The notes beneath the pieces are model-generated. The model did no database searches. It had not been told where the DNA came from and worked only from the letters and a program-made list of their open reading frames with translations. From Candidatus Acidiferrales bacterium (GTDB taxonomy: Bacteria > Acidobacteriota > Terriglobia > Acidiferrales > UBA7541): DNA of 64,000 bases. The DNA lies in NCBI GenBank assembly GCA_035934015.1, contig DASYYH010000011.1, positions 372,001-436,000 on the forward strand. The letters are read 5' to 3'. Of the stretch, positions 1 to 64,000 are shown piece by piece (the first letter of the stretch is position 1; the number at the start of each line of letters is the position of its first letter). The position numbers and the translations under genes are program-made.

Positions 1-1275
1 GGCAGGATTATACCTGAGGATGTCGCCGTTCGGCCTGACCTTCTCGAGGACGCCTTCTAGCTTAGGTCCACTCAGGAAGTCTTTTGCGAGCGCTTCGTAC
101 TCGCCTTCGCTTTTAGCTCCAAATTCAGCGCCGTGTTTCTCAAAGTGCGCGGCGAGGCTTGAATCGTCGGCGAAGCCCGCTTCAGCTGCCTCACCTGCAG
201 TGCCAACGCTCTCCCCCACGGTTTCAGCGGTGGCTTCTGCCACATCGCCCGCCACTTCCTCAGGTCCTGCGGCACCATCAGTCGCAGCCATAATCATAAC
301 TTGGACGACAACTTCGGTTTTGTGGTGTGTCAACCAGTTCCAAGTGCGCTTCCAGAAACCGGGCTTCTTCTGCTCCTTCGCTTTTTGTTGGTCAGATTGT
401 ACGTTCGCATTTGCGCCTGCAGCCTGTTGCGAATTAGAAAGCTGCTGCCCGTCGCCTGTGTTCGACGGCGCAGGAGGCCCGTCACCTTCCCGAGCCGCCT
501 CGGTTTGCGTACTTCCTGCGCAAAAATCGACCCAGCACAACCCCTCAGTTCCCGACAAATGCCCATCGAGATCCGCAAACGTTTCCGGGTTGTCGCTGAC
601 CATGGCGTAGAGGTTCAGCGTCTGAGGATTGGTCAGGTTCGCATACGGCACCGCTTCGGGAACACTCGACCAGTCCGCCGAAATGAACCGCCCAATCGTC
701 GAATCGTTGTAGCGCGCACCAAAATTGTCCAACCCCGTCTCTTCGTCGCGTTCCTTCCCCATGAATTTGAACGCCGGATCGTAGCTGTCCTTGAACTGAT
801 GCGCTCGCCCAAACGGATAGTAGTCCGAGTCAAATCCCTGACTCACTGTTCCCGAAGAGGATACTTCCTCCAGCTTGCTCGTCGATCCCAGATGATCGTC
901 AAAGAACCCCAGCACCGTCGATGTAGGCGTGTACACCGAAATGCGCGCGCCATCGAAAAAGATATAATCCCGCAGCATCCCGCCCGTCAGATTGGTTTCT
1001 TCCAAAGGAGCGCTGTTCAGGCCATACCAATACAGCGTGCCGCTGGATTTTTCGACGCGGTTGCCGTCGCCATCGTAGGTGTATGTCACCCCCGCCGCCG
1101 ATTTGATTTCACTCTCGGCGTTATAGCCGTAGGTGTTGGTCCCGTCGGTCAGCATGTTGCCCGCCGCGTCGTATGCCGCGCCGGTGAACGAAAGCTGATC
1201 CTTCGTTGTGGCAGAGACGCTCAGATTTTGTTCGGCCAAGCGAAAGATACTGAGCAAAACCGCACCCTTAAACAT
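1..1275 (-). pseudogene. RHS-repeat protein C-terminal tip with toxin-like end (partial, 5'-truncated)
   Basis: On the minus strand the frame is open from a TGA near 1365 to the window edge, so the 3' end lies outside the window. It reads YD-repeat sequence, then an RHS core end (YYPFGRAHQF, KFMGKERDEETGLDNFGARY, IGRFISADW, NPQTLNLYAMV, DNPETFADLDGH), a Q/K-rich linker, an Ala/Gly-rich stretch and a variable end containing HFEKHGAEF and RPNGDILRYNP. In RHS polymorphic toxins the conserved core forms a cocoon and the variable tip is the effector. The KHG...RPNGD...RY pattern resembles small nuclease-like tips, which is my inference. Only about 425 codons precede the edge and most of the YD repeats are missing. 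The first ATG (1275) lies inside a palindrome, so this is probably a displaced orphan tip rather than an independently expressed full gene. Confidence 0.75.
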
Positions 1276-1292
1276 TGAAGGGTGCGCCACCC
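1261..1292. repeat. Hairpin repeat at the 5' end of the second RHS tip
   Basis: CGCACCCTT (1261-1269) pairs perfectly with AAGGGTGCG (1278-1286), separated by an 8-nt loop. The 25 nt at 1268-1292 match 3656-3680, beside the other RHS tip, at 21 of 25 positions. The element sits exactly where RHS homology ends. Confidence 0.7.
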
Positions 1293-1393
1293 ACTTCGCA
1301 AAATCCCGTTGAACGTATCGCGTAGCCTGCGCGACCCGCCTGGTACAAAAACTCCGGGGCGCTCACCCGGGGCAGGTCGTGATCTTTCCCGCT

Positions 1394-2209
1394 CTAGCCT
1401 TGATTGGCTAACTTGCTGTACTTCGCGGCTTCGTCGTACTGCCCGAGAGCATGGCAGGTAGCCGCGAGCCATTCATAGATGTTTCTGCGAGACGGATCCC
1501 TCTCCTCTTTCAAGGATAGGCAAGTTTCAAACTCCTGTCTTGCCCATCCGTGCGACTCCTGCTCGAAGTAAATGATTCCCAACCTATAGTGTGTTCTCAG
1601 TTCCAATGCACCAGACACACCCAGATCGAGAGCTTCCCTAAACCGTCGTTTTGCCTCGTCCAACTGGCCAAGATCGAGATAACAGAGCCCAAGGGAATAA
1701 GAAACCCAGTCCCATGCCGGCTCATAGGAAGCGGCCGCTTCGAGAATTGGACGTGCCTCGGCTGAACGATTCAATTGCACTAACAAGATTCCACGGAGGC
1801 TTTGAAGGTTCTCGTAGGTGTCCTTTGCCTCTAGCTCTTGCAACGTGTCTGCACAATGCGATAGAAGCCCCTCGACACGTCTGAGTGCCTCTTCGCCACG
1901 GAGTTGGTCAAACAACAAGCGCGATTCGTGAAAGCCAAGAAACACATAGGTTGGACTGCACTCAGGAACGAGCGGATAAGCTTGCTTCAACGCCCCCCAA
2001 GCCTCCTCGAAACGTCCCATCAATCTGAGACAGACGACCTCGTTTGCAAGCAAGGTAGCTTTTTCGTTGGGGTCCGACGCGAAATGTGTCAGCTTGCGTA
2101 TCTCGTCGAGAGCTTCGGCGACGTGACCTGAATCTCTCATTGCAACGGCAAGGTTGTAACGATCCCAATTGACTTCACCGCTTGGAACTGTTCCTTGATT
2201 CTCAGGCAT
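1394..2209 (-). CDS. TPR-repeat protein between the two RHS tips
   Basis: A 271-aa soluble protein built of tetratricopeptide-type helical pairs. Recognisable repeats include NLAVAMRDSGHVAEALDEI, YSLGLCYLDLGQLDEAKRRF, YRLGIIYFEQESHGWARQEF and EWLAATCHALGQYDEAAKYS. No signal peptide or membrane segment is visible. TPR domains bind proteins, and no enzyme motif is seen. It lies 69 nt downstream of one RHS tip and upstream of the next, all on the minus strand. That is the position usually held by an immunity or adaptor gene in RHS arrays, but the immunity role is inferred from position only. The ATG at 2209 follows a weak AGAAAG-like purine stretch. Confidence 0.7.
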   Translation of the reverse strand: MPENQGTVPSGEVNWDRYNLAVAMRDSGHVAEALDEIRKLTHFASDPNEKATLLANEVVCLRLMGRFEEAWGALKQAYPLVPECSPTYVFLGFHESRLLFDQLRGEEALRRVEGLLSHCADTLQELEAKDTYENLQSLRGILLVQLNRSAEARPILEAAASYEPAWDWVSYSLGLCYLDLGQLDEAKRRFREALDLGVSGALELRTHYRLGIIYFEQESHGWARQEFETCLSLKEERDPSRRNIYEWLAATCHALGQYDEAAKYSKLANQG

Positions 2210-3155
2210 ATCTTTTCTTTCTATTATTCTGCTTTGCGGACTCTGAGCAAGAATACTCTCCGAAGACCGGCCTGTGCCCTAGGACATGCATGGCGGTGCA
2301 CCCGGTCCACTGTTACACGGCGGCCTCACCATGACCGGAACCACCAATCTTCCGGCAAAATTGGCAACGGCAGTGGCGAATCGTGCGATGAATAACGTAA
2401 TCCTCTCGAACCTTGTAAGCTCTTCGACGGGTTTCTCACCAAGTATCTTTGGGGCCGGTCGATTGATTTTCCGAAGTTCCGGTTTCGTTTCTTCTTGAGG
2501 TCGGAACGTTTTCTGTTTTGCGGCGTTCCCTGCGGGATTTGCCGCAGGTGGAAGCCTTCCCGGAATGTTTGTACTCGAGGAGGGCTGATTCTGCTGTCCG
2601 TTCGACTGTTGCTGGCCAGGCTGCTGTTGATTCTGAACCTGGCCTGCATCTTGGTTCTGATTCGGGTTCTGCTGTTGGGCCGCATTTGCGTCTGCCGCGT
2701 CCTGCGCGGCAGTCGCGCTTGGAGATTGCGGCTGGCTGTCGCCGCTCGTGTTCGAAGCAGGGTCGTTCCCGCCTGTGGTGGCGGCAGGGCTCGGCGCGGT
2801 TTTCGTGCAATCCTCGTTCGAACCGGGCAGCGTCTGCCCGCACGAAACATGTCCGTCGAGATCGGCGAAAGTCTCCGGGTTGTCTCTGACCATGGCGTAG
2901 AGGTTCAACGTCTGCGGATTCGTCAGATTCGCGTATGGCACCGCCTCGGGAACGCTTGACCAGTCCGCCGAAAGCCATCTTCCTAGCCGCGATGTGTAAT
3001 ACCGCGCTCCAAAGTCGTCGTTGCCCGTCTCCGTGTCGCGTTCTTTGCCTTCGAATTTGTAGTTCTGCGTGCAGGTGTTGGTGATGTCGCGCTCCCCGCC
3101 AAACGGATAAAAATCCGCATCGTAACAAACCGACGTCTGCCCCGCCTGGACCGAT

Positions 3156-3229
3156 CTCCCAGGCTCCCCTTGCCGGGGACCTGGGAGCCCTTTCTGCCGC
3201 CCAGGCTCGACTCGCCGTCGACCTGGGAG
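3156..3229. repeat. Two tandem 32-nt palindromes inserted in the RHS frame
   Basis: Units at 3156-3187 and 3198-3229 share an outer stem CCCAGG/CCTGGG. Their inner stems differ in a compensatory way: TCCCC pairs with GGGGA in the first unit and TCGAC with GTCGA in the second. They add a basic Pro/Gly/Arg-rich block to the RHS frame without breaking it. Confidence 0.8.
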
Positions 3230-3465
3230 GCCCCGTTGAGTACGCGAACTCCGCAGCATGTCCTCTTCGTAGTAGTAGATTGTGCCGCTCGTGACGTTGC
3301 GCATGGCCACGCGCTTGCCGCCGAAGAAGACATATTCGTTGGTGATCGTCCCGCTGCTGTTCGACTCGTCGAGGATTTCCGTTCCCGCGCCGCCTGGACT
3401 GAGCGAAGCCGAAGTGTACCAATAAATCGTGCCGCTGGCCTTCTCGACGCGGTTGCCGTCGCCGT

Positions 3466-3512
3466 TCCTTCGGCTGCGCCCGCCACGGCGGGCAAGCTCA
3501 GGATAAACTCCG
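3466..3512. repeat. Palindromic insertion in the RHS frame
   Basis: Read on the minus strand, a segment centred on GCCCGCC-GTGG-CGGGC and flanked by TATCCTGAGC and GCCGAAGGA replaces the TYDGDGNR of the sister tip, adding 14 codons. The flanks resemble dispersed TCCTGAGC...GAAGGA-type repeats common in this kind of genome, which I know from general experience rather than a search. Confidence 0.6.
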
Positions 3513-3615
3513 GTGTACGTCACGCTCGCCGCCGATTTGATTTCGCTTTCGGCGTTGTAGGCGTAGGTGTTGGTCCCGTCGGTCAGCATGTTGCCCACCG
3601 CATAATAAGCGAAAA

Positions 3616-3680
3616 GCCCCACGCTCCCAAACCGAGCATGGGGCACACAGAAAATCTAAACATTAAAGTCTGCGCCACCC
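3616..3680. repeat. Hairpin and conserved box at the 5' end of the first RHS tip
   Basis: GCCCCACGCTC (3616-3626) pairs with GAGCATGGGGC (3634-3644), with one mismatch. Just beyond it, 3656-3680 matches 1268-1292 at 21 of 25 positions. The pair marks the point where RHS homology stops. Confidence 0.65.
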
Positions 3681-3908
3681 GACCAAGGCGCAAAATTTTG
3701 CGGCCGCGACATTGAAATCATTTGAACGATGATTGGGAAAACGGTTATGGGGACGAGCCGAAACGTATATACTGCGCTTTCTCGGAATGGCAAAAAGCGA
3801 ATTCCGGATAAATACGTCTTCGTCCGGACCTCTGCGTGCCGTAGAACAAGCAACAGCGGGTATTCGTCTTCAAGCTCTTGTCCACTCAGCATTGACGAGG
3901 TTTATTGC

Positions 3909-5147
3909 ATGGAAACGGGACGGCGACTTCCCCCGATCTGGTTAATGGGCCTGTCGAATGCTCTATTTGGGCTCACGGGCGGATTCTGTGCTGTCATCAT
4001 TCCTGATCTCTTTGCCGCCCATGGAATTCCTGCCGGCCACATTGCCAGCGTCACCGCGCTCATCCTCTCACCAAGCTTCTGGGCATTCACTATCGCTCCA
4101 ATGCTCGACGTACGGCTCAGCAGGCGAACGTATGCCTTGATTTTCGGTACCATCACGGCTTTTACCGTCGGAATCACTGTTGCTTACTCTAACCGTTCCG
4201 GCCTTGTGGAAGCGGTCATGCTCCCCGGCTTTCTTGCTGCGAGCCTGTACTCGGGCGCGGTTGGCGGTTGGATGGGAAGCCTAATCAGCAAAAAGCAGGA
4301 TGGTGAACTCGGCATCTGGTTTTCGGTAACAACAATCGGCGCAGGCGGTCTGATGATAGCCCTTTCCGGAGAAGTGCTGCAACGGTTCAACGCAACCCTG
4401 TCCGCAATTTTGATAGGGGGAACGATCCTGCTTCCGATGGCATCTTTCCTTGCGATTCCATCGCCACCGGCCGATCGCCGACTGGCAAGCGAGAGCTTCG
4501 GCCGCTTCTGCCGCGAAGTTGCTTCTCTGCTGCGCCGGCGGGAGGTGCAGACTGCACTTCTTCTCTTCCTGCTTCCGGCAGCTTCGTTCGCGCTTACCAA
4601 TATTCTGGGAGGAATGGGAAGAGACTTCTCGGCCAACGAACGAACCGTGAGCCTTTTTGCCGGAATCGGCTCGACAATCGCCGGCATCACCGGCAGCTTT
4701 CTTCTGTTTCCCCTCGTTCGCCGCATGGCACTTCGCCCGATTTACCTGAGCATCGGTATCGTGGGCGCGCTTTTCACGCTCAGCCTGATTGCTCTACCGC
4801 ACACGCCCGGAAGTTTCGCAATCGCGATCACTGGCGAGAACCTCTTTCAGGCGCTGGCATTTTCGGCCAGCAATGCGATCACCTTCGAGGTGATCGGCCC
4901 AAACAATCCATTTGCCGCGACGCTTTTTAGCCTTCTGTTGTCGGCAATCAACCTGCCCATCATCTATATGCAATTTCTTGATGGGCGCGGATACGATCGC
5001 GGCGGTCTGACGGGCAGCTACGTCACGGACGCGAGTCTCAGCATCAGTGCCTGCCTATTGCTCGCCTGGCTTTTATCACGCTGGCGCAGGAACCAGAAGC
5101 CTGCCGGGTCTGTTTCTTTCGCGCCGGTTCCTGATGATGCCGATTGA
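3909..5147 (+). CDS. AmpG/PAT-like MFS permease
   Basis: A 412-aa polytopic membrane protein with about 12 hydrophobic segments. The N-terminal pattern (LPPIWLMGLSNALFGLTGGF, then FWAFTIAPMLD) fits the AmpG/acetyl-CoA transporter branch of the major facilitator superfamily. Family members move muropeptides, acyl-CoA or related compounds; the substrate here cannot be told from sequence. The frame is open from 3729, but the ATG at 3909 has GAGG 8 nt upstream and begins the membrane protein properly. The extra 60 codons are not protein-like. It converges with the metal ATPase, with 30 nt between the stop codons. Confidence 0.75.
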   Translation: METGRRLPPIWLMGLSNALFGLTGGFCAVIIPDLFAAHGIPAGHIASVTALILSPSFWAFTIAPMLDVRLSRRTYALIFGTITAFTVGITVAYSNRSGLVEAVMLPGFLAASLYSGAVGGWMGSLISKKQDGELGIWFSVTTIGAGGLMIALSGEVLQRFNATLSAILIGGTILLPMASFLAIPSPPADRRLASESFGRFCREVASLLRRREVQTALLLFLLPAASFALTNILGGMGRDFSANERTVSLFAGIGSTIAGITGSFLLFPLVRRMALRPIYLSIGIVGALFTLSLIALPHTPGSFAIAITGENLFQALAFSASNAITFEVIGPNNPFAATLFSLLLSAINLPIIYMQFLDGRGYDRGGLTGSYVTDASLSISACLLLAWLLSRWRRNQKPAGSVSFAPVPDDAD

Positions 5148-5177
5148 ATTGATCGGGAGTGCGCGGAGAGAGCCCGT

Positions 5178-7100
5178 TCAGAAATCCGCGAGCGCCTTAA
5201 ATGGCAGAGCGACGCGCACAGCATTCAAGACGGCGAGCAGGTCGATGACCTCCTGCACGATGGCTCCTTCGACAGGAGGAAGGTAGCCAAGCGAAGCAGC
5301 GAGCATGCCGAGCACACTGAGAGCCATGCCGCCGACCGCGCTCTGAAGCGCGATATGCCGCATCCGGCGGCCGATGTGCATCAATTCATCCACTTTGGCA
5401 AGCGAGGTTTCCATCACGACGGCGTCGGCGGCTTCCGCGGTAATGTCGCTGCTCAAGCCAAATGCCACGCCCACAGTTGCCGCCTGCATCGCTGGGGCAT
5501 CGTTGATTCCATCGCCGACAAAAAGAGTTTTCTGGCGCCGAGCTTCCTGGCGAACGATTTCGACCTTTTCTTCGGGACTTTTCGCGGAATGGACGTCCCT
5601 GATTCCGACAAGGTCCGCCAAATAGCGAACCTCGGAATCGCGATCGCCGGAGACGAGCATGACATTATTGATGGCGTGACGCGGTTTCAAATGAGCCAAG
5701 AAAAGGCGGCTCTCCTGGCGCGGCGCGTCGTGGAAGTGAAATGCGGCAGCGAAGTTGCCGTCGAGAAATACCAAACATTCCAGGCCGGGTACAACGGGAG
5801 GGAGACTTACGTTCTGTCGCGCGAGTTTGCTTCGACCTGTTATCAGGATTTCCCGGCCGTTGACGGTGCCGCGGAGACCTTCGCCGGGACGCTCGCTGAT
5901 TTCCGAGGCTGGTTCAGGGGACAGCCCTTCGGCCCGAGCGGCTTCGAGAATGGCCGCAGCGAGCGGATGCTTCGAATAAACCTCCAAACTGGCGACGAGC
6001 TGAAGGACATCCTTACGCAGATAGCCTGGAACGCAGGTGATTTCCCAAAGCGCCGGCCGGCCATAGGTGAGCGTTCCAGTCTTGTCGAAAATCAACGTCC
6101 GGCAGCGATCGATTTCCTCGAGAACACCGGGATTTTTTATGATGATGCCGCGACGCGCGGAGAGTGAAATGGCGCCGATAACGGCAACAGGAATGGCGAT
6201 CAGCAACGGGCAAGGCGTGGCGACAACCAGCACGGCGAGAAAACGATGAGACTCGTGCGTCAGCGCCCATGCAGCAATCGCGAGAAGGAGAGCAATGGGG
6301 GTGTACCACGCGCCGAGCTTATCGCCGAGGCGACGGAGCCGCGGGCGCCTCTGCTCGGTCTCCTGCATGACGCGCATGATGGTTGCGTAGCGCGAATCGA
6401 CCGCGAGCTTTTCGGCGCGAATGGTCAAAGCCGACTGGCCATTGACCGCGCCGGAAATCACCAGAGAGCCGGGTATCTTCGAAATTTCGAACGGTTCACC
6501 GGTCAGGTAAGCTTCGTCCATACTTCCGTGACCCGCGATAACGACTCCGTCCACGGGACAGATTTCGTGGGGGAAAATGATCAAGAGATCGCCTATGGCG
6601 ACATTTTCGAGGGCCACATCGGAGATGCTCGAACCGGATTTGCGGTGAGCCACTGAAGGTATCCGCTTCGCCAAGGAATCGAGGACCGAGGATGCGCGGC
6701 GCGAAGCGAATTGTTCAAGAGCCGTGCCTCCCGAGAGCATCAGGACAACAATGACTCCCACGAGGTATTCACCCAACAGCACAGAAGTGACGATGGAAAT
6801 CCCCGCGAGCAAATCGGAGCCGAATTCGCGGTGCAGAGCTTTCATCGTCAAGGTGAGGACGAGGGGGATTCCACCGAAAAACAAGACGACAAAAAGAGGA
6901 GAAAGATAGGCTGCGGGCGCCGTTTCCAAGACGTAACGCAGAAACAAGTGAAGGAGGATACCAGCAATTGTCAGAGCGGAAATCGCAGACGCGCTTTGCC
7001 AGCGAGCAAACAGCCGCAGCCCTGCTTCGCCGAAATGCGAGCTACTTTCGCCGCTCTTCTTTAGCGCAGGCTTTCGCTCGACGTTTGGTGCCGAAGCCAC
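5178..7100 (-). CDS. Heavy-metal P1B-type ATPase with TPCP metal motif
   Basis: A 640-aa P-type ATPase. It has the actuator TGE (200-202), phosphorylation motif DKTGTLT (339-345), HP dipeptide of the P1B N-domain (KHP, about 376-378) and hinge GDGIND (529-534). The transmembrane metal site reads TPCP (295-298) instead of the CPC typical of Cu, Zn or Cd pumps. No N-terminal CxxC metal-binding domain is present; the N-terminus is a short polar tail. The last membrane segment ends QEVIDLLAVLNAVR. An SPC/TPC-type site has been linked to other metals in P1B-4 pumps, so I leave the cargo open. It lies 27 nt downstream of the universal stress gene and is probably co-transcribed with it. Confidence 0.85.
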   Translation of the reverse strand: MASAPNVERKPALKKSGESSSHFGEAGLRLFARWQSASAISALTIAGILLHLFLRYVLETAPAAYLSPLFVVLFFGGIPLVLTLTMKALHREFGSDLLAGISIVTSVLLGEYLVGVIVVLMLSGGTALEQFASRRASSVLDSLAKRIPSVAHRKSGSSISDVALENVAIGDLLIIFPHEICPVDGVVIAGHGSMDEAYLTGEPFEISKIPGSLVISGAVNGQSALTIRAEKLAVDSRYATIMRVMQETEQRRPRLRRLGDKLGAWYTPIALLLAIAAWALTHESHRFLAVLVVATPCPLLIAIPVAVIGAISLSARRGIIIKNPGVLEEIDRCRTLIFDKTGTLTYGRPALWEITCVPGYLRKDVLQLVASLEVYSKHPLAAAILEAARAEGLSPEPASEISERPGEGLRGTVNGREILITGRSKLARQNVSLPPVVPGLECLVFLDGNFAAAFHFHDAPRQESRLFLAHLKPRHAINNVMLVSGDRDSEVRYLADLVGIRDVHSAKSPEEKVEIVRQEARRQKTLFVGDGINDAPAMQAATVGVAFGLSSDITAEAADAVVMETSLAKVDELMHIGRRMRHIALQSAVGGMALSVLGMLAASLGYLPPVEGAIVQEVIDLLAVLNAVRVALPFKALADF

Positions 7101-7127
7101 GATCTGGCGTTAGTCCTTGCGGCGCCA

Positions 7128-8015
7128 CTATCTGATGACTTCGACGGAGCAATGAGCGTGGAGCGCCACGGATTCGGAAACGCTGCCCATAAGGACGCGG
7201 TCGATACCGTGCCAACCATGAGAACCGAGAACAATCAAGTCCGCGCCCCATTCCTTGGCCACATTGAGGATGACAACGCGAGGATCGCCCTCTGGCGCCG
7301 CATCGCTATCGTCAATTTTCATTCCCGCAGCTTTCAATACATCGCGGGCTTCGGCGACGGCAGTGCGCGCGCGGCTGCGCGCTTCATTCCATACTTCGAC
7401 GAGCAGGCTCTCGGGATAAGCCGGAGAAGAGGACCAGGCTGCCATTTCCGTGCCCAGGGCGAGCAATTCAACCGAACTGACGAGCTTGACTTGACTGCCC
7501 GCAGGCCAGGGACGACTCGCAACAGACTTGACAGCTGCCAGAGAGTACTCAGAACCATCTGACGCAAGAAGGATTTTCATCGGATTGCCCGAAGAGCGAG
7601 GCTTCTTAGGATCGCAGCGGACGATTTCAACGGAACAATGGGCGACGCGAAGCATGGCTTGCGCAACACTGCCGAGGAGGAAGCGCGCTATCGCGCCCTG
7701 ACCATGCGAGCCGGCCATGATCAAGTCGGCTCCCCATTCCTTGGCATAATGCGCAACGGCTTTTCTCGGAAACCCGACGAGGACTTCGGTGCTGATTTCA
7801 CGCCCGGGGCGGGACAGCCTTTCGACAGCGTGCGTGACCAAGGATTGCCCTATGAGCTTGTCTTCTTCAATCAGCGCCGGGAAGGCCGCCATGCCGGTGA
7901 CATCCACGACGTGAACAACACAGAACTCTGTGGCGGGAGGCCAAGGGCGCACTGCCGCCTCACAAATCACGTCTTGCGAAGCGCGCGAAGTATCGATCGC
8001 CAGCAGGATTTTCAT
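7128..8015 (-). CDS. Tandem universal stress protein (two UspA domains)
   Basis: A 295-aa cytoplasmic protein with two UspA folds. Domain 1 starts KILLAIDTS and carries the nucleotide-binding pattern GSHGQGAIARFLLGS. Domain 2 starts KILLASDGSEYS near residue 147 and carries GSHGWHGIDRVLMGS. Both domains keep the G-2x-G-9x-G-S/T ATP-binding motif. The longer frame (to 8108) has no ribosome site, whereas the ATG at 8015 is preceded by GAGAGG with 7 nt spacing. It stands first in a probable operon with the metal ATPase, suggesting a shared stress response. Confidence 0.88.
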   Translation of the reverse strand: MKILLAIDTSRASQDVICEAAVRPWPPATEFCVVHVVDVTGMAAFPALIEEDKLIGQSLVTHAVERLSRPGREISTEVLVGFPRKAVAHYAKEWGADLIMAGSHGQGAIARFLLGSVAQAMLRVAHCSVEIVRCDPKKPRSSGNPMKILLASDGSEYSLAAVKSVASRPWPAGSQVKLVSSVELLALGTEMAAWSSSPAYPESLLVEVWNEARSRARTAVAEARDVLKAAGMKIDDSDAAPEGDPRVVILNVAKEWGADLIVLGSHGWHGIDRVLMGSVSESVALHAHCSVEVIR

Positions 8016-8152
8016 TTTCGCACCTCTCATCGCATCAAAGCGAAGCGTGATGCCTGGCCCCGGGACCCGAATTTTAGCAGAAGTTTGGCAGGAGGACACG
8101 CAAGTCAACAGTGACGGGCGTCACAGGACTATGTGACAGGCGTTCAGAGGAG

Positions 8153-8229
8153 TGGTCGGGGCGTGGAGATTTGAACTCCAGACCTTCTGCGCCCAAGGCA
8201 GACGCGCTACCAGGCTGCGCTACGCCCCG
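8153..8229 (-). tRNA. tRNA-Pro (UGG)
   Basis: A 77-nt cloverleaf on the minus strand including an encoded CCA. The acceptor stem is CGGGGCG/CGCCCCG and the D-arm contains AGCGCAGCCTGGTAGCGC. Anticodon stem TCTGC/GCAGA encloses loop CTTGGGC, giving anticodon TGG. The T-arm contains GAGTTCAAATCTC. Confidence 0.95.
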
Positions 8230-8328
8230 ACGTGAAGCGCGTAATAATTATACTTCACTTGTGGCTGCGGATGCTGTCCCAACCGGATTCACCGCCGGAT
8301 GCATACGGTGGATATTTCGGCATTGGTG

Positions 8329-8931
8329 TCATCCACTTCTCAATCTGATGGATGGCGAAGAGATTGGTGGAGCTTCATAGAGAAACTGTTGCTGCGAGGA
8401 CACGGCGGCGCACTTTTCGTGTTCGAGAAGCCAGCGCTTGCGCTCGAGGCCGCCGCCATAGCCGGTGAGAGAACCATTCGCGCCGATGACGCGATGGCAG
8501 GGCACGACAATCGGAATGGGATTCGAACCGTTGGCGAGGCCGACGGCGCGAACCGCGGCGGGACGGCCAATCTGACGAGCCAACTGCGAATAAGAAACCG
8601 TCGTGCCACAGGGGATTTTTCGCAGCGCTTGCCACACCCTGCATTGAAAAGGCGTCCCGGCCATTTGAACGGGGATGGAATCGATCGCGGCCAGGTCTCC
8701 CGCAAAATAACGACGGATGGCGGCCGATAAGCCGCCGGGATCGCGGGCCGCCTCGAGCTGAAAATCATTTTTGCCATAGTGGAGCTGCAAAAAGCGGAGG
8801 GTGCGCGGTTCGTGTTCGGTCCAATCGATGGCGCGCAGATTTCCGGCGTGGTCGGCGACGATGAGCATCTGGCCGATGGGCGTTTCGAAGCGATCAATCA
8901 GCAAACGCAAAATTTCACCCGCGAGCGTCAA
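8329..8931 (-). CDS. ogt: Methylated-DNA--protein-cysteine methyltransferase
   Basis: A 200-aa suicide repair enzyme that transfers the alkyl group from O6-alkylguanine to its own cysteine. The active-site motif PCHRVIG is present with the acceptor Cys near residue 145. Preceding it is the helix-turn-helix region GTTVSYSQLARQIGRPAAVRAVG with the arginine finger, and TPFQCRVWQALRKIPCG. The N-terminal domain is the short Ogt type without an Ada regulatory part. It lies 15 nt downstream of the endonuclease III gene on the same strand, so the two DNA-repair genes are probably co-expressed. Confidence 0.92.
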   Translation of the reverse strand: MTLAGEILRLLIDRFETPIGQMLIVADHAGNLRAIDWTEHEPRTLRFLQLHYGKNDFQLEAARDPGGLSAAIRRYFAGDLAAIDSIPVQMAGTPFQCRVWQALRKIPCGTTVSYSQLARQIGRPAAVRAVGLANGSNPIPIVVPCHRVIGANGSLTGYGGGLERKRWLLEHEKCAAVSSQQQFLYEAPPISSPSIRLRSG

Positions 8932-8946
8932 ATTGCGGCGCGGAAA

Positions 8947-9705
8947 TCAAACCGTTTTGTCCCTGGAATAGCAAAGGCGCTCAAGATTGCATTCGAGGCA
9001 GCGCGGCTTGCGCGCCTGACAAACGCGGCGGCCATGCCAGATGAGCTGATGGGAAAAAAGAATCCAGCGATCCTGGGGAATGACTTTCATCAGGTCCTGC
9101 TCGATCTTTTTGGGATCGGCATTCTTTGTCAGATCAAGACGCTCGGAAAGGCGCTGGACGTGCGTATCGACGACGACGCCGGAGGCGATGCCGAAGGCCG
9201 TACCGAGAACGACGTTTGCGGTCTTGCGCGCGACGCCGGGAAGGGTAAGCAATTCGTCCATGGTTTGCGGGACTTTGCCGTCGAATTCCCCGACGATTTT
9301 TTTGCTGGCGCCGATGATGGATTTCGTTTTGTTGCGGAAAAACCCCGTGGAGCGAATGTCATTTTCGAGCTCGGCGGGATTCGCATAGGCAAAATCCTTG
9401 GGCGCGGGATATTTCGGGAAGAGAGTCTTTGTGACGATATTCACGCGCTCGTCCGTGCACTGCGCGGAAAGGATTGTGGCGACCAACAAATGAAACGCGC
9501 TGTCGTGATGCAATTCGCATGTCGCTGCCGGATAAGCCTGATCAAGCTTTTCGAGAATCGCGCGGACGCGCTTCGGATTCGCGCCACGAGCGGAGGATGA
9601 CGCGGCACGAGATTTAGGAGCGGCTGAGGCCTTTTTCCGTTTCGCTTTCGGTTTTGCGCTTTTCCTTGCCATGGGATTCGCTTGAGAAATATAGCACAAC
9701 CACAA
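8947..9705 (-). CDS. nth: Endonuclease III (DNA glycosylase/AP lyase)
   Basis: A base-excision repair enzyme for oxidised pyrimidines. The helix-hairpin-helix LPGVARKTANVVL carries the catalytic Lys, followed by VVDTHVQRLSERL with the catalytic Asp. The C-terminus has the [4Fe-4S] loop C-x6-C-x2-C-x5-C (CQARKPRCLECNLERLC). Length is 252 aa from 9705. An internal ATG at 9672 would remove 11 hydrophobic residues and start at MARKSAKPKAK; this looks more natural because a Lys/Ala-rich basic leader follows it. Neither start has a strong ribosome site. Confidence 0.92.
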   Translation of the reverse strand: MWLCYISQANPMARKSAKPKAKRKKASAAPKSRAASSSARGANPKRVRAILEKLDQAYPAATCELHHDSAFHLLVATILSAQCTDERVNIVTKTLFPKYPAPKDFAYANPAELENDIRSTGFFRNKTKSIIGASKKIVGEFDGKVPQTMDELLTLPGVARKTANVVLGTAFGIASGVVVDTHVQRLSERLDLTKNADPKKIEQDLMKVIPQDRWILFSHQLIWHGRRVCQARKPRCLECNLERLCYSRDKTV

Positions 9706-9742
9706 AAACGGCTGAGATGCGAACGGCTGGCTTTCACCGACC

Positions 9743-11233
9743 TTAGTTATTCGCTTCGCCGAAATCGGCGGTTCCTACGCGAACGATGGTGCGATGAGTT
9801 TCAGCGCTTGCCGACGATTTTGGAATGCCTCCGGCAGCGACACTCTTCTTGGGCGCTTCCTCGGCCCAAATACCATAGACGCGCCCGCCGAAGGCGGCGA
9901 TTCCCGTGTAGTCGCCGATAAAATTATCGCGAGCTTCGAATAGCTTATCGGTCCAAGCGTAATTCTGGAAAGTCTGGCCGCCATCGGCGGAACGCGCGAG
10001 GACGACGGCGGTTTTTCGGTTTTCCGTGTCGTCGCGACGGTCGTAAAAAATGACGTAAGCGTCGCTCGTTATGGGATCGACGGCCAGCCACTGGAAAAAA
10101 TGATCGGAGCCGTCGTGAAGCGGATCAGAATTGACGCGCACGGCAGAGGACCATGAAGCGCCACGGTCATTCGACACCGAGACGAAAACATCCACATCGC
10201 CATTGCGGTAATCGCTCCAGGAGACGAACAAGCGGCCACTCTTCGGGTCCACGGCGAGCTGAGGAAAACCATTGGCGCGCGAGACATCATGGACCTTGAA
10301 GTAGGACGGAGCGTTGCGGAGGATGATTGCAGAAGGAGCGAAGGTTTTTCCGCCGTCTTTCGAAAACGTGAAAGCAATGTCGTCGCCATCGGCCCAGACG
10401 GCATAGAGCGTTCCGTCCGGAGCGACCGCGCCGCTGAACCCTTCGACATCGCCATTGTCGTCGCGCGGCAGGCCTTCCTGAGAACTGATTTCGATTGGCG
10501 CGGACCAGGTTTGGCCGTCGTCTGTGGAGCGTGCGAAGAGAATCACGGACTTCGTGAGCGTGAATTGCGTCCACCCAACGTAGAGATTTCCGGCGTAAGC
10601 CCCTTTGGTGTCGTCGGCGACGATGTAGGGCTTGTCCTCGAACGGAATACCCGGCTTGGTGGGATGCGCAATCACAGTAGATGGGTTTTTGGCCCAGCTT
10701 TTCCCGCCATCGAGGGAGCGGCGGACAAAGATGCCGTTGCGCGTGGCGCCGCGCGCCCAGTAGTCCTGGCTTCCGAGCTTGTCGAAGGCGATGTAGCACA
10801 AGAAAGCGTGACCTTTGCCGTCGTATGCGACGGAGACGTCTCCGGAAACACGATAATTTTCGGGTGCAGTTCCAGACGCGCGACTCCAGTCCTGGCCGGC
10901 GTCGAGCGAATATTCAATGGTTGCGGGAACTTGAAAAGCGGCCACCAGTTGCTGAGGATCGCGGGGATTCACAGCAATGGAAGGCTCGTTGAAAAATCCG
11001 GGCTTGGAGGTCAGATCCGCCAGATGCGAATCGGGAGGCGCTAACAAAGATTGCGCGAAGGAATGGCCCGCCGGAAAGATGAAAAGCGAAAAGGAAGCGA
11101 GGAGCAGAAGCCACCCGGTGCGGACTAAATTGCGGATTACTGCACCGCCTCCGCTCAAACGAGTCGATCGTGTTTTCGCATTGAACACTAGCCTGCGTGT
11201 TTGAAAGCTCAAAACAAATGCACCGACGGCCAA
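9743..11233 (-). CDS. Secreted BNR/Asp-box repeat protein (sialidase-like fold)
   Basis: A protein of about 496 aa. It has a signal peptide (GWLLLLASFSLFIFPAGHSFAQ, cleaved after AQ) followed by a beta-propeller domain with several Asp-box repeats: SLDAGQDWSR, SLDGGKSWAK, STDDGQTWSA, SKDGGKTFAP, SNDRGASWSS and SADGGQTFQN. The fold is shared by sialidases and by non-enzymatic propellers. The RIP motif and arginine triad of true sialidases are not evident, so glycosidase activity is uncertain. The frame begins at a TTG (11233), one base after the stop of the upstream lipoprotein gene. The real start may be further in, because the n-region is unusually long (about 40 residues). Confidence 0.75.
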   Translation of the reverse strand: MAVGAFVLSFQTRRLVFNAKTRSTRLSGGGAVIRNLVRTGWLLLLASFSLFIFPAGHSFAQSLLAPPDSHLADLTSKPGFFNEPSIAVNPRDPQQLVAAFQVPATIEYSLDAGQDWSRASGTAPENYRVSGDVSVAYDGKGHAFLCYIAFDKLGSQDYWARGATRNGIFVRRSLDGGKSWAKNPSTVIAHPTKPGIPFEDKPYIVADDTKGAYAGNLYVGWTQFTLTKSVILFARSTDDGQTWSAPIEISSQEGLPRDDNGDVEGFSGAVAPDGTLYAVWADGDDIAFTFSKDGGKTFAPSAIILRNAPSYFKVHDVSRANGFPQLAVDPKSGRLFVSWSDYRNGDVDVFVSVSNDRGASWSSAVRVNSDPLHDGSDHFFQWLAVDPITSDAYVIFYDRRDDTENRKTAVVLARSADGGQTFQNYAWTDKLFEARDNFIGDYTGIAAFGGRVYGIWAEEAPKKSVAAGGIPKSSASAETHRTIVRVGTADFGEANN

Positions 11234-11234
11234 G

Positions 11235-13853
11235 CTAATGCCTTAGAAAGAAGACTTGAGGATGGAGGTCCGTGGCTGCGGACGGTATCGCGCGAATATC
11301 CGACGGCGAGAGAATATACAAAACGAACTGCGTCGGGACTCCCGTGGTCGAGGTCAGATTCAATATTCCGCGCCCGTTCGAAGCGATCGAGTAGGACCCT
11401 GTGAAGCCGATATTGCCGCCGGGGTTCAAGATGTCACCGCCCTCATCGAATTTGCCGATCATACTTGAGACTCCGTCGGACAAGAGCGAGCCGGTGAAAT
11501 CGAGGCCAGATTTGTCCGTAACCGCTGGCGTGCCAATCAGAGGAGGCCCGAAACTGAAGTAACTGGTGGCCGAAGCAGAATTGAAAGGCCCGGCAGACTG
11601 CGATTCGACGACACCGCCAGATGCTTGCGCGTCCTGCCCGATAACGAAGCCTTCGTTGGGCGAAATCAGGTAGAGGACGGCGACCTGGCTGCCAATTCCG
11701 GTAAGCATCGCACGGCCATTGGGTGCGACCGAGTATGAGCCGGTTGAATTGGAGTTTAGCGCGACCGTTCCGGCGCTATTGGAATCGGACGCCAAGCTCA
11801 CGGAAGTTCCGCCGCTAGCCGATAGCAAGCCACCGAGCACACTCGATTTTCCGGCGGAAGTTTGACCCATTTCCGTGACAACCATCGAACCGTTAAGAGA
11901 AGTGGCATCGAATGAAGGCTGCGTTTGGAGTATGGCTTCGCCGGTGGTCGTAGGAGTTGAAGGAGCGAGCGCATCCATGCCCGCGAAGAGAACATCCGAG
12001 GGACTAACCATGTAAAAAACAAAATTGAGCGTTCCGTTTGGCGTAGTAATCGATGCCGTGCCGCGCCCGTTCTGGCCCACCAAGAACGTACCCGTGACAC
12101 CTGTTAGATAGGAATTTGCCGTGCCTCCATCGTTCACGTCGGCATTCCCATTCTGAAGAAGGCTCACGCCATCGGCACTGAGCACTCCGGTTTCAACGTA
12201 TCGGTTTCCGGAGGAATCAGGGCCCGCGAGTTCAAAGACATAATTCCCGCTAAAATTCGATGGCGAGAAGATCAGGTTATCTTGTTTTCGCAAAATGCCT
12301 GTGCCGTACATTTGAGAGTTGTCGGACTCGACAAACTGAGCGTCGCCGGCCGCGTTGAGAACAAAACGATATGTCGAACTGACTCCCGCGACATTCAACG
12401 TGAAGCTCCCGCGACCGTCGGATCCCACGGTATAGGTGCCGAAGCTAATTGCGTTGTCCTGACTGGGGCCGGGCGTGTTGTCGTTCTGAGTGATTCCAAC
12501 GTCAATGTTAATATCCTCGAAGCCCTGCACGACATGGCCACCGCCATCAAAGGTGAGCGTCCCGCCAATCATGATGGGAGCGTCACTCGCCGCGCCATCG
12601 AAACCATTGAAAGTGAAAACGTAATTGCCGCTGAGAAGCGCATCATTTGTTGGCGAGGCGGCCACGGCTAACGTCAGCGTCTGCGAAGCCTGCTGCGCGG
12701 GAGATTCCGAGTCCGTTACCTGCACGGTGAAAGTATTCGTGGAAACAGCCGTTGGAACCCCGGAAATAACCCCACTGGAGGGATCCAAGGAAAGGCCTGA
12801 GGGGAGGATGCCGCTGGTGACGACCCAAGTGAAAGGACTGATACCGCCTGTAACATGGATGGGAACGCTATAGTCTATCGCCGTGTTGGCGGAAGAGAGC
12901 GTGGTCGTGGTGATTGATAAAGAATTCGGAGCGCCAACGGTGAGCGTCAAAGGTTGCTGAGCAACCTGCGCAGTTCCATTTGGCGGCAGAAGAGAAGAAT
13001 CCGTAGCTTGCAGGGTAAAGCCAAACGATCCTTGAGTCGTTGGCGTGCCTGAAACCTGCCCGGTTGTAGGCGCCAAGCTGAGTCCGGGAGGCAGAGAACC
13101 GGCAATTATGGACCAGGTTACAGGAGGAACGCCGCCGACAGCAGCAAAAGGAAAGTTATAGGGACTGCCCTGCGCAGCATTGGGCATTGAAGTTGTACCG
13201 ATCGAAAATGGAGGCGCGGCACCAACGGTGATCGTGTACGTCTGCGAGGCGGTGAGCGGAGGCGTGCCCTGGTCGGTGACTGTGACCGTAAAAGTGTAGT
13301 TCCCGCCATCAACTGTCGGCCGGCCCGTGAGAAAGCCATTCGTATTCAGGTGGAGACCGGGCGGGAGCGAACCGCTGGATATCGTAAAAATAAGAGGCGA
13401 AACTCCCCCATTGGCGATGATTTGCTGGCTGTACGTGGCTCCATTGAGCACGCCCGGCAAAGAGACCGTAGCAATAATGGGAGCCGGATTGACGGTGATA
13501 TTTATCGTGGTGGTGGCGGAGTTGTTCACGTTGGCCGTAATCGTCAGAACGACAGTCAGCAGCTTGCCCGTGGACTTGGGAGCCACGTAGGTCATGGAGG
13601 TGGTTGTTACATTGCTGAGAGTTCCGCAGGCAGCAGCGGAGCAATGCGGACCGGAAAGACTCCAAGTCACTCCGGAATTGGTCTGATCGCCTGGAACGAA
13701 GGCGGTAAAAGGGATTGATTGACCCTGGTCAACCGACTGGGGCGCATTGGGGCTCACCGCGATGGAATAAAAGGCCGAGCCACCGCCGCAGCCTGCCAGC
13801 AGGCTGCCAGCCATCAGACCGCACAAAGCTAGCCACAACGAGCGCTTCTTCAT
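11235..13853 (-). CDS. Large lipoprotein with He_PIG immunoglobulin-like domains
   Basis: An 872-aa exported lipoprotein. A short basic n-region and hydrophobic core lead to the lipobox LLAGC followed by GGGS. Residues of about 30-120 form a bacterial Ig-like domain. Three He_PIG-type repeats follow, each with the pattern SGSLPPGL...G.l.GtPt..G.y.FtV.vtDs. The C-terminal half holds several repeats of about 110-120 residues, rich in Gly and Thr, with motifs such as GNYVFTFNGFDG, GNYVFELAGPDSSG and NGRGTASI. These look like an Acidobacteriota-style surface domain of unknown function. The ATG at 13853 is preferred over the longer frame because the signal sequence starts there. Probably surface adhesion or matrix binding (inference). 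Confidence 0.8.
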   Translation of the reverse strand: MKKRSLWLALCGLMAGSLLAGCGGGSAFYSIAVSPNAPQSVDQGQSIPFTAFVPGDQTNSGVTWSLSGPHCSAAACGTLSNVTTTSMTYVAPKSTGKLLTVVLTITANVNNSATTTINITVNPAPIIATVSLPGVLNGATYSQQIIANGGVSPLIFTISSGSLPPGLHLNTNGFLTGRPTVDGGNYTFTVTVTDQGTPPLTASQTYTITVGAAPPFSIGTTSMPNAAQGSPYNFPFAAVGGVPPVTWSIIAGSLPPGLSLAPTTGQVSGTPTTQGSFGFTLQATDSSLLPPNGTAQVAQQPLTLTVGAPNSLSITTTTLSSANTAIDYSVPIHVTGGISPFTWVVTSGILPSGLSLDPSSGVISGVPTAVSTNTFTVQVTDSESPAQQASQTLTLAVAASPTNDALLSGNYVFTFNGFDGAASDAPIMIGGTLTFDGGGHVVQGFEDINIDVGITQNDNTPGPSQDNAISFGTYTVGSDGRGSFTLNVAGVSSTYRFVLNAAGDAQFVESDNSQMYGTGILRKQDNLIFSPSNFSGNYVFELAGPDSSGNRYVETGVLSADGVSLLQNGNADVNDGGTANSYLTGVTGTFLVGQNGRGTASITTPNGTLNFVFYMVSPSDVLFAGMDALAPSTPTTTGEAILQTQPSFDATSLNGSMVVTEMGQTSAGKSSVLGGLLSASGGTSVSLASDSNSAGTVALNSNSTGSYSVAPNGRAMLTGIGSQVAVLYLISPNEGFVIGQDAQASGGVVESQSAGPFNSASATSYFSFGPPLIGTPAVTDKSGLDFTGSLLSDGVSSMIGKFDEGGDILNPGGNIGFTGSYSIASNGRGILNLTSTTGVPTQFVLYILSPSDIRAIPSAATDLHPQVFFLRH

Positions 13854-14232
13854 TTTCTTTCGCTGGCGCGCATCAAGCACGTCATTTTGCTGCGATGGGC
13901 AATCCATCATTCGATTTCTAATTCTGCCATCTGGAAGGCCGGAATGGCTTGATGGCGTCATTCCTGGCATAGGGCAGGCGCTGAAGTCTCGCACACACAA
14001 AGCAAACAATTTAAATAACAAAACGACGCGATGGTGTCAACGCGCATCTTCCATCTCACGAAAAACAAGACTCTTACAAATCGTTATTGCCGGAGACGAC
14101 TCGCTCACCGCTCCGAAGATTCGGCATCCGTCCTAGCCGTTGTGGATGCAAGTCCATTCGTTCTCGTTGCCCAAGGAAAACCGAGCGACTCACACAGGCT
14201 CCAGCAAAAAATATTTCCTGTAGACTGTATTT
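13854..14232. other. Divergent intergenic region
   Basis: 379 nt between the divergently transcribed lipoprotein and MFS genes. It presumably holds both promoters. I see no convincing coding frame, repeat or clear -35/-10 pair. Confidence 0.5.
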
Positions 14233-15399
14233 GTGAGCCATGAAACCTGGCAGCTATCCTATCTGATTATTTTCCGGTTGATGCGCAGTTTCGCGGCGGG
14301 CATCATCATTCTCGTTCTTCCTTACTACGTCCTGGGCTACCTGCACTATTCGGTCTATACACTTGGCGTGCTTTACGCCGCCGCGACTCTGGCCACGGCA
14401 GTTTTCGCGCTGCTTTTCGGGTTTCTGACAGACCTCTGGGGGCATAAGAACACCCTTTTGCTCGTGGGCCTCCTTCTTCCAATCGGCGCGATTCTCGCTT
14501 TTGCTTCCGGCCGGCTTCCCATTTTATTCATCGCATCTATACTCGGAGGATTTTCGGCAACGGGATCGCGCGCAGCAGGAAGCGTTGGCGGCGCGGCGCA
14601 GCCGATTCAAAGCGCCGTGATTGCGGATCTGACGTCCCTTCAGAATCGCACATTTTGGTTTTCGCTGTTCACATTTTTGAGCGGAGTCGTCAGCGCCGCG
14701 GGCATGCTCTCGGCGCGCTTGTTCAGTCCGCGCGATGCATTTCTCGCTGCGGCCGTGGTCAGCGGCGCGGGCTTGGTGTTTCTTCTACCAATGAAACTTT
14801 CCATGGGTGGAGGCCGCCTGAATTCTCTACAAAGCAGAAAAGTCATTGGCAAATTTTCGCTGACCGCAGCGGTGAACGGCATTTCTCAGGGACTTGTGAT
14901 GCCGTTTCTGATTCCCTTCTTCGTGATCGTTTATGGCGTGCCGAAATCGCGGATGTCCGTTTACGGATTTGGCAGCGAATTGATAGCCGCAGTCGCAATG
15001 CTCATCGCGCCTGCGCTCGAACGCCGATTTGGATTCGTCAAAGGAGTCGCCGTGACACGCGGGGTGGGAGCACTGCTTTTGCTGCTTCTGCCGCTGACGA
15101 GAATTTTTGATCTCGCGCTCGTCGTGTACATGCTTACACCGGCGCTGCGCATCGCGGCCATACCGGCGCAACAGACAGCGCTCACGGCGATGGTTCACGA
15201 AAACGAGATGGGACGCGCCCTGGCCATGAATCAGGTCGCGCGGCTTACGACATCGGCCGGAGCTGCGGGATTCACTGGATATATGTTCGATTTGTCGGAC
15301 ATCGGATTGCCCTTCTACGCGTATGCGGCCATAACGGCGGTGAGCTTGGTTCTCTATTTTCGATTTTTTGGGGCGAATCCGGAATTGCGGGCGGAATAG
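14233..15399 (+). CDS. MFS transporter
   Basis: A 388-aa integral membrane protein with about 11-12 hydrophobic segments. The loop 2-3 signature of the major facilitator superfamily is recognisable as GFLTDLWGHKNTLLLVG. The central segment FSATGSRAAGSVGGAAQPIQSAVIAD is Gly/Ala-rich, as in drug or sugar efflux members, but the substrate is unknown. The likely start is the GTG at 14233; no ATG occurs in frame before codon 17. It converges with the symporter gene, with 13 nt between the stop codons. Confidence 0.75.
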   Translation: MSHETWQLSYLIIFRLMRSFAAGIIILVLPYYVLGYLHYSVYTLGVLYAAATLATAVFALLFGFLTDLWGHKNTLLLVGLLLPIGAILAFASGRLPILFIASILGGFSATGSRAAGSVGGAAQPIQSAVIADLTSLQNRTFWFSLFTFLSGVVSAAGMLSARLFSPRDAFLAAAVVSGAGLVFLLPMKLSMGGGRLNSLQSRKVIGKFSLTAAVNGISQGLVMPFLIPFFVIVYGVPKSRMSVYGFGSELIAAVAMLIAPALERRFGFVKGVAVTRGVGALLLLLLPLTRIFDLALVVYMLTPALRIAAIPAQQTALTAMVHENEMGRALAMNQVARLTTSAGAAGFTGYMFDLSDIGLPFYAYAAITAVSLVLYFRFFGANPELRAE

Positions 15400-15412
15400 C
15401 AAGAATTCCTGA

Positions 15413-16786
15413 TCAGGACTGCTGTGAAAGTGCGGAGGCGGGCGGGAAATCGCCTTCCCATTGGGCAACGACGACGGTAGCCAGACAGTTGCCGACCACG
15501 TTGACAGCGGTGCGAACCATGTCCATTAGCGGGTCAACGGCAAAGAGAAGATAGAAGGAATCCATCGGCAAGTGAAATGAAGTTGCGGCTGCCAGGACAA
15601 TGACAAGTCCCGCGCGAGCAACTCCGGCTGTGCCTTTGCTTGTCAGGAGCAGGGTCAACATCATCAGCGATTCCTGCGCAATCGTCAGATGGATCCCGGC
15701 GGCTTGAGCCATGAAGATCAAGCCGAGCGATTCATAGAGGCTCGAACCCGTGAGATTGAAGCTGTATCCGGTCGGCATTACGAAGGCCACGACGCCCCGC
15801 GGCACACCGAGGTTTCCCATGTTCTCCATGGCACACGGCAGCGCGGCTTCTGAACTGCTGGTCCCGAAAGCAATCGTGGCTGGTTCGGCGATGGCGCGGA
15901 GAAATTGGCGCAGCGGGACGCGAACGAACAGAGCGATCGGCAGGAGAACCAGAAAAACAAATGCAGCCAACGCCACATAGAGAGTGGCCAATAGCTTGAG
16001 CAGGGGCAGCATGACTCCCAAGCCCAAACGCCCCGTCGTGAACGCGATGGCACCGAAGACACCGACGGGGGCGAGGTACATCACAATATTTGTGAACTTG
16101 AACATCGTCTCGGAAAGGCTCTCGGCGAAGGAAAGCATCGGCTTGCGCTTTTGTTCATTTACGAGCGCCAAGCCCATGGCGAAAAGGATGCTGAAAATCA
16201 CGACCTGCAAAATCTGACCTTCGGCAACTGACTTCGCGATATTTTCCGGAAATATATTGAGAATGAGCTGCGCGGGTGTTTGCATGGGCGTCGCGACGGA
16301 CTGCGATGCGGCTGCGGCAGGCAACTGCACGCCGAATCCGGCGCGACTCACATTGATCGCGATTACGCCGATGATCAAAGCAATGGTCGAGACAATTTCA
16401 AAAAAAACCAAAGATTTGACCGCCATACGACCGACCTTCTTCAGTTCCGCGTGTCCGGCGATCCCGACGACAAGCGTTCCAAACAAAAGGGGCGCGATGA
16501 TGACTTTGATCAACCGGAGGAAAATTGTGCCGAGGACTTGAAACTGAACCGCGGTCGCGGGAGCGTCGTGACCGAACTCAATGCCGGCAAAAAGACCGAC
16601 GAGAATCCAAAGCGTGAGAGAACGCCGAGCTGTTGCGTAACAGGCAAGGAGAACTATCGCCATGCAGCGCGTGGCCACAAGAACCAAGACGGGAATGCGC
16701 AAACTAGCGGACTGGCCGGCAAGCGTCAGTAGAGCGGCTAACACGCACATGGCAAGAAATGCGGTCCGAAACCGGTTGCTGGCCAT
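15413..16786 (-). CDS. Dicarboxylate/amino-acid:cation symporter (DAACS/SDF family)
   Basis: A 457-aa membrane protein of the glutamate/C4-dicarboxylate transporter family. Hallmarks are the HP1 serine-rich tip GTSSSEAALP, the TM7 segment MPTGYSFNLTGSSLY, and the TM8 segment DPLMDMVRTAVNVVGN with the substrate-binding Asp, Arg and Asn. TM7 normally reads NxDG or NMDGT; here Thr replaces the conserved Asp. The N-terminus has two extra hydrophobic segments before the usual first helix, making it somewhat longer than typical 420-aa members. The ATG at 16786 has AAGG 9 nt upstream. Substrate is not assigned. Confidence 0.85.
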   Translation of the reverse strand: MASNRFRTAFLAMCVLAALLTLAGQSASLRIPVLVLVATRCMAIVLLACYATARRSLTLWILVGLFAGIEFGHDAPATAVQFQVLGTIFLRLIKVIIAPLLFGTLVVGIAGHAELKKVGRMAVKSLVFFEIVSTIALIIGVIAINVSRAGFGVQLPAAAASQSVATPMQTPAQLILNIFPENIAKSVAEGQILQVVIFSILFAMGLALVNEQKRKPMLSFAESLSETMFKFTNIVMYLAPVGVFGAIAFTTGRLGLGVMLPLLKLLATLYVALAAFVFLVLLPIALFVRVPLRQFLRAIAEPATIAFGTSSSEAALPCAMENMGNLGVPRGVVAFVMPTGYSFNLTGSSLYESLGLIFMAQAAGIHLTIAQESLMMLTLLLTSKGTAGVARAGLVIVLAAATSFHLPMDSFYLLFAVDPLMDMVRTAVNVVGNCLATVVVAQWEGDFPPASALSQQS

Positions 16787-17018
16787 GGGAAATTACCTTC
16801 CCGACCGTATTTCTATTCGTCGTATGATTGCGCCGCCCACTGGCGGCGAACGTTATGCTTTCGGCGAGCGCATGTCAATCCCGAAGCGCTGGTGAATTCG
16901 ATAAACAGGAGAGGCAACCTTATATTACTGAGCTGATTCTGTGCGAAGGGATGCAGATGATATTTCGAGGGGAAGATTGGAATCAGTTTCAGAACGCGTG
17001 CGGGGAGGTGTTTTTCGA

Positions 17019-18038
17019 ATGCTAATGAGCTGGCTTCGAAGGCTCGCTTTAACGGCAATCGTCGCACTCTCGCTCTTTGCTCCCAAATGGTCGCAAGGTC
17101 AGACGACTGGCAGCACATTATCAGGAACGGTTACCGACTCTGCCGGAAAACCGGTTCGCCATGCAAAAGTCACGGTAAAAAATGAAGCTACCGGCGAATC
17201 TAGTGCGGTGCAAACCGATGAGTCCGGCGCATATCAGATGCGGAATATGGAAGCCGGCGACTACGAGGTTACCGTCAGCGCGGATGGGATGGAAACGAAA
17301 GTCACAAAATTGACGATTGCGGCAGGCATCGACAAAACGCTCGATATCGCTCTGAGCGCCGCGAGCACGCCGCAAACGATCCAGAATGGCAAACCAGTAG
17401 CGCCGCCAGAACAAGGGGCGAAGACGCCCGCGGGCGGAACGGAACCTTCGCTGAGCGATCTCGGCTTTCCATCCACCGAGGTTCAAGGAAACGCAAAGGA
17501 GCAGGCAAGGTTGGACAAGCGGTCGCACATGCTCCAGATCCACCAGCGTTTGGGCCTGATCACGATCATTCCGCTGACCGCGACAGTCGTCAGCGGCGCG
17601 TTTGCCGGCGGGAAGGTGACGAGCTCAAGGGATCGCTATTTGCATGCCGCGCTCGGATCAGCAACGGCGGGACTGTATATTGCAAGCGCGTCGTACGCGA
17701 TCTTTGCTCCGAAAATACATGGGACAAAAGCAGAAGGACCCATTCGCTGGCATAAAGCGCTGGCCTGGATTCATGGGCCGGGGATGATTCTGACGCCGAT
17801 TCTCGGAGAGATGGCCTTCGTACAACGAAGCAGCGGAAAGAAGGTTCACGGGATAGCCAAGTTGCACGGTCAGGTGGCCATTGTCACCGCCGCTGCGTAT
17901 GGAGCGGCGGTTTTATCTGTGACGATTAAATCGGGAAGCGTTTCGCGGTCGGCAAAGAAGGTCGCCGCGGCCTTCGGCCTGAAGCGGTCGAAGCCGATCG
18001 AAACCTATACCGACCGAGAGGCTTCGGGGAGTCAATGA
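17019..18038 (+). CDS. Signal peptide + CarboxypepD_reg domain + b561-like membrane domain
   Basis: A 339-aa membrane protein. A signal peptide (residues 1-28, ending WSQGQ) leads to a carboxypeptidase-regulatory-like beta-sandwich (STLSGTVTDSAGKPVRHAKV... to about residue 110). After a Pro/Gly-rich linker come about four hydrophobic segments with conserved-looking histidines (QIHQRLG, YLHAALG, WHKALAWIHGPGM, HGIAKLHGQ). This histidine pattern resembles b561-type haem-binding four-helix domains, an assignment I infer. GGAGG lies 10 nt upstream of the ATG at 17019. The stop overlaps the next start (ATGA), coupling it to the YceI gene. E. coli pairs yceI with the b561-like yceJ, which supports an electron-transfer or lipid-quinone role at the membrane. 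Confidence 0.65.
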   Translation: MLMSWLRRLALTAIVALSLFAPKWSQGQTTGSTLSGTVTDSAGKPVRHAKVTVKNEATGESSAVQTDESGAYQMRNMEAGDYEVTVSADGMETKVTKLTIAAGIDKTLDIALSAASTPQTIQNGKPVAPPEQGAKTPAGGTEPSLSDLGFPSTEVQGNAKEQARLDKRSHMLQIHQRLGLITIIPLTATVVSGAFAGGKVTSSRDRYLHAALGSATAGLYIASASYAIFAPKIHGTKAEGPIRWHKALAWIHGPGMILTPILGEMAFVQRSSGKKVHGIAKLHGQVAIVTAAAYGAAVLSVTIKSGSVSRSAKKVAAAFGLKRSKPIETYTDREASGSQ

Positions 18039-18628
18039 TTGCGCGAAACGAGCAAAAATATGGAGGGGCCTTGATTAAGAGGAGGCTTGCAAAGAAGCAG
18101 ATTGCGATTTCGTTTCTATTCTTAGCATTCCCTCTGCTTGGTTACGCAGACGGGCAATGGGTCCTCAAACAATCGACGCTTACTTATCATATGTCGCATC
18201 CGCTTCATGAAGCGGACGGGGTTAGCCACGCGGCGCGCGGCAAGGGCGATTGCCAAGGCGGTGAGTGCAATTTCCTGATCGCCGCGCCCGTGAAATCATT
18301 CGATTCGGGCGACAGTAATCGCGATCTTCACATGATCGAAGTGACGCGCGGCGCGGAATTCCCGATGGTGGTTGTCCGCGCGCAACTGCCTGAGGCCGAA
18401 ATCAAGCCTGGAACGATCCACGCCGACCTGGAGATACAGTTTGCCGGGCAGACGGTTCATTACAAACAGGTGGAATTTCAGCTAGTGAAAGAAGGAAACG
18501 ATATCAAAATGACGGGCACAATTCCGGCGACGGTTTCGGATTTCAAAATTGACCCACCGAAACTTCTGATGATTCCAATAAAGAACGACATTCCGGTACA
18601 CGTGGAGATGACCTGGAGTCCACAGTAA
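18035..18628 (+). CDS. YceI-family periplasmic lipid-binding protein
   Basis: A 197-aa exported protein. After a signal peptide (IAISFLFLAFPLLGYADG) it shows the YceI lipocalin-like pattern: WVLKQSTLTYHMSHPLHEADGVS, VKSFDSGDSNRDLHMIEVTRGAEFPMVVVRA, the central strand region and a C-terminal VSDFKIDPPKLLMIPIKNDI. YceI proteins bind polyprenyl or quinone-like lipids in the periplasm. Its ATG overlaps the TGA of the b561-like gene. A TTG at 18071, just after GGAGGGG, would give a more compact signal peptide and may be the true start. The two genes very probably act together. Confidence 0.8.
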   Translation: MIARNEQKYGGALIKRRLAKKQIAISFLFLAFPLLGYADGQWVLKQSTLTYHMSHPLHEADGVSHAARGKGDCQGGECNFLIAAPVKSFDSGDSNRDLHMIEVTRGAEFPMVVVRAQLPEAEIKPGTIHADLEIQFAGQTVHYKQVEFQLVKEGNDIKMTGTIPATVSDFKIDPPKLLMIPIKNDIPVHVEMTWSPQ

Positions 18629-18804
18629 ACGAAGCGGGATCCATCTGCCTAAAACGGCCGGCTTTTCATAGTTCTTCAGGGCGGTCTTGGCGTCCTGGCG
18701 CAAGTTTTAGTATAAAGATGGGTTCGAGTTCGCGCGTTATAAGCGTCCGGCTGGAGCGCGGACGCCTGAGGTGTGAATTGTACGACTTACAGGGAGGTGG
18801 CTGA

Positions 18805-19779
18805 TTGATTGAAGTACAAGACTTGACGAAATCCTTCGGAAACAAGACCGCAGTCGATCACATTTCATTTACCGTTAACAAAGGCGAAATTTTAGGTTTT
18901 CTCGGCCCGAACGGTGCGGGCAAGACGACAACCATGCGCGTGCTGACAGGCTATCTGCCGGCAACGACAGGAACGGCAAAGATCGGCGGCTTCGATGTGT
19001 TTGACGATTCGATGGAAGTGCGGCGCCGAATCGGATACTTGCCGGAAACTCCACCGCTTTATAGCGACATGACCGTTATCTCGTATCTGGACTTCGTGGC
19101 GCGGATCAAGAACGTGGCGGCAGAAAAACGAGCGCAAAGCGTGGAATCCGCAATGGCCATGACCAATATTTCGGATAAGCGCGACGAATTAATCAAACGC
19201 CTCTCGCGCGGGTATAAACAGCGCGTGGGGCTGGCGCAAGCGATTGTGCACGACCCGGACGTCATCATCCTGGATGAGCCCACGGTGGGGCTCGATCCGA
19301 AGCAAATCATAGAAGTCCGCAATCTGATCAAAGGCCTCGCGAGAAGCCACACGATCATTCTTTCGACGCACATCCTGCCGGAAGTCAGCATGACGTGCGA
19401 CCGGGTGGTCATCATCAACGACGGGAAAATTGTTGCGGTCGACACGCCGGAAAATCTTACGCATCAACTGAAGGGCGGAGGGCGCATCCGAGTGGAAGCG
19501 CAGGCGCCGGAAAAGGCGCTCCGCGATGCGCTAGCAGGGATCTCGGGTGTGCGAAAAGTGCAAGTCGAGTCTGCTGCGTCTTCCGGCCGGATGATCGCGA
19601 CGGTGGAAGCGGAGCAAGGGAAAGATCTGCGAAGCCAGATCGCAGCAAAGATCGTGGGCCAGGGCTGGCCGCTTTATGAATTGCACGGCGTGAGCTTGAG
19701 CCTTGAAGAAATTTTCCTGCAACTCACTACTGAAGATCCGGCGCGGAAGACGCCGTCGAAATCGGAGGAGAGAAACTGA
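18805..19779 (+). CDS. ABC transporter ATP-binding protein (GldA-like)
   Basis: A 324-aa cytoplasmic ATPase. It has Walker A GPNGAGKTT (residues 34-42), the Q-loop region YLPETPPLY, ABC signature LSRGYKQRV, Walker B VIILDEPTVGLDP and an H-loop STHIL. A C-terminal extension of about 90 residues is typical of the GldA/NatA class. It starts at TTG (18805), and the strong AGGGAGG 7-8 nt upstream decides this. It is the first of four adjacent genes, and the permease gene begins 1 nt after its stop. It should energise export or assembly by the GldF/GldG-type partners downstream. Confidence 0.9.
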   Translation: MIEVQDLTKSFGNKTAVDHISFTVNKGEILGFLGPNGAGKTTTMRVLTGYLPATTGTAKIGGFDVFDDSMEVRRRIGYLPETPPLYSDMTVISYLDFVARIKNVAAEKRAQSVESAMAMTNISDKRDELIKRLSRGYKQRVGLAQAIVHDPDVIILDEPTVGLDPKQIIEVRNLIKGLARSHTIILSTHILPEVSMTCDRVVIINDGKIVAVDTPENLTHQLKGGGRIRVEAQAPEKALRDALAGISGVRKVQVESAASSGRMIATVEAEQGKDLRSQIAAKIVGQGWPLYELHGVSLSLEEIFLQLTTEDPARKTPSKSEERN

Positions 19780-19780
19780 C

Positions 19781-20566
19781 ATGCGCGGGTTTTATGCCAT
19801 TTATCGCAAGGAAATGAGCCATTATTTTGTATCGCCGGTCGCTTACATCATCGTCTTCGTTTTTCTCGTTCTGACGGGAATTTTTTTCACGAATGCATTG
19901 GCCGAGGTGAACAACTACGCAAACACAATGGCGATGCAGAGCATGGAAATGGGACAGACGGCGAGCGTGGATGTGCCCAGCCTGGTGCTGCGATTTTTCC
20001 TCGGAACGATTGGGATCGTCGTGCTGTTCCTGACCCCAATGCTGACGATGGGAATTTATTCAGAAGAACGCAAACGCGGCACGATGGAATTGCTAATGAC
20101 GTCGCCGATCACGGACGCGCAGATCGTGCTGGGCAAATACTTCGCGTCGCTGAGCCTTCTGGCCATTATGTTGGTGCCGGCGATTTTTTACATGTTCTAT
20201 TTATTCGGCCACAGCGACCCAGCGGCGCCATGGCGGATGATTCCCGGAGCATTTCTCGGGTTGTTTCTTCTGGGAGGAGCGCTGCTGGCGCTGGGCGGCT
20301 TCATGTCGTCGCTTACGGAAAATCAGATCGTCTCGGCCGTATCGATTTTTGGAATTTCATTGGTTCTCTGGTTATTGGATATTTTCGCGCAAGGCAACGG
20401 GGCAATCGCGCAGGCGCTGCAATATGCGGCGATTCTGAAACACTTCGATCCCTTCGTCCAAGGCGTGATCGACACGACGGGGCTGGTGTTTTTTGGAAGC
20501 TGGATTTTCCTGGGTATTTTTCTGACCTTGCGAACGGTCGAGTCCATGCGCTGGAGGAGAGCCTAG
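19781..20566 (+). CDS. ABC transporter permease (GldF-like)
   Basis: A 261-aa ABC-2 permease with about six membrane segments. The start MRGFYAIYRKEMSHYFVSPVAYIIVFVFLVL and the later MGIYSEERKRGTMELLMTSPITDAQIVLGKY are typical of the gliding-associated GldF family, though this family is widespread in non-gliding bacteria. ATG 19781 has GGAGGAG about 10 nt upstream, and its TAG abuts the next ATG directly. Functions with the ATPase before it and the GldG-like protein after it. Confidence 0.88.
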   Translation: MRGFYAIYRKEMSHYFVSPVAYIIVFVFLVLTGIFFTNALAEVNNYANTMAMQSMEMGQTASVDVPSLVLRFFLGTIGIVVLFLTPMLTMGIYSEERKRGTMELLMTSPITDAQIVLGKYFASLSLLAIMLVPAIFYMFYLFGHSDPAAPWRMIPGAFLGLFLLGGALLALGGFMSSLTENQIVSAVSIFGISLVLWLLDIFAQGNGAIAQALQYAAILKHFDPFVQGVIDTTGLVFFGSWIFLGIFLTLRTVESMRWRRA

Positions 20567-22093
20567 ATGAAACTGGAACGCAAAGAACTGGCTCAACTCG
20601 GCGGCGTGCTTGGATTGGTGCTTCTGCTCAGTGGATATATTCGGTACACCTCGCGAGAGATCCTCGATGTCCCCTGCGACGTGCTGCTGATTACCGGCGG
20701 AGTGCTTCTCCTCGCGTGGATTGTTCTCGATTTCCGAAGCCTCATTGGATTTTTCTCGAAGCGTTCTTCGAAGCTCGGTGCAAACACAGGAGTGCTCATC
20801 GTTGCTGTAGTGGCTATCCTGGTTTTTCTCAATTACCTGGGCTTCCGGCATCACAAGACGTTTGATTTGACGACTGCGAAGTTGTTCACCCTTTCGGATC
20901 AAACGAAAAAAATCGTGGAGCCGATTAAAACAGACGTGAATATTTATTTGTTCGACAAGGCCGGCAATCCGGAAGTCCAGCAAGTACGGGATCAGATGTC
21001 GGATTACGCGGATTTGAATCGCCACATTCATTTCGAAGTCGTCGATCCGACGGAACAACCCGGCATGGCGAAAGAATACGGAATCACGGAGATGGGCCAA
21101 CTGGTCGTCGTGAACGGCTCGCACACGGAGCACGCACAAACCACAACCGAGGAAGACATCACTTCTGCGATTCTAAAAGCGATTTCGACCACGGTGAATT
21201 CCGTTTGCTTTCTCGAAGGACACGGCGAGAAATCGATCACGGATGAAACCCCCAAGGGGTTCAGCGGCGTTGCGGACAAATTGAAAAAGGAAAACTATCT
21301 CGTAAGCTCCGTCAATCTGGTGACCTCGGACAGCGTTCCCAGCAGTTGCAGCGTGATTGTCGACGCGGGCCCAGCGAAGTCTTTGTTTCCGCAAGAAACG
21401 CAGATGATTACGAAATATCTGGAAGGCGGGGGAAAGGCGCTGCTCCTGCTCGACCCCGGAACGAATTCCGGACTCGATTCACTGATGAGCACGTGGAATG
21501 TGAAGGTTGGGGACAATTACGTGATCGACGTGAGCGGAGTGGGACGGCTGATTGGAACGGGGCCGGGGATTCCTCTGGTGGTCAATTACGGGCCGAGTCC
21601 GATTGTAAAAGGCTTCGAGAACATGATGACGTTCTTCCCGCTGGCGCGCACGGTATCCGTCGCGGATCAATCGAAGGCCGATCCACAGACGGTTGAGCTG
21701 CTCAAGACTTCGGCAGCAAGCTTCACGGTGCCGAACCTTGGGAATGGAACCGTGAAATTCGATCCAGCAAAAGACGAGCGCGGCCCGCTTTCCTTGGGCG
21801 TGTCCGCGGAAAACAAATCGGGCAAGAGTGATGCGCGATTGGTAGTCATCGGCAACTCTACGTTTGCGACCAATCAATGGTTCGATCAGCAGCGCAACGG
21901 CGATCTTTTCTTCAATGCCATCAACTGGCTGACCGAGGAAGAGAACCTGATCTCGATTCGCCCGAAAGAGCCGACGAACCGGCGCGTCACGCTAACCCAA
22001 GCTCAGATGACGGAGTTGAGTTGGTTCAGCATGGTGATTTTGCCTCTGCTGGTGATCCTTGGCGGAATCTATATCTGGATCAAGCGGCGGTAA
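20567..22093 (+). CDS. GldG-like ABC transporter auxiliary protein
   Basis: A 508-aa protein. Two N-terminal membrane helices (about 12-30 and 38-58) and a third (about 75-92) precede a large extracytoplasmic region of the GldG/IFT52-like fold. This contains FTLSDQTKKIVEPIKTDVNIYLF, VVNGSHTEHAQTTTEEDITSAILKA and FLEGHGEKSITDE. A single C-terminal helix (SMVILPLLVILGGIYIWIKRR) follows. The family is always next to ABC-2 permeases of the GldF type. The protein probably contacts the cargo or the cell wall outside the membrane. The start abuts the permease stop, and the stop is 6 nt from the next start. Confidence 0.85.
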   Translation: MKLERKELAQLGGVLGLVLLLSGYIRYTSREILDVPCDVLLITGGVLLLAWIVLDFRSLIGFFSKRSSKLGANTGVLIVAVVAILVFLNYLGFRHHKTFDLTTAKLFTLSDQTKKIVEPIKTDVNIYLFDKAGNPEVQQVRDQMSDYADLNRHIHFEVVDPTEQPGMAKEYGITEMGQLVVVNGSHTEHAQTTTEEDITSAILKAISTTVNSVCFLEGHGEKSITDETPKGFSGVADKLKKENYLVSSVNLVTSDSVPSSCSVIVDAGPAKSLFPQETQMITKYLEGGGKALLLLDPGTNSGLDSLMSTWNVKVGDNYVIDVSGVGRLIGTGPGIPLVVNYGPSPIVKGFENMMTFFPLARTVSVADQSKADPQTVELLKTSAASFTVPNLGNGTVKFDPAKDERGPLSLGVSAENKSGKSDARLVVIGNSTFATNQWFDQQRNGDLFFNAINWLTEEENLISIRPKEPTNRRVTLTQAQMTELSWFSMVILPLLVILGGIYIWIKRR

Positions 22094-22099
22094 CGGGCC

Positions 22100-23425
22100 A
22101 TGAAAAAGAGCACATTAGTGGTTCTGGCTCTGGCCATCGCGCTGGGTGCGTTTGTTTATTTCTACGACAGCAAACACAACGCCGCGACGCCTTCCGAGGA
22201 AGCGTCATGGAAGACGGCGTTTACCGTAAAAGCGGATGACATTACCGGACTAACATTGAAAAGTTCGAGTGGCAATACTGCGCTCGCAAAGCAGGGAAAC
22301 TCGTGGATGATCACGCAGCCAGTCGAAACGCGAGCCGATCAATCAACAATCAGCGGCATCGTAAATGATTTGAGCGGACTGAAAATCCGGCGTTCGTTCG
22401 CACCGAGCGACAATCTATCGAAGTATGGGCTCGATCGGCCCGCCATTACGATCGAGTTTCAGCCGAAAGGCGGCACGAAACACACGATTATGCTGGGCAA
22501 CAAGGATTTTTCGGGCAGCGTAGTCTACGCGCAAATCGATGGAGGAAAGGACATTGACACGCTTCCTGTTTCACTCCTCGACGAAACGACCCAGCCGCTC
22601 TCAAAACTGCGCGACTCAGCGATCCTGGATTTAGACGGGGCAGATATCAGCGACATCACTCTGGATGATTCCAGTGGCAAGATCGGTCTGGCAAAGCAAA
22701 CGTCGGGCTGGCAGATTACAAGCCCAAAGCAACTCGTTGCGGATTCCAGCGTCGTGAGCTCTTTTACGAGTTCGATATCCGGCGGCAAGTTTACGGACGT
22801 TGCCAGCGAAACGGCAAACGACTTGGCAAAGTACGGTTTGCTTCACCCGGCGATTACGCTAGACCTGAGCACGGTGAAGGGACAGAAATTTCAACTGCTC
22901 GTCGGAAAGAAGAACGCTGACAACAACTACTACGCGCACGACCCGTCGCGGCCGATGATATTTGTCGTGCCGTCGAGTCTCTACGACTCGATCAACAAGA
23001 CGCTATTCGACTTCCGCGACAAAACGATTCTGCATTTTGATCCGACGGCGATCACGAGCGTACAGGTCCAGAACAGCAATGGAACAATCGAATGTTCGCA
23101 AGGAAAAGATGGCCAGTGGACAATAGTCCAGCCCGTGGCCAGCAAGGGCAAATCCGTCCAAGACTGGAAAATTCTGGACCCGATCGAAAATGCCCGCGCG
23201 ACGAAGATTTACGACTCGCCGACGGCAGCCATTTTGCAGCGCCTGAAGAAGCCCGCGATCACCATCTCACTGACAGAGAAATCTGGCAGGACAACGACGG
23301 TCGAAATCTCGGCAGCGGCAGGTGATTCTGTGTATGCACGTACGTCGGCGTCACCGGAAGTCTACGAATTGAAGACACAGATCCTGAAAGATCTGGACTT
23401 CAAGGCTGCGGATTTGATTTTGTAG
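22100..23425 (+). CDS. DUF4340 domain protein
   Basis: A 441-aa protein anchored by one N-terminal helix (LVVLALAIALGAFVYFY). The outer part is made of repeated DUF4340 units. Each has the pattern gl.L..s.g...l.k....W.i..P....aD...v..........., for example ITGLTLKSSSGNTALAKQGNSWMITQPVETRAD and ISDITLDDSSGKIGLAKQTSGWQITSPKQLVAD, with LSKYGL and LAKYGL linkers. DUF4340 genes commonly follow GldF/GldG genes. The function is unknown, but co-occurrence implies it is part of the same extracytoplasmic machine. Last gene of the operon. Confidence 0.85.
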   Translation: MKKSTLVVLALAIALGAFVYFYDSKHNAATPSEEASWKTAFTVKADDITGLTLKSSSGNTALAKQGNSWMITQPVETRADQSTISGIVNDLSGLKIRRSFAPSDNLSKYGLDRPAITIEFQPKGGTKHTIMLGNKDFSGSVVYAQIDGGKDIDTLPVSLLDETTQPLSKLRDSAILDLDGADISDITLDDSSGKIGLAKQTSGWQITSPKQLVADSSVVSSFTSSISGGKFTDVASETANDLAKYGLLHPAITLDLSTVKGQKFQLLVGKKNADNNYYAHDPSRPMIFVVPSSLYDSINKTLFDFRDKTILHFDPTAITSVQVQNSNGTIECSQGKDGQWTIVQPVASKGKSVQDWKILDPIENARATKIYDSPTAAILQRLKKPAITISLTEKSGRTTTVEISAAAGDSVYARTSASPEVYELKTQILKDLDFKAADLIL

Positions 23426-23459
23426 GAATATTTTATACGACGAGGTTGTTACAGACGGA

Positions 23460-23726
23460 TTACACCATTTGAACGGCGGCGTGCACCTCGTCGCCGGGAA
23501 CGCCCTCCTTCGGCCATGCCGCCAGAAGGAGGATTTTCCCGGAGATGGGCGAAATGTGGATGTAATAGATTTCGGAGCCGCTTTCGACCTCATAAAAATC
23601 GGGCCGCTTCGGATCGGGTTCAACGCGCGCTCCGCCGGCCAGCAGTTGCCGCAGGATCTCGACTCGTTCCTGCGAATGATGCCGGGGGTCTTCAATGTGC
23701 ATTGTTTGTTCGAATCTCATCACCAT
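23460..23726 (-). CDS. Small hypothetical protein
   Basis: An 88-aa acidic soluble protein I do not recognise. It reads as a small alpha/beta fold: a helical start (HHSQERVEILRQLLAGGA), then strands ending in FYEVESGSEIYYIHISPISGKILLLAAW. The ATG at 23726 has GGAG 9 nt upstream (a later in-frame ATG is at 23720). It is antisense to nothing, and converges with the DUF4340 gene, 34 nt from its stop. Protein-like composition and the ribosome site support a real gene. Confidence 0.6.
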   Translation of the reverse strand: MVMRFEQTMHIEDPRHHSQERVEILRQLLAGGARVEPDPKRPDFYEVESGSEIYYIHISPISGKILLLAAWPKEGVPGDEVHAAVQMV

Positions 23727-23989
23727 GGCCCTTACTCCCTTCCCCCCTATTGCATTCTCCCTACTTTGAAATACGCTTTCAGTACCACAAAAGTTCCACC
23801 AAATATGGTAGTTCTTGCTCTTTCTGTTAGACGCGGATATGTAAGAAAGGTATCAAGGAAAAGAAGAGATATTTCCTGGGGACGAGGCCCGGCAGCGCTG
23901 GGTGCCTGGCGGACAAGCCCGTTGATTAACTTGGGACTTGCGCGCCGACGCCGAAGTTGCCATACTCCGGCAACCTGGACAGGACACTT

Positions 23990-24217
23990 GTGAAGAAAAA
24001 GAAGAAAGCAAGCCCGAAAGCCAAAAACAGGAAGGGCGCCTCGCATTTCAGCCGTGACCGACGCCGGAAACATCATCATTGGCAGGTGACGGTTTATTAT
24101 CACGACGGCGAGAAGTTCGCACGGGTCTATATTGACCGCCAGCGGGCTACGCGCTTTGCCGACCGGCAAAAGCGATCTCCGGTTGTGAAATCAACGCGCA
24201 TCCTGGAAGTCAATTAG
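23990..24217 (+). CDS. Small basic hypothetical protein
   Basis: A protein of about 75 aa. It has a Lys-rich disordered start (VKKKKKASPKAKNRKG), then SHFSRDRRRKHHHWQVTVYYHDGEKFARVYIDRQRATRFADRQKRSPVVKSTRILEV. The C-terminal half could form a short beta hairpin. Such basic proteins often bind nucleic acid, but nothing proves that here. GTG at 23990 lies 5 nt after AGGA; the frame is open back to 23957. Free-standing, upstream of tRNA-Gly. Confidence 0.5.
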   Translation: MKKKKKASPKAKNRKGASHFSRDRRRKHHHWQVTVYYHDGEKFARVYIDRQRATRFADRQKRSPVVKSTRILEVN

Positions 24218-24344
24218 AAGACTCTTCTCCGAGAAGGGCTCTCTTGACGCGCTGATTACGGCGGCGCGCGGAGGTGTCTTCTGGGGCTTGTCCGCCCATG
24301 AGCGGGCATGTTATAAAAGATATTGCTGTGGGTTTTGCGTTTAT

Positions 24345-24418
24345 GCGGCCGTAGTATAGGGGTAGTACGACAGCTTGCCAAGCTGTAGGCGGGGGTTCGA
24401 GTCCCCTCGGCCGCTCCA
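24345..24418 (+). tRNA. tRNA-Gly (GCC)
   Basis: A 74-nt cloverleaf including an encoded CCA. Acceptor stem GCGGCCG/CGGCCGC; D-arm GTATAGGGGTAGTAC. Anticodon stem ACAGC/GCTGT encloses loop TTGCCAA, giving anticodon GCC. T-arm GGGGGTTCGAGTCCCC. Confidence 0.95.
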
Positions 24419-24547
24419 GAATATTTCAATCAAGCCGTTTCCGCTTCTGCGACGTCCAGCTTGACTCCTTTCGATGTGAAGTTTTTGGTGTGCCTTCCGT
24501 TGCCTTGCTCATTCCCCCATGCTAGAGTTTGCTCTGCCTGGACCCTC

Positions 24548-25039
24548 ATGCTTGCTTATCTCTGCGGACCCATCGAATTTGCCAATGGCGGGGGGAAACT
24601 CTGGCGCCAGAAACTGACTCCCTTCCTGCGAGACCACCTCGGGCATCGAGTCTACGATCCTGCCGAGGATGAAAAGAAGAACCTCACAGATGAAGAAGTC
24701 GCGCATTTCCGCGAATGGAAATTGGCCGACATCGAACGATTCCGGCGTGTAGTCCGCAAAATCATTCATTTCGATCTCGACCTGATTGAGAATAAGGCCG
24801 ATTACGTCGTCTGCTTCTGGGGCGATTCGAATTCGCAAAGCGGAGGGACCCCCGCAGAATTGACCAGTGCATACCGCAAAGGAATTCCGGTGTATATGGT
24901 GACTCCGCTTCCCCATGAACAGATCAGCGGATGGATGCTCGCATGCGCGGATCAGATATTCGCGTCGATTGATGACCTGAAGAATTTCCTCAATGCTCGC
25001 TACGGGCGCGAAAAGCAGTCGCAACTCTGGAAAGTATAG
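24548..25039 (+). CDS. Nucleoside 2-deoxyribosyltransferase-like protein
   Basis: A 163-aa protein starting MLAYLCGPIEFANGGGKLWR. This matches the start of the nucleoside 2-deoxyribosyltransferase / DNPH1-like Rossmannoid family (nucleotide-sugar hydrolases and transferases). Downstream are DLDLIENKADYVVCFWGDSNSQSGGTPAELTSAYRKGIPVYMVTP, with the acidic and S/GGT-E residues that bind the sugar in that family. The ATG at 24548 is chosen because the fold starts there; the 29 codons before it look non-coding. It would act on nucleosides or nucleotides in the cytoplasm. Exact substrate unknown. It precedes another nucleotide-housekeeping gene by 93 nt. Confidence 0.7.
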   Translation: MLAYLCGPIEFANGGGKLWRQKLTPFLRDHLGHRVYDPAEDEKKNLTDEEVAHFREWKLADIERFRRVVRKIIHFDLDLIENKADYVVCFWGDSNSQSGGTPAELTSAYRKGIPVYMVTPLPHEQISGWMLACADQIFASIDDLKNFLNARYGREKQSQLWKV

Positions 25040-25132
25040 CGCGGGATTTTCACTTGCGCGCTGCATCAAACATCGAACCTCAAATTTCGATGGGCTGGCG
25101 CAGGCGCATTCTTTCACTGTAATATCTCGCCG

Positions 25133-25732
25133 ATGGACAAGATCCTCGTCGCTGTAGGGAGCACGCGTCGCCCGAAGCTCGACGCCGTCCGCGAAGCGCT
25201 GCAGATTTTTGGCCCTTCGCTGGATCCCAGCGCGCCATTCGAAGTGGTCGGGGTTGAAACTGAGAGCGGGGTAAGCCATACGCCGCTGTCGCGACTAGAA
25301 TTGATGGCGGGCGCTCGCAAGCGTGCCGAGGCGCTGGCCAAGCGAGCGAGAGAAAGCAATCTACCGTGGAAATACTTCGTAGGGCTGGAAGGCGGACTGG
25401 ACGTAGTCGTGGACAAAGCGGGCGGAGGCCGTTCGCGGCTGGTATTTCTGGAAAGTTGGGCCTACGCGCTCGGAACGACCGGCCGAGGCTCTTTCGGCCA
25501 GTCCGGCGCAGTTATGGTCCCGGATGAGTTAGTGCGGCAAGTGATTGATGAAGGCGTCGAGCTCGGGATGGCCATCGACACCTTCGCGGGAGGCAGTGGT
25601 ATTCGCGATTCACAGGGGTCGTGGGGCGTCCTGACTCGCAACTTCATCACGCGGCAGGCTGCTTTTCGCATCGCGGTAATCAACGCTTTCGCGCCGTTCT
25701 TTAACGCCACGCTTTACAGTTCTTCACGCTGA
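25133..25732 (+). CDS. yjjX: Inosine/xanthosine triphosphatase (DUF84)
   Basis: A 199-aa house-cleaning NTPase. Typical motifs are ILVAVGSTRRPKLDAVREAL at the N-terminus (the S/T-N/R-P-K nucleotide-binding loop), GARKRAEAL, YFVGLEGGLD, and the C-terminal FAGGSGIRDSQGSWGVLTRNFITRQAAFR. Such enzymes hydrolyse deaminated purine nucleoside triphosphates so that they are not incorporated into nucleic acid. Start is the ATG at 25133. Together with the preceding deoxyribosyltransferase-like gene it suggests a small nucleotide-pool cleansing pair. Confidence 0.88.
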   Translation: MDKILVAVGSTRRPKLDAVREALQIFGPSLDPSAPFEVVGVETESGVSHTPLSRLELMAGARKRAEALAKRARESNLPWKYFVGLEGGLDVVVDKAGGGRSRLVFLESWAYALGTTGRGSFGQSGAVMVPDELVRQVIDEGVELGMAIDTFAGGSGIRDSQGSWGVLTRNFITRQAAFRIAVINAFAPFFNATLYSSSR

Positions 25733-25749
25733 ACTTCGTTTTTTGGGGG

Positions 25750-26988
25750 TTATCCGCGGCCGCCGGCGATTCGCGCGGCTTCGGGCGAACGCAACAACTT
25801 CAACATGGCGACGACGCCCATCGCGGGTCCGGGCGCCAAAAGCGCAAAGGCCCATGGCCAGCCATGCGCTTCACGAACGATTGGCACAAGCCAGATTGTC
25901 GCGCAGGTCAGCGTGAAACCGACGGCCAGCAGGAGGGTCAGCGCGGTGCCTACATAGCGCTGGTCAGGGATCTCTGTCATCATGGTGGAAAATTGTGCCG
26001 AGTCGCCGACCACGGAAAAACCCCAAACGATTCCAACTGCGAGCATCAGAGCGAACGAATGCGGGGCGATGAACCCAATGAGAATCGCGCAAGAACCACT
26101 TGTTGCCATGGATGCGGCTGCGGTGCGCGTACGGCCCCAGCGGTCCGCGATGTCCCCTCCGACCCAGCAACCAATGGCTCCGATGCCAATCGTCGCGAAT
26201 GCTGCAAAGGCAGCGTCCCGAAGCGGAGCGTGCGCTCCCGTGGCGCTCAAGGCATCTGCGTAAAATGCGGCGCACCACGTCCACATGGCGTAGAGCTCCC
26301 ACATATGGCCGAAATAGCCAAGCGTCACAAGCCGCACGCCGCGATCGGCTAACATCTCGAGGCCTTCGCGCGGGTTGAACACTGCGCCAGGAAATGCATA
26401 CGGCCCGTCGTGGCCTCCCCACTCCGCAAGAAAGCCGCCGACAAGCGTCAAGGCCGAAGTTGCGAGGATAACCCAAGTCCAGTGGGCGCCGCCGAGAGCG
26501 TTGAGAAGGTGAGGCAGCGCAGCTCCGAGTGTCAGACCGCCGACCATCACTCCGAGGGCCGCGCCACGCTCGCGGCGAAACCAGGTCGCCATGGCTTTTA
26601 GGCTAGGCGGATAAACAAGGGCGAGCGCCGCACCGGTCGAGAATCGCAAAGGCAGAGCAGACGCGATGCCGTGGCTCGTCAGAAGCGCCAGATTGAAAAT
26701 CGCCGCCGCTCCTCCGCCGATGAGCATTAGCCGGCGCGGCTTCACCAAATCGGCGAGATTAAAAGCAGCGGAAATCAAAGCGCCGAAAACGAAACCGAGC
26801 TGCACGGTGATCGTGAGCCATGCGGCCGCGGATGAACTGACTCCCCATGCCAGGCGTAATTGCGCAAGGACGGACGACGCCGAAAACCACGGACTCATTT
26901 CCAAGAAAGTGGCAGTGGCAAGCACAGCCAGCGCGCGCCACCGTTCTTTGGGCGCGTCGTCAGCGGTTATAGCGGAGACAGTAGCCAT
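25750..26988 (-). CDS. MFS transporter downstream of the arsenic genes
   Basis: A protein of about 412 aa with 12 hydrophobic segments. The first is ALAVLATATFLEMSPWFSASSVLAQL, and the MFS loop DLVKPRRLMLIGGG and later GGDIADRWGRTRTAAA are visible. The substrate is not evident. It lies 135 nt downstream of arsC and reads in the same direction, so co-expression with the arsenic genes is possible but unproven. I prefer the ATG at 26988, which leaves about 20 cytoplasmic residues before TM1. The frame is open to 27075 with other ATGs at 27021 and 27018. Confidence 0.7.
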   Translation of the reverse strand: MATVSAITADDAPKERWRALAVLATATFLEMSPWFSASSVLAQLRLAWGVSSSAAAWLTITVQLGFVFGALISAAFNLADLVKPRRLMLIGGGAAAIFNLALLTSHGIASALPLRFSTGAALALVYPPSLKAMATWFRRERGAALGVMVGGLTLGAALPHLLNALGGAHWTWVILATSALTLVGGFLAEWGGHDGPYAFPGAVFNPREGLEMLADRGVRLVTLGYFGHMWELYAMWTWCAAFYADALSATGAHAPLRDAAFAAFATIGIGAIGCWVGGDIADRWGRTRTAAASMATSGSCAILIGFIAPHSFALMLAVGIVWGFSVVGDSAQFSTMMTEIPDQRYVGTALTLLLAVGFTLTCATIWLVPIVREAHGWPWAFALLAPGPAMGVVAMLKLLRSPEAARIAGGRG

Positions 26989-27123
26989 AGTTTTCGCGCC
27001 GGCAAAATGCTTCCCCATCATATCTCTATCTTTGGAAGATCCGAAGAGCGCGGGCAAGAGAATGCCAATTCCCATGAACGTGCTAATGCGGCCGGCTCCC
27101 TCGCCCGACTGACTCTATCATTT

Positions 27124-27615
27124 TCATCGGCGGCCGATTCTCTTGATTTCACGTTTGATAGCCGATTGGCCGAGGCTCATGAGCGGCAAACTGAGGAACA
27201 AACCTATTCTACGATCGAGAACCATGAAAGCATCGCGATAAGCCTGCTCGACTTGTTTTGGCGAGCCAGCAACGGCGGCAGGATCAGGGATACCCCAATG
27301 TGCGGTCATGGGGTGGCCGAGCCAGACGGGACAGATTTCTTTTGCAGCGTTATCGCAAACGGTAAAAACGAAATCGAATCGCGGCGCGTCCGGCCCCGAA
27401 AATTCATCCCAACTTTTGCTTCGGAGGCCATCTGTCGAAAGGTGAGCCATCTCGAGCTGACGGAGCGCTTCCGGACGGACGTATCCAGCCGGATGGCTGC
27501 CGGCACTATAAGCTCTAAATGTGGGCGACCCTTTGTGGTTGAGAATCGCCTCTGCCATGATGGAGCGGGCGGAATTTCCAGTACACAGGAAAAGCACATG
27601 GTAATGGCCTGACAT
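27124..27615 (-). CDS. arsC: Arsenate reductase (LMW-phosphatase type)
   Basis: A 163-aa protein with the low-molecular-weight phosphatase P-loop LCTGNSARS near residues 10-18. Further on is TVCDNAAKEICPVW, whose second and third Cys are the redox pair of thioredoxin-linked ArsC, then HWGIPDPA with the general-acid Asp. It reduces arsenate to arsenite. It follows arsM (about 86 nt gap) on the same strand. The C-terminal 25 residues are more basic than usual. No clear ribosome site is seen before the ATG at 27615. Confidence 0.9.
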   Translation of the reverse strand: MSGHYHVLFLCTGNSARSIMAEAILNHKGSPTFRAYSAGSHPAGYVRPEALRQLEMAHLSTDGLRSKSWDEFSGPDAPRFDFVFTVCDNAAKEICPVWLGHPMTAHWGIPDPAAVAGSPKQVEQAYRDAFMVLDRRIGLFLSLPLMSLGQSAIKREIKRIGRR

Positions 27616-27701
27616 TACCCGAACATATCTCCGGTTCGCTGATACCCTTCAACGGGTCGAAACAATCCGATTTGCAGAAGGACTCTCCAGGATATCTTTG
27701 A

Positions 27702-28535
27702 CTAAGCGATCGGCTTGACGCCGCGAATGAATGCGCTCATGAATTTTCCATCGACCTCGGGCGCAATGGTGTCGCCATCGATTCCAGCAGAAGACAAGAA
27801 CTCGCGCGCATCGGCCATGCGATAAATGCGCGTCGGCTCAATCGAGGTCTGCTCGAACCCCACAGCGGCAAGTTTGCTGATGTAAGCGTTTTCATCAAGG
27901 GCCCCTGCCACGCATCCGATCCATAGCAGAACGCTTTGACGGATTTCGGGGCGAATCTCTCCGCGCGTCACTACATCCGAAACAGCAAGCCGTCCGCCAG
28001 GTTTGAGAACGCGAAACGCTTCGCGCAAGACGCGGTCCTTATCCGCAGACAAATTGATGACGCAATTCGAGATGATTACATCCACAAAATTATCCGGCAA
28101 CGGAATATGCTCAATCTCGCCTTTGAGGAATTCGACATTCTTCAGGCCCGCTTTTTGTTTGTTTTCGTTTGCGAGCGCCAACATCTCATCAGTCATATCC
28201 AAACCGTAGGCTTTTCCGGACGGACCTACACGCTTCGCCGAGAGCAGGACATCAATGCCACCGCCCGAGCCCAAATCCAGCACGACTTCTCCGGCGCTGA
28301 GCTTCGCCAGAGCGGTCGGATTGCCGCACCCCAGCGATGCCAGCAGCGCTTCCTCAGGAAGATCATCTGTCTGCAAGGCGTCATAAAGCCGGGAAGTGAT
28401 TGGATCGCTGCAACAGGCCTCCGCAGTGCCACAGCAGGAGCTGCCCCTGCTTTTGACACGTCGGGCGGCCTCGCCATATTTCTCTTTTACCACTTCCCTT
28501 ACGTTCGCTTCGTCCGGAAACTGTTTCCCATTCAT
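27702..28535 (-). CDS. arsM: Arsenite S-adenosylmethionine methyltransferase
   Basis: A 277-aa enzyme that methylates As(III). The SAM-binding motif VLDLGSGGGIDVLLSA is at about 85-100. The N-terminus holds the ArsM-type Cys cluster SSCCGTAEACCSD. The conserved metal-binding cysteines are visible in ASLGCGNP, IISNCVINL and WIGCVAGAL. The ATG at 28535 has AGGAG 8 nt upstream, better than the TTG two codons earlier. It lies 26 nt downstream of arsR and is probably co-transcribed with it. With arsC it would convert arsenate to volatile or methylated arsenicals. Confidence 0.93.
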   Translation of the reverse strand: MNGKQFPDEANVREVVKEKYGEAARRVKSRGSSCCGTAEACCSDPITSRLYDALQTDDLPEEALLASLGCGNPTALAKLSAGEVVLDLGSGGGIDVLLSAKRVGPSGKAYGLDMTDEMLALANENKQKAGLKNVEFLKGEIEHIPLPDNFVDVIISNCVINLSADKDRVLREAFRVLKPGGRLAVSDVVTRGEIRPEIRQSVLLWIGCVAGALDENAYISKLAAVGFEQTSIEPTRIYRMADAREFLSSAGIDGDTIAPEVDGKFMSAFIRGVKPIA

Positions 28536-28561
28536 TGACAATTCTCCTGTGATTCCCTAAG

Positions 28562-28921
28562 TTACTGGCAAACTTGAATCACTTCGTCGCCATTGAGAGC
28601 TTTCGTTCGAGTGCAACATTCCGCATACAAAAAGCTGAGGAGTTCCCTCAGCGCCACCGTATTCGCCGTGTAGCGCAAAAATGTACCCTCCCGCCGTACC
28701 TTAACGAGATTTTCGGACTTCAGCTTGTCCAAATGATGCGAGAGCGTGGAGTTGGGAATGCTCAGCCGATCCTGTATATCGCCGACCACCAGCCCATCCG
28801 GATGCGCCGTCAGCAAGATTTGCATGATGCGCAGCCGCGGCTCCGTGCCCATTGCGGAAAACATGTCTGCATAACGCACGACATCGTTGACTTCTATGCT
28901 GAGTTGGTTTTGGCTGACCAT
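28562..28921 (-). CDS. arsR: ArsR-family metalloregulator
   Basis: A 119-aa winged-helix repressor: DMFSAMGTEPRLRIMQILL, then VVGDIQDRLSIPNSTLSHHLDKLKSENLVKVRREGTFLRYT. The classical alpha-3 ELCVCDL cysteine motif is absent. Instead a Cys pair occurs near the C-terminus (AECCTRTKAL) plus a final Cys, so As(III) sensing by the C-terminal cysteines is plausible, as in some variant ArsR proteins. The ATG at 28921 has an AGAGGT ribosome site. It should repress the operon from the inverted repeat just upstream. Confidence 0.88.
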   Translation of the reverse strand: MVSQNQLSIEVNDVVRYADMFSAMGTEPRLRIMQILLTAHPDGLVVGDIQDRLSIPNSTLSHHLDKLKSENLVKVRREGTFLRYTANTVALRELLSFLYAECCTRTKALNGDEVIQVCQ

Positions 28922-28944
28922 AAACTCGACCTCTTGAGCCGTAG

Positions 28945-28977
28945 ATATTCTTCGATATTTGCAGAAATATAGAATAT
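28945..28977. promoter_or_regulatory. Probable ArsR operator
   Basis: AT-rich nested inverted repeats lie 24-56 nt upstream of arsR: ATATTC (28945-28950) with GAATAT (28972-28977), and ATATTT (28955-28960) with AAATAT (28965-28970). The form and place fit an ArsR/SmtB operator overlapping the arsR promoter. Confidence 0.6.
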
Positions 28978-29094
28978 TGTCAAGCGCAAACTTTCGAGAG
29001 ATATTGCGGGTCTAATCGCAGAAAGGGGATTCAACACTCCAACAGAAGGAATTGATAGGATGGATTTTACGGACCGTTTGGAGATTGGACGTTC

Positions 29095-29141
29095 AAAAAA
29101 AATTAGCCGGCGGACGTGGCTGAGGGACCCGCATCCGCCGG
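29095..29141 (-). terminator. Rho-independent terminator after the PilZ gene
   Basis: On the minus strand CCGGCGGA (29141-29134) pairs perfectly with TCCGCCGG (29114-29107), followed by CTAA and eight T residues (29102-29095). It stands 42 nt after the PilZ stop and insulates the ars operon. Confidence 0.8.
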
Positions 29142-29182
29142 TTGTTTCTCACCCAACTCCGAAAAGGATGGGCAAGAACTTG

Positions 29183-29518
29183 TTATACGAGCACTTCCCC
29201 ATCTCGCAGGAACTCATAGCGTTCAATAGCTGCAGCCACGCCAATGTCCTGTTCTCTTTCTGAATCGGTGCGCACGACATGCCCGAGACAACGAACCTTT
29301 ACGGGGCCCGCCATTGTGACTTCATGGGGGAGGGTCATGACGATCTCTAGAGGCGCTCCGCTTTTCAGATCTTTGGGAAGAAAGAAATATAGCCCGCGGG
29401 AACTGACTTCACGCGTCTCCGAGGAGGCCTCTCCGACGGATGCTTCGCTGGTCCAGCGAACCTTCAAGGGCAATCGCATTAGAAAACGACGGCTGGTTCT
29501 ACGCTCTTTTTGCGCCAA
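29183..29518 (-). CDS. PilZ-domain protein
   Basis: A 111-aa single-domain protein. The N-terminal basic motif ERRTSRRF gives the R-x3-R of the cyclic-di-GMP site. REVSSRGLYFFL corresponds to the D/N-x-S-x-x-G element, with Glu-Val in place of the usual Asp/Asn position. It could be a cyclic-di-GMP receptor or an altered non-binding PilZ. It starts at TTG (29518) with AAGG 8 nt upstream. Single gene followed by a strong terminator. Confidence 0.75.
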   Translation of the reverse strand: MAQKERRTSRRFLMRLPLKVRWTSEASVGEASSETREVSSRGLYFFLPKDLKSGAPLEIVMTLPHEVTMAGPVKVRCLGHVVRTDSEREQDIGVAAAIERYEFLRDGEVLV

Positions 29519-29650
29519 AGGACACCTTCCGCATTTGCTACTACCTCCAGCTTAAGCGCCATCGTCAAATAGCCTCAATAGACTGCAAGGTACATTTTGC
29601 CGAGAAGCGACGTAGTACAAAGGTACTAGGATGGCCAAATCACGGGAAGT

Positions 29651-31420
29651 TCAAGAGTTACGGTAGGCGCGCAGAATGTCCTCGAGGGAAACCACACCTT
29701 CGAGTTTATCTGTATTGGCGCGGTTGACGACGGGCACAAGCGGCCAATCGCCAATGAGGCGGAGAGCCTCGTCCAAGTGCTGGTCCGGGTAGAGCTGCGG
29801 CAAAGGGCCGCGTGAGGGGATTTCAGGCGCGGCAGCCCCCACACGAATCCCTTCAGGCTGGCGCTTGAGATCGTCGCGCGACACGATTTGCCAATCGTTA
29901 CCGCGCCTCCAGAGCAGGAACGAGGCAGTGGGAGAGGAAGCTGATCCCGTCTGCAATAACCTGCCGCCGTCATCCTCGCGCCAGACACTCCCTTCCCCCG
30001 GTCGCATGGCATCCTCCACACGCAAGGCATTCTGCTCGCGCAGTTCCTCGATGGAGGGAAGAAAAAAGCCATCCTGCCGGGCAAGAAAATCGAAAAGCGG
30101 GACCTTCTGATAACGATGGGAAATGAAGTAGGCAATCATGTTGGAGATAATCGCTGGGACGATGATGGAGTAGTTTCCGCTGACCTCGAGAACCATGAAT
30201 ACGGAAGTGATAGGCACGCGCAGGAATCCCGCAAAAAACGTTCCCATGCCAACCAGAGCAAATGCGGCAACGGATTCCACTGGCCTGTGGACGACGTAAT
30301 GCTCGAAGCCTCCTACAGCGCCGCCAAGCATTGCGCCAATGAAAAGAGTTGGTGCAAACATGCCACCTGGCGTACCACTGACGAAAGAAATGCCCGTTGC
30401 AAGAATCTTGAACAACGCAAGCAGGAGCAACATGCGCCAGACAAACTGGTCATGGAGAACCTGGTCAATGATCGGATACCCGCTACCCATCACCTGGGGC
30501 AGCCAGAGGCCAATCGTGCCAATGAGGAGCCCGGCAATGGCCGGCTGGAGATAATGCGTCCAACGCGGGAGGCGCGTCAGCCTTGGGCGCGTATAGGCGA
30601 TGAATTTCAAGAAAGCGAGCGCCGCGAAACCGCTGATCACACCGAGTACGGCGTAGCCGATGAGCTCAACTGGACTACGAAATTCGATGGCTGGCACTCG
30701 AAACATAGGTGCATTGCCCAAGAATTCGCGCATGACGACGACGCTCGAAATGGCCGCCAATATGACTGCACCCAAGACTCCGCCGCTCCATGTGCCGATA
30801 ATTTCTTCGATTACGAAAATGACCGCGGAAATTGGTGCATTGAACGCGGCAGCGAGGCCGGCCGCAGCGCCGATTGGCGCGATCAAACGCTGCTTTTCGC
30901 GAGATAGTCTGAGACTTCGCCCAAGAGCGGAAGCGATTCCCGCACCCATTTGCAAGGAAGGATCTTCGGGGCCCAAGGATTGCCCGCTTCCGATGGCCAG
31001 AGCGCAAGTGACGAATTTTCCAATCACGGTTCGGAAAGGGACGTACCCGTCGAAAATAAAGACGGCGGCTTTTGTCTGGTTTACGCCGCTGCCGCGCGAG
31101 CGTTTGAAAATGCGCAAGACAAGCAGAGCCACGCCAATGCCGCCAAGCGTCGGCGCAAGAAGAACGCGAAGATATGAAGGCTGCATGGAGGAACCAAGCA
31201 ACCAGAAACGCGTCCACTCAATTGTGATCCGGAAACAGACGACAACAAGACCCGAAAACATGCCGATAATCACGGCGAGCAGGAGGAAAAGCTGACCTTC
31301 CCGTAGCGTGAGAGCTTTCCGGCGCCAGATTGTCCACAGCCGTTCCAAGCGGCTCCTCTCGCGCGAAACCCTCGGGTCAGGCAGGGACGGAGCGAGAATG
31401 TCGCCAGGTGTCGCACTCAT
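29651..31420 (-). CDS. ClC-family chloride channel/antiporter with C-terminal CBS-like region
   Basis: A 589-aa membrane protein. ClC selectivity-filter motifs are visible: GSGVNQT (for GSGIP), GSGQSLGPEDPSLQ (for GxGxxxGxEGP, with Asp replacing the second acid/Gly position) and GTPGGMFAPTLFIGA (for GGxFxPxLxxGA). After the last helix a polar region of about 150 residues contains EALRLIGDWPLVPVVN and LEGVVSLEDIL, a CBS-type repeat. The ATG at 31420 overlaps the stop of the upstream TPR gene (ATGA), fixing the start despite the longer open frame. Likely moves chloride or another anion, possibly coupled to protons. Confidence 0.88.
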   Translation of the reverse strand: MSATPGDILAPSLPDPRVSRERSRLERLWTIWRRKALTLREGQLFLLLAVIIGMFSGLVVVCFRITIEWTRFWLLGSSMQPSYLRVLLAPTLGGIGVALLVLRIFKRSRGSGVNQTKAAVFIFDGYVPFRTVIGKFVTCALAIGSGQSLGPEDPSLQMGAGIASALGRSLRLSREKQRLIAPIGAAAGLAAAFNAPISAVIFVIEEIIGTWSGGVLGAVILAAISSVVVMREFLGNAPMFRVPAIEFRSPVELIGYAVLGVISGFAALAFLKFIAYTRPRLTRLPRWTHYLQPAIAGLLIGTIGLWLPQVMGSGYPIIDQVLHDQFVWRMLLLLALFKILATGISFVSGTPGGMFAPTLFIGAMLGGAVGGFEHYVVHRPVESVAAFALVGMGTFFAGFLRVPITSVFMVLEVSGNYSIIVPAIISNMIAYFISHRYQKVPLFDFLARQDGFFLPSIEELREQNALRVEDAMRPGEGSVWREDDGGRLLQTGSASSPTASFLLWRRGNDWQIVSRDDLKRQPEGIRVGAAAPEIPSRGPLPQLYPDQHLDEALRLIGDWPLVPVVNRANTDKLEGVVSLEDILRAYRNS

Positions 31421-32661
31421 TGCTGCACGTTCCGTGGGGATTTTCCTATCAAGACCAAAGCTTGATCGAGCCCTTCTAAAGGCCCGCACTGCTGCGACGC
31501 AAGATCCTCAATGCCAAATACAAGGCTCATTGTTGCATCGACCAATCCTGGATTATGACGAAAGCCGGACGGCGTCAAAAGTGGCCGTAAGGAGACTGCT
31601 TTGGCATAAAAGGGTGAAAAAACTGAAGTTGCAGACTTATTGGTTAGATCGATGCCTTTGTCTTCGGCGCACGACTGCAAGCGCATGAGAGCCTGTTCGA
31701 AATCGTGGCGCACGCGAACCTGGCGTTCTTTAGCGCTGAGTCCGGCGATATAAGGATTCCATGCGAGGATGAGTCTGGACATCTGGAGCGGCGCGGTAAT
31801 GCTTGGGTCGTACTTTCGAAGATGGGAAGCGCGCTCTAGATAGGATTCTGCCAGGGAATAGCGGCCGAGTTGAAATGCGGAGATACCAGCGCCGTGGAGA
31901 GAGCCTGCGGGCGGACTCGGCGAGGCGAGCGCGGCGCGAAATTCGGTCAGCGCACGGTTCGCGTCACCGACCTCAAGAAATAGGTCACCCGTTTTCTCTT
32001 CAATGGAGGATTCGCCTTCGCGGGGAATGTCCGAAGCGAGCGCGATAAGCTCCGATTCAGCATTGGAGACATCATGACGCGAAATCAGAAACTGGCAAAG
32101 CTCGAGACGAGTCTTCACGCGATTCGTTTCGGCTTCGTCAGGCCAGACGCCGTAAATCGCGCCATGATAGTAGCGAAGGGCATCCGCCTCTGAGCCGCTC
32201 GCGACCGAAATTCGAGCAAGCGCTAAGTTAACGGGCGCGTTGGCGGGAGCGTGAGCGAGGATTCCGAAGAGATACGAACTCGCTTCGCTATTGTGGCCGG
32301 TGGCAGCCAAAGCCAGCGCGAGCCGCAACTGAATTTCGTCGTCGTCAGGCGCATAGACAAGGGCGTTGCGGAAATCGGCAAGAGCTTGGGTGGCATTTCC
32401 CAACTTCAGTTGCTGTTCGCCCGAGTCAAACCATTGCTGGCCGAGCGCGGCTAATTTCTGGTGGAAACCCTTCGCGACAAAACCAGTGACAAAGAAGAGA
32501 GCGACCAGAATCACGACGCAAAGCAAAATGACGGTTTCGCGGGTGCGTAAGAGAGGAAGCAGCGGCTCCCCGCAGTGCGGGCACTTGGAGACTGAATCAG
32601 ATAGCGGGTTCCCACAGTGGGCGCACGTACGTTCATTCTGATTTTCAGCCACCGTTGACAT
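31417..32661 (-). CDS. Zinc-ribbon, membrane-anchored TPR protein
   Basis: A 414-aa protein. An N-terminal double-CxxC zinc ribbon (CAHCGNPLSDSVSKCPHCG, residues 13-31) precedes one membrane helix (VILLCVVILVALFFVTGFV). The remainder is a TPR-rich region with GNATQALADFRNALVYAPDDDEIQLRLALALAATG and later GDANRALTEFRAALA and LGRYSLAESYLERASHL. The zinc ribbon would be cytoplasmic and the TPR part outside if the helix is oriented by the positive-inside rule. It is translationally coupled to the ClC gene. Function unknown; probably a scaffold. Confidence 0.75.
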   Translation of the reverse strand: MSTVAENQNERTCAHCGNPLSDSVSKCPHCGEPLLPLLRTRETVILLCVVILVALFFVTGFVAKGFHQKLAALGQQWFDSGEQQLKLGNATQALADFRNALVYAPDDDEIQLRLALALAATGHNSEASSYLFGILAHAPANAPVNLALARISVASGSEADALRYYHGAIYGVWPDEAETNRVKTRLELCQFLISRHDVSNAESELIALASDIPREGESSIEEKTGDLFLEVGDANRALTEFRAALASPSPPAGSLHGAGISAFQLGRYSLAESYLERASHLRKYDPSITAPLQMSRLILAWNPYIAGLSAKERQVRVRHDFEQALMRLQSCAEDKGIDLTNKSATSVFSPFYAKAVSLRPLLTPSGFRHNPGLVDATMSLVFGIEDLASQQCGPLEGLDQALVLIGKSPRNVQQ

Positions 32662-32759
32662 CAGTTAATAGAATATCGCGGAGAACACGCTCTGAGGAAA
32701 AAAATTCTCCGTCGAGCGAAACGTAAGGAACGCAAAGTTCGAAGAAACAGAAGCGAATC

Positions 32760-33425
32760 TCAGGTCTGATCGATCAGACGATGATGAATGGCGTAGAGCG
32801 CAAGTTCAAGCCGATCGGACACGCCGAGCTTGTCAAAGATGTTGTGGAGATGGTTCTTCACCGTTTGTTCGCTAATAAAAAGCTTCTCCCCGATTTCCCT
32901 GTTGCGAAATCCCTGAGCGACGAGCTGAACAATTTCCTTTTCGCGATCACTAAGGAGCGGCTTGTCGCGGCGCTGGCCGGTTTCTGCGGAACGCTTGAAC
33001 GCATCGATTACTTCCGCCGTCATGCGATTGTCCAGCCAGATTTCGCCTTCACTAACTTTCTTGATGCTCTTAAGGAGCAAATCGCTCGCCGACTGTTTCA
33101 AAACGACGCCGCGCGCACCCAGACGCATGGCGCGAACAACGTCACGGTCGTCTTCGGCTGCAGTCACAACGATAACGCGCGTAGAAATCGAATCGAAATT
33201 AATCTCTTCCAGCACGCCCAGTCCATCTTTCTCTGGCATGCGCAAGTCCAGAAGAAGGATATCTGGCTTCAACTTCGCGAGCATACGGATGCACTCGTTG
33301 CCATTGGAGGCTTCGCCGACGATCGTCACTTCGTCGGAACCTTCAAATAGCTTGCGCAGACCATCGCGGAAAATGGCGTGGTCGTCAGCGATCAGAACGC
33401 GGACAGGCGATTTGCCTTTTGTCAT
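32760..33425 (-). CDS. NarL/FixJ-type response regulator
   Basis: A 221-aa two-component regulator. The receiver domain has acidic pocket DD (about 15-16), the phosphoacceptor Asp in DILLLDLRMPEKDG, Thr in VIVVTAAE and Lys in VVLKQSA. The C-terminal LuxR-type HTH is LLSDREKEIVQLVAQGFRNREIGEKLFISEQTVKNHLHNIFDKLGVSDR. Its ATG lies one base after the stop of the histidine kinase gene, so the two are a cognate pair. Confidence 0.93.
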   Translation of the reverse strand: MTKGKSPVRVLIADDHAIFRDGLRKLFEGSDEVTIVGEASNGNECIRMLAKLKPDILLLDLRMPEKDGLGVLEEINFDSISTRVIVVTAAEDDRDVVRAMRLGARGVVLKQSASDLLLKSIKKVSEGEIWLDNRMTAEVIDAFKRSAETGQRRDKPLLSDREKEIVQLVAQGFRNREIGEKLFISEQTVKNHLHNIFDKLGVSDRLELALYAIHHRLIDQT

Positions 33426-33426
33426 C

Positions 33427-35136
33427 TCAGTTCAATGGGATTTCAATTGTTAAACGCGCACCGTGCCCTGGGTTCGACTCCACCGTCAGGACACCCCCAA
33501 CGCTTCGCGTCCGCTCTTTTATCGAGATCGGACCCAGGCGCAAGCGGTCCAGTTCCTCACTGTTGTACCGGCCCGAAAAACTGAATCCCTGCCCATTGTC
33601 GTCGACGACGAGGAAGATTTTCGTGTCGTCTTGCCATAGTTTTACCACGACGTGGCTCGCGCGTGCATGCTTTTTTATATTATTGAGTGACTCACGATAT
33701 ATCTGGAAAACTTCGCGGCAAACACGGTCCGGAGCGCGCAAATCGTTCTCTTCCAAGAATAAATCGACGGCAATGCCGGATTCCTCGTGGCAACGCTCTG
33801 CGAAACCGAACATCATTTCCCGCAAGTCGGCGCTTTCCAGACGCAGCGGCCGAAGGTCCTTGACCATTTGGCGAAGCTCCTCCCCTTCCTCGCGGACGGT
33901 TTTCTCCAAGCCTGCCAGGTCGGTGCTTACTTGATCCGGGAACTGGGGGAGCTTACGGCGCAGAACGCCGAGCTGGATATTGAGACTCAAGAGCGTCTGA
34001 AGAATGCCATCGTGAAGATCGCGCGAAATGCGGCTGCGCTCTCCTTCCACGGCCCTCGTCCGGAGATTTCGGAGAAGGAAAACATTTTCGAGCGGAACGC
34101 TGAGTTGGCGAACGATCCGCTCGAAAAGCCGCAGGTCACGGCGGGTAAAATTTCCTCGAGAATTGATCAGCAACATGCGGCCAGCGGGATGTCCTGAAGA
34201 CAGCACGGTCACAGCCATCACAGAGCGCGCGCCGAGCTGCTGTCGAGCCGTGGCTGGCGGAGCTTCCATCTCTTTCCATGAAGCGCCGGTATCTCGTTCC
34301 CAGCCAAACCCCTTCCCTGCCCCGTCGAGCGAGTTCCAGCAAATCGTATGCGACAAGTCCTCCGCGAAATGAGCCCCGGCGCCGGAGAGCGGAAGAACTT
34401 CCGGTGGAATTACGTGGCGACGATCCTGATCAGCTTTCCAGACAAAAAGCCGCTCGATTTCTTCATCACATATTGCCAGCGCGGCGCGTTCGCAATCGAA
34501 TTCGCGGGCCAGTTCGCTCAAGACGAGACGGACAGATTCAGCGACACCTTTCTCTACGCGTATCGCACCGAGCAGGGATTCGATCAACCGGTGCTCGCTG
34601 ATGAGGGTCCGTTCACGAATTCCGAACCACGTGACACAAAAACCGGCGAAGTACGTCGCCAAACCGAGCCCCAAGCAACGAATTATCCCGGAGCTTTCTT
34701 GAAACCAGATGGCACGAACAGTTACGGCAACCGCGGCGCCGACGCTGAGAAGCGCTGCATCGCTGACATAGAGACTGTTGGGTCGTGTCTGGAACGGGGA
34801 AACTTTCGCACTCAAACGTCCCCTTGCCGCCAAGGCGAACACAGTGAAGATGTAGAACAACCAGAATGGAGGCAGGGTCGGGGTCAGTGCGATAAAAACG
34901 GCGAGAACGACGGCGTCAAGTTCAACAGGAATACGGACCCGTTGAAAACGAGAGACATTCTTAATGCTTAGAACCGCAAGGGATGCGATCAAATAGATAG
35001 ATAGAAAAACAACTGGGGTGCGGCTGGAGCTCGGAGCAGTCTCCTTGAGAGCCAATAAGGCGAGCAGGAGAGCGACTGGGCGAGCCACGCTAGTGAATTG
35101 CCCAAGCTGGCGATGTTCAAATTTTTCGGCTGGCAT
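33427..35136 (-). CDS. Membrane sensor histidine kinase (HisKA_3) with GAF-like domain
   Basis: A protein of about 569 aa from the ATG at 35136. N-terminal membrane segments (about 5-6) are followed by a GAF-like domain (VRLVLSELAREFDCERAALAIC...). The HisKA_3 phosphoacceptor motif SRISRDLHDGILQTLLSLNIQLG and a HATPase region (ESLNNIKKHARASHVVV, VDDNGQGFS, RLGPISIKERTRSVGGVL) complete it. This is the NarX/DegS class, matching the LuxR-type partner 1 nt downstream. The frame is open to 35373; I prefer 35136 because of AAGGGGGG 13 nt upstream and because upstream codons run into the divergent promoter region. An alternative ATG is at 35244. Confidence 0.88.
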   Translation of the reverse strand: MPAEKFEHRQLGQFTSVARPVALLLALLALKETAPSSSRTPVVFLSIYLIASLAVLSIKNVSRFQRVRIPVELDAVVLAVFIALTPTLPPFWLFYIFTVFALAARGRLSAKVSPFQTRPNSLYVSDAALLSVGAAVAVTVRAIWFQESSGIIRCLGLGLATYFAGFCVTWFGIRERTLISEHRLIESLLGAIRVEKGVAESVRLVLSELAREFDCERAALAICDEEIERLFVWKADQDRRHVIPPEVLPLSGAGAHFAEDLSHTICWNSLDGAGKGFGWERDTGASWKEMEAPPATARQQLGARSVMAVTVLSSGHPAGRMLLINSRGNFTRRDLRLFERIVRQLSVPLENVFLLRNLRTRAVEGERSRISRDLHDGILQTLLSLNIQLGVLRRKLPQFPDQVSTDLAGLEKTVREEGEELRQMVKDLRPLRLESADLREMMFGFAERCHEESGIAVDLFLEENDLRAPDRVCREVFQIYRESLNNIKKHARASHVVVKLWQDDTKIFLVVDDNGQGFSFSGRYNSEELDRLRLGPISIKERTRSVGGVLTVESNPGHGARLTIEIPLN

Positions 35137-35335
35137 TTTGAACAGCGAGCCCCCCTTAGAAAGTCTAACAAGACGCTTCAGAGCCGCAACGGGCGGGTGC
35201 TTACCAGTAACGGAGAAAAGATCAAGAAAATTGATTCTCACCATGTGTAAGATTTGACATGGGGTGGATAATCGTTTGGACAGAAGCTTGCGCGGCCCGT
35301 GAGTAACTACGGTCGCGCCCGAGGAAACGAGCGCA

Positions 35336-36262
35336 TTGCCTGAGCGGTATACGCAAAGAGAGACGAGCCGCATTGTCGGAGTAGATCCGGGCCGGTTGCG
35401 CTACTGGCAACGACTTCGCCTGGTTACACCGTGGTCCCGCTGGGGTGAGCATTTTTACAATTTTCGCGATCTCGTGGCCCTACGTTCAATCAAGTCAATC
35501 ACAGAATCGAAAATACCGGCCAGAAGGCTTTCGCGCGCCGTAGCTATCCTACGGAAGAGCCTTGGGCCACAAGATGCAACGATTGGTGAGCTTAAACTCT
35601 TCGCCAGCGGACGGGAAATCGCCGCGATTCCGCCGAATGCCGCAGGCAGAGCTATCGAACCCCTTACGGGACAATTGCTATTACCCTTTCACGCTGTGGT
35701 GGAGAGGCCGAAGATCCACCAAATGGTGTCACGAGCCGCGGATGAACTGTTTGAGTGGGCGGTGCGTTGCGAGGCCCGGCGTGATGGGCTGCATGAGGCA
35801 ATGCATCTTTACCGCCAGGTGATTGAGATGCAGCCGAAATGGTGTGAGCCACATGTAAATCTCGGCTGCGTTTTCTATCAGCTTGGAGAGCTGGAAAACG
35901 CTCGAAGAGCTTTCTTGGACGCTCTTGCACTCGACCCAGGGAACGCCATCGGTCACTTCAATTTGGGCTGCGTGCTCGATGAACTGGGTGAGATGAGCGA
36001 GGCAATTCAGCATTTGCGCCGCGCCACCGAGATCGAACCACAGCATGGCGACGCGCACTTCAATCTGGCATCAGCATACGAAAAGCAGGGACAGAAGAAA
36101 CTCGCCCTGCAGCATTGGATATCCTATCTTCAAATCGAATCGAAGGGACCGTGGGCAGATTATGCGCGCTCGCAGTTGGAGAAGAGCCAAAATCCCCGGA
36201 TTCCGGCCGCGCCAATCCCCTTTCGCCCGCTCGATCCTACGTCCAAACCTTCCCGATCGTAG
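35336..36262 (+). CDS. MerR-like DNA-binding domain fused to TPR repeats
   Basis: A 308-aa protein. Residues of about 3-75 resemble a MerR-type HTH (YTQRETSRIVGVDPGRLRYWQRLRLVTP, then FRDLVALRSIKSI). After a linker, residues of about 150-290 are TPR units: HVNLGCVFYQLGELENARRAFLDALALDPG, HFNLGCVLDELGEMSEAIQHLRRATEIEPQ and HFNLASAYEKQGQKKLALQHWI. The start appears to be TTG (35336) with GAGGA 10 nt before it. It is divergent from the kinase gene and ends 125 nt before tRNA-His. The architecture suggests a regulator whose activity is set by protein contacts; no target is known. Confidence 0.72.
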   Translation: MPERYTQRETSRIVGVDPGRLRYWQRLRLVTPWSRWGEHFYNFRDLVALRSIKSITESKIPARRLSRAVAILRKSLGPQDATIGELKLFASGREIAAIPPNAAGRAIEPLTGQLLLPFHAVVERPKIHQMVSRAADELFEWAVRCEARRDGLHEAMHLYRQVIEMQPKWCEPHVNLGCVFYQLGELENARRAFLDALALDPGNAIGHFNLGCVLDELGEMSEAIQHLRRATEIEPQHGDAHFNLASAYEKQGQKKLALQHWISYLQIESKGPWADYARSQLEKSQNPRIPAAPIPFRPLDPTSKPSRS

Positions 36263-36387
36263 CAAGCTGAACCGGACCGCAGTGGCAAGTTGCACAGGAG
36301 ACGATTTGCCTTTCGGGACGTGCTGCGAATAGGCGCGGAGCCGTCTTTCACTGAACAGCACTGCGTGCTATGATTGTTTTCTCGTCG

Positions 36388-36463
36388 GTGAGCGTAGCTC
36401 AGTTGGTAGAGCATCGGTCTGTGGCACCGAACGTCGTGGGTTCAAATCCCATCGCTCACCCCA
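36388..36463 (+). tRNA. tRNA-His (GUG)
   Basis: A 76-nt cloverleaf with the extra 5' G(-1) opposite C73 and an encoded CCA. Acceptor stem GTGAGCG/CGCTCAC. Anticodon loop CTGTGGC gives GTG. T-arm GTGGGTTCAAATCCCAT. An integrase remnant ends 7 nt beyond its 3' end. Confidence 0.95.
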
Positions 36464-36469
36464 ATTAAC

Positions 36470-36850
36470 TTATTGCACCCAAGCAACTTGCGAATTCTCT
36501 TTGGTCGCTTTGGTCGCATCTGGTAGCAATTCACCGGCAACTTTCTCCGCAGCTTCGCGGTGTTCATTGCCGATCACGTGCGCGTAGATGCCGGGCGTAG
36601 GGTTGCGTAATTCGTATTGCATAACAGCGTGAGCGCGCCCGGTTCCGAACCCTACTAAAACACGCTTGGTCGTACTGCCTCCACAATAGCTGACCTCCGC
36701 CGCCGAGAGCCACCATGTTCCTGCGGACTGTTTTGAATTGGATGTATTTGGATGTAAACGAAGTGATACTTTTGAATGGGTGGCTGTATTGCAATGCCGC
36801 TGCGTCACTCTGTTGAATGGATGCGACGACCGTCGTCCCATTGGAATCAC
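36470..36850 (-). pseudogene. Tyrosine-recombinase (integrase) C-terminal remnant
   Basis: In a 126-codon frame, only the last part looks like protein: YELRNPTPGIYAHVIGNEHREAAEKVAGELLPDA. This fits the end of phage-type integrases, where LGHSxPxTTLxxYxHV contains the catalytic Tyr (here Y in GIYAHV). The H-x-x-R box and everything before it are missing, and the upstream codons look random. The remnant ends 7 nt from the tRNA-His 3' end, the usual integration target. It marks an old integration event. Confidence 0.6.
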
Positions 36851-37152
36851 GACTGAATTGCGCGACCCATAGGTTTCGTTGGCTTTGCGACTACACCGGA
36901 GTTGTTAGTGGGAGGACAAACATATTCGCCAACGCAATTTTGATTGCTCTCGAATAACCTATTTTTCTTCTGACAGTGGATGTAATTTCCCAGAGAGTAA
37001 TCGCAAAAGAGGTTGAGAATGTGAAGCGGCCTTCGATGCAACATCATGCTTGATGCGTAGACTGTATAAACGGACGGGCACCGCCAAAGCCAGAGCGAGC
37101 CGATTTGGATTCGGTGAGTGTCACAACAGTAGAGCGGCGATGGAAAAGTTCG
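36851..37152. other. Intergenic region before the DUF72-PolB cassette
   Basis: About 300 nt between the integrase remnant and the DUF72 gene. A minus-strand frame crosses it but ends in low-quality Cys/Asn-rich sequence and overlaps the DUF72 gene. A TATAAA at about 37066-37071 could be part of a promoter; no matching -35 box was found. Confidence 0.4.
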
Positions 37153-38082
37153 ATGACTGATGCCGCGAACCGGAAAGCTATGCGAGAAACGCGAGACGCA
37201 AATTGCGTTCGGATAGGCCCCGCAGGATGGTCGTACTCGGATTGGGCTGGAATCGTATATCCAGCGCCTCGGCCAAACGGATTCCACGAAGCGACGTACC
37301 TTGCCGAATTTTTCGACACAATCGAGATCAACACATCCTTCTATCAACCATTACGACCTGAGCATTGCCGGCAATGGATTGAACAGGTCAACTCGAATTC
37401 CCATTTTCTCTTCACAGCAAAGCTCTGGCGGAAGTTTACTCACCAAGACAAAACGACTGGCGAAGACGAGAAAGCTGTTCGCGCAGGTTTCGATGTATTG
37501 CGCGATGCGGGGAAACTTGGCGCGATACTGCTGCAATTCCCTTTTTCGTTTCACAATACACATGAGAATCTCGCTCGTTTGAAGCAACTTATCAAGACTT
37601 TCAAAGAATATCCGCTCGTTGTCGAGGTACGGCACTCATCGTGGACGAAAAGAGAATTCTACGAACTGTTGCAGGAATACCGCGTCGGATTCTGTAACAT
37701 AGATCAGCCGATCATCGGACGTTCAATCAAACCAAGCGAGCAGGCCACGTCAGCTATCGGGTATGTACGTCTGCATGGACGCCGTTACGATACGTGGTTC
37801 AGCGATGATCCAACTACTCCATCGGAAGAACGGTATAACTACCTTTACTCAGAAGCGGAACTCGAACCGTGGACGGAGCGCATTCGTTCCGTGGCCAGCC
37901 ATGCGAAAACCACTTTTGTCGTTACGAACAATCACTATCAGGGGAAAGGCGTGGTGAACGCGCTGCAACTCATCCATTTGCTCACAGGCGCGAAGGTAAA
38001 AGTACCGGAACCACTTCGCAAAGACTACCCTGACCTTGACAGTATTGCCGACGTACCGCCGAAAAATCCGACGCTTTTCTAA
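37153..38082 (+). CDS. DUF72 (YecE-like) protein
   Basis: A protein of about 309 aa with the DUF72 TIM-barrel signature: IGPAGWSYSDWAGIVYP near the start, YLAEFFDTIEINTSFYQPL, FTAKLWRKFTH, LGAILLQFPFSF, PLVVEVRHSSW, GYVRLHGRRYDTW and the C-terminal TFVVTNNHYQGKGVVNALQL. No reaction is established for the family. Catalytic roles have been guessed from its barrel fold. It is the first of four same-strand genes leading to the polymerase, 53 nt before the RecA-like gene. ATG 37153 is preferred to a TTG at 37105; ribosome sites are weak at both. Confidence 0.85.
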   Translation: MTDAANRKAMRETRDANCVRIGPAGWSYSDWAGIVYPAPRPNGFHEATYLAEFFDTIEINTSFYQPLRPEHCRQWIEQVNSNSHFLFTAKLWRKFTHQDKTTGEDEKAVRAGFDVLRDAGKLGAILLQFPFSFHNTHENLARLKQLIKTFKEYPLVVEVRHSSWTKREFYELLQEYRVGFCNIDQPIIGRSIKPSEQATSAIGYVRLHGRRYDTWFSDDPTTPSEERYNYLYSEAELEPWTERIRSVASHAKTTFVVTNNHYQGKGVVNALQLIHLLTGAKVKVPEPLRKDYPDLDSIADVPPKNPTLF

Positions 38083-38135
38083 GTATTTGACTTTCGCTTT
38101 TTATTCGTCTACTATCGTTCCGCATAGAGCGCCGC

Positions 38136-38750
38136 ATGTTTTCAGCCGTCCTGCAAATCGAGCCAGATTTTCATACGAAGCCGTGGACGCTTCCAGTACG
38201 CGGAGTGGCCCTTTTTTACGGATGCCCGCAAGTCCCACGGTTATCACATTATTTTTTGCCACGTGCGATCACGGAAGGTAAGCAGGTGCTCTATCTGGAT
38301 GGCGCAAATCAATTTGATCCGCTATTGCTTGCCCGTCTTGCTCGGCAGCGTGGATGTCTACCGTCAGAATTCGACAGCCGCGTTCGGATTGCTCGCGCCT
38401 TTACCTGCTTTCAGCTAACCGAGTTGCTCGTTCGTGTACCCCGTTTGCTACACACCTTTCCTGCCGATGTTGTGATTCTCACAGCCATGCCGGAACTGTA
38501 TTTCGATGAAGACGTGAGGGAAGCGGAAGCCATTGCGTCTTTTCACCGAGGACTACATGCGCTGCAACAACTGGCAGGCCGTTTGCCTCTCGCAATATTT
38601 TCCGATCCGTCCTCGTTCGCTACCCCGCGACGAAAACTTTTCGAGAACATGAAGGCATATGCTGGGCAAGTATGGAAATTCATCGAGCATGAGAACAGCG
38701 CGCTCACTATTAGCAATGAAAAAGCCACCTTGCTCCCTATGAGGGATTAA
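38136..38750 (+). CDS. RecA/RadA-like protein lacking Walker A
   Basis: A 204-aa protein. The expected P-loop position reads GVALFYGCPQVPRLSHYFLP, with no GxxxxGK[T/S]. The next elements resemble RecA/RadA-type cores: VLYLDGANQFDPLLLARLARQRG (strand plus helix), RIARAFTCFQLTELLVR, and PADVVILTAMPELYFDEDVREAEAIASFHRGLHAL in the Walker-B-like position. It ends with a short beta-rich tail. I read it as a shortened, probably non-hydrolysing RecA paralogue, analogous in design to ImuA of bacterial mutasomes. Remote homology only. It is 53 nt after DUF72 and 3 nt before the next gene. Confidence 0.55.
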   Translation: MFSAVLQIEPDFHTKPWTLPVRGVALFYGCPQVPRLSHYFLPRAITEGKQVLYLDGANQFDPLLLARLARQRGCLPSEFDSRVRIARAFTCFQLTELLVRVPRLLHTFPADVVILTAMPELYFDEDVREAEAIASFHRGLHALQQLAGRLPLAIFSDPSSFATPRRKLFENMKAYAGQVWKFIEHENSALTISNEKATLLPMRD

Positions 38751-38753
38751 ATA

Positions 38754-39107
38754 ATGGGCCGTACCGTCCCCACTTTCGCCCAGCTTCTCGAACAAACCGC
38801 TCAACGATGGGCGAAGTTTCGCCGCGCATTACGGCAGGAAGATCAGAAACATTTCGACCATCTTTTTTTACGCGCTCGCTGTTACACCCAAGCGGCTACG
38901 TATCAATGCAACGACAATCCGATGGAAGCGATTCTATTGTCTATCGTACTCGATCAAGAAAAGCGCCTCTCGGCACTGGAAAAACTATTCGATGGCAAGA
39001 GGAACGGCGATGCAACTCGAAGGCTGGATATTCGATCTCTACCCGTGCTCACAGGGAATGACGTTGTGGCTTCTGACTCCGAATCAGACCGCGCACAAAC
39101 TGATTGA
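38754..39107 (+). CDS. Small hypothetical protein of the PolB cassette
   Basis: A 117-aa protein I do not recognise. The first 85 residues look all-helical: FAQLLEQTAQRWAKFRRALRQEDQKHFDHLFLRARCYTQAATYQ and NPMEAILLSIVLDQEKRLSALEKLFD. The tail is polar. ATG 38754 follows the RecA-like stop by 3 nt and has GAGGG 8 nt upstream. Its last 98 nt overlap the polymerase start (39010), so translation of the two is linked. A small adaptor between the RecA-like protein and the polymerase is a reasonable guess. Confidence 0.65.
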   Translation: MGRTVPTFAQLLEQTAQRWAKFRRALRQEDQKHFDHLFLRARCYTQAATYQCNDNPMEAILLSIVLDQEKRLSALEKLFDGKRNGDATRRLDIRSLPVLTGNDVVASDSESDRAQTD

Positions 39108-41223
39108 CGCCTCGTTTCGGCCCGCATTCTACGTTCACGCGCAAGAGCCAACTCTGCTACAACTCGCTCATCTGCTGACATCTCAGTTTCGCGTCGAATG
39201 CAATCGAGTGGAGCGCGTGGACATCTGGCAGGGGAAATCGATCCGCGTGCTCGAAGTATCTGTCTGTGATCCTCTATGCTTCCGTGCTGCTGCGGGAGTA
39301 GTTCAGCGCGCAAATAAGGAGGCTCGTCTTTACGATTCAGACTTGATGTTAGCAACGCTCTACTGTTGGGAGAAAAACGTTTTTCCATTGGCGCGTGTGG
39401 CGGTGGAAACGAACCACGAAGGCAGAATTCTTTCGCTCACTTGCGGCGACGATCCGTGGACGTTCGATTATGAACTTCCACCGCTGCGTATCATGCAAAT
39501 GCGCCTTGCCGGACTCTCACGCGTCAATCCGTCGCATGGCCGCCGTGGAGAACTCGAAATCGAAGCAGATGGCGAGACACACGTGCTTGATGATGCCGAC
39601 ATACCGACTGCGGAAAATCTAGCGCGTCTTGTGAAGCAGTACGATCCTGACGTGCTACTGACAGATTGGGGCGATTCAACCATCCTACCCTTGTTGCTCC
39701 GTCAGGCCGAACAGTATCGAATCCCGCTCGAATTGAACCGCGATCGCGATGCAACAATCGGTCGCAGCCGCTCCCGCAGTTTTATGAGTTGCGGGCGAAT
39801 CCTGTTCAAAGAATCGGCCACTACGCTTTTTGGCCGTTTGCACGTGGACTCCTCAAATTCATTCATGGCAAGCAAATGTGAACTCGCCGGACTGTGGGAA
39901 TTTGCGCGAATCACGAAGTTGCCCGTTCAATACGCCACGAGAACGACCGCTGGGACAGGCATTTCTTATATGCAAATGGAACTGGCGTGGCACGATGGCG
40001 TGCTAATCCCCGCGCAGAAAGCTGAACCAGAGGATTTGAAATCGCCCGATGAATTGCTCGTTGCCGACCGTGGCGGACTCGTATTCACGCCGAAACTGGG
40101 ATTTTTCGAAAACGTCGCGGAACTGGATTTTGTGAGTGAATATCCGTCCATCATGGCGCGATTTAACATTTCGCCAGAAACAGTGAATTGCCCATGCTGT
40201 CCAGATGCCTCTCGCGTGCCCGAACTCGGCTATCGCATCTGCCAAAAGCGGTCAGGCATTACCAGCCGCGTCGTTGCCCGGCTCATTGAGCGGCGCGTGG
40301 AATTGAAAAGGCTGATGCGCCAAGCGCCCGCCGATTCCATTCAGCGATACAGGTTGCAGCGTGAGTCTTTGAAATGGCTGTTGGTTTGTTGCTTCGGCTA
40401 TACGGGCTACAAAAATGCACGCTTCGGAAAAATCGAAGCGCACGAAGCCATCAATGCTGTGGCGCGAGAGACACTGCTTCTTGCGAAAGAAATCGCTGAA
40501 AGTCGCGGTTTCGAGTTGATTCATGCTCTAGTGGACTCGCTCTATGTCAGGAAAGAACGCGCCAGCCGTGCGGATTACGAACGACTTGCCTGTGAGATCG
40601 AGGGCCGCACGGGACTTCCATTAGCAATAGAAGCAATCTATCGCTATGTAGTGTTTCTCCCGTCTCGGCAATATGCAGATGTTCCCGTTTCGAATCGTTT
40701 CTTCGCTGTCAGTGAGAGTGGCGAACTGAAAATTAGGGGTCTCGAATGCCGCCGCCATGACACGCCGCCGCTGATTGCACGAATGCAGCAGGAAATTTTG
40801 GCAATTTTGGCCGAGGCCCACGACTACGACAGTTATCGCCAAAAGCTCGATATTTGCCGCATCATTTTCAGTTGCTATCAGGAAAGACTTACGAGCGGCG
40901 ATGTCGCTATCGAAGAATTAGTTGTGAGCAAGAGGATGACACGCGAGCCGCGAGACTACAGCAAAGCGAACCTCACAGCAATTGCCGCGCAGCAGTTGTA
41001 TGGGAATGGCGTAAAGCTCCGGCCCGGTCAGAATATCGAGTACGTCATAACAAATGTTCGTGCCGCTGTACCTAACGACCGCGTGCGTGCTTATGCGTTG
41101 TGGGAAGGATGGCGTGGCTACGACCGAGAAAAATATCGTGACATGCTCTGCGAAGCGTTTCAATCCTTCGACGAATCGTTGCGCAAACATCCATTATTGG
41201 CGCACTCGAATCAGTTTTCCTGA
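39010..41223 (+). CDS. Family-B DNA polymerase with altered catalytic motifs
   Basis: A 737-aa polymerase. Motif A is DFVSEYPSIMARFN (Asp about 373). Motif B is KWLLVCCFGYTGYKNARFG (about 455), where the usual KxxxNSxYG has Val, Cys and Phe at the Asn, Ser and Tyr places. Motif C is HALVDSLYV (about 505-513), keeping the second Asp of YGDTDS but losing the first. The thumb element KIRGLECRRHD is intact. In the exonuclease region the Exo I DxE is not found; Exo II may be LTDWGDSTILP and Exo III FGRLHVDSSNSF. Bacterial replicative Pol II is about 780 aa. Low fidelity or loss of proofreading is likely. The start is chosen by AGAGGA 7 nt upstream. Confidence 0.85.
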   Translation: MQLEGWIFDLYPCSQGMTLWLLTPNQTAHKLIDASFRPAFYVHAQEPTLLQLAHLLTSQFRVECNRVERVDIWQGKSIRVLEVSVCDPLCFRAAAGVVQRANKEARLYDSDLMLATLYCWEKNVFPLARVAVETNHEGRILSLTCGDDPWTFDYELPPLRIMQMRLAGLSRVNPSHGRRGELEIEADGETHVLDDADIPTAENLARLVKQYDPDVLLTDWGDSTILPLLLRQAEQYRIPLELNRDRDATIGRSRSRSFMSCGRILFKESATTLFGRLHVDSSNSFMASKCELAGLWEFARITKLPVQYATRTTAGTGISYMQMELAWHDGVLIPAQKAEPEDLKSPDELLVADRGGLVFTPKLGFFENVAELDFVSEYPSIMARFNISPETVNCPCCPDASRVPELGYRICQKRSGITSRVVARLIERRVELKRLMRQAPADSIQRYRLQRESLKWLLVCCFGYTGYKNARFGKIEAHEAINAVARETLLLAKEIAESRGFELIHALVDSLYVRKERASRADYERLACEIEGRTGLPLAIEAIYRYVVFLPSRQYADVPVSNRFFAVSESGELKIRGLECRRHDTPPLIARMQQEILAILAEAHDYDSYRQKLDICRIIFSCYQERLTSGDVAIEELVVSKRMTREPRDYSKANLTAIAAQQLYGNGVKLRPGQNIEYVITNVRAAVPNDRVRAYALWEGWRGYDREKYRDMLCEAFQSFDESLRKHPLLAHSNQFS

Positions 41224-41546
41224 CACCGCAAAAACTACGTCAGCCGCGCACGTCCCTTTGCACTCAGCCGGTATTCCAGATGCGGAATTGTCCGGTGCAA
41301 GAGCAACTGATAGTCCGACAATTTGCGAAGATACTGGTAGGTGCGTGTCAGCGAGTCACTTCGACAGCGCCGCGCAATTTGAACTCGCCGCCGTGCGGTT
41401 CGAGCGCATAGTGATACAAAGACTCCACTGGAAGATGCTATCCTGTTCGCGCAAGACTTTGACTTCTCCTCTGCAGACTCGATAGAATCCGTGCGCCATT
41501 GGCATATAGCCTGTAGAAGATATCCTTAACCAAGAGGAGTTGGACG
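41224..41546. other. Gene-free stretch, possibly a decayed minus-strand gene
   Basis: 323 nt without a usable frame. On the minus strand the stretch ending near 41235 reads YQYLRKLSDYQLLLHRTIPHLEYRLSAKGRARLT before a TAG. This resembles the end of a winged-helix regulator but has no intact upstream part. No copy of the tRNA-His 3' end was seen here. Confidence 0.4.
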
Positions 41547-43127
41547 ATGAAGAGGACGCAGAGTCCGAGCACGGTTGTGATTCTTTTCAGCACATTCTTA
41601 TTCTTGTTCACCTCGTTCGCGCTCACAACGAACGCGCAAGAGCCCTCGAACGAATCGAAAAGCCAGCAAGCTAAGCCTGCGATGCAGGATGAAAATGCAA
41701 AGGAGCAATCATCCGTAACCGAGCACAGCATTCGCATCGGCGGGCAAACGATCCCTTATAAGGCGACGGCGGGAACGATCATTTTGCGCAACGACAAAGG
41801 GGAGCCAACCGGCTCGATGTTTTACGTTGCGTACGCGCGCGATGACGTAAAAGATTTAAGCCAGCGGCCGGTCGCGTTCTTTTACAACGGGGGCCCGGGT
41901 TCGTCGACAATGTGGCTGCACATGGGAGCATACGGCCCCAAGCGCATCGTTACAACCGATGCCGCGCCGACTCCTCCGGCACCATACAAGCTTGTGGATA
42001 ATGAATATTCTCTGCTCGACGTGACCGACGAAGTCTTCATCGACGCGATGGGCACAGGATTCAGCCATGCCATTGGCAAAGCGCAAGACAAGGACTTTTG
42101 GGGCGTGGATGAGGATGTCCGCGCGTTTGCGCAGTTCATCATGACTTATATCACGGAGAACAACCGTTGGAATTCGCCAAAATTTCTGATCGGAGAAAGC
42201 TACGGAACCTTCCGTTCAGCGGCGCTGGGAAATTATCTGCAATCAAGAGACAACATGGATCTGAACGGGATTGTGCTGATGTCATCCGTGCTGGATTTGG
42301 GCACGATTTCGTTCTATCCGGGCGAGGATCTCGCGTACATCCTTTATGTTCCGAGCTATGCGGCGACGGCCTGCTATCACAAGGTCATGAGCTGTCCCTC
42401 CGACCTGAACGGATTTCTCCAGCAAGCACGACAATTCGCGATGACGGACTATTCAAACGCGTTGCTGCAGGGAGACCGCTTGAGCCAGAGCGACCGCGAC
42501 AGCATCGCCGAGAAACTCTCGCATTTCACGGGCTTGAGCAAGGACTATATTTTGAAGTCTGACCTGCGCGTCAGTCTGCCGCAATTCATGCAAGAGCTAC
42601 AACTTGCCAAAGGCATGACGACAGGCCGACTTGATTCTCGATTCTCAGGCTATACGATCGACCCGCTGGCGGAATATGCCTTTTCCGATCCGCAATCGAG
42701 CGCGATCAGCAGCGCATATACGGCGGCGTTTAACGAGTACATTCGGAAAGACCTGAAATTCGGGCAAGGAATGACATATAAACCAGCTGCCAACTTCGCA
42801 GGCGCAAGCTGGGATTGGAAACACGGCGGCCGCGGGGGCTACGGCTTCCCTGGTGCGCCAAATGTCGAGCCAGATCTAGTCCAAGCGCTGGTCGACAACC
42901 CTAACTTGCGCGTCGAGGTAGAAAACGGAATCTTTGATCTGGCGACTCCGTTCTTCGAAACAGAATACACAATGGACCATCTCGGCCTTCCGGCCGCGCT
43001 TCGTAACCACATTACACTGAAATATTATGACGCGGGTCACATGATGTATGTGAATGACGCGGCACACGCCAAGTTAAAGGCCAACGTCGCTGCATTCATT
43101 GAGAATGCGCTAAAGGAGCAACAGTAA
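41547..43127 (+). CDS. Secreted serine carboxypeptidase (peptidase S10)
   Basis: A 526-aa exported peptidase. A signal peptide (LFSTFLFLFTSFALTTNAQ) is followed by the alpha/beta-hydrolase fold. The oxyanion loop is FFYNGGPGSSTMW, the nucleophile GESYGTFR, the Asp in GIFDLATPF and the His in YYDAGHMMY. These are the complete Ser-Asp-His triad of the carboxypeptidase Y family. Such enzymes trim C-terminal residues from peptides outside the cell. GAGGAG lies 9 nt upstream of the ATG. A terminator hairpin follows at 43147. Confidence 0.92.
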   Translation: MKRTQSPSTVVILFSTFLFLFTSFALTTNAQEPSNESKSQQAKPAMQDENAKEQSSVTEHSIRIGGQTIPYKATAGTIILRNDKGEPTGSMFYVAYARDDVKDLSQRPVAFFYNGGPGSSTMWLHMGAYGPKRIVTTDAAPTPPAPYKLVDNEYSLLDVTDEVFIDAMGTGFSHAIGKAQDKDFWGVDEDVRAFAQFIMTYITENNRWNSPKFLIGESYGTFRSAALGNYLQSRDNMDLNGIVLMSSVLDLGTISFYPGEDLAYILYVPSYAATACYHKVMSCPSDLNGFLQQARQFAMTDYSNALLQGDRLSQSDRDSIAEKLSHFTGLSKDYILKSDLRVSLPQFMQELQLAKGMTTGRLDSRFSGYTIDPLAEYAFSDPQSSAISSAYTAAFNEYIRKDLKFGQGMTYKPAANFAGASWDWKHGGRGGYGFPGAPNVEPDLVQALVDNPNLRVEVENGIFDLATPFFETEYTMDHLGLPAALRNHITLKYYDAGHMMYVNDAAHAKLKANVAAFIENALKEQQ

Positions 43128-43146
43128 CATCTCGCTTGCCTCGCGG

Positions 43147-43184
43147 GCCGGCTTTGCACTCGATAGCAAAGCCGGCTCTTTCTG
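43147..43184 (+). terminator. Rho-independent terminator
   Basis: GCCGGCTTTGC (43147-43157) and GCAAAGCCGGC (43166-43176) form an 11-bp perfect stem with an 8-nt loop, followed by TCTTTCTGCATTTT. It ends the S10 peptidase transcript and faces the converging polysaccharide operon. Confidence 0.8.
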
Positions 43185-43340
43185 CATTTTGTATTTCTCT
43201 CTCCACTATATTTTGCCTATTTAGCTAATGGGCCGAATAGGCGCGTGTGCGCCACAGCCATATTCGGACTCGATGGACCGAAGATTACTATCCGTGCGAG
43301 AAGAGGGACGACCCTGCTGACTTACGCGGGATCGAGGTTG

Positions 43341-45254
43341 CTAACGTATGCCTGCGGACTGACGGAAGAATTGAGGTGTCATCTTTTCCCGGGCAACGGT
43401 TTTTCGCGGATGGAGCGCGGGTTGAAATGTATATTCAGGGACAATTCCTTTCAGGTGTGCACGCAAGGCGAGATCCGAATCTGTTACGAGCGAAGCCTGC
43501 AACGCATTGAGTTGTATTTCGAGGCGACGCCAATCGAAGGAATGACTGTGCACAGCGTGAATCATGGGATTGGGCGTTTCAGAGATGACCTCAGAAACAG
43601 AGAATAACTGTTCATTCAATTTTTCTCCGGGCCGCAATCCGATGAAGCGAATCTTCGCGCCGGCCGCCGAACCGCCCGAGAAACGAATCAAATTCCGAGC
43701 CAGATCAAGGATACGTATAGGCCGACTCATATCGAGAACTAAAATATCACCGTGCCTGCCAAAGCCGCTTGCGTGAAGAACAAGCGAGACAGCTTCGCGA
43801 GTCGTCATGAAGAATCGCGTGGCCTCGGGATGTGTCAGTGTAAGCTCCTCGTTGTTGCGGATTTGTTCCTGAAAAATCCGCACCACACTGCCTTTCGACC
43901 CCAGGACATTCCCGAATCGAACAGATATGCACCGCATGTGGCGACTCGATCGGCACATCAAGACCAACTCGCCGACCCGCTTTGTCGCCCCCATAACTGT
44001 CGTCGGCTCTACCGCTTTGTCAGAAGACACGAACACAAAAACATCGCAGCCGGAAGCGTCGGCCGAATCGAGAACGTTTAGAAGCCCGAAGATATTATTC
44101 TTAATCGCCTCACGGACGTTAGATTCCATGACGGGAACGTGCTTATAGGCAGCCGCGTGAAAAATAATATTGGGGCGGCGCTCATCACAAATGCAGCGTA
44201 TCCGTCCAATATCCCTCACGTCCGCCACGCAATAAATGATTCGCGCCGAGCCACGGCACTTGGCGAGGTCCATCTGAAGATAGAAGATCCCTGTTTCGGA
44301 TTGATCCAAACAAACGAGCTCGCCTGGTGAATATTCCAGGATTTGGCGGCACAATTCAGAGCCAATGGATCCGGCCGCACCTGTCACCAGAACTGTCTGG
44401 CCTTGAATTTGTTGGCGAACCGAAGCGAGATCGATGTCAACTGGATTCCTTTCTAAAAGATCACGTAGGTTCACATCTCGAAGCTGATGAAATGACGGCC
44501 TCTCGACCATCAAGTCCTTTAGCGGAGGCATAGTTCTGAAACGAATTTTAGTATTCTCACAGATCGCAACAATCCTTTGCATCTGCGCGGAAGACGCCGA
44601 GGGAATAGCAATCAGGATTTCGTCGACGGGGTGCTTTTCGACAATACGAGGCAACGCGCCGATTGTTCCCATAACGGGCACGCCTTGTACCTTGAGGTTT
44701 TGCTTCGTCGGATCGTCGTCAACGCACGCAACGACCCTGTAATTCTCCCAGTCGTGCTTCACTTCTCTGATGAGCATCTGCGCTGCAAACCCGGCACCGA
44801 CGACGGCAATTTGTTTTGGCGAAACGATATTTTGCTGGACCGAATCCGCCAGAGCGCGCGACATGAAACGCATTCCAGCAAGCAATCCGAGCGTAATTAC
44901 GGGTTCCAAAACGTAAATCGAACGAGGAAAATTCGTGGCTCGCAAGACAATATAAATCGCACAATAGAAACCGCAAGAGCCCGCGATCACAGCCTTTACA
45001 ACATCAACAATGTCGCTGATGCCCGTGTACCTCCACCAACCATGCATTAATCCAAAAGAGGAAAGAGCCGCAAGGCGCATCGCAATCAAGATTGGCACGG
45101 CGACGAGTAACAGACCGCGATTGGGAATCGCAAAATCAAAGCGCAGCGTCCACGCAAGAACAAGCGAAAAAGAAACAAGAAAGGCCTGGAATAACGCGAT
45201 GAACCAAAGACTTCGCTGCAGGAGAATTCGCGACAGACTCTTAGATAGTTGCAT
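43341..45254 (-). CDS. Membrane UDP-sugar 4,6-dehydratase (WbpM/PglF/CapD type)
   Basis: A protein of about 637 aa. N-terminal transmembrane helices precede a first Rossmann domain (AVVGAGFAAQMLIREV) and a second (VLVTGAAGSIGSELCRQIL). The second is the catalytic domain, with SSDKAVEPTTVMGATKR: in the long dehydratases a Met replaces the Tyr of the YxxxK motif, as here. Such enzymes convert UDP-GlcNAc to the 4-keto-6-deoxy sugar, the first step to bacillosamine, QuiNAc or FucNAc-type sugars. The DegT aminotransferase upstream could act next. ATG 45254 is chosen; a TTG at 45299 adds 15 residues. Last gene of the cluster. Confidence 0.9.
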   Translation of the reverse strand: MQLSKSLSRILLQRSLWFIALFQAFLVSFSLVLAWTLRFDFAIPNRGLLLVAVPILIAMRLAALSSFGLMHGWWRYTGISDIVDVVKAVIAGSCGFYCAIYIVLRATNFPRSIYVLEPVITLGLLAGMRFMSRALADSVQQNIVSPKQIAVVGAGFAAQMLIREVKHDWENYRVVACVDDDPTKQNLKVQGVPVMGTIGALPRIVEKHPVDEILIAIPSASSAQMQRIVAICENTKIRFRTMPPLKDLMVERPSFHQLRDVNLRDLLERNPVDIDLASVRQQIQGQTVLVTGAAGSIGSELCRQILEYSPGELVCLDQSETGIFYLQMDLAKCRGSARIIYCVADVRDIGRIRCICDERRPNIIFHAAAYKHVPVMESNVREAIKNNIFGLLNVLDSADASGCDVFVFVSSDKAVEPTTVMGATKRVGELVLMCRSSRHMRCISVRFGNVLGSKGSVVRIFQEQIRNNEELTLTHPEATRFFMTTREAVSLVLHASGFGRHGDILVLDMSRPIRILDLARNLIRFSGGSAAGAKIRFIGLRPGEKLNEQLFSVSEVISETPNPMIHAVHSHSFDWRRLEIQLNALQASLVTDSDLALRAHLKGIVPEYTFQPALHPRKTVAREKMTPQFFRQSAGIR

Positions 45255-45310
45255 GCTTAAGCCAGGGAAAAAACGTCGCACAAAGAGAAGCCATTCCAAT
45301 TCGTATCAAT

Positions 45311-46444
45311 TTAGGCGACCCCAGCGGCGTGTGTGCGCTCGCGGCAATAGAACTGCCGAATGCAATCAACCACGATATCAGTCTGTTCAAATGTGGTTTC
45401 CGCGCTCATCGGAAGGGAGAGTGCTTCGCGGCATATTCGCTCAGTGCGCGGAAGTTTTCCGACCTTCAGTTTGAGCGCTCCATGCTCCCACACGGGCTTT
45501 GGCCAGTGCACCAGGGTTTCCACGCCGTGACTTTTCAAGTGGTTTCGTAGCCGATCGCGATCGGAAGTGCGAATCACATAATTCTGGAAGACATCCGTTT
45601 GACACGATTCATCAAAATGCGGCAAATGCAACCCTTCAACATCTTGCAGTCCGGCGCGATATCGCCCCGCGATTTTGCGCCTGTGCGCGATCCATTCTGG
45701 CAAATGTTTCAATTTCACGGCTAATACGCTGGCCTGAAGATTGTCGAGAAGAGCGGTCTGGCCGTGACAATGGTATTCACCGGTTTGACGGTCTTCACCA
45801 TTGTAGCGGAGTCGCCGAATCATTTGCGCGACATCGGGATTGTTGGTCGTGATGGCGCCTCCGTCACCGTACCCTCCAAGGATCTTAAACGGATAAAAGC
45901 TGAAGCATCCAGTGAGGCCAATCGAACCGGCTTTCCGCCCGCGGAACTGCGCTCCTAGGGCCTGTGCCGAGTCTTCAATGACAACCAGATTGTATTTTTC
46001 TGTGATCTCCGTTATCCGGTCCATTCGACATATACGACCATTCAAAAAGACGGGGATGATCGCTTTTGTCCTTGGGGTTATGGCGGATTCCAGTGCGTCA
46101 ACATCCAGATTGTAGTCTTCGCCTACGTCCATCAAAACGGGTTCGGCGCCCACATTGACAATCGCAGAAATTGTCGCGACAAATGTGTGCGCGACCGTTA
46201 TGACCTCATCGCCGGAGCCAATGCCAGCTGCTTGCAACGAAAATTGCAGCGCGTGGTAGCCGCTATTCAATCCCACGGCGTATTTGACGCCGACGAAGGC
46301 CGCAAAATGCTCCTCAAAATCGCGAAGTTGCTGGCGGTCAATCAAATCGCCTTGAGTCAGGCAATTGACGATCGCGGCGTCGATTTCCGGCTTTAAATTC
46401 CGGTACTGCGTCTCGGGGTCAACGAAGGGAACGATGTAAGACAT
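45311..46444 (-). CDS. DegT/DnrJ/EryC1 sugar aminotransferase
   Basis: A 377-aa PLP enzyme. It has the conserved GLNSGYHALQFSLQAAGIG start of the cofactor cleft, the IEDSAQALGA segment with the PLP-pyridine Asp, and the Schiff-base Lys in GCFSFYPFKILGGYGDGGAI. The family adds an amino group to a keto sugar nucleotide. In this cluster the likely partner is the 4-keto product of the WbpM/PglF-type dehydratase 56 nt downstream, giving an amino sugar. The ATG at 46444 is preferred because the preceding codons are not conserved-looking. Confidence 0.9.
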   Translation of the reverse strand: MSYIVPFVDPETQYRNLKPEIDAAIVNCLTQGDLIDRQQLRDFEEHFAAFVGVKYAVGLNSGYHALQFSLQAAGIGSGDEVITVAHTFVATISAIVNVGAEPVLMDVGEDYNLDVDALESAITPRTKAIIPVFLNGRICRMDRITEITEKYNLVVIEDSAQALGAQFRGRKAGSIGLTGCFSFYPFKILGGYGDGGAITTNNPDVAQMIRRLRYNGEDRQTGEYHCHGQTALLDNLQASVLAVKLKHLPEWIAHRRKIAGRYRAGLQDVEGLHLPHFDESCQTDVFQNYVIRTSDRDRLRNHLKSHGVETLVHWPKPVWEHGALKLKVGKLPRTERICREALSLPMSAETTFEQTDIVVDCIRQFYCRERTHAAGVA

Positions 46445-46492
46445 GGCATCTCGACACGCGAATGCGAACACAAAGAAACAGCCAACGAACTA

Positions 46493-47428
46493 TCAGCAGC
46501 TGAGGCTCATTCCCAATGAGGTAGAAAGAGTTTGCACGACGCCTTTCACTGACAAAGAGCAAGATTCCCTAAGAAATTCTTGACTGCCGGCCATCGGACT
46601 AAACATCGGCCCAATTCCAAGACGCTTGAACAGCACGTGACGTTCGCAATTTTCCGCAAGAACTTCGGCCACCGCGCTTCCTAAGCCCCCGATGATGCTG
46701 TGCTCTTCGAGCGTGAAAATCGCTGATGTCTCTTTTGCAGCCGCGACTATCGCCTCCGTGTCCAGCGGTTTGATCGTGTGCATGCTCAAGACTCTCGAAC
46801 GAATGCCGTTTACTGTGAGAGAGGCAGCCACATCGACTGCTATGTGGAGCATGGCCCCGGTCGTGACCAGCGTAAGGTCGCTTCCCTCCGCCACTTTGAT
46901 GGCTTTACCGATGCGAAAGTCCACTGGGGTCTCATGTACGTTTGGTTCTCCGGACCGGCCAAGCCGCAAATATGCGGGCCCATCGCGAGCAATGAGCGCA
47001 CGCGTCGCGCATTGGGCTTCGACTGGATCGCCTGGAGCAACAACCACCATCTGAGGCAACGCGCGCATTACCGCAATGTCCTCTGTCGCATGGTGACTGG
47101 CACCTAAAGCACCGTACGCAAATCCCCCTCCCGTGCTCACGATTTTTACATTGGCATGGTGATGGCAGATATCGTTGCGGATCTGTTCCAAACAGCGGAG
47201 AGTCGGAAAATTTCCGATCGAATATGTGAAGACCATCTTGCCGCAAAGAGCCATTCCCGCAGCAATTGATGTCATGTTCTGCTCGGCCACGCCGACATTT
47301 ATGAAACGCTGGGGGAATTCTTTCGCAAAGGGATCGACCACGCCGAAACCCAAATCTCCGACGACCAAGTGGATCCGCTTGTCCCATCTTGCCAATTCTA
47401 AAAGCGTCCGAATGAATGCCAATCTCAT
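46493..47428 (-). CDS. Transketolase C-terminal subunit (split)
   Basis: A 311-aa protein with the pyrimidine-binding and C-terminal domains of transketolase. Visible are FINVGVAEQNMTSIAAGMALCGKMVF (the catalytic Glu in VAEQ), GGGFAYGALGASHHATEDIAVMRALP and the C-terminal Rossmann-like VTTGAMLHIAVDVA, LEEHSIIGGLGSAVAEVL. It must pair with the N-terminal subunit, whose stop overlaps its start (ATGA). Together they would transfer two-carbon units. Split transketolases in sugar clusters are often used for special sugars rather than central metabolism; the substrate here is unknown. Confidence 0.88.
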   Translation of the reverse strand: MRLAFIRTLLELARWDKRIHLVVGDLGFGVVDPFAKEFPQRFINVGVAEQNMTSIAAGMALCGKMVFTYSIGNFPTLRCLEQIRNDICHHHANVKIVSTGGGFAYGALGASHHATEDIAVMRALPQMVVVAPGDPVEAQCATRALIARDGPAYLRLGRSGEPNVHETPVDFRIGKAIKVAEGSDLTLVTTGAMLHIAVDVAASLTVNGIRSRVLSMHTIKPLDTEAIVAAAKETSAIFTLEEHSIIGGLGSAVAEVLAENCERHVLFKRLGIGPMFSPMAGSQEFLRESCSLSVKGVVQTLSTSLGMSLSC

Positions 47429-48294
47429 CGCCGAGCAGTCAATTCGCGGAGCGCTTTCGCGAATTCACTCTCATTCGGAGCGCGATAGTGCCACAGAAGT
47501 TGATTTTCCATGAAACTTACGCCCTTGCCCTTTGTTGTGTGGGCAATCAAACAACTCGGATAGCCGCGCTGGAATGGGACCTCCCGCAGCGCGCACTCGA
47601 TTTCTTCAACATTATGACCATCAATTTCTCGGATGGTCCAATGGCACGCCCTCCATTTTTGAGCAAATGGCTCTAAAGCCAACGTCTCATTTACGCTACC
47701 GAGACTCTGAATTTTGTTGTAGTCGATGATGGCTGTTAAATTATCGAGCTTATGATGCCCTGCAAAAAGAATTGCTTCCCAAGTCGAACCTTCGTCGCAT
47801 TCTCCATCGCTCAAAAGCGCGAAGGCGCGGAACGGCCTTGTTTTCTCTCGGCCCACCAAAGCCATGCCGCAAGCCAGCGGGAGCCCGTGCCCGAGAGAAC
47901 CGGTCGAGACTTCCACACCGGGAACAAAGTGGCTGGCGTGCCCCGCGAGGCGCGACCCATTACGATAGAATGTTTCCAACTCGCTTACGTGAAAAAATCC
48001 TATTTCCGCTAGAACGGCGTACAGCGCTGCACATGCGTGTCCCTTACTAAAAATGAAGCGGTCTCGATCCTGGCAGTCGAGGTCGTCGGGATTGATGCGA
48101 AGAATCCTCCCATAGAGGACCGCCAGAAGTTCCGCTACGGAAAATGAAGAACCAATATGCGAACTCTTCGCCGAATGAATCATTTGCAGCGCGCGAATCC
48201 GGATAACACGGGCGAGATCAGAAAGATCGCCGTGACGTGAGAAGTTCACTGGCACTTGTCCACAATCAATTTGCTTTGAATTCAAATGGCCCAT
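47425..48294 (-). CDS. Transketolase N-terminal (TPP-binding) subunit (split)
   Basis: About 289 aa. It holds the thiamine-diphosphate domain of transketolase: SHIGSSFSVAELLAVLYG, RFIFSKGHACAALYAVLAEIGF, GSLGHGLPLACGMAL and the TPP/Mg motif LLSDGECDEGSTWEAILFAGHHKLDNLTAIIDYNKIQ (GDG-like to N). Its stop overlaps the start of the C-terminal half, so the two are made together. The frame is open to 48333; the ATG at 48294 gives a natural N-terminus. It overlaps the end of the glycosyltransferase fusion gene by 29 nt or more. Confidence 0.88.
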   Translation of the reverse strand: MGHLNSKQIDCGQVPVNFSRHGDLSDLARVIRIRALQMIHSAKSSHIGSSFSVAELLAVLYGRILRINPDDLDCQDRDRFIFSKGHACAALYAVLAEIGFFHVSELETFYRNGSRLAGHASHFVPGVEVSTGSLGHGLPLACGMALVGREKTRPFRAFALLSDGECDEGSTWEAILFAGHHKLDNLTAIIDYNKIQSLGSVNETLALEPFAQKWRACHWTIREIDGHNVEEIECALREVPFQRGYPSCLIAHTTKGKGVSFMENQLLWHYRAPNESEFAKALRELTARR

Positions 48295-49987
48295 CATTGC
48301 CGCGAATATGGAGAAGAGCCTTTGCTGTAGCAAAGAGAATTCTTAAATCCGTGAGAAGCGAGTGATTTTCAGCGTATTGCAGCCCGAGCCGCATTTTTGC
48401 GGGGCGAATTTTTTCGCAGTACGTGCGGTGAGGTTCGGCACTTCCCGCCAGTATTTGGCCTTCATTGCGAAACCTTATAGAGGCCCAATCTGTCATGCCG
48501 GGACGCAACATGAGCAGTTTGCGCTCCGCCGGAGTGTAGAGCTCAACTTCAGAAATTACTTCAGGGCGCGGACCCACTAGGCTCATCTCGCCTTTCAAAA
48601 CGTTGAATAATTGAGGTAATTCATCCAGCTTGTATCTTCTGAGGACTCGTCCAATATTGGTCACTCGTGGATCGTCATTTGGTGTTGATGCACCGCCGAG
48701 TGCTTCCGCATTCGGGATCATCGTGCGGAACTTAAGAATACAAAATGGCACGCCGCCGCGCCCCACTCGCTGCCCCTTGTAGAGAATCGTGCCAGGCGAC
48801 GCGTATTTAATCGCAAGCGCGACAAACGCCAACACGGGGAGAAGAATACAAAGCAAAGCCAGCGAAATTGCAATATCGAAAACCCGTTTTGTCATGACGG
48901 TGCCTGATCTTCGAAATTGTCCGCCCCCTAAGCGACTGACTTTCATTTGCGATGCCTTACGGAAAGATAAACCTCGGGAAATCACCGTCGCCAATCCCCA
49001 GAAAGATCCGAAACCATACGCGAGGTGACGAGCTGCAAAAACGAGAGGCATGACCAAAGCGGTGCGATGATCGCGCGACTGTTGCGCTGCGTGAATTGAC
49101 GAGAGAACATTGGTCGCAAGATAGAGATAGAGAATGGCCACAAGAGCCGTTTTGGCCCAAGGCAGCCAGATCCCACATATGGCGCTACAGACGACGAACG
49201 CGAGATACGCAGCCGCTGTCAAATGGCGCCAGCGAACAGGGGCTCCATCGCAGTATATAAACGGGAGGACTGACCACATCCCGTCTCGAAAATTATGCCG
49301 ACAAAACGACCTGATGTCCGAACATGCGTAATAATATGACTTGATTGCGGGCTCGAGAAAAACCGTTCCGCCGGCGCGTCGCAGCCGTTGATTGAACTCC
49401 AAATCTTGCGTTCGCAAGAGCTTTTCATTGAATAATCCGACGCGATCAAATATTTCTCTCCGATAGCAACCGCCAAAAACAGTGTCCGTGAAAAGCGGCC
49501 TCGTCGCGCGAGTCCGGAATTTTGAATTCCCTACCCCGAAGGGATGACTCATCACGGCCGCAATTGCTCTTGCCATCGGAGTGTGACGAGAAGGGAGTGT
49601 CTCCATCGCACCGCCAACGTTGTCGCCCCCGGACTCTTTCATCGCGGTAATGCATAGCCGCAAATAATCCGGCGCAATCCGCGCGTGTGCATCGACGCGG
49701 CAGATGATTTCTGCAGTGGTTTTCCTAATGCCAAGGTTCAATGCTGCAGCCGCGCTTTTCTTTTCGTTACGCATTGCCTTTACAATGGTGAACTGTCGAG
49801 CAAGGTCACAAACAATCGGCCAGGTACCGTCGTCGCTCATGCCATCTATAATCAGGACCTCCAAATGGTCCTTTGGGTAATCGTTGGCGACCACGGATTC
49901 GACGCATCCCCTAATAAAGTTCACTTCGTTTCGGCAGGGAATGATTACCGCGACGCGCGGCAATGCGCACGCAACGATCGGAGGCAA
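48266..49987 (-). CDS. Fusion: family-2 glycosyltransferase + initiating sugar-phosphate transferase
   Basis: A 573-aa two-domain membrane protein. Residues of about 10-250 are a GT2 enzyme (VAVIIPCRNE, LIIDGMSDDGT, RVDAHARIAPDY for the DxD region, TQDLEFNQRLRRAGG), followed by membrane helices. From about residue 365 comes a bacterial sugar-transferase domain: one helix (VFDIAISLALLCILLPVLAFVALAI), then KGQRVGRGGVPFCILKFRTM, DDPRVTNIGRVLRRYKLDELPQLFNVLKGEMSLVGPRPE. The latter starts glycan synthesis by moving a sugar-1-phosphate to undecaprenyl phosphate. The two activities are usually separate genes. It starts at TTG 49987, 25 nt after the asparagine synthase stop. Confidence 0.9.
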   Translation of the reverse strand: MPPIVACALPRVAVIIPCRNEVNFIRGCVESVVANDYPKDHLEVLIIDGMSDDGTWPIVCDLARQFTIVKAMRNEKKSAAAALNLGIRKTTAEIICRVDAHARIAPDYLRLCITAMKESGGDNVGGAMETLPSRHTPMARAIAAVMSHPFGVGNSKFRTRATRPLFTDTVFGGCYRREIFDRVGLFNEKLLRTQDLEFNQRLRRAGGTVFLEPAIKSYYYACSDIRSFCRHNFRDGMWSVLPFIYCDGAPVRWRHLTAAAYLAFVVCSAICGIWLPWAKTALVAILYLYLATNVLSSIHAAQQSRDHRTALVMPLVFAARHLAYGFGSFWGLATVISRGLSFRKASQMKVSRLGGGQFRRSGTVMTKRVFDIAISLALLCILLPVLAFVALAIKYASPGTILYKGQRVGRGGVPFCILKFRTMIPNAEALGGASTPNDDPRVTNIGRVLRRYKLDELPQLFNVLKGEMSLVGPRPEVISEVELYTPAERKLLMLRPGMTDWASIRFRNEGQILAGSAEPHRTYCEKIRPAKMRLGLQYAENHSLLTDLRILFATAKALLHIRGNDGPFEFKAN

Positions 49988-50012
49988 ATTGCTTTTCTCT
50001 TCGATTCTGACG

Positions 50013-51959
50013 TTATCTCACTGCTAAAGCAGGCTCTGAAATCGCAGTCTGTGTTTGAACTTGCTTCAGCCAAATGCCGGTCGTGACAATTTTGAACCAA
50101 TCGCAGGCAGTCAGTCCTAAACTGCCGTTCCCACTTCGGAAAGATTTGAAGTGTCCATACAGACGGGCCATATCGAAGAATTCGGCGAGCGGCGAATGCT
50201 TCTCCAAGAGCGTCTGTTCTGTTTGCTGGGCCAGATCATTTTTGAACCAGTGCTTCGCCGGAGTATCGAAACCGTTTTTCTTCGTTCGCCAGCACAGATC
50301 TACCGGTAAGCTTCCGCTCATGGTATGGCGGAGCGAGGATTTCGTGTAGCCGGATTTGAGTTTCGTGTGAGCCGATGTAGCTAGAACCAATTCCACGAGC
50401 CGGTGGTCCAAAAAAGGCATCCTCGCTTCCGTACCAGCCGCCATGGAATTGCGATCCTCCCAATGGAGCAAACACGGCAAGCTCAACTCGCTGAGATCCT
50501 TCCACAGACGCACATTGAGACTTTCCCCCTTCCCCAAGTCCATTCCCTTTGTGGCGCTGCGCCGGAAGTCCCAATCGCTGAAATCCCATAAACTCATAGC
50601 TGGTCTTCGCAAGAATGGCGGGAGATATTTTCGCCCATCGGCATAACTCCACTTACTCAGACCATTCCTGAAAAAATAGCTCGCAGCGGCAGCTCCAAAG
50701 CGCAGCAAAAGTCCGCGAGCCAACAATGTCTCGAGCCAGAAAAAGTAGAACTTATTGTAGCCGGCAAACAATTCGTCGCTGCCCTGTCCACTAAGAAGAA
50801 CTTTAGTGCCATGGGCACGTGCACTTATAAAAACTTGCCAGGATGCAAATATTGAAGCGCCGCCTGCAGGTCCATCCTGGTAATAAACGAAATCGTTGAG
50901 CTGATTCCAAATCGTGCCGCCCGTGAGCGACAGTTCGATGTTATGAATACCAAAGTGCTCGGCAGCAGATGCAGCTTCAGAGGATTCGTCCTCAGGATGG
51001 CCCAGAAACGTCATCGTGTAAGCAGAAAGTGAGGTCGACGAGGTCAGTTGAGATGCTGCAACAGCGCATATTACTGCCGAGTCCAATCCACCCGAGAGAC
51101 ACACCCCAGCCGGAACGTCGCTCCTCAGCCGCAGCCGGACGGAATCGTAAAGCAACTCAGGGAGTCGCTTTTGAAAGCGCTCATCGCAGCTCGTGTCCAG
51201 ATCATCCGCGACTTCAGGCCGCCAATAACACTGCGGTCGTTGTAATTTCCCGGCGTCGAGTTCAAATTCCAGAAAATGCGCGGGACGAAGTTGTTTTGCA
51301 TACTGGAAGAACGTCCGCTCGTCATGGTCCTGAACAGATAGAAACATGAAATCCGCGAGGGCGGTTTCGTCGACATCGCGTGGAAATTTCGGATCGTTGA
51401 AGATTTGCTTCAGTTCGGAGGCAAAAACAAACTGGCCATTCCGATGAAAATAATAGAGGGGTTTTTCGCCAAATCTGTCACGCGCTAAGAAAAGTCGTCG
51501 CCTCAATCCATCCCAAATGGCGAAAGCAAACATGCCGTTCAGCTTCTGTAGGCACGCTGGTCCCCACGCGTCGTATGCCGCCAGAAGCGTCTCTGTATCA
51601 CTATTCGTCTTGAAGCGATACCCTGCTCCCAACTCGGCACGTAGCTCAATGTAGTTATAGATTTCTCCGTTGAATACGATCCAAAGATCCGTACCAGACA
51701 GATTCATTGGCTGGCGACCAGATTCGGAAAGATCGAGAATGCTCAGGCGTCTGCATCCTAGGCCCACGCGGTAGTCGCCGAGCCGGTCACTCTGCTCAAG
51801 GTAGCGCCATCTTCGATGCCTTGTCCCTACTAACCGAGCGGGTGCGAGATTGACGAACCCCCAATCATCTGGGCCGCGATGACCTGCCAGATGAGTTCCC
51901 GACCATAGCATCGCTGGATCAACTCCGCGGTCCGAAGCGATACCGAATATCCCGCACAC
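50013..51959 (-). CDS. asnB: Asparagine synthase (glutamine-hydrolysing) family protein
   Basis: A 648-aa protein starting with GTG at 51959, so Cys2 (CGIFGIA) is the glutaminase nucleophile. The Ntn domain continues with HLAGHRGPDDWGF and WIVFNGEIYNYIELR. The synthetase domain has the PP-loop LSGGLDSAVI and DGPAGGASIFASWQV, SGQGSDELFAGYNKF. The frame upstream is open, but the GTG overlaps the GT9 stop by 1 nt and places Cys correctly. In surface-glycan clusters these proteins may amidate a uronic acid or other carboxyl group rather than make free asparagine (inference). Confidence 0.9.
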   Translation of the reverse strand: MCGIFGIASDRGVDPAMLWSGTHLAGHRGPDDWGFVNLAPARLVGTRHRRWRYLEQSDRLGDYRVGLGCRRLSILDLSESGRQPMNLSGTDLWIVFNGEIYNYIELRAELGAGYRFKTNSDTETLLAAYDAWGPACLQKLNGMFAFAIWDGLRRRLFLARDRFGEKPLYYFHRNGQFVFASELKQIFNDPKFPRDVDETALADFMFLSVQDHDERTFFQYAKQLRPAHFLEFELDAGKLQRPQCYWRPEVADDLDTSCDERFQKRLPELLYDSVRLRLRSDVPAGVCLSGGLDSAVICAVAASQLTSSTSLSAYTMTFLGHPEDESSEAASAAEHFGIHNIELSLTGGTIWNQLNDFVYYQDGPAGGASIFASWQVFISARAHGTKVLLSGQGSDELFAGYNKFYFFWLETLLARGLLLRFGAAAASYFFRNGLSKWSYADGRKYLPPFLRRPAMSLWDFSDWDFRRSATKGMDLGKGESLNVRLWKDLSELSLPCLLHWEDRNSMAAGTEARMPFLDHRLVELVLATSAHTKLKSGYTKSSLRHTMSGSLPVDLCWRTKKNGFDTPAKHWFKNDLAQQTEQTLLEKHSPLAEFFDMARLYGHFKSFRSGNGSLGLTACDWFKIVTTGIWLKQVQTQTAISEPALAVR

Positions 51960-53095
51960 TATCGAATTACGCTTCCTATCTCTTCGCCCATAGCAGGAAG
52001 ATATTCGCGCATGGACAAATTTGAACAGAGGTGTTTGGCGGCAACGGGAATAATATCCTCGGGAAGAATTCTGCGAATGCACTCACACGGTGTCCATCGA
52101 CCACGAAAGCAGGGATGGCAAGATGTCTTCGGACATATCGCGATCGCGCTACGATTTATGGGTGCGCGGCGGCTCGCTGAAGTGGGTCCAAAAATGCTGA
52201 TCGTCCGCGTACCTACGGCAGCTGCCATGTGCATCAAACCCGTGTCCCCAGAAATGAAGAGGTCGCAGCGTTTAAGCATCGAGAGAGTCTTTCGAATGTT
52301 CCACTTTCCCGTGCCCTCGATCCACGGAACATTGCCGACGATGCCGTGAGCAGTTTCCGCAGCATTGCGCTCCCTAAATGTACCGAAGCTTATAACACTG
52401 AGGTTTGGGGTTAGGCGGCAAAGGGCGCGGATACAGGCTCCGAAGTTTTCGGCCGGCCACGATTTCGAGGGTACGACAGACGAGCATTGAACGCCCACAA
52501 TCGGTCCGCGGCCTTGTAAGCCAGCATCTCTTGTTTCCCGCAAAGCCCACGCCGATTCTTCTACAGAGGTCCGGATTGACGGTGGAAGCAAAGGTGGATC
52601 GAGACCTATGGCCCGCGCAATTTCATCTTGAGTTGCGGGGAACGGACGCGTCCAGCTTGTCTCCACAGAATAAGTCAAGAACCAGCTGACAGGGGGCGAT
52701 GCTTCACCGATCGCGTGACGCGCGCCAGTTGCTACTTTCAGGGCTACAAGTTTCGCTGCAGACATTTCCGGGGGACAAACGATTAAATCTGACCTTCGCA
52801 AAAGCGAGAGCCAAAGTCGAAGGAGTCCGGAAGGGTTTCTGCGGAGATGTTGAACAAAGTACGGAACCATTATAAGGTTTTCTTCCCGCACTAAATCGTA
52901 ATGCTCTCGCGTTGCAAAAAGGACTTTGACTGGCCACTTCCCTTCTGCCCGAACACAGATTGCCTTGAGCAGTGGCAGGCTCTGCACGACGTCCCCTAGC
53001 CCCTGTGTATCAACAAAGAGGATGCCGCGATCCGGTCGGATGCGAATCTTGGCCTGGCCGACGCGCAAATAGTTTTTGCATTCATCTGTGGACAA
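51959..53095 (-). CDS. Family-9 glycosyltransferase (heptosyltransferase-like)
   Basis: A 378-aa GT-B enzyme. The N-terminal motif GILFVDTQGLGDVVQSLPLL and the C-terminal donor site SGDTGLMHMAAAVGTRTISIFGPTSA are characteristic of ADP-heptose:LPS heptosyltransferase relatives. GPIVGVQCSSVVPSKSWPAENFGACIRAL is the interdomain element. A C-terminal Cys-rich segment (CPKTSCHPCFRGRWTPCECI) is common in this family. It starts at TTG (53095), 20 nt after the Wzy-like gene. Adds a sugar to the glycan on the cytoplasmic side. Confidence 0.88.
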   Translation of the reverse strand: MSTDECKNYLRVGQAKIRIRPDRGILFVDTQGLGDVVQSLPLLKAICVRAEGKWPVKVLFATREHYDLVREENLIMVPYFVQHLRRNPSGLLRLWLSLLRRSDLIVCPPEMSAAKLVALKVATGARHAIGEASPPVSWFLTYSVETSWTRPFPATQDEIARAIGLDPPLLPPSIRTSVEESAWALRETRDAGLQGRGPIVGVQCSSVVPSKSWPAENFGACIRALCRLTPNLSVISFGTFRERNAAETAHGIVGNVPWIEGTGKWNIRKTLSMLKRCDLFISGDTGLMHMAAAVGTRTISIFGPTSASRRAPINRSAIAICPKTSCHPCFRGRWTPCECIRRILPEDIIPVAAKHLCSNLSMREYLPAMGEEIGSVIR

Positions 53096-53115
53096 GTCAG
53101 TTTTTTGCGTTGTAT

Positions 53116-54504
53116 TCAGGTGCGGATCGACCAGCTCTCATTCGATCGCAGCGTCAAGCGGGGCGAAGCAAAACCAGCATGCGCATGAATGGAAAACAGC
53201 TCTGTTACTTTGGCAATCAGACAGGCAGTGACGATCACCGCATAAGCGAAGAAAAGCGTATATAGCGTTCCCAGAATTCCCTCGTCAGCGGACAAACCGC
53301 CAAAAACGACAAAAAACATGTATCCCACGTGCCAGTAAAGCGAGCCATGGGTTCGCGTGGCCCAGCGGCGAAGCAAACTTAGAAAAATGGCCGCAGCAAA
53401 TAAATATTCGGTCAAGCTAGTAAAACCAGAGTCAGCAAGAGCTGATCCGACAAGAGTCGGCGCGGGAGTTTCGGCCGGGTACGTGTGATAATCGGAATAA
53501 ATCATGTAGCCAAGGCCGCGAAACGGGTGATCCGGCTTGTTTGGATCAATCAAGCGGGGAAGCCAACTCGTCAACGCATAGACTCCGACTCTAGAACCGC
53601 GAAACAAACTTTGATTGTCGGGCAGAACGTTGACGAACTGGCAATAACCGCGATAGAGGCTGTCATCACCCCAGCGCGTCGCGGTGGTCGCACGCGCAAG
53701 TTTGAGAAAATCCGCAATAGTCGTTGCTCCTTGTGACTGGCGGGTCAACACGCGAGGCAAAAACCAGGTTTTTGCTCCCGCACCGAAGAATACGATCACA
53801 GACACAAAAACCATAAGGCGAGTGTTCCAAAGCGACTTGAATAGAGCGCGGTTATAGACATAAAGAGCTATGCCTGCCCATAGAATCGGCTCCTCAAGTC
53901 CGCCCTTATTCGTGCGCAGGAAAAACGAAATGCACATCATAGCCGTCAGAACGACCGCAATGAGAGACCTTCTTCCACTCAAACTGGGGAGCGTGAGCGC
54001 CAAACCGAAAACGGCAATGTCCGCTCCTCGATACCAAAATCCTCCGAATGGTATTGCTTCATCCCGGAACCTATTGAGAGCGCCGTAGAAGTTCGGAGCC
54101 GAAGTAGCTCCTACAAGAAACAACGCGATAACGCCTAGAATTACGCCTACTACTGTGATCGCGATTCCTATATGCCACAGCTTATGGAGATCGGCCCGGC
54201 TCAGATCCTGCGCAATGGGACGCGGATTACCATTCGCTAAAAGCAATCCAACTATAAGAACGACGAGGCCAAGGATGTGCACTTCCGTCGGGTAAAGTCG
54301 AAAAGCAAATTCGCGATATCCAAGGGGCAATGCGGCAGGCGAAAGCATGTAGCGGAAAAGGAGGTCGACATTATCTGTGAGCACCGCCATCCCCAGATAG
54401 GCCATGCAAAAACCCTCGGCCGATACGAGGCTCCATTTCCGAATAATCAAAGCGATCAAGCCCAGATTGACGAGCGAGAGCGCGCAAAATTCGATTATTT
54501 CCAC
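53116..54504 (-). CDS. Polytopic membrane protein, O-antigen/repeat-unit polymerase (Wzy) candidate
   Basis: A protein of about 462 aa with 11-12 hydrophobic segments and a long extracytoplasmic loop in the second half (RGYCQFVNVLPDNQSLFRGSRVGVYALTSWLPRLIDPNKPDHPFRGLGYMIYSDYHTYPAETPAPTLVG). That topology and the cluster position match a Wzy polymerase. Sequence identity in this class is very low, so it is assigned from architecture. Likely start GTG 54504, two nt after the upstream stop; an ATG at 54543 would overlap that gene. Confidence 0.65.
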   Translation of the reverse strand: MEIIEFCALSLVNLGLIALIIRKWSLVSAEGFCMAYLGMAVLTDNVDLLFRYMLSPAALPLGYREFAFRLYPTEVHILGLVVLIVGLLLANGNPRPIAQDLSRADLHKLWHIGIAITVVGVILGVIALFLVGATSAPNFYGALNRFRDEAIPFGGFWYRGADIAVFGLALTLPSLSGRRSLIAVVLTAMMCISFFLRTNKGGLEEPILWAGIALYVYNRALFKSLWNTRLMVFVSVIVFFGAGAKTWFLPRVLTRQSQGATTIADFLKLARATTATRWGDDSLYRGYCQFVNVLPDNQSLFRGSRVGVYALTSWLPRLIDPNKPDHPFRGLGYMIYSDYHTYPAETPAPTLVGSALADSGFTSLTEYLFAAAIFLSLLRRWATRTHGSLYWHVGYMFFVVFGGLSADEGILGTLYTLFFAYAVIVTACLIAKVTELFSIHAHAGFASPRLTLRSNESWSIRT

Positions 54505-54506
54505 TG

Positions 54507-55976
54507 TCAGATGGCAACGAACACCGGGGCTCGCGACGGGCATCGCGATGCAATCTCGGATACGATCGCAGCTCCAATTTTCTGAATGTTTGCCCTTGCA
54601 AGGGCTGCAGGGTTGCGGACCGGGTCGCCCCACTCCAGGTAGTACGCGGATTCCAGAAACGACCAGACGAATTTCAAAAGCAGATCACGATTCGGTCGGA
54701 AATCGTACAGGGCCTTCGATAGCAGCCCGGGCAATTCCGCAATGCTTTGGCAATGATAAACAAGGCCGCAGAAACCGTAGCAAAGCGAGCCAAGCGCAAC
54801 CACCGGTTTTTCGTAGAGGATGGATTCCCATGCACTGCTTCCGGTAATTGTGACAACCGCGTCCGACTGTTGAATCAAGTCATGACTATCAACAGAGGGG
54901 GACAGCAATCGCACATTCGGCAGTTTTTTTATTGCGCGATAGTAGCTCAGCTTTCGCTCGCCTTTCATACCCGGATGTTCCTTCACCATTAGCCGATAGC
55001 CGATTGGCAAGCTTTTACCGATATTCTCGATGATTGCCATCTGATTCGTGCAAAAAGGCGCTCGCACGTCCGTCGTGAATTCCGGCTGAACGTGCAGCGG
55101 GAAATAGATCTTGGGACCGCTCGCAATCCTGCGGTCGAAAATTGCGGCTTCGCTTACGACGTGTCTGGAGATTCGGACTGTGTCTTGCCATACTGGCTGC
55201 CACGGAGGTGACCCATGGTACGAGCCCACCTCGAATTTGCCATCCTCGAGGAAGGTCTGCACTCGAAATGGGATTCTTGCGCCTCTTCTCGCCAGATCTC
55301 GCAATCTAGGAACCAGCGGCGAGTGCTGTGCCCATCCGAGAAAAGGGGCTTTGATCTTCTGCCGCCGGAATCTGTGCACAAACTGCGTAGCTCTGTTTGC
55401 CGCTTCATGGCTCAACGTGCGCGTTTTCACTGTCTCAAATCGCTCTCGCATGGAATGCCACAAACCAGCAGGCCCATCTAAAAAGAAGAAATGATTCGCC
55501 ACCGGGGCAGGATACGGCAACAGATAAGAAATGTTCCTTCGCCGGGCCACACACCAAGCAATCCATTCCGTAGCACAGGAGATCTCTCCCAGTATCGCAT
55601 CCATCGGTGCCCGGTCTAAAATGTGCTCCCAGAATCTGCGAATGCCTTCCAGGGTCCGAATTCCACGTTCAAATGAATAGGTGCTGATAATTCGATCGGC
55701 CGAAAGCATCATATTCATGCCTTGGCATTCGTGCTGATCCTCGAATTCGCGAAGTGACTCAATGCTCGTTTCCAAATTGAAACCGGAGATAAAACTCTTC
55801 AGCCACGCCGCCAAATTGAATACTTCATTGAATGCGCCACTCGCATCGAGCATCCGGAAAGCAGGAGATGTAAAGGCCACCGCGCTGACGTCACAGCCGT
55901 GGCCTTCCCTGAGCTCTCGCGCAATGGCGGGGAAAAAGTATCGGTACTCGCCTTTGCAGATCAGCAGTATGTTCAT
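54507..55976 (-). CDS. Capsule-polysaccharide-biosynthesis-like protein
   Basis: A 489-aa cytoplasmic protein. The C-terminal half carries a pattern seen in KpsS/LipB-type capsule synthesis and other surface-carbohydrate proteins: IYFPLHVQPEFTTDV, IGYRLMVKEHPGMKGERKLSYYRAIKKLPNVRLLSPSVDSHDLIQQSDAVVTITGSSAWESILYEKPVVALG. This is a GT-B-like fold, so it may be a glycosyltransferase (for example a Kdo-type linker enzyme). The N-terminal half begins MNILLICKGEYRYFFPAIARELRE. The ATG at 55976 is clear. It is 71 nt after the flippase stop. Confidence 0.72.
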   Translation of the reverse strand: MNILLICKGEYRYFFPAIARELREGHGCDVSAVAFTSPAFRMLDASGAFNEVFNLAAWLKSFISGFNLETSIESLREFEDQHECQGMNMMLSADRIISTYSFERGIRTLEGIRRFWEHILDRAPMDAILGEISCATEWIAWCVARRRNISYLLPYPAPVANHFFFLDGPAGLWHSMRERFETVKTRTLSHEAANRATQFVHRFRRQKIKAPFLGWAQHSPLVPRLRDLARRGARIPFRVQTFLEDGKFEVGSYHGSPPWQPVWQDTVRISRHVVSEAAIFDRRIASGPKIYFPLHVQPEFTTDVRAPFCTNQMAIIENIGKSLPIGYRLMVKEHPGMKGERKLSYYRAIKKLPNVRLLSPSVDSHDLIQQSDAVVTITGSSAWESILYEKPVVALGSLCYGFCGLVYHCQSIAELPGLLSKALYDFRPNRDLLLKFVWSFLESAYYLEWGDPVRNPAALARANIQKIGAAIVSEIASRCPSRAPVFVAI

Positions 55977-56047
55977 TATTTTGCGAGAGGTTGAATCGCC
56001 CCTGAAATGTCAATCGAAGTACGACTCGGAATGTGAATGAATTAGGC

Positions 56048-57430
56048 TCACGGCATCGCCTTTTTGAGACGTCGCAGGTCGCTCAAAGTCATATACCGAG
56101 TAACCCACAGGCATGCTAGAAACACCCCACCGCCTGCAAGAATCCGCGCAATGCTGTCCAAGAGTGTCGCCATCGCTGGGTGCCAGACGACAGCAAGAAT
56201 GTACACACCCAGGGATGCAGAACTGATTTGCAAAACCCACGTCGGCCGAAACGTTTGCCGGAACAGTTTCCAATGCATGGCGATCAGTATGGCTGCTCCG
56301 CCGGCCGTCGCGAGCAACTGGCCGACCGCGGCGCCGACAATGCCGATGCGAGGAACAAGCAGCACGTCAAAGCCGACGATCGCAATACCACTCACGGCCC
56401 AAAACACAGTTGTCGTCCAGACACGGAAGTGAACATTTAGGATCACCACGTAAAGAAGGATAAAAGCCATGAAAATCCCTTGCACGCCGAGAACGGCCAG
56501 CGTCGAAGCCCCCGGCGCAAAATCATGCGACGCGACAGTTCTGAGAATGTCGTGCGGGAAAAACGCCATGAGCCCCGCGACCCCTGCACCAAACCCGAAG
56601 ACAAACTTCTGGACGCTCTCAAATCGATTCCGAAACGACTGCTGGTCGTTCTGGTCATGGAGCGCCGACAATTCCGGGAACAAAACGTCATTGATCGCGC
56701 CAGTCGAGAAAAACACTAATGCCGAAATCGCAAAACAGACGCTGTAGATACCCACTTCTTGTAGTCCCAAGTAGCAACTGACAACATATTTGTCCGCGCC
56801 CAAAGACAGTGTCGATGCTAAAACACCTGGCAGGAGCGGCAGGCCGTAGCGTGCATATTTTAAAAATATGTGCCGCGATGGCCTGACAATCCGCACGCCC
56901 TGCCGAGCACGTAAATAGACCATCCCACCGGCAACGCTTAGCGCTGCGATGGCCACATAACTCCATGCCGCTGCCGCCACGCTTTCAGCCACGTAAGCGA
57001 CCGCGATAACAACGAGCGTCTCCGGGATGAGCCGCGTCAGACAAAGATATGCCCATAATCGATTTTCTCGCCGCGCCCGCAACAAGTTTTTTATTTCTTC
57101 AAATATGGAATCGAAGAATAGAGCCGCGATTAATGCTGCGAGCAAGATGCCGCCGCTCTGATAGGAATGAAACGCGCGCCTGACAAACACGCCTGAAAAA
57201 CAGACGAGTGCGATCCCAACAATCAGCGCAACTCCGCTGACCATCGCGAACACCGTAGAAATCGCTTCGTTCACTTCCGAAGGCTTTCGATTCCCGCTCA
57301 AGAAACGCATCAATGACGAGCCACAATTCATTGTGGAGACGGTCATTGTCATGCTGAGAGTCACAATAAAAAGCGACCATGCCCCAAATCCGGCCAGTCC
57401 CAACGTACGCGTTAATACCACCAGCCACAA
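56048..57430 (-). CDS. Oligosaccharide flippase (Wzx/MATE-like), 5' end uncertain
   Basis: A protein of about 460 aa with about 12-14 hydrophobic segments. It has typical Wzx signatures: LTRTLGLAGFGAWSLF, YARYGLPLLPGVLASTLSLGADKYVVSCYLGLQEVGIYSVCFAISALVFF and FPELSALHDQND. It would flip the lipid-linked repeat unit across the membrane. The first in-frame start codon is TTG 57430, yet protein-like sequence continues upstream to a TGA near 57590, with no ATG, GTG or TTG. Either an ATT or ATA start is used or there is a frameshift. A strong AGAGGAGG (about 57511-57504) precedes a TTG in another frame. Confidence 0.8.
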   Translation of the reverse strand: MWLVVLTRTLGLAGFGAWSLFIVTLSMTMTVSTMNCGSSLMRFLSGNRKPSEVNEAISTVFAMVSGVALIVGIALVCFSGVFVRRAFHSYQSGGILLAALIAALFFDSIFEEIKNLLRARRENRLWAYLCLTRLIPETLVVIAVAYVAESVAAAAWSYVAIAALSVAGGMVYLRARQGVRIVRPSRHIFLKYARYGLPLLPGVLASTLSLGADKYVVSCYLGLQEVGIYSVCFAISALVFFSTGAINDVLFPELSALHDQNDQQSFRNRFESVQKFVFGFGAGVAGLMAFFPHDILRTVASHDFAPGASTLAVLGVQGIFMAFILLYVVILNVHFRVWTTTVFWAVSGIAIVGFDVLLVPRIGIVGAAVGQLLATAGGAAILIAMHWKLFRQTFRPTWVLQISSASLGVYILAVVWHPAMATLLDSIARILAGGGVFLACLWVTRYMTLSDLRRLKKAMP

Positions 57431-57573
57431 ATATGTCCGTACCTTTCGAAAAGGGAGAGGAAGATTAGAGAAAACGATATCTCGCGCAAACTTGCGTCCC
57501 GCCTCCTCTTCAATGGTTTGGCCGCATCCAAGAACAGCGGTGTCATAATCAAAGGCGCGTTTTGTGAAAGTGT

Positions 57574-59631
57574 TTATGACTGAACTCGCTCAAGCTTATC
57601 TCTGAATGGTACTGCCGCGCCGGATAACCGAGCACTGCATGTCTGTACCCCAAGCATGCGGCTCCACATTTCGAGCGCGCCCAAGCGTGATATAAATTTG
57701 TAATTGACGCTGGGCGCGCCGCTAAGAAAAGCTTGCAGTTGGCTGAACAGATAGCGCTCATCAATCACGCCGAAAATGCCGGGCGCTTGACAGAAAAATG
57801 TCGGCACGGAAAGAATGCCGCGAAAGTACTCGCCAAGAGTTCCGCGTAGCAATAACTCGTCAAATGAAGCTGCGGCTTTTTCTTTTCGCCCATGACTAAA
57901 CCATTTACGACGCCGTGGGCGAGCCATATTCGGTTTCTTAAGTTGCGCCCGGATCACATGCTTCGGCTCCCGATATAGCGCGCGCCCCGAACTAGGCAAG
58001 CTCACAAAAAAGTTCACTACGCGCGAATCTAGAAACGGCATCTCGGCCCTGGCACCACCGAGGCGAAGCGCATGGAACACGAGCCGAGTGTCGAGATGGA
58101 GCATCGCCATGTCCATGCTCAATTCGGTCATCGCGCAATAGAAATCTCCTTCTTCGAGGCGTTCGATGAGTGGCCGAACAAAACAGTCCGAATACCAATC
58201 GGCCACGCATTCAAACCCAGAAACAGTGAGCGCCGGGAAGTACTTCCGCGATCTACCCGGCATCTCCCCATATCCAAACATACGTCCATCATAAAAGTGT
58301 TCTGCGTTGGTTAGACCGTCTAGAAGGCTTTCCAGCATCCAAGCGACTCGCGAACCGGCGCATACTCGCACCATTTCAATGAACCATTTGCGGAATTGGT
58401 CCGGCATTCGCCTTGTCGAGTTTTGCAGAAGTGGCAACAACTTTAGAAAGTTCGCCGAAAACAATCCTCGGCGAAACAAATAGCCCAGCGATGGCCCCGT
58501 GTAATTGTTGTCTGCCAGGGTGTCCGCCATTTGGCCCGAAAAAACGCCACACCCTTTTCCGAACACTTGCCGTTGGCGAATCCCGAACCGATAAAACAGC
58601 GGAAGCGTGATGCGCGTCCCACCGACCCACGATTGCACGTTCAACTCCCATTCGTTCGGTAATGTCTCGTCAGATGGGTCCAGAACAACCGCTTCGTGAG
58701 AAATCCCAAGCGCCTCCGCTAAGGCATGTGCTATGCCAATCTCTCTTCTGCTTCCATCGTCAGTGGCGACTCCGCCAGTAAGTGCGAGGATTTTTTCCTT
58801 TTGACGCTCTGCGACGAGATTTGCAAGCAGCGACGAGTCCGTTCCTCCGGAAAGCAAGAGCCCGGCATGGCCCATTTGGCGCGGCTCGACGGCCCGTCTG
58901 AGCAAAGGCAAAAACTCGTGTATCGCTTCGGAATTGGATTTCAAATCCCAAGTCCGAGACGGGTGCCAGTAGCGTTCAATCGTGACGTTTGGGCCCCGTT
59001 CACTGATTTCGCATTGAAGGAACCGCCCGCGTCCGATTGTTTTGACTTCGTCAAACAAGGTAAATGACGCAGGCACAAAACCTTCGTGGGCCAGAAAAAA
59101 CGCTGCGGTCAGTGGGTTGATCTGTGTCGCAGCATCCATTAGGTATTGTGGGTGAGACGCGAACCGCAGCGCCGCTTGATCCGCGCGAATGAAAATGTCC
59201 TCGCATCCATACTTGTCCACGACGAGAAACACCTCGCGGGCAACCGGATCTGAAACGAGCAGGCAGAAATTTCCTTCCAGCAGAGCAAATGCCTCCGTAC
59301 CATGATTCGCATAAAGGGCCCCAATCAATTCACAAATATTTCTCGGATCGGCTCTGCGGACCTCTGTGCCTTTGTCAAATCTGGCGTCGCTGGCAATGAA
59401 TGGCTGGCCCCAAACGAAAATGTCGAAAGGATCTGGACCCTGACGATAAGATTTCCAATGACTTTGCGGCCACCCATTGATTTCACGCGCGAAGACTTGT
59501 ATGTGCATGCCTTCATACTTCCGCACGCACTCCGTAGACTCTTCCCGGGGAGCGTCGCCTGTGGCAACTTGCCATAGACTTTCTCCGATCGCTCCCCAAA
59601 ATGCCGGGAAATTGTTGGGCGTTTTTTTCAC
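57574..59631 (-). CDS. Asparagine-synthase-like protein without the glutaminase cysteine
   Basis: A 685-aa homologue of AsnB. The N-terminal Ntn-like domain begins KKTPNNFPAFWGAIGESLWQ, where a Trp sits at the place of the catalytic Cys2, so glutamine hydrolysis should be lost. The synthetase domain retains the PP-loop LLLSGGTDSSLL, DGSRREIGIAHALAEALG and FSGQMADTLADNNYTG. It starts at GTG 59631, 10 nt after neuB. Candidate roles are ammonia-dependent amidation or another adenylate-forming reaction as in beta-lactam synthetase (inference). It resembles its cluster partner at 50013-51959 but is clearly diverged. Confidence 0.85.
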   Translation of the reverse strand: MKKTPNNFPAFWGAIGESLWQVATGDAPREESTECVRKYEGMHIQVFAREINGWPQSHWKSYRQGPDPFDIFVWGQPFIASDARFDKGTEVRRADPRNICELIGALYANHGTEAFALLEGNFCLLVSDPVAREVFLVVDKYGCEDIFIRADQAALRFASHPQYLMDAATQINPLTAAFFLAHEGFVPASFTLFDEVKTIGRGRFLQCEISERGPNVTIERYWHPSRTWDLKSNSEAIHEFLPLLRRAVEPRQMGHAGLLLSGGTDSSLLANLVAERQKEKILALTGGVATDDGSRREIGIAHALAEALGISHEAVVLDPSDETLPNEWELNVQSWVGGTRITLPLFYRFGIRQRQVFGKGCGVFSGQMADTLADNNYTGPSLGYLFRRGLFSANFLKLLPLLQNSTRRMPDQFRKWFIEMVRVCAGSRVAWMLESLLDGLTNAEHFYDGRMFGYGEMPGRSRKYFPALTVSGFECVADWYSDCFVRPLIERLEEGDFYCAMTELSMDMAMLHLDTRLVFHALRLGGARAEMPFLDSRVVNFFVSLPSSGRALYREPKHVIRAQLKKPNMARPRRRKWFSHGRKEKAAASFDELLLRGTLGEYFRGILSVPTFFCQAPGIFGVIDERYLFSQLQAFLSGAPSVNYKFISRLGALEMWSRMLGVQTCSARLSGAAVPFRDKLERVQS

Positions 59632-59641
59632 CCGATGCGTC

Positions 59642-60790
59642 TTACGACGAGGCTTCCAGACTGATACTTCTTGCGAAGTCCGATTTCTCGCTCTTCAAGG
59701 ATTTCCGAACTGGCGCAGTTTCTCCCATAAAATGAGCCCATGTAAAATGTTCGCCTTTTTTTGCGGGACGGAGCAGTCGCCGACCAAGTATTTTGTCAAT
59801 TTCGTACGGCAGAATTGCCCCGAGTGGCGCTGGCCGCAACACTTCCAGATCGCATCGTTCGATGACCTTTCCTGTAGAAAGATTACAGGCCGCACGAAGG
59901 CATCTCCGTTGCACGACCACAGTTTTTCGCTCGTTCTCCGTGACGCATTTTTCCGGAGATCCTAGAGCGCGTTCCATCTCCCGCGTCCGCTCGACCATCT
60001 CATTCCACGTTTCCGGCGTCATAGAAAATCCGTGGTCGGGCCCAGCTCGATTCGTATCGTCCGTGAAATGCTTTTCAATAATTCTCGCTCCCAGTGCCAC
60101 GGCTCCGAGCACCGCAGCATGGCCTGGAGTATGGTCCGATAGGCCGAGAACCGCGTCGGGAAAACATTTACCGTAGCTCTGTAGAACGTTCAAATGGACA
60201 TGATCGAAACAGCTAGCATCTCCTGTGTAATTCGTGTTGCATTGCAGAAGAGCAAATTGGGAATTCCTGACTCGAATGACCTCCATCGCGCGCTGCACTT
60301 CACCCATGTTCGAGGCACCGGTTGATAGAATCACTGGTCTGGTCCGACTGGCGACATTCTCAAGCATCTCTGTCCACGTAATGTCTCCGGAACCGATTTT
60401 GTAGGCGGCAACATACGGAGCCAGCAGATTCACGGCCTCGAAATCATATGGGGTGGACAAAAAATCGATCCCCTCATGGTCGCAGCATGCTTTTAGTTCA
60501 GCGGTCCACTCCCAAGGAAGCGACGCTTCCTGGTAAACCTCATAGACAGATTTTTGCCATTTTGCCTGATGCCCTAACCGTCCATCGAGTGCGCAAAATC
60601 CAAAATCGCTGACGATTTTGGGCGCACGAAAATGTTGAAACTTGGCGGCATCCGCGCCCGCCTGCTTAGCAAGCCGGATGAGCCTCGTCGCTCTATCGAA
60701 TGAACCGTCATGATTCGCAGCAATATCCGCGATGAAATATGATGGATTTCCGTCTCCTATCGTTCGTTTACCGATTCTGAAGCTCGGCAT
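59642..60790 (-). CDS. neuB: Nonulosonic acid synthase (NeuB/SAF-domain)
   Basis: A protein of about 382 aa. The TIM-barrel starts YFIADIAANHDGSFDRATRLI, with AGADAAKFQHF and FLSTPYDFEAVNLL; later ILSTGASNMGEVQRAM, LGLSDHTPGHAAVLGAVALGARIIEKHFTDD and a C-terminal antifreeze-like SAF domain (TGKVIERCDLEVLRPAPLGAILPYEIDKILG). These enzymes condense phosphoenolpyruvate with an N-acyl hexose to make sialic, legionaminic or pseudaminic acid. Which one cannot be said. It lies in the cluster between the GT4 and asparagine-synthase-like genes. Start ATG 60790, seven residues into the open frame; its N-terminus overlaps the GT4 stop. Confidence 0.9.
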   Translation of the reverse strand: MPSFRIGKRTIGDGNPSYFIADIAANHDGSFDRATRLIRLAKQAGADAAKFQHFRAPKIVSDFGFCALDGRLGHQAKWQKSVYEVYQEASLPWEWTAELKACCDHEGIDFLSTPYDFEAVNLLAPYVAAYKIGSGDITWTEMLENVASRTRPVILSTGASNMGEVQRAMEVIRVRNSQFALLQCNTNYTGDASCFDHVHLNVLQSYGKCFPDAVLGLSDHTPGHAAVLGAVALGARIIEKHFTDDTNRAGPDHGFSMTPETWNEMVERTREMERALGSPEKCVTENERKTVVVQRRCLRAACNLSTGKVIERCDLEVLRPAPLGAILPYEIDKILGRRLLRPAKKGEHFTWAHFMGETAPVRKSLKSEKSDFARSISLEASS

Positions 60791-61931
60791 CGGAATGTTT
60801 CTCCTTCGCATGCTTGTGGTGGAGCAACGTCTCGTAGGCGCAAAGAAGTTGTTGTGAATTCTCGTCCCAATTTGCCCGCGCCTTCACGATGTTGACATTG
60901 GTTCGTCCCATCTGTGGCCATAGCTCCGAGGAATCCAGAGCTTTTCCAGTCGCAGCGACGAGCGCACCAATATTCGCCGGCAGATAAAGCCAGCCATTCG
61001 TTTCATGTTTGACCCACTCCCTGTTTCCGCCTGCATCGGCCACGACAACCGGCAGTCCGCATCCCATCGCTTGCAGAAGGCTGATCGAGCTTCCATCGCA
61101 AGGCGCCGCGCTGACATACAAGTCCGCCTCCGCGAAATAGTCCGGCACGAGATCTTCAGGAACTTGGCCCGCCAAGTGGAATTTCTCCGCGATTCCACGC
61201 GACTGGACATATCCGCGGACTTCGGGCATCAGGCTACCGTCGCCAAGCATCAGCACCCGGATGTCTGGCTGCTGGTTTACAATACAAGTCATGGCGCGCA
61301 CGAAATCCATCGCGCCGTGACTCGCCTCAAGTGCGCGTGCGCTAACGACGACCTTGCAGTCTTCCCAACCGAATATCTTTCGCAATCCGAGTATTCGACT
61401 TTTACCGCGAAGATGGCTTTGACGAATCCCCCAGGGAAAGCTAATTATCTTGTCGCGTGTGAGCAGCCCCAGCTTGGAGATCTGCTTTCGAACGGCCTCG
61501 CAGTCTCCAATCGCCATGTCCGCGCGCCTCAATACGAATTTTGTGAGACCCTTCATCCAAAAGGATGAACTTGCAGTAGACAGTACGTCCGTCCCCCACG
61601 ATGCAATCAGTAGTGGATGAACACCCGATGACGCTGCGAAAAAGCCGCATGTCTGTACAGGACCGGCGTGTATAAGATCAGGCCTGAGAACCTTCACAAT
61701 TTTGCGAAAGCACATCGCCGCACGAACCCAGCTCCACCGGAAAGCTCGGCAATCTTTTTCGCAAAGCGGCGAAAGCGTATGGATCCCGACAGGAATGGGC
61801 TGTGCTTCGACGTGAGTTTTTTCAGGGGCACAAGGGAGAAACCACACTTCGTGCTCCGAATGGGCAAGTAGCTCGAGAAATCGATAATCATGCGTCGAAT
61901 AGGCTTGTGACACATAGAGAATCCGGGCCAC
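60768..61931 (-). CDS. Family-4 glycosyltransferase
   Basis: A 387-aa GT-B enzyme. It starts ARILYVSQAYSTHDYRFLELLA and ends with the GT4 donor motif: EDLVPDYFAEADLYVSAAPCDGSSISLLQAMGCGLPVVVADAGGNREWV, with the E-x7-E equivalent partly replaced (Asp-Gly-Ser before SLLQAMG). SAREALEASHGAMDFVRA carries the nucleotide-sugar segment. Starts at GTG 61931, two nt after the RmlD-like stop. It overlaps the neuB start. The donor and acceptor sugars are unknown. Confidence 0.85.
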   Translation of the reverse strand: MARILYVSQAYSTHDYRFLELLAHSEHEVWFLPCAPEKTHVEAQPIPVGIHTLSPLCEKDCRAFRWSWVRAAMCFRKIVKVLRPDLIHAGPVQTCGFFAASSGVHPLLIASWGTDVLSTASSSFWMKGLTKFVLRRADMAIGDCEAVRKQISKLGLLTRDKIISFPWGIRQSHLRGKSRILGLRKIFGWEDCKVVVSARALEASHGAMDFVRAMTCIVNQQPDIRVLMLGDGSLMPEVRGYVQSRGIAEKFHLAGQVPEDLVPDYFAEADLYVSAAPCDGSSISLLQAMGCGLPVVVADAGGNREWVKHETNGWLYLPANIGALVAATGKALDSSELWPQMGRTNVNIVKARANWDENSQQLLCAYETLLHHKHAKEKHSDAELQNR

Positions 61932-61933
61932 AG

Positions 61934-62899
61934 TTACCCCACACTTGTCATCGCGAGAGAATTGGCTCTTCGGTTCATGAGCCGCGCGATTCCCCCCTCG
62001 TCGGTCATTTGGTAGAAAGACCGCAAGCCATCTTCAACAGATGGCATCTCTCGTCCCAGAAAGCCGGTTACTTTGCTGACGCATAATGTCGTGTTTCGCG
62101 GCCGTCGCGCGTCAAGGGAAGAAGCACTGACGGAAACAGGTGTTATCCCGTTGGAATCGAGATTGAAGATGTTTGCCAGCATTCGAGCATACTCATATTT
62201 GGAGCAGCTATCCCTCGCTCCGACGTGGAAGTTTCCGCAAGCCTTGCGCGCGACCAATTCGAAAATGATTTTAGAGAGAGCATTCGTCAAAAGCGGGTTG
62301 AATCGAACATCGCCGAACGCATTAAAGCATTCCTTCCGCAAAAGCTTTCCCAGCATCCATTCGCCAAGACTGGCTTTCCCTTTTTTCCAACTCTGTCCAT
62401 AGAAGTTCGTTCGCACAATCAGGGCTCTCGGCATCCGTTCGCGCACGATTTCTTCTGCTGCAACCTTAGTCCGCGCATATTCGTTCAATGGATGCGCTGC
62501 AGCATTCTCATCGTAGTCGCCTGCACCGCCATCAAACACCGAATCGCTTGAAATGAAAACAAACTGCGCGCTGTGAGCCTCAGCCCAATGCGAAACTGTT
62601 TTCGTCGCTTCGACATTCACTTTCCATGCCTCAGCTCGCGCTTTTTCGCAATAATCAACATTTGTCATCGCTGCACAGTGGATGATTGCTTGCGGCCGCA
62701 AATCACTCAAATGCCGCGATGTCACATCTGGATTTGTCAGATCAAAAAAACGTTGCGTAATTCCCATGTCAGCCTTGGTAGGTACATGCGAAACACCAAT
62801 CACGTCATAGGAATGAGCGGCGCCATAACGAACCAGACTTGAACCTAAGAGGCCTGTTGCGCCGGTAATCAGCAGTTTTACCAAGCGGATGATTTTCAA
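61934..62899 (-). CDS. RmlD-like sugar-nucleotide reductase (extended SDR)
   Basis: A 321-aa NAD(P)-dependent protein. The Rossmann motif LLITGATGLLGSSL is followed by IIHCAAMTNVDYCEKARAEAWKVNV, FISSDSVFDG and the catalytic YARTK. This is the dTDP-4-dehydrorhamnose reductase family. Such enzymes reduce a 4-keto-6-deoxy sugar nucleotide. No RmlA, B or C is seen here, so the substrate may instead come from another route. The first start is TTG 62899; a second TTG at 62884 gives a tighter N-terminus. It overlaps nothing upstream but lies 12 nt after the SDR gene. Confidence 0.85.
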   Translation of the reverse strand: MKIIRLVKLLITGATGLLGSSLVRYGAAHSYDVIGVSHVPTKADMGITQRFFDLTNPDVTSRHLSDLRPQAIIHCAAMTNVDYCEKARAEAWKVNVEATKTVSHWAEAHSAQFVFISSDSVFDGGAGDYDENAAAHPLNEYARTKVAAEEIVRERMPRALIVRTNFYGQSWKKGKASLGEWMLGKLLRKECFNAFGDVRFNPLLTNALSKIIFELVARKACGNFHVGARDSCSKYEYARMLANIFNLDSNGITPVSVSASSLDARRPRNTTLCVSKVTGFLGREMPSVEDGLRSFYQMTDEGGIARLMNRRANSLAMTSVG

Positions 62900-62910
62900 A
62901 AACGGCGGAG

Positions 62911-63735
62911 TTACAAAGCTGTGTATCCGCCGTCGACCAAAAGGTTCTGTCCCGTGACGTACGCCGACGCGTCAGAGGCAAGAAATACAGCGGCGCCGGC
63001 GATATCATTCGCGCTGGCCATGCGTCCCAAGGGAACGCGTCGCGCATAGTTCAGGACAAATTCGACAGGCATCCCGGCCGAAAACAGCCCGCCCGGACTG
63101 AGCGAGTTGACTCTCACCCCGCGTGATCCGAAATAAACAGCTAGGTAGCGCGTCAGTTGGATCATGCCCGCCTTGACGAACCCATAGCTCGGCGGATTCG
63201 TCATTTCGCTGTGCCCGTCATAAATCCGAAAGTCTGGGCTGACCACGCCATAGATCGAAGCCACGTTCACAATGCTGCCGGCGCCGTGCTTCGCCATCAC
63301 TTCGCCGAAAACCATGCACATCCGATAGACTGCCTTGGCATTGATGTCGACCGCCTGCGCCCACTTTTCTACGCTGTGCTCACAGAGCGGCTCCGCGTGC
63401 ACAGAGACTGCATTATTGAAAAGCACATCGATCCTTCCCCACTTCAGCTCGATCCTTGATGCAACGCTTTGAACCGAATCATTTTCAGATGCGTTGAGAG
63501 CAAATCCATGCGCGTCAAAATCCTCTCTACTGAGAACCTCTGCATACTCCTCGCATGTTTTTTTGTTTCGCGAAGCAATGATTACCGTCGCCCCCGCTTC
63601 CGCCAACGCCCTGCTAATCGCGCGCCCATATCTCCCTGCACCTCCCGTAACTAATGCGACGCGACCCTTCAATGAGAATAAATCTGGAATGGCGCGGTTT
63701 TGTGCCGCAGGCAAGACTTTGAGTTGCGCGTTCAT
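62911..63735 (-). CDS. Short-chain dehydrogenase/reductase
   Basis: A 274-aa classical SDR. It contains the cofactor motif ALVTGGAGRYGRAISRAL (GxxxGxG-type), NNAV for the NNAG element, the catalytic Ser in VNVASIYG and Tyr/Lys in YGFVKAG, and VRVNSLSPGG. Proteins of this type, such as PtmA, are found in nonulosonic acid clusters. The ATG at 63735 overlaps the stop of the upstream cytidylyltransferase-like gene (ATGA). This supports a shared pathway with neuB. Confidence 0.87.
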   Translation of the reverse strand: MNAQLKVLPAAQNRAIPDLFSLKGRVALVTGGAGRYGRAISRALAEAGATVIIASRNKKTCEEYAEVLSREDFDAHGFALNASENDSVQSVASRIELKWGRIDVLFNNAVSVHAEPLCEHSVEKWAQAVDINAKAVYRMCMVFGEVMAKHGAGSIVNVASIYGVVSPDFRIYDGHSEMTNPPSYGFVKAGMIQLTRYLAVYFGSRGVRVNSLSPGGLFSAGMPVEFVLNYARRVPLGRMASANDIAGAAVFLASDASAYVTGQNLLVDGGYTAL

Positions 63736-64000
63736 ATGATAAAAGCCTCGTGCAGATCGGAATTCAGTTCTGCAATTTGCGGATTGGCATCCAGAAAGTC
63801 GATGATTTCCGCGAGGGTCATGTCGTCGCGGCCCTGAAAATGGCGATAGATTCGTCCTTGAACTTCGAGGTCTGCGGCGTAGTCAACGGTCAAAAAGTAA
63901 TGACGTCTCCGCAGATGACTTGGCACAGCCATTTTTACGCATGGAAATCTTGAGGAACTGTTCCGTGCAAACGACATAAAGCATTCACGCTCGCTCGGCG
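63732..64000 (-). CDS. Cytidylyltransferase-like protein (SpsF/CMP-acylneuraminate synthetase type), partial
   Basis: Only the C-terminal 89 residues lie in the window. They end with PSHLRRRHYFLTVDYAADLEVQGRIYRHF and TLAEIIDFLDANPQIAELN. This pattern (RLTVD-x-x-x-DLE-x-x-x-x-IY) is the end of SpsF/acylneuraminate cytidylyltransferase-type proteins. The frame is open through the right edge, so the start is outside the window. Activation of a nonulosonic acid as its CMP form is the expected step after NeuB. The ATG at 63977 is internal, not the start. Confidence 0.7.
   Translation of the reverse strand, partial: PSERECFMSFARNSSSRFPCVKMAVPSHLRRRHYFLTVDYAADLEVQGRIYRHFQGRDDMTLAEIIDFLDANPQIAELNSDLHEAFII

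Follow-up and report, generated by a model that had tools for sequence, protein, structure and literature searches.

Operons that encode the B-family polymerase PolB2 together with an inactive RadA-like protein (iRadA) and the small protein PPB2 have been described in archaea and in bacteria (PMC4104785, PMC11791011, PMC12926913). This PolB2 mutasome was reported in both domains in 2014 (PMC4104785), and in 2025 it was modelled as a heteropentamer of one PolB2, one iRadA and three PPB2 subunits (1:1:3) in a study that also described a D(K/R) motif in PolB2 and noted nearby DUF72 genes and their enrichment (PMC11791011). An archaeal PolB2 homologue is active as an extender in translesion synthesis (PMC8764526, PMC11791011). 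A literature search for the term rvPolB retrieved no paper. Acidobacteriota are abundant soil bacteria whose damage-induced mutagenesis has been little studied, and a LexA box of Acidobacterium capsulatum has been linked to alphaproteobacterial lexA, according to a title cited in PMC3323433 and PMC7739468.

The window analysed here, a 64,000-nt stretch of a Candidatus Acidiferrales genome, contains four consecutive genes and one promoter-like element:

37153-38082, + strand: DUF72 gene (PF01904, TIM-barrel family; Pfam E 9e-56), an optional operon neighbour
38087-38115, + strand: promoter-like TTGACT-17-TACTAT with a LexA-type direct-repeat box, TTCGCTTTTTATTCGTCTA, at 38093-38111
38136-38750, + strand: iRadA, 204 aa, with a Rad51/RadA ATPase-domain fold but no N-terminal domain and no Walker A motif
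38754-39107, + strand: PPB2 (arCOG07300 type), 117 aa, helical, with an MGRT start
39010-41223, + strand: PolB2, 737 aa, in a reading frame open from 38992, with motif C LVD and the D(K/R) motif ADRGG (residues 353-354)

All four open reading frames were confirmed on the forward strand in the order DUF72, 204-aa protein, 117-aa protein and PolB, and their coordinates bear out the head-to-tail arrangement given in a preliminary description, with spacers of 53 and 3 nt and then an overlap. PolB2 most likely starts at the ATG at 39010, because the sequence AAGAGGA lies just upstream and the start aligns with those of its relatives. This start produces a 98-nt overlap with the PPB2 gene (39010-39107), which is also kept in many relatives. 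The same DNA encodes the PolB2 sequence GWILDLYP and the MDSRSLP-like tail of PPB2, which only seems to be conserved in its own right.

Gene order, the MGRT start of PPB2, the LVD and D(K/R) motifs of PolB2 and the Rad51/RadA fold without Walker A identify the three downstream genes as a bacterial PolB2 mutasome operon of archaeal origin, and the locus carries nearly all testable hallmarks of this known type. It is no new type of cassette. The preliminary description had proposed a parallel to the ImuA-ImuB-DnaE2 mutasome; the locus does combine a polymerase of the Dpo2/PolB2 kind with an inactive RecA-superfamily partner, but that parallel has already been published.

PolB2 is patchily distributed, being present in 18 of 61 related genomes, and iRadA and PPB2 lie directly upstream in nearly all of those whose contig extends that far. 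The recurrence of the block argues against a chance association of the three genes. A wider scan recovered 80 bacterial PolB2 loci from Acidobacteriota, Chloroflexota, Nitrospirota, Elusimicrobiota, Bacteroidota/Ignavibacteria, Thermodesulfobacteriota and other phyla, with the trio in nearly all loci having enough flanking sequence, and in many loci of Nitrospirota, Elusimicrobiota and Thermodesulfobacteriota lexA is found immediately 5' of iRadA. A Haladaptatus plasmid encodes Cdc6-iRadA-PPB2-PolB2 with the V/MGRT and ADRGG motifs. In a phylogeny of PolB2, Acidobacteriota sequences cluster in a single supported clade, where the polymerase of the window is placed beside that of a Candidatus Acidiferrales MAG. 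Two metagenome-assembled genomes (JABCYZ01, CALMZO01) have multiple PolB2 operons, with sets of two (L087, L101) and three (L107, L124, L125). An 854-aa open reading frame (L030/L093; PKXT01000273, 3-2564) fuses iRadA to PolB2 from about residue 60 and is missing PPB2; it is either a natural fusion or an assembly chimera, and another contig (L035) carries a further copy, which includes iRadA and PPB2.

A tRNA-His gene (36388-36463) is located just upstream of the four genes, and the MerR-TPR and tRNA-His synteny is kept in a sister genome that lacks PolB2, which indicates that the site is variable. A mobile-element insertion at this tRNA was considered and rejected, as no element could be defined and neither a copy of the tRNA 3' end nor a convincing flanking direct repeat was found.

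The 53-nt gap between the DUF72 gene and iRadA holds the promoter-like hexamers, with TTCGCTTTTTATTCG between them. The box in this element is a direct repeat, TTCG-N7-TTCG, common to the lexA and recA genes of the genome and to nearly all Acidobacteriota iRadA genes examined. It occupies the same position in the lexA promoter (TTCGCCTTTGCTTCG) as in the window, and the recA promoter reads TTTGCTTTTTGTTCG. No palindromic SOS box was found. When scored with a matrix built solely from 14 lexA promoters of this genome and its relatives, the window site ranks first in the 64 kb, with 27.4 bits compared to a maximum of 21.6 bits in 200 random windows. In each of the 16 family loci whose upstream DNA is intact, a site just 5' of iRadA likewise comes first. 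The matrix was constructed after the repeat had already been spotted in the window, lexA and recA, so the window site by itself is not a blind test, whereas the other genomes are. In the wider set, 19 of the 20 Acidobacteriota loci whose upstream sequence exceeds 1.3 kb have the box, the exception (L089) retaining no more than a fragment of a broken iRadA, and it was seen in no locus among the 58 from other phyla. A pattern search, by which the SOS regulon was sampled, matched the core exactly at only four places in the 3.37-Mb genome; lexA and this operon account for two of them, and the recA copy departs from the core at one position. Because the box is common to lexA, recA and the Acidobacteriota iRadA genes, the trio is probably SOS-controlled, although the strong promoter shape that iRadA has in common with lexA might conceivably be a feature unrelated to LexA. 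In addition, two tandem LexA-type boxes (G000:C6:183123-183172; L069, L073) are located 5' of a response-regulator-like gene beginning MRSPSDINILIVDDDG, a candidate SOS gene.

The position of the predicted SOS promoter, which begins downstream of the DUF72 gene, bears on the status of the fourth gene, which the preliminary description had counted as part of the cassette. The closest solved relative of the DUF72 protein is TM1631 (1vpq, E 1e-34). DUF72 may be a working fourth component, for example a nuclease or a lesion-processing enzyme acting with PolB2, and several observations speak for this possible but doubtful reading. In 8 of the 18 PolB2-bearing genomes (G000, G003, G007, G012, G029, G034, G038 and G053), a DUF72 gene is found no more than about 9 kb from PolB2, even though these genomes encode only about two DUF72 genes each, so that by a rough estimate the linkage would be far above that of random placement. 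The linked gene is upstream of PolB2 in some genomes and downstream in others, the order DUF72-iRadA-PPB2-PolB2 appears again in Ignavibacteria (L146, L156), linkage changes state at least eight times along the PolB2 tree, and the published enrichment (PMC11791011) points in the same direction. On the other side, DUF72 is away from PolB2 in the remaining PolB2-bearing genomes, the same subfamily is also found unlinked in genomes lacking PolB2, one locus (L032) has a DUF72 of a different subfamily, and in the window the gene is upstream of the predicted SOS-type promoter. Distribution and tree rule out DUF72 as a fixed part of the operon; of the proposed four-gene neighbourhood, the trio thus recurs and DUF72 is a separate, favoured neighbour.

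The PolB reading frame matched PF00136 (DNA_pol_B, E 3e-27), and with Pfam matches considered to E 1 this polymerase domain stood alone, with no exonuclease family among the matches. NCBIfam assigned it to NF004416 (E 4e-117), with Pol II models at 8e-20 or weaker, and its profile matched Pyrococcus/Thermococcus-type polymerases at E 8e-72 compared to E 1e-17 for Escherichia coli Pol II. By sequence, the polymerase groups with archaeal-type B polymerases, and a haloarchaeal PolB2 shares 31% identity with it (E 2e-81). The changed catalytic motifs described previously are indeed present (A, ELDFVSEYPS; B, KWLLVCCFGY; C, HALVDS). They could indicate a catalytically dead polymerase with a role limited to regulating or scaffolding repair, as the first Asp of the motif C DxD and the Asn of motif B are replaced in all 14 aligned PolB2 sequences. 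However, Asp373 of motif A and Asp509, the second Asp of motif C, are invariant in the same alignment, and archaeal PolB2 with a like substitution is active (PMC11791011, PMC8764526), which makes a dead enzyme improbable. Since the archaeal homologue is active, the "altered" motifs should, by analogy, not be taken as a sign of inactivity. Ahead of the palm, D353 of ADRGG is invariant and R354 nearly so, fitting the D(K/R) motif of PolB2, and ADRGG is found in haloarchaeal PolB2 as well.

The 204-aa protein lacks Walker A, as stated in the preliminary description, and so do its 13 aligned relatives; a GxPxxxRL-like sequence stands in place of GxxxxGK[ST] in all 14. Pfam gave only a sub-threshold Rad51 match (E 0.002), and a profile search matched RadA (E 1.6e-9). 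Structure prediction (pLDDT 88) recovered the expected RecA-superfamily fold, matching the ATPase domains of Rad51, RadA and Dmc1 with Z scores of 18-20 across about 180 residues. The missing Walker A motif and the fold and profile matches identify the protein as a RadA/Rad51-like iRadA, which retains the Rad51/RadA core and has lost the N-terminal domain and the ATPase motifs. That it is instead a true ImuA, descended from bacterial RecA and taken on as a partner by a B-family polymerase, is very improbable, since the loss of Walker motifs and the operon role recall ImuA1/ImuA2 (PMC12926913) but sequence profile and fold favour RadA/Rad51/Dmc1, haloarchaea carry the trio in the same order, and ImuB and DnaE2 were not found in the genome. 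An identity as ImuA is unsupported, and the likeness to ImuA is one of analogy. No obvious beta-clamp motif was seen at the C-terminus of PolB2 or iRadA in the window, which weighs against the mutasome reading; the iRadA of L040 (11148-11789, minus strand) ends in RQLRLFQ, which resembles a beta-clamp-binding motif.

The MGRT start is invariant in all 14 aligned PPB2 sequences, and the PPB2 profile also finds the haloarchaeal proteins (E 1e-25). The structure model consists of helices only (pLDDT 72), and a fold search of the PDB with this model found nothing above Z 4.7; the published resemblance to sigma factors was thus not recovered.

Taken together, the locus is very probably a PolB2 mutasome operon assembling a TLS complex and repressed by LexA via the box, with DUF72 as a separate gene. 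From the observed anatomy, family membership, conservation and common box, we infer that the three proteins form a complex, that it is active in TLS, and that the operon is bound by LexA and inducible. In this mechanism, LexA would most likely repress the Acidobacteriota operon through the TTCG-N7-TTCG box in the promoter just 5' of iRadA, and DNA damage would induce it. The three proteins would then assemble into a proofreading-deficient translesion polymerase, in which iRadA is a dead RadA-like subunit docked on PolB2, the MGRT arm of PPB2 enters the cleft between the two, and PolB2 may extend primer ends that are mispaired or lesion-blocked.

In the genome we found one LexA, one RecA, one C-family polymerase (DnaE) and one Y-family polymerase whose active site is DinB-like. 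ImuB and DnaE2 went undetected in this assembly, which is 98.6% complete, so PolB2 may be the genome's sole mutasome. A broader scenario, in which Acidobacteriota without ImuB-DnaE2 have wired the archaeal-derived trio into the SOS response via a clade-specific LexA box, use it as their only mutasome and recruited DUF72 as a lesion-processing partner, is speculative and seems unlikely in its entirety. The common box predicts bacterial SOS control of an archaeal-type B-family mutasome, and suggests two routes to LexA control, with lexA within the operon in Nitrospirota and others or a box ahead of it in Acidobacteriota.

Compared to E. coli Pol II (PolB), the polymerase described here is also of the B family and has in common a general link to SOS and TLS, but its profile matches archaeal B-family structures far better than it matches Pol II. 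With ImuA-ImuB-DnaE2 the operon has in common an inactive recombinase homologue, an error-prone polymerase and an SOS context; it differs in its RadA-like rather than RecA-type partner and its B-family rather than C-family polymerase, it has no ImuB, and PPB2 has no counterpart in that system. As far as the box is represented in PMC3323433 and PMC7739468, the A. capsulatum/alphaproteobacterial GTTC-N7-GTTC and the box found here have in common an 11-bp direct repeat containing TTC, whereas the flanking letters differ (here TTCGC-N6-TTCGC(CTA)). The closest likeness is to the Dpo2 operon of S. islandicus and its bacterial homologues, which likewise feature the MGRT arm, the substituted DxD, the D(K/R) motif, an inactive RadA-like partner and a nearby DUF72, with the same gene order in bacteria. 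Unlike in these known mutasomes, DUF72 is directly upstream here, lexA is located elsewhere, and a LexA-type box is found inside the operon's own promoter, which is a new, if modest, addition to a known system.
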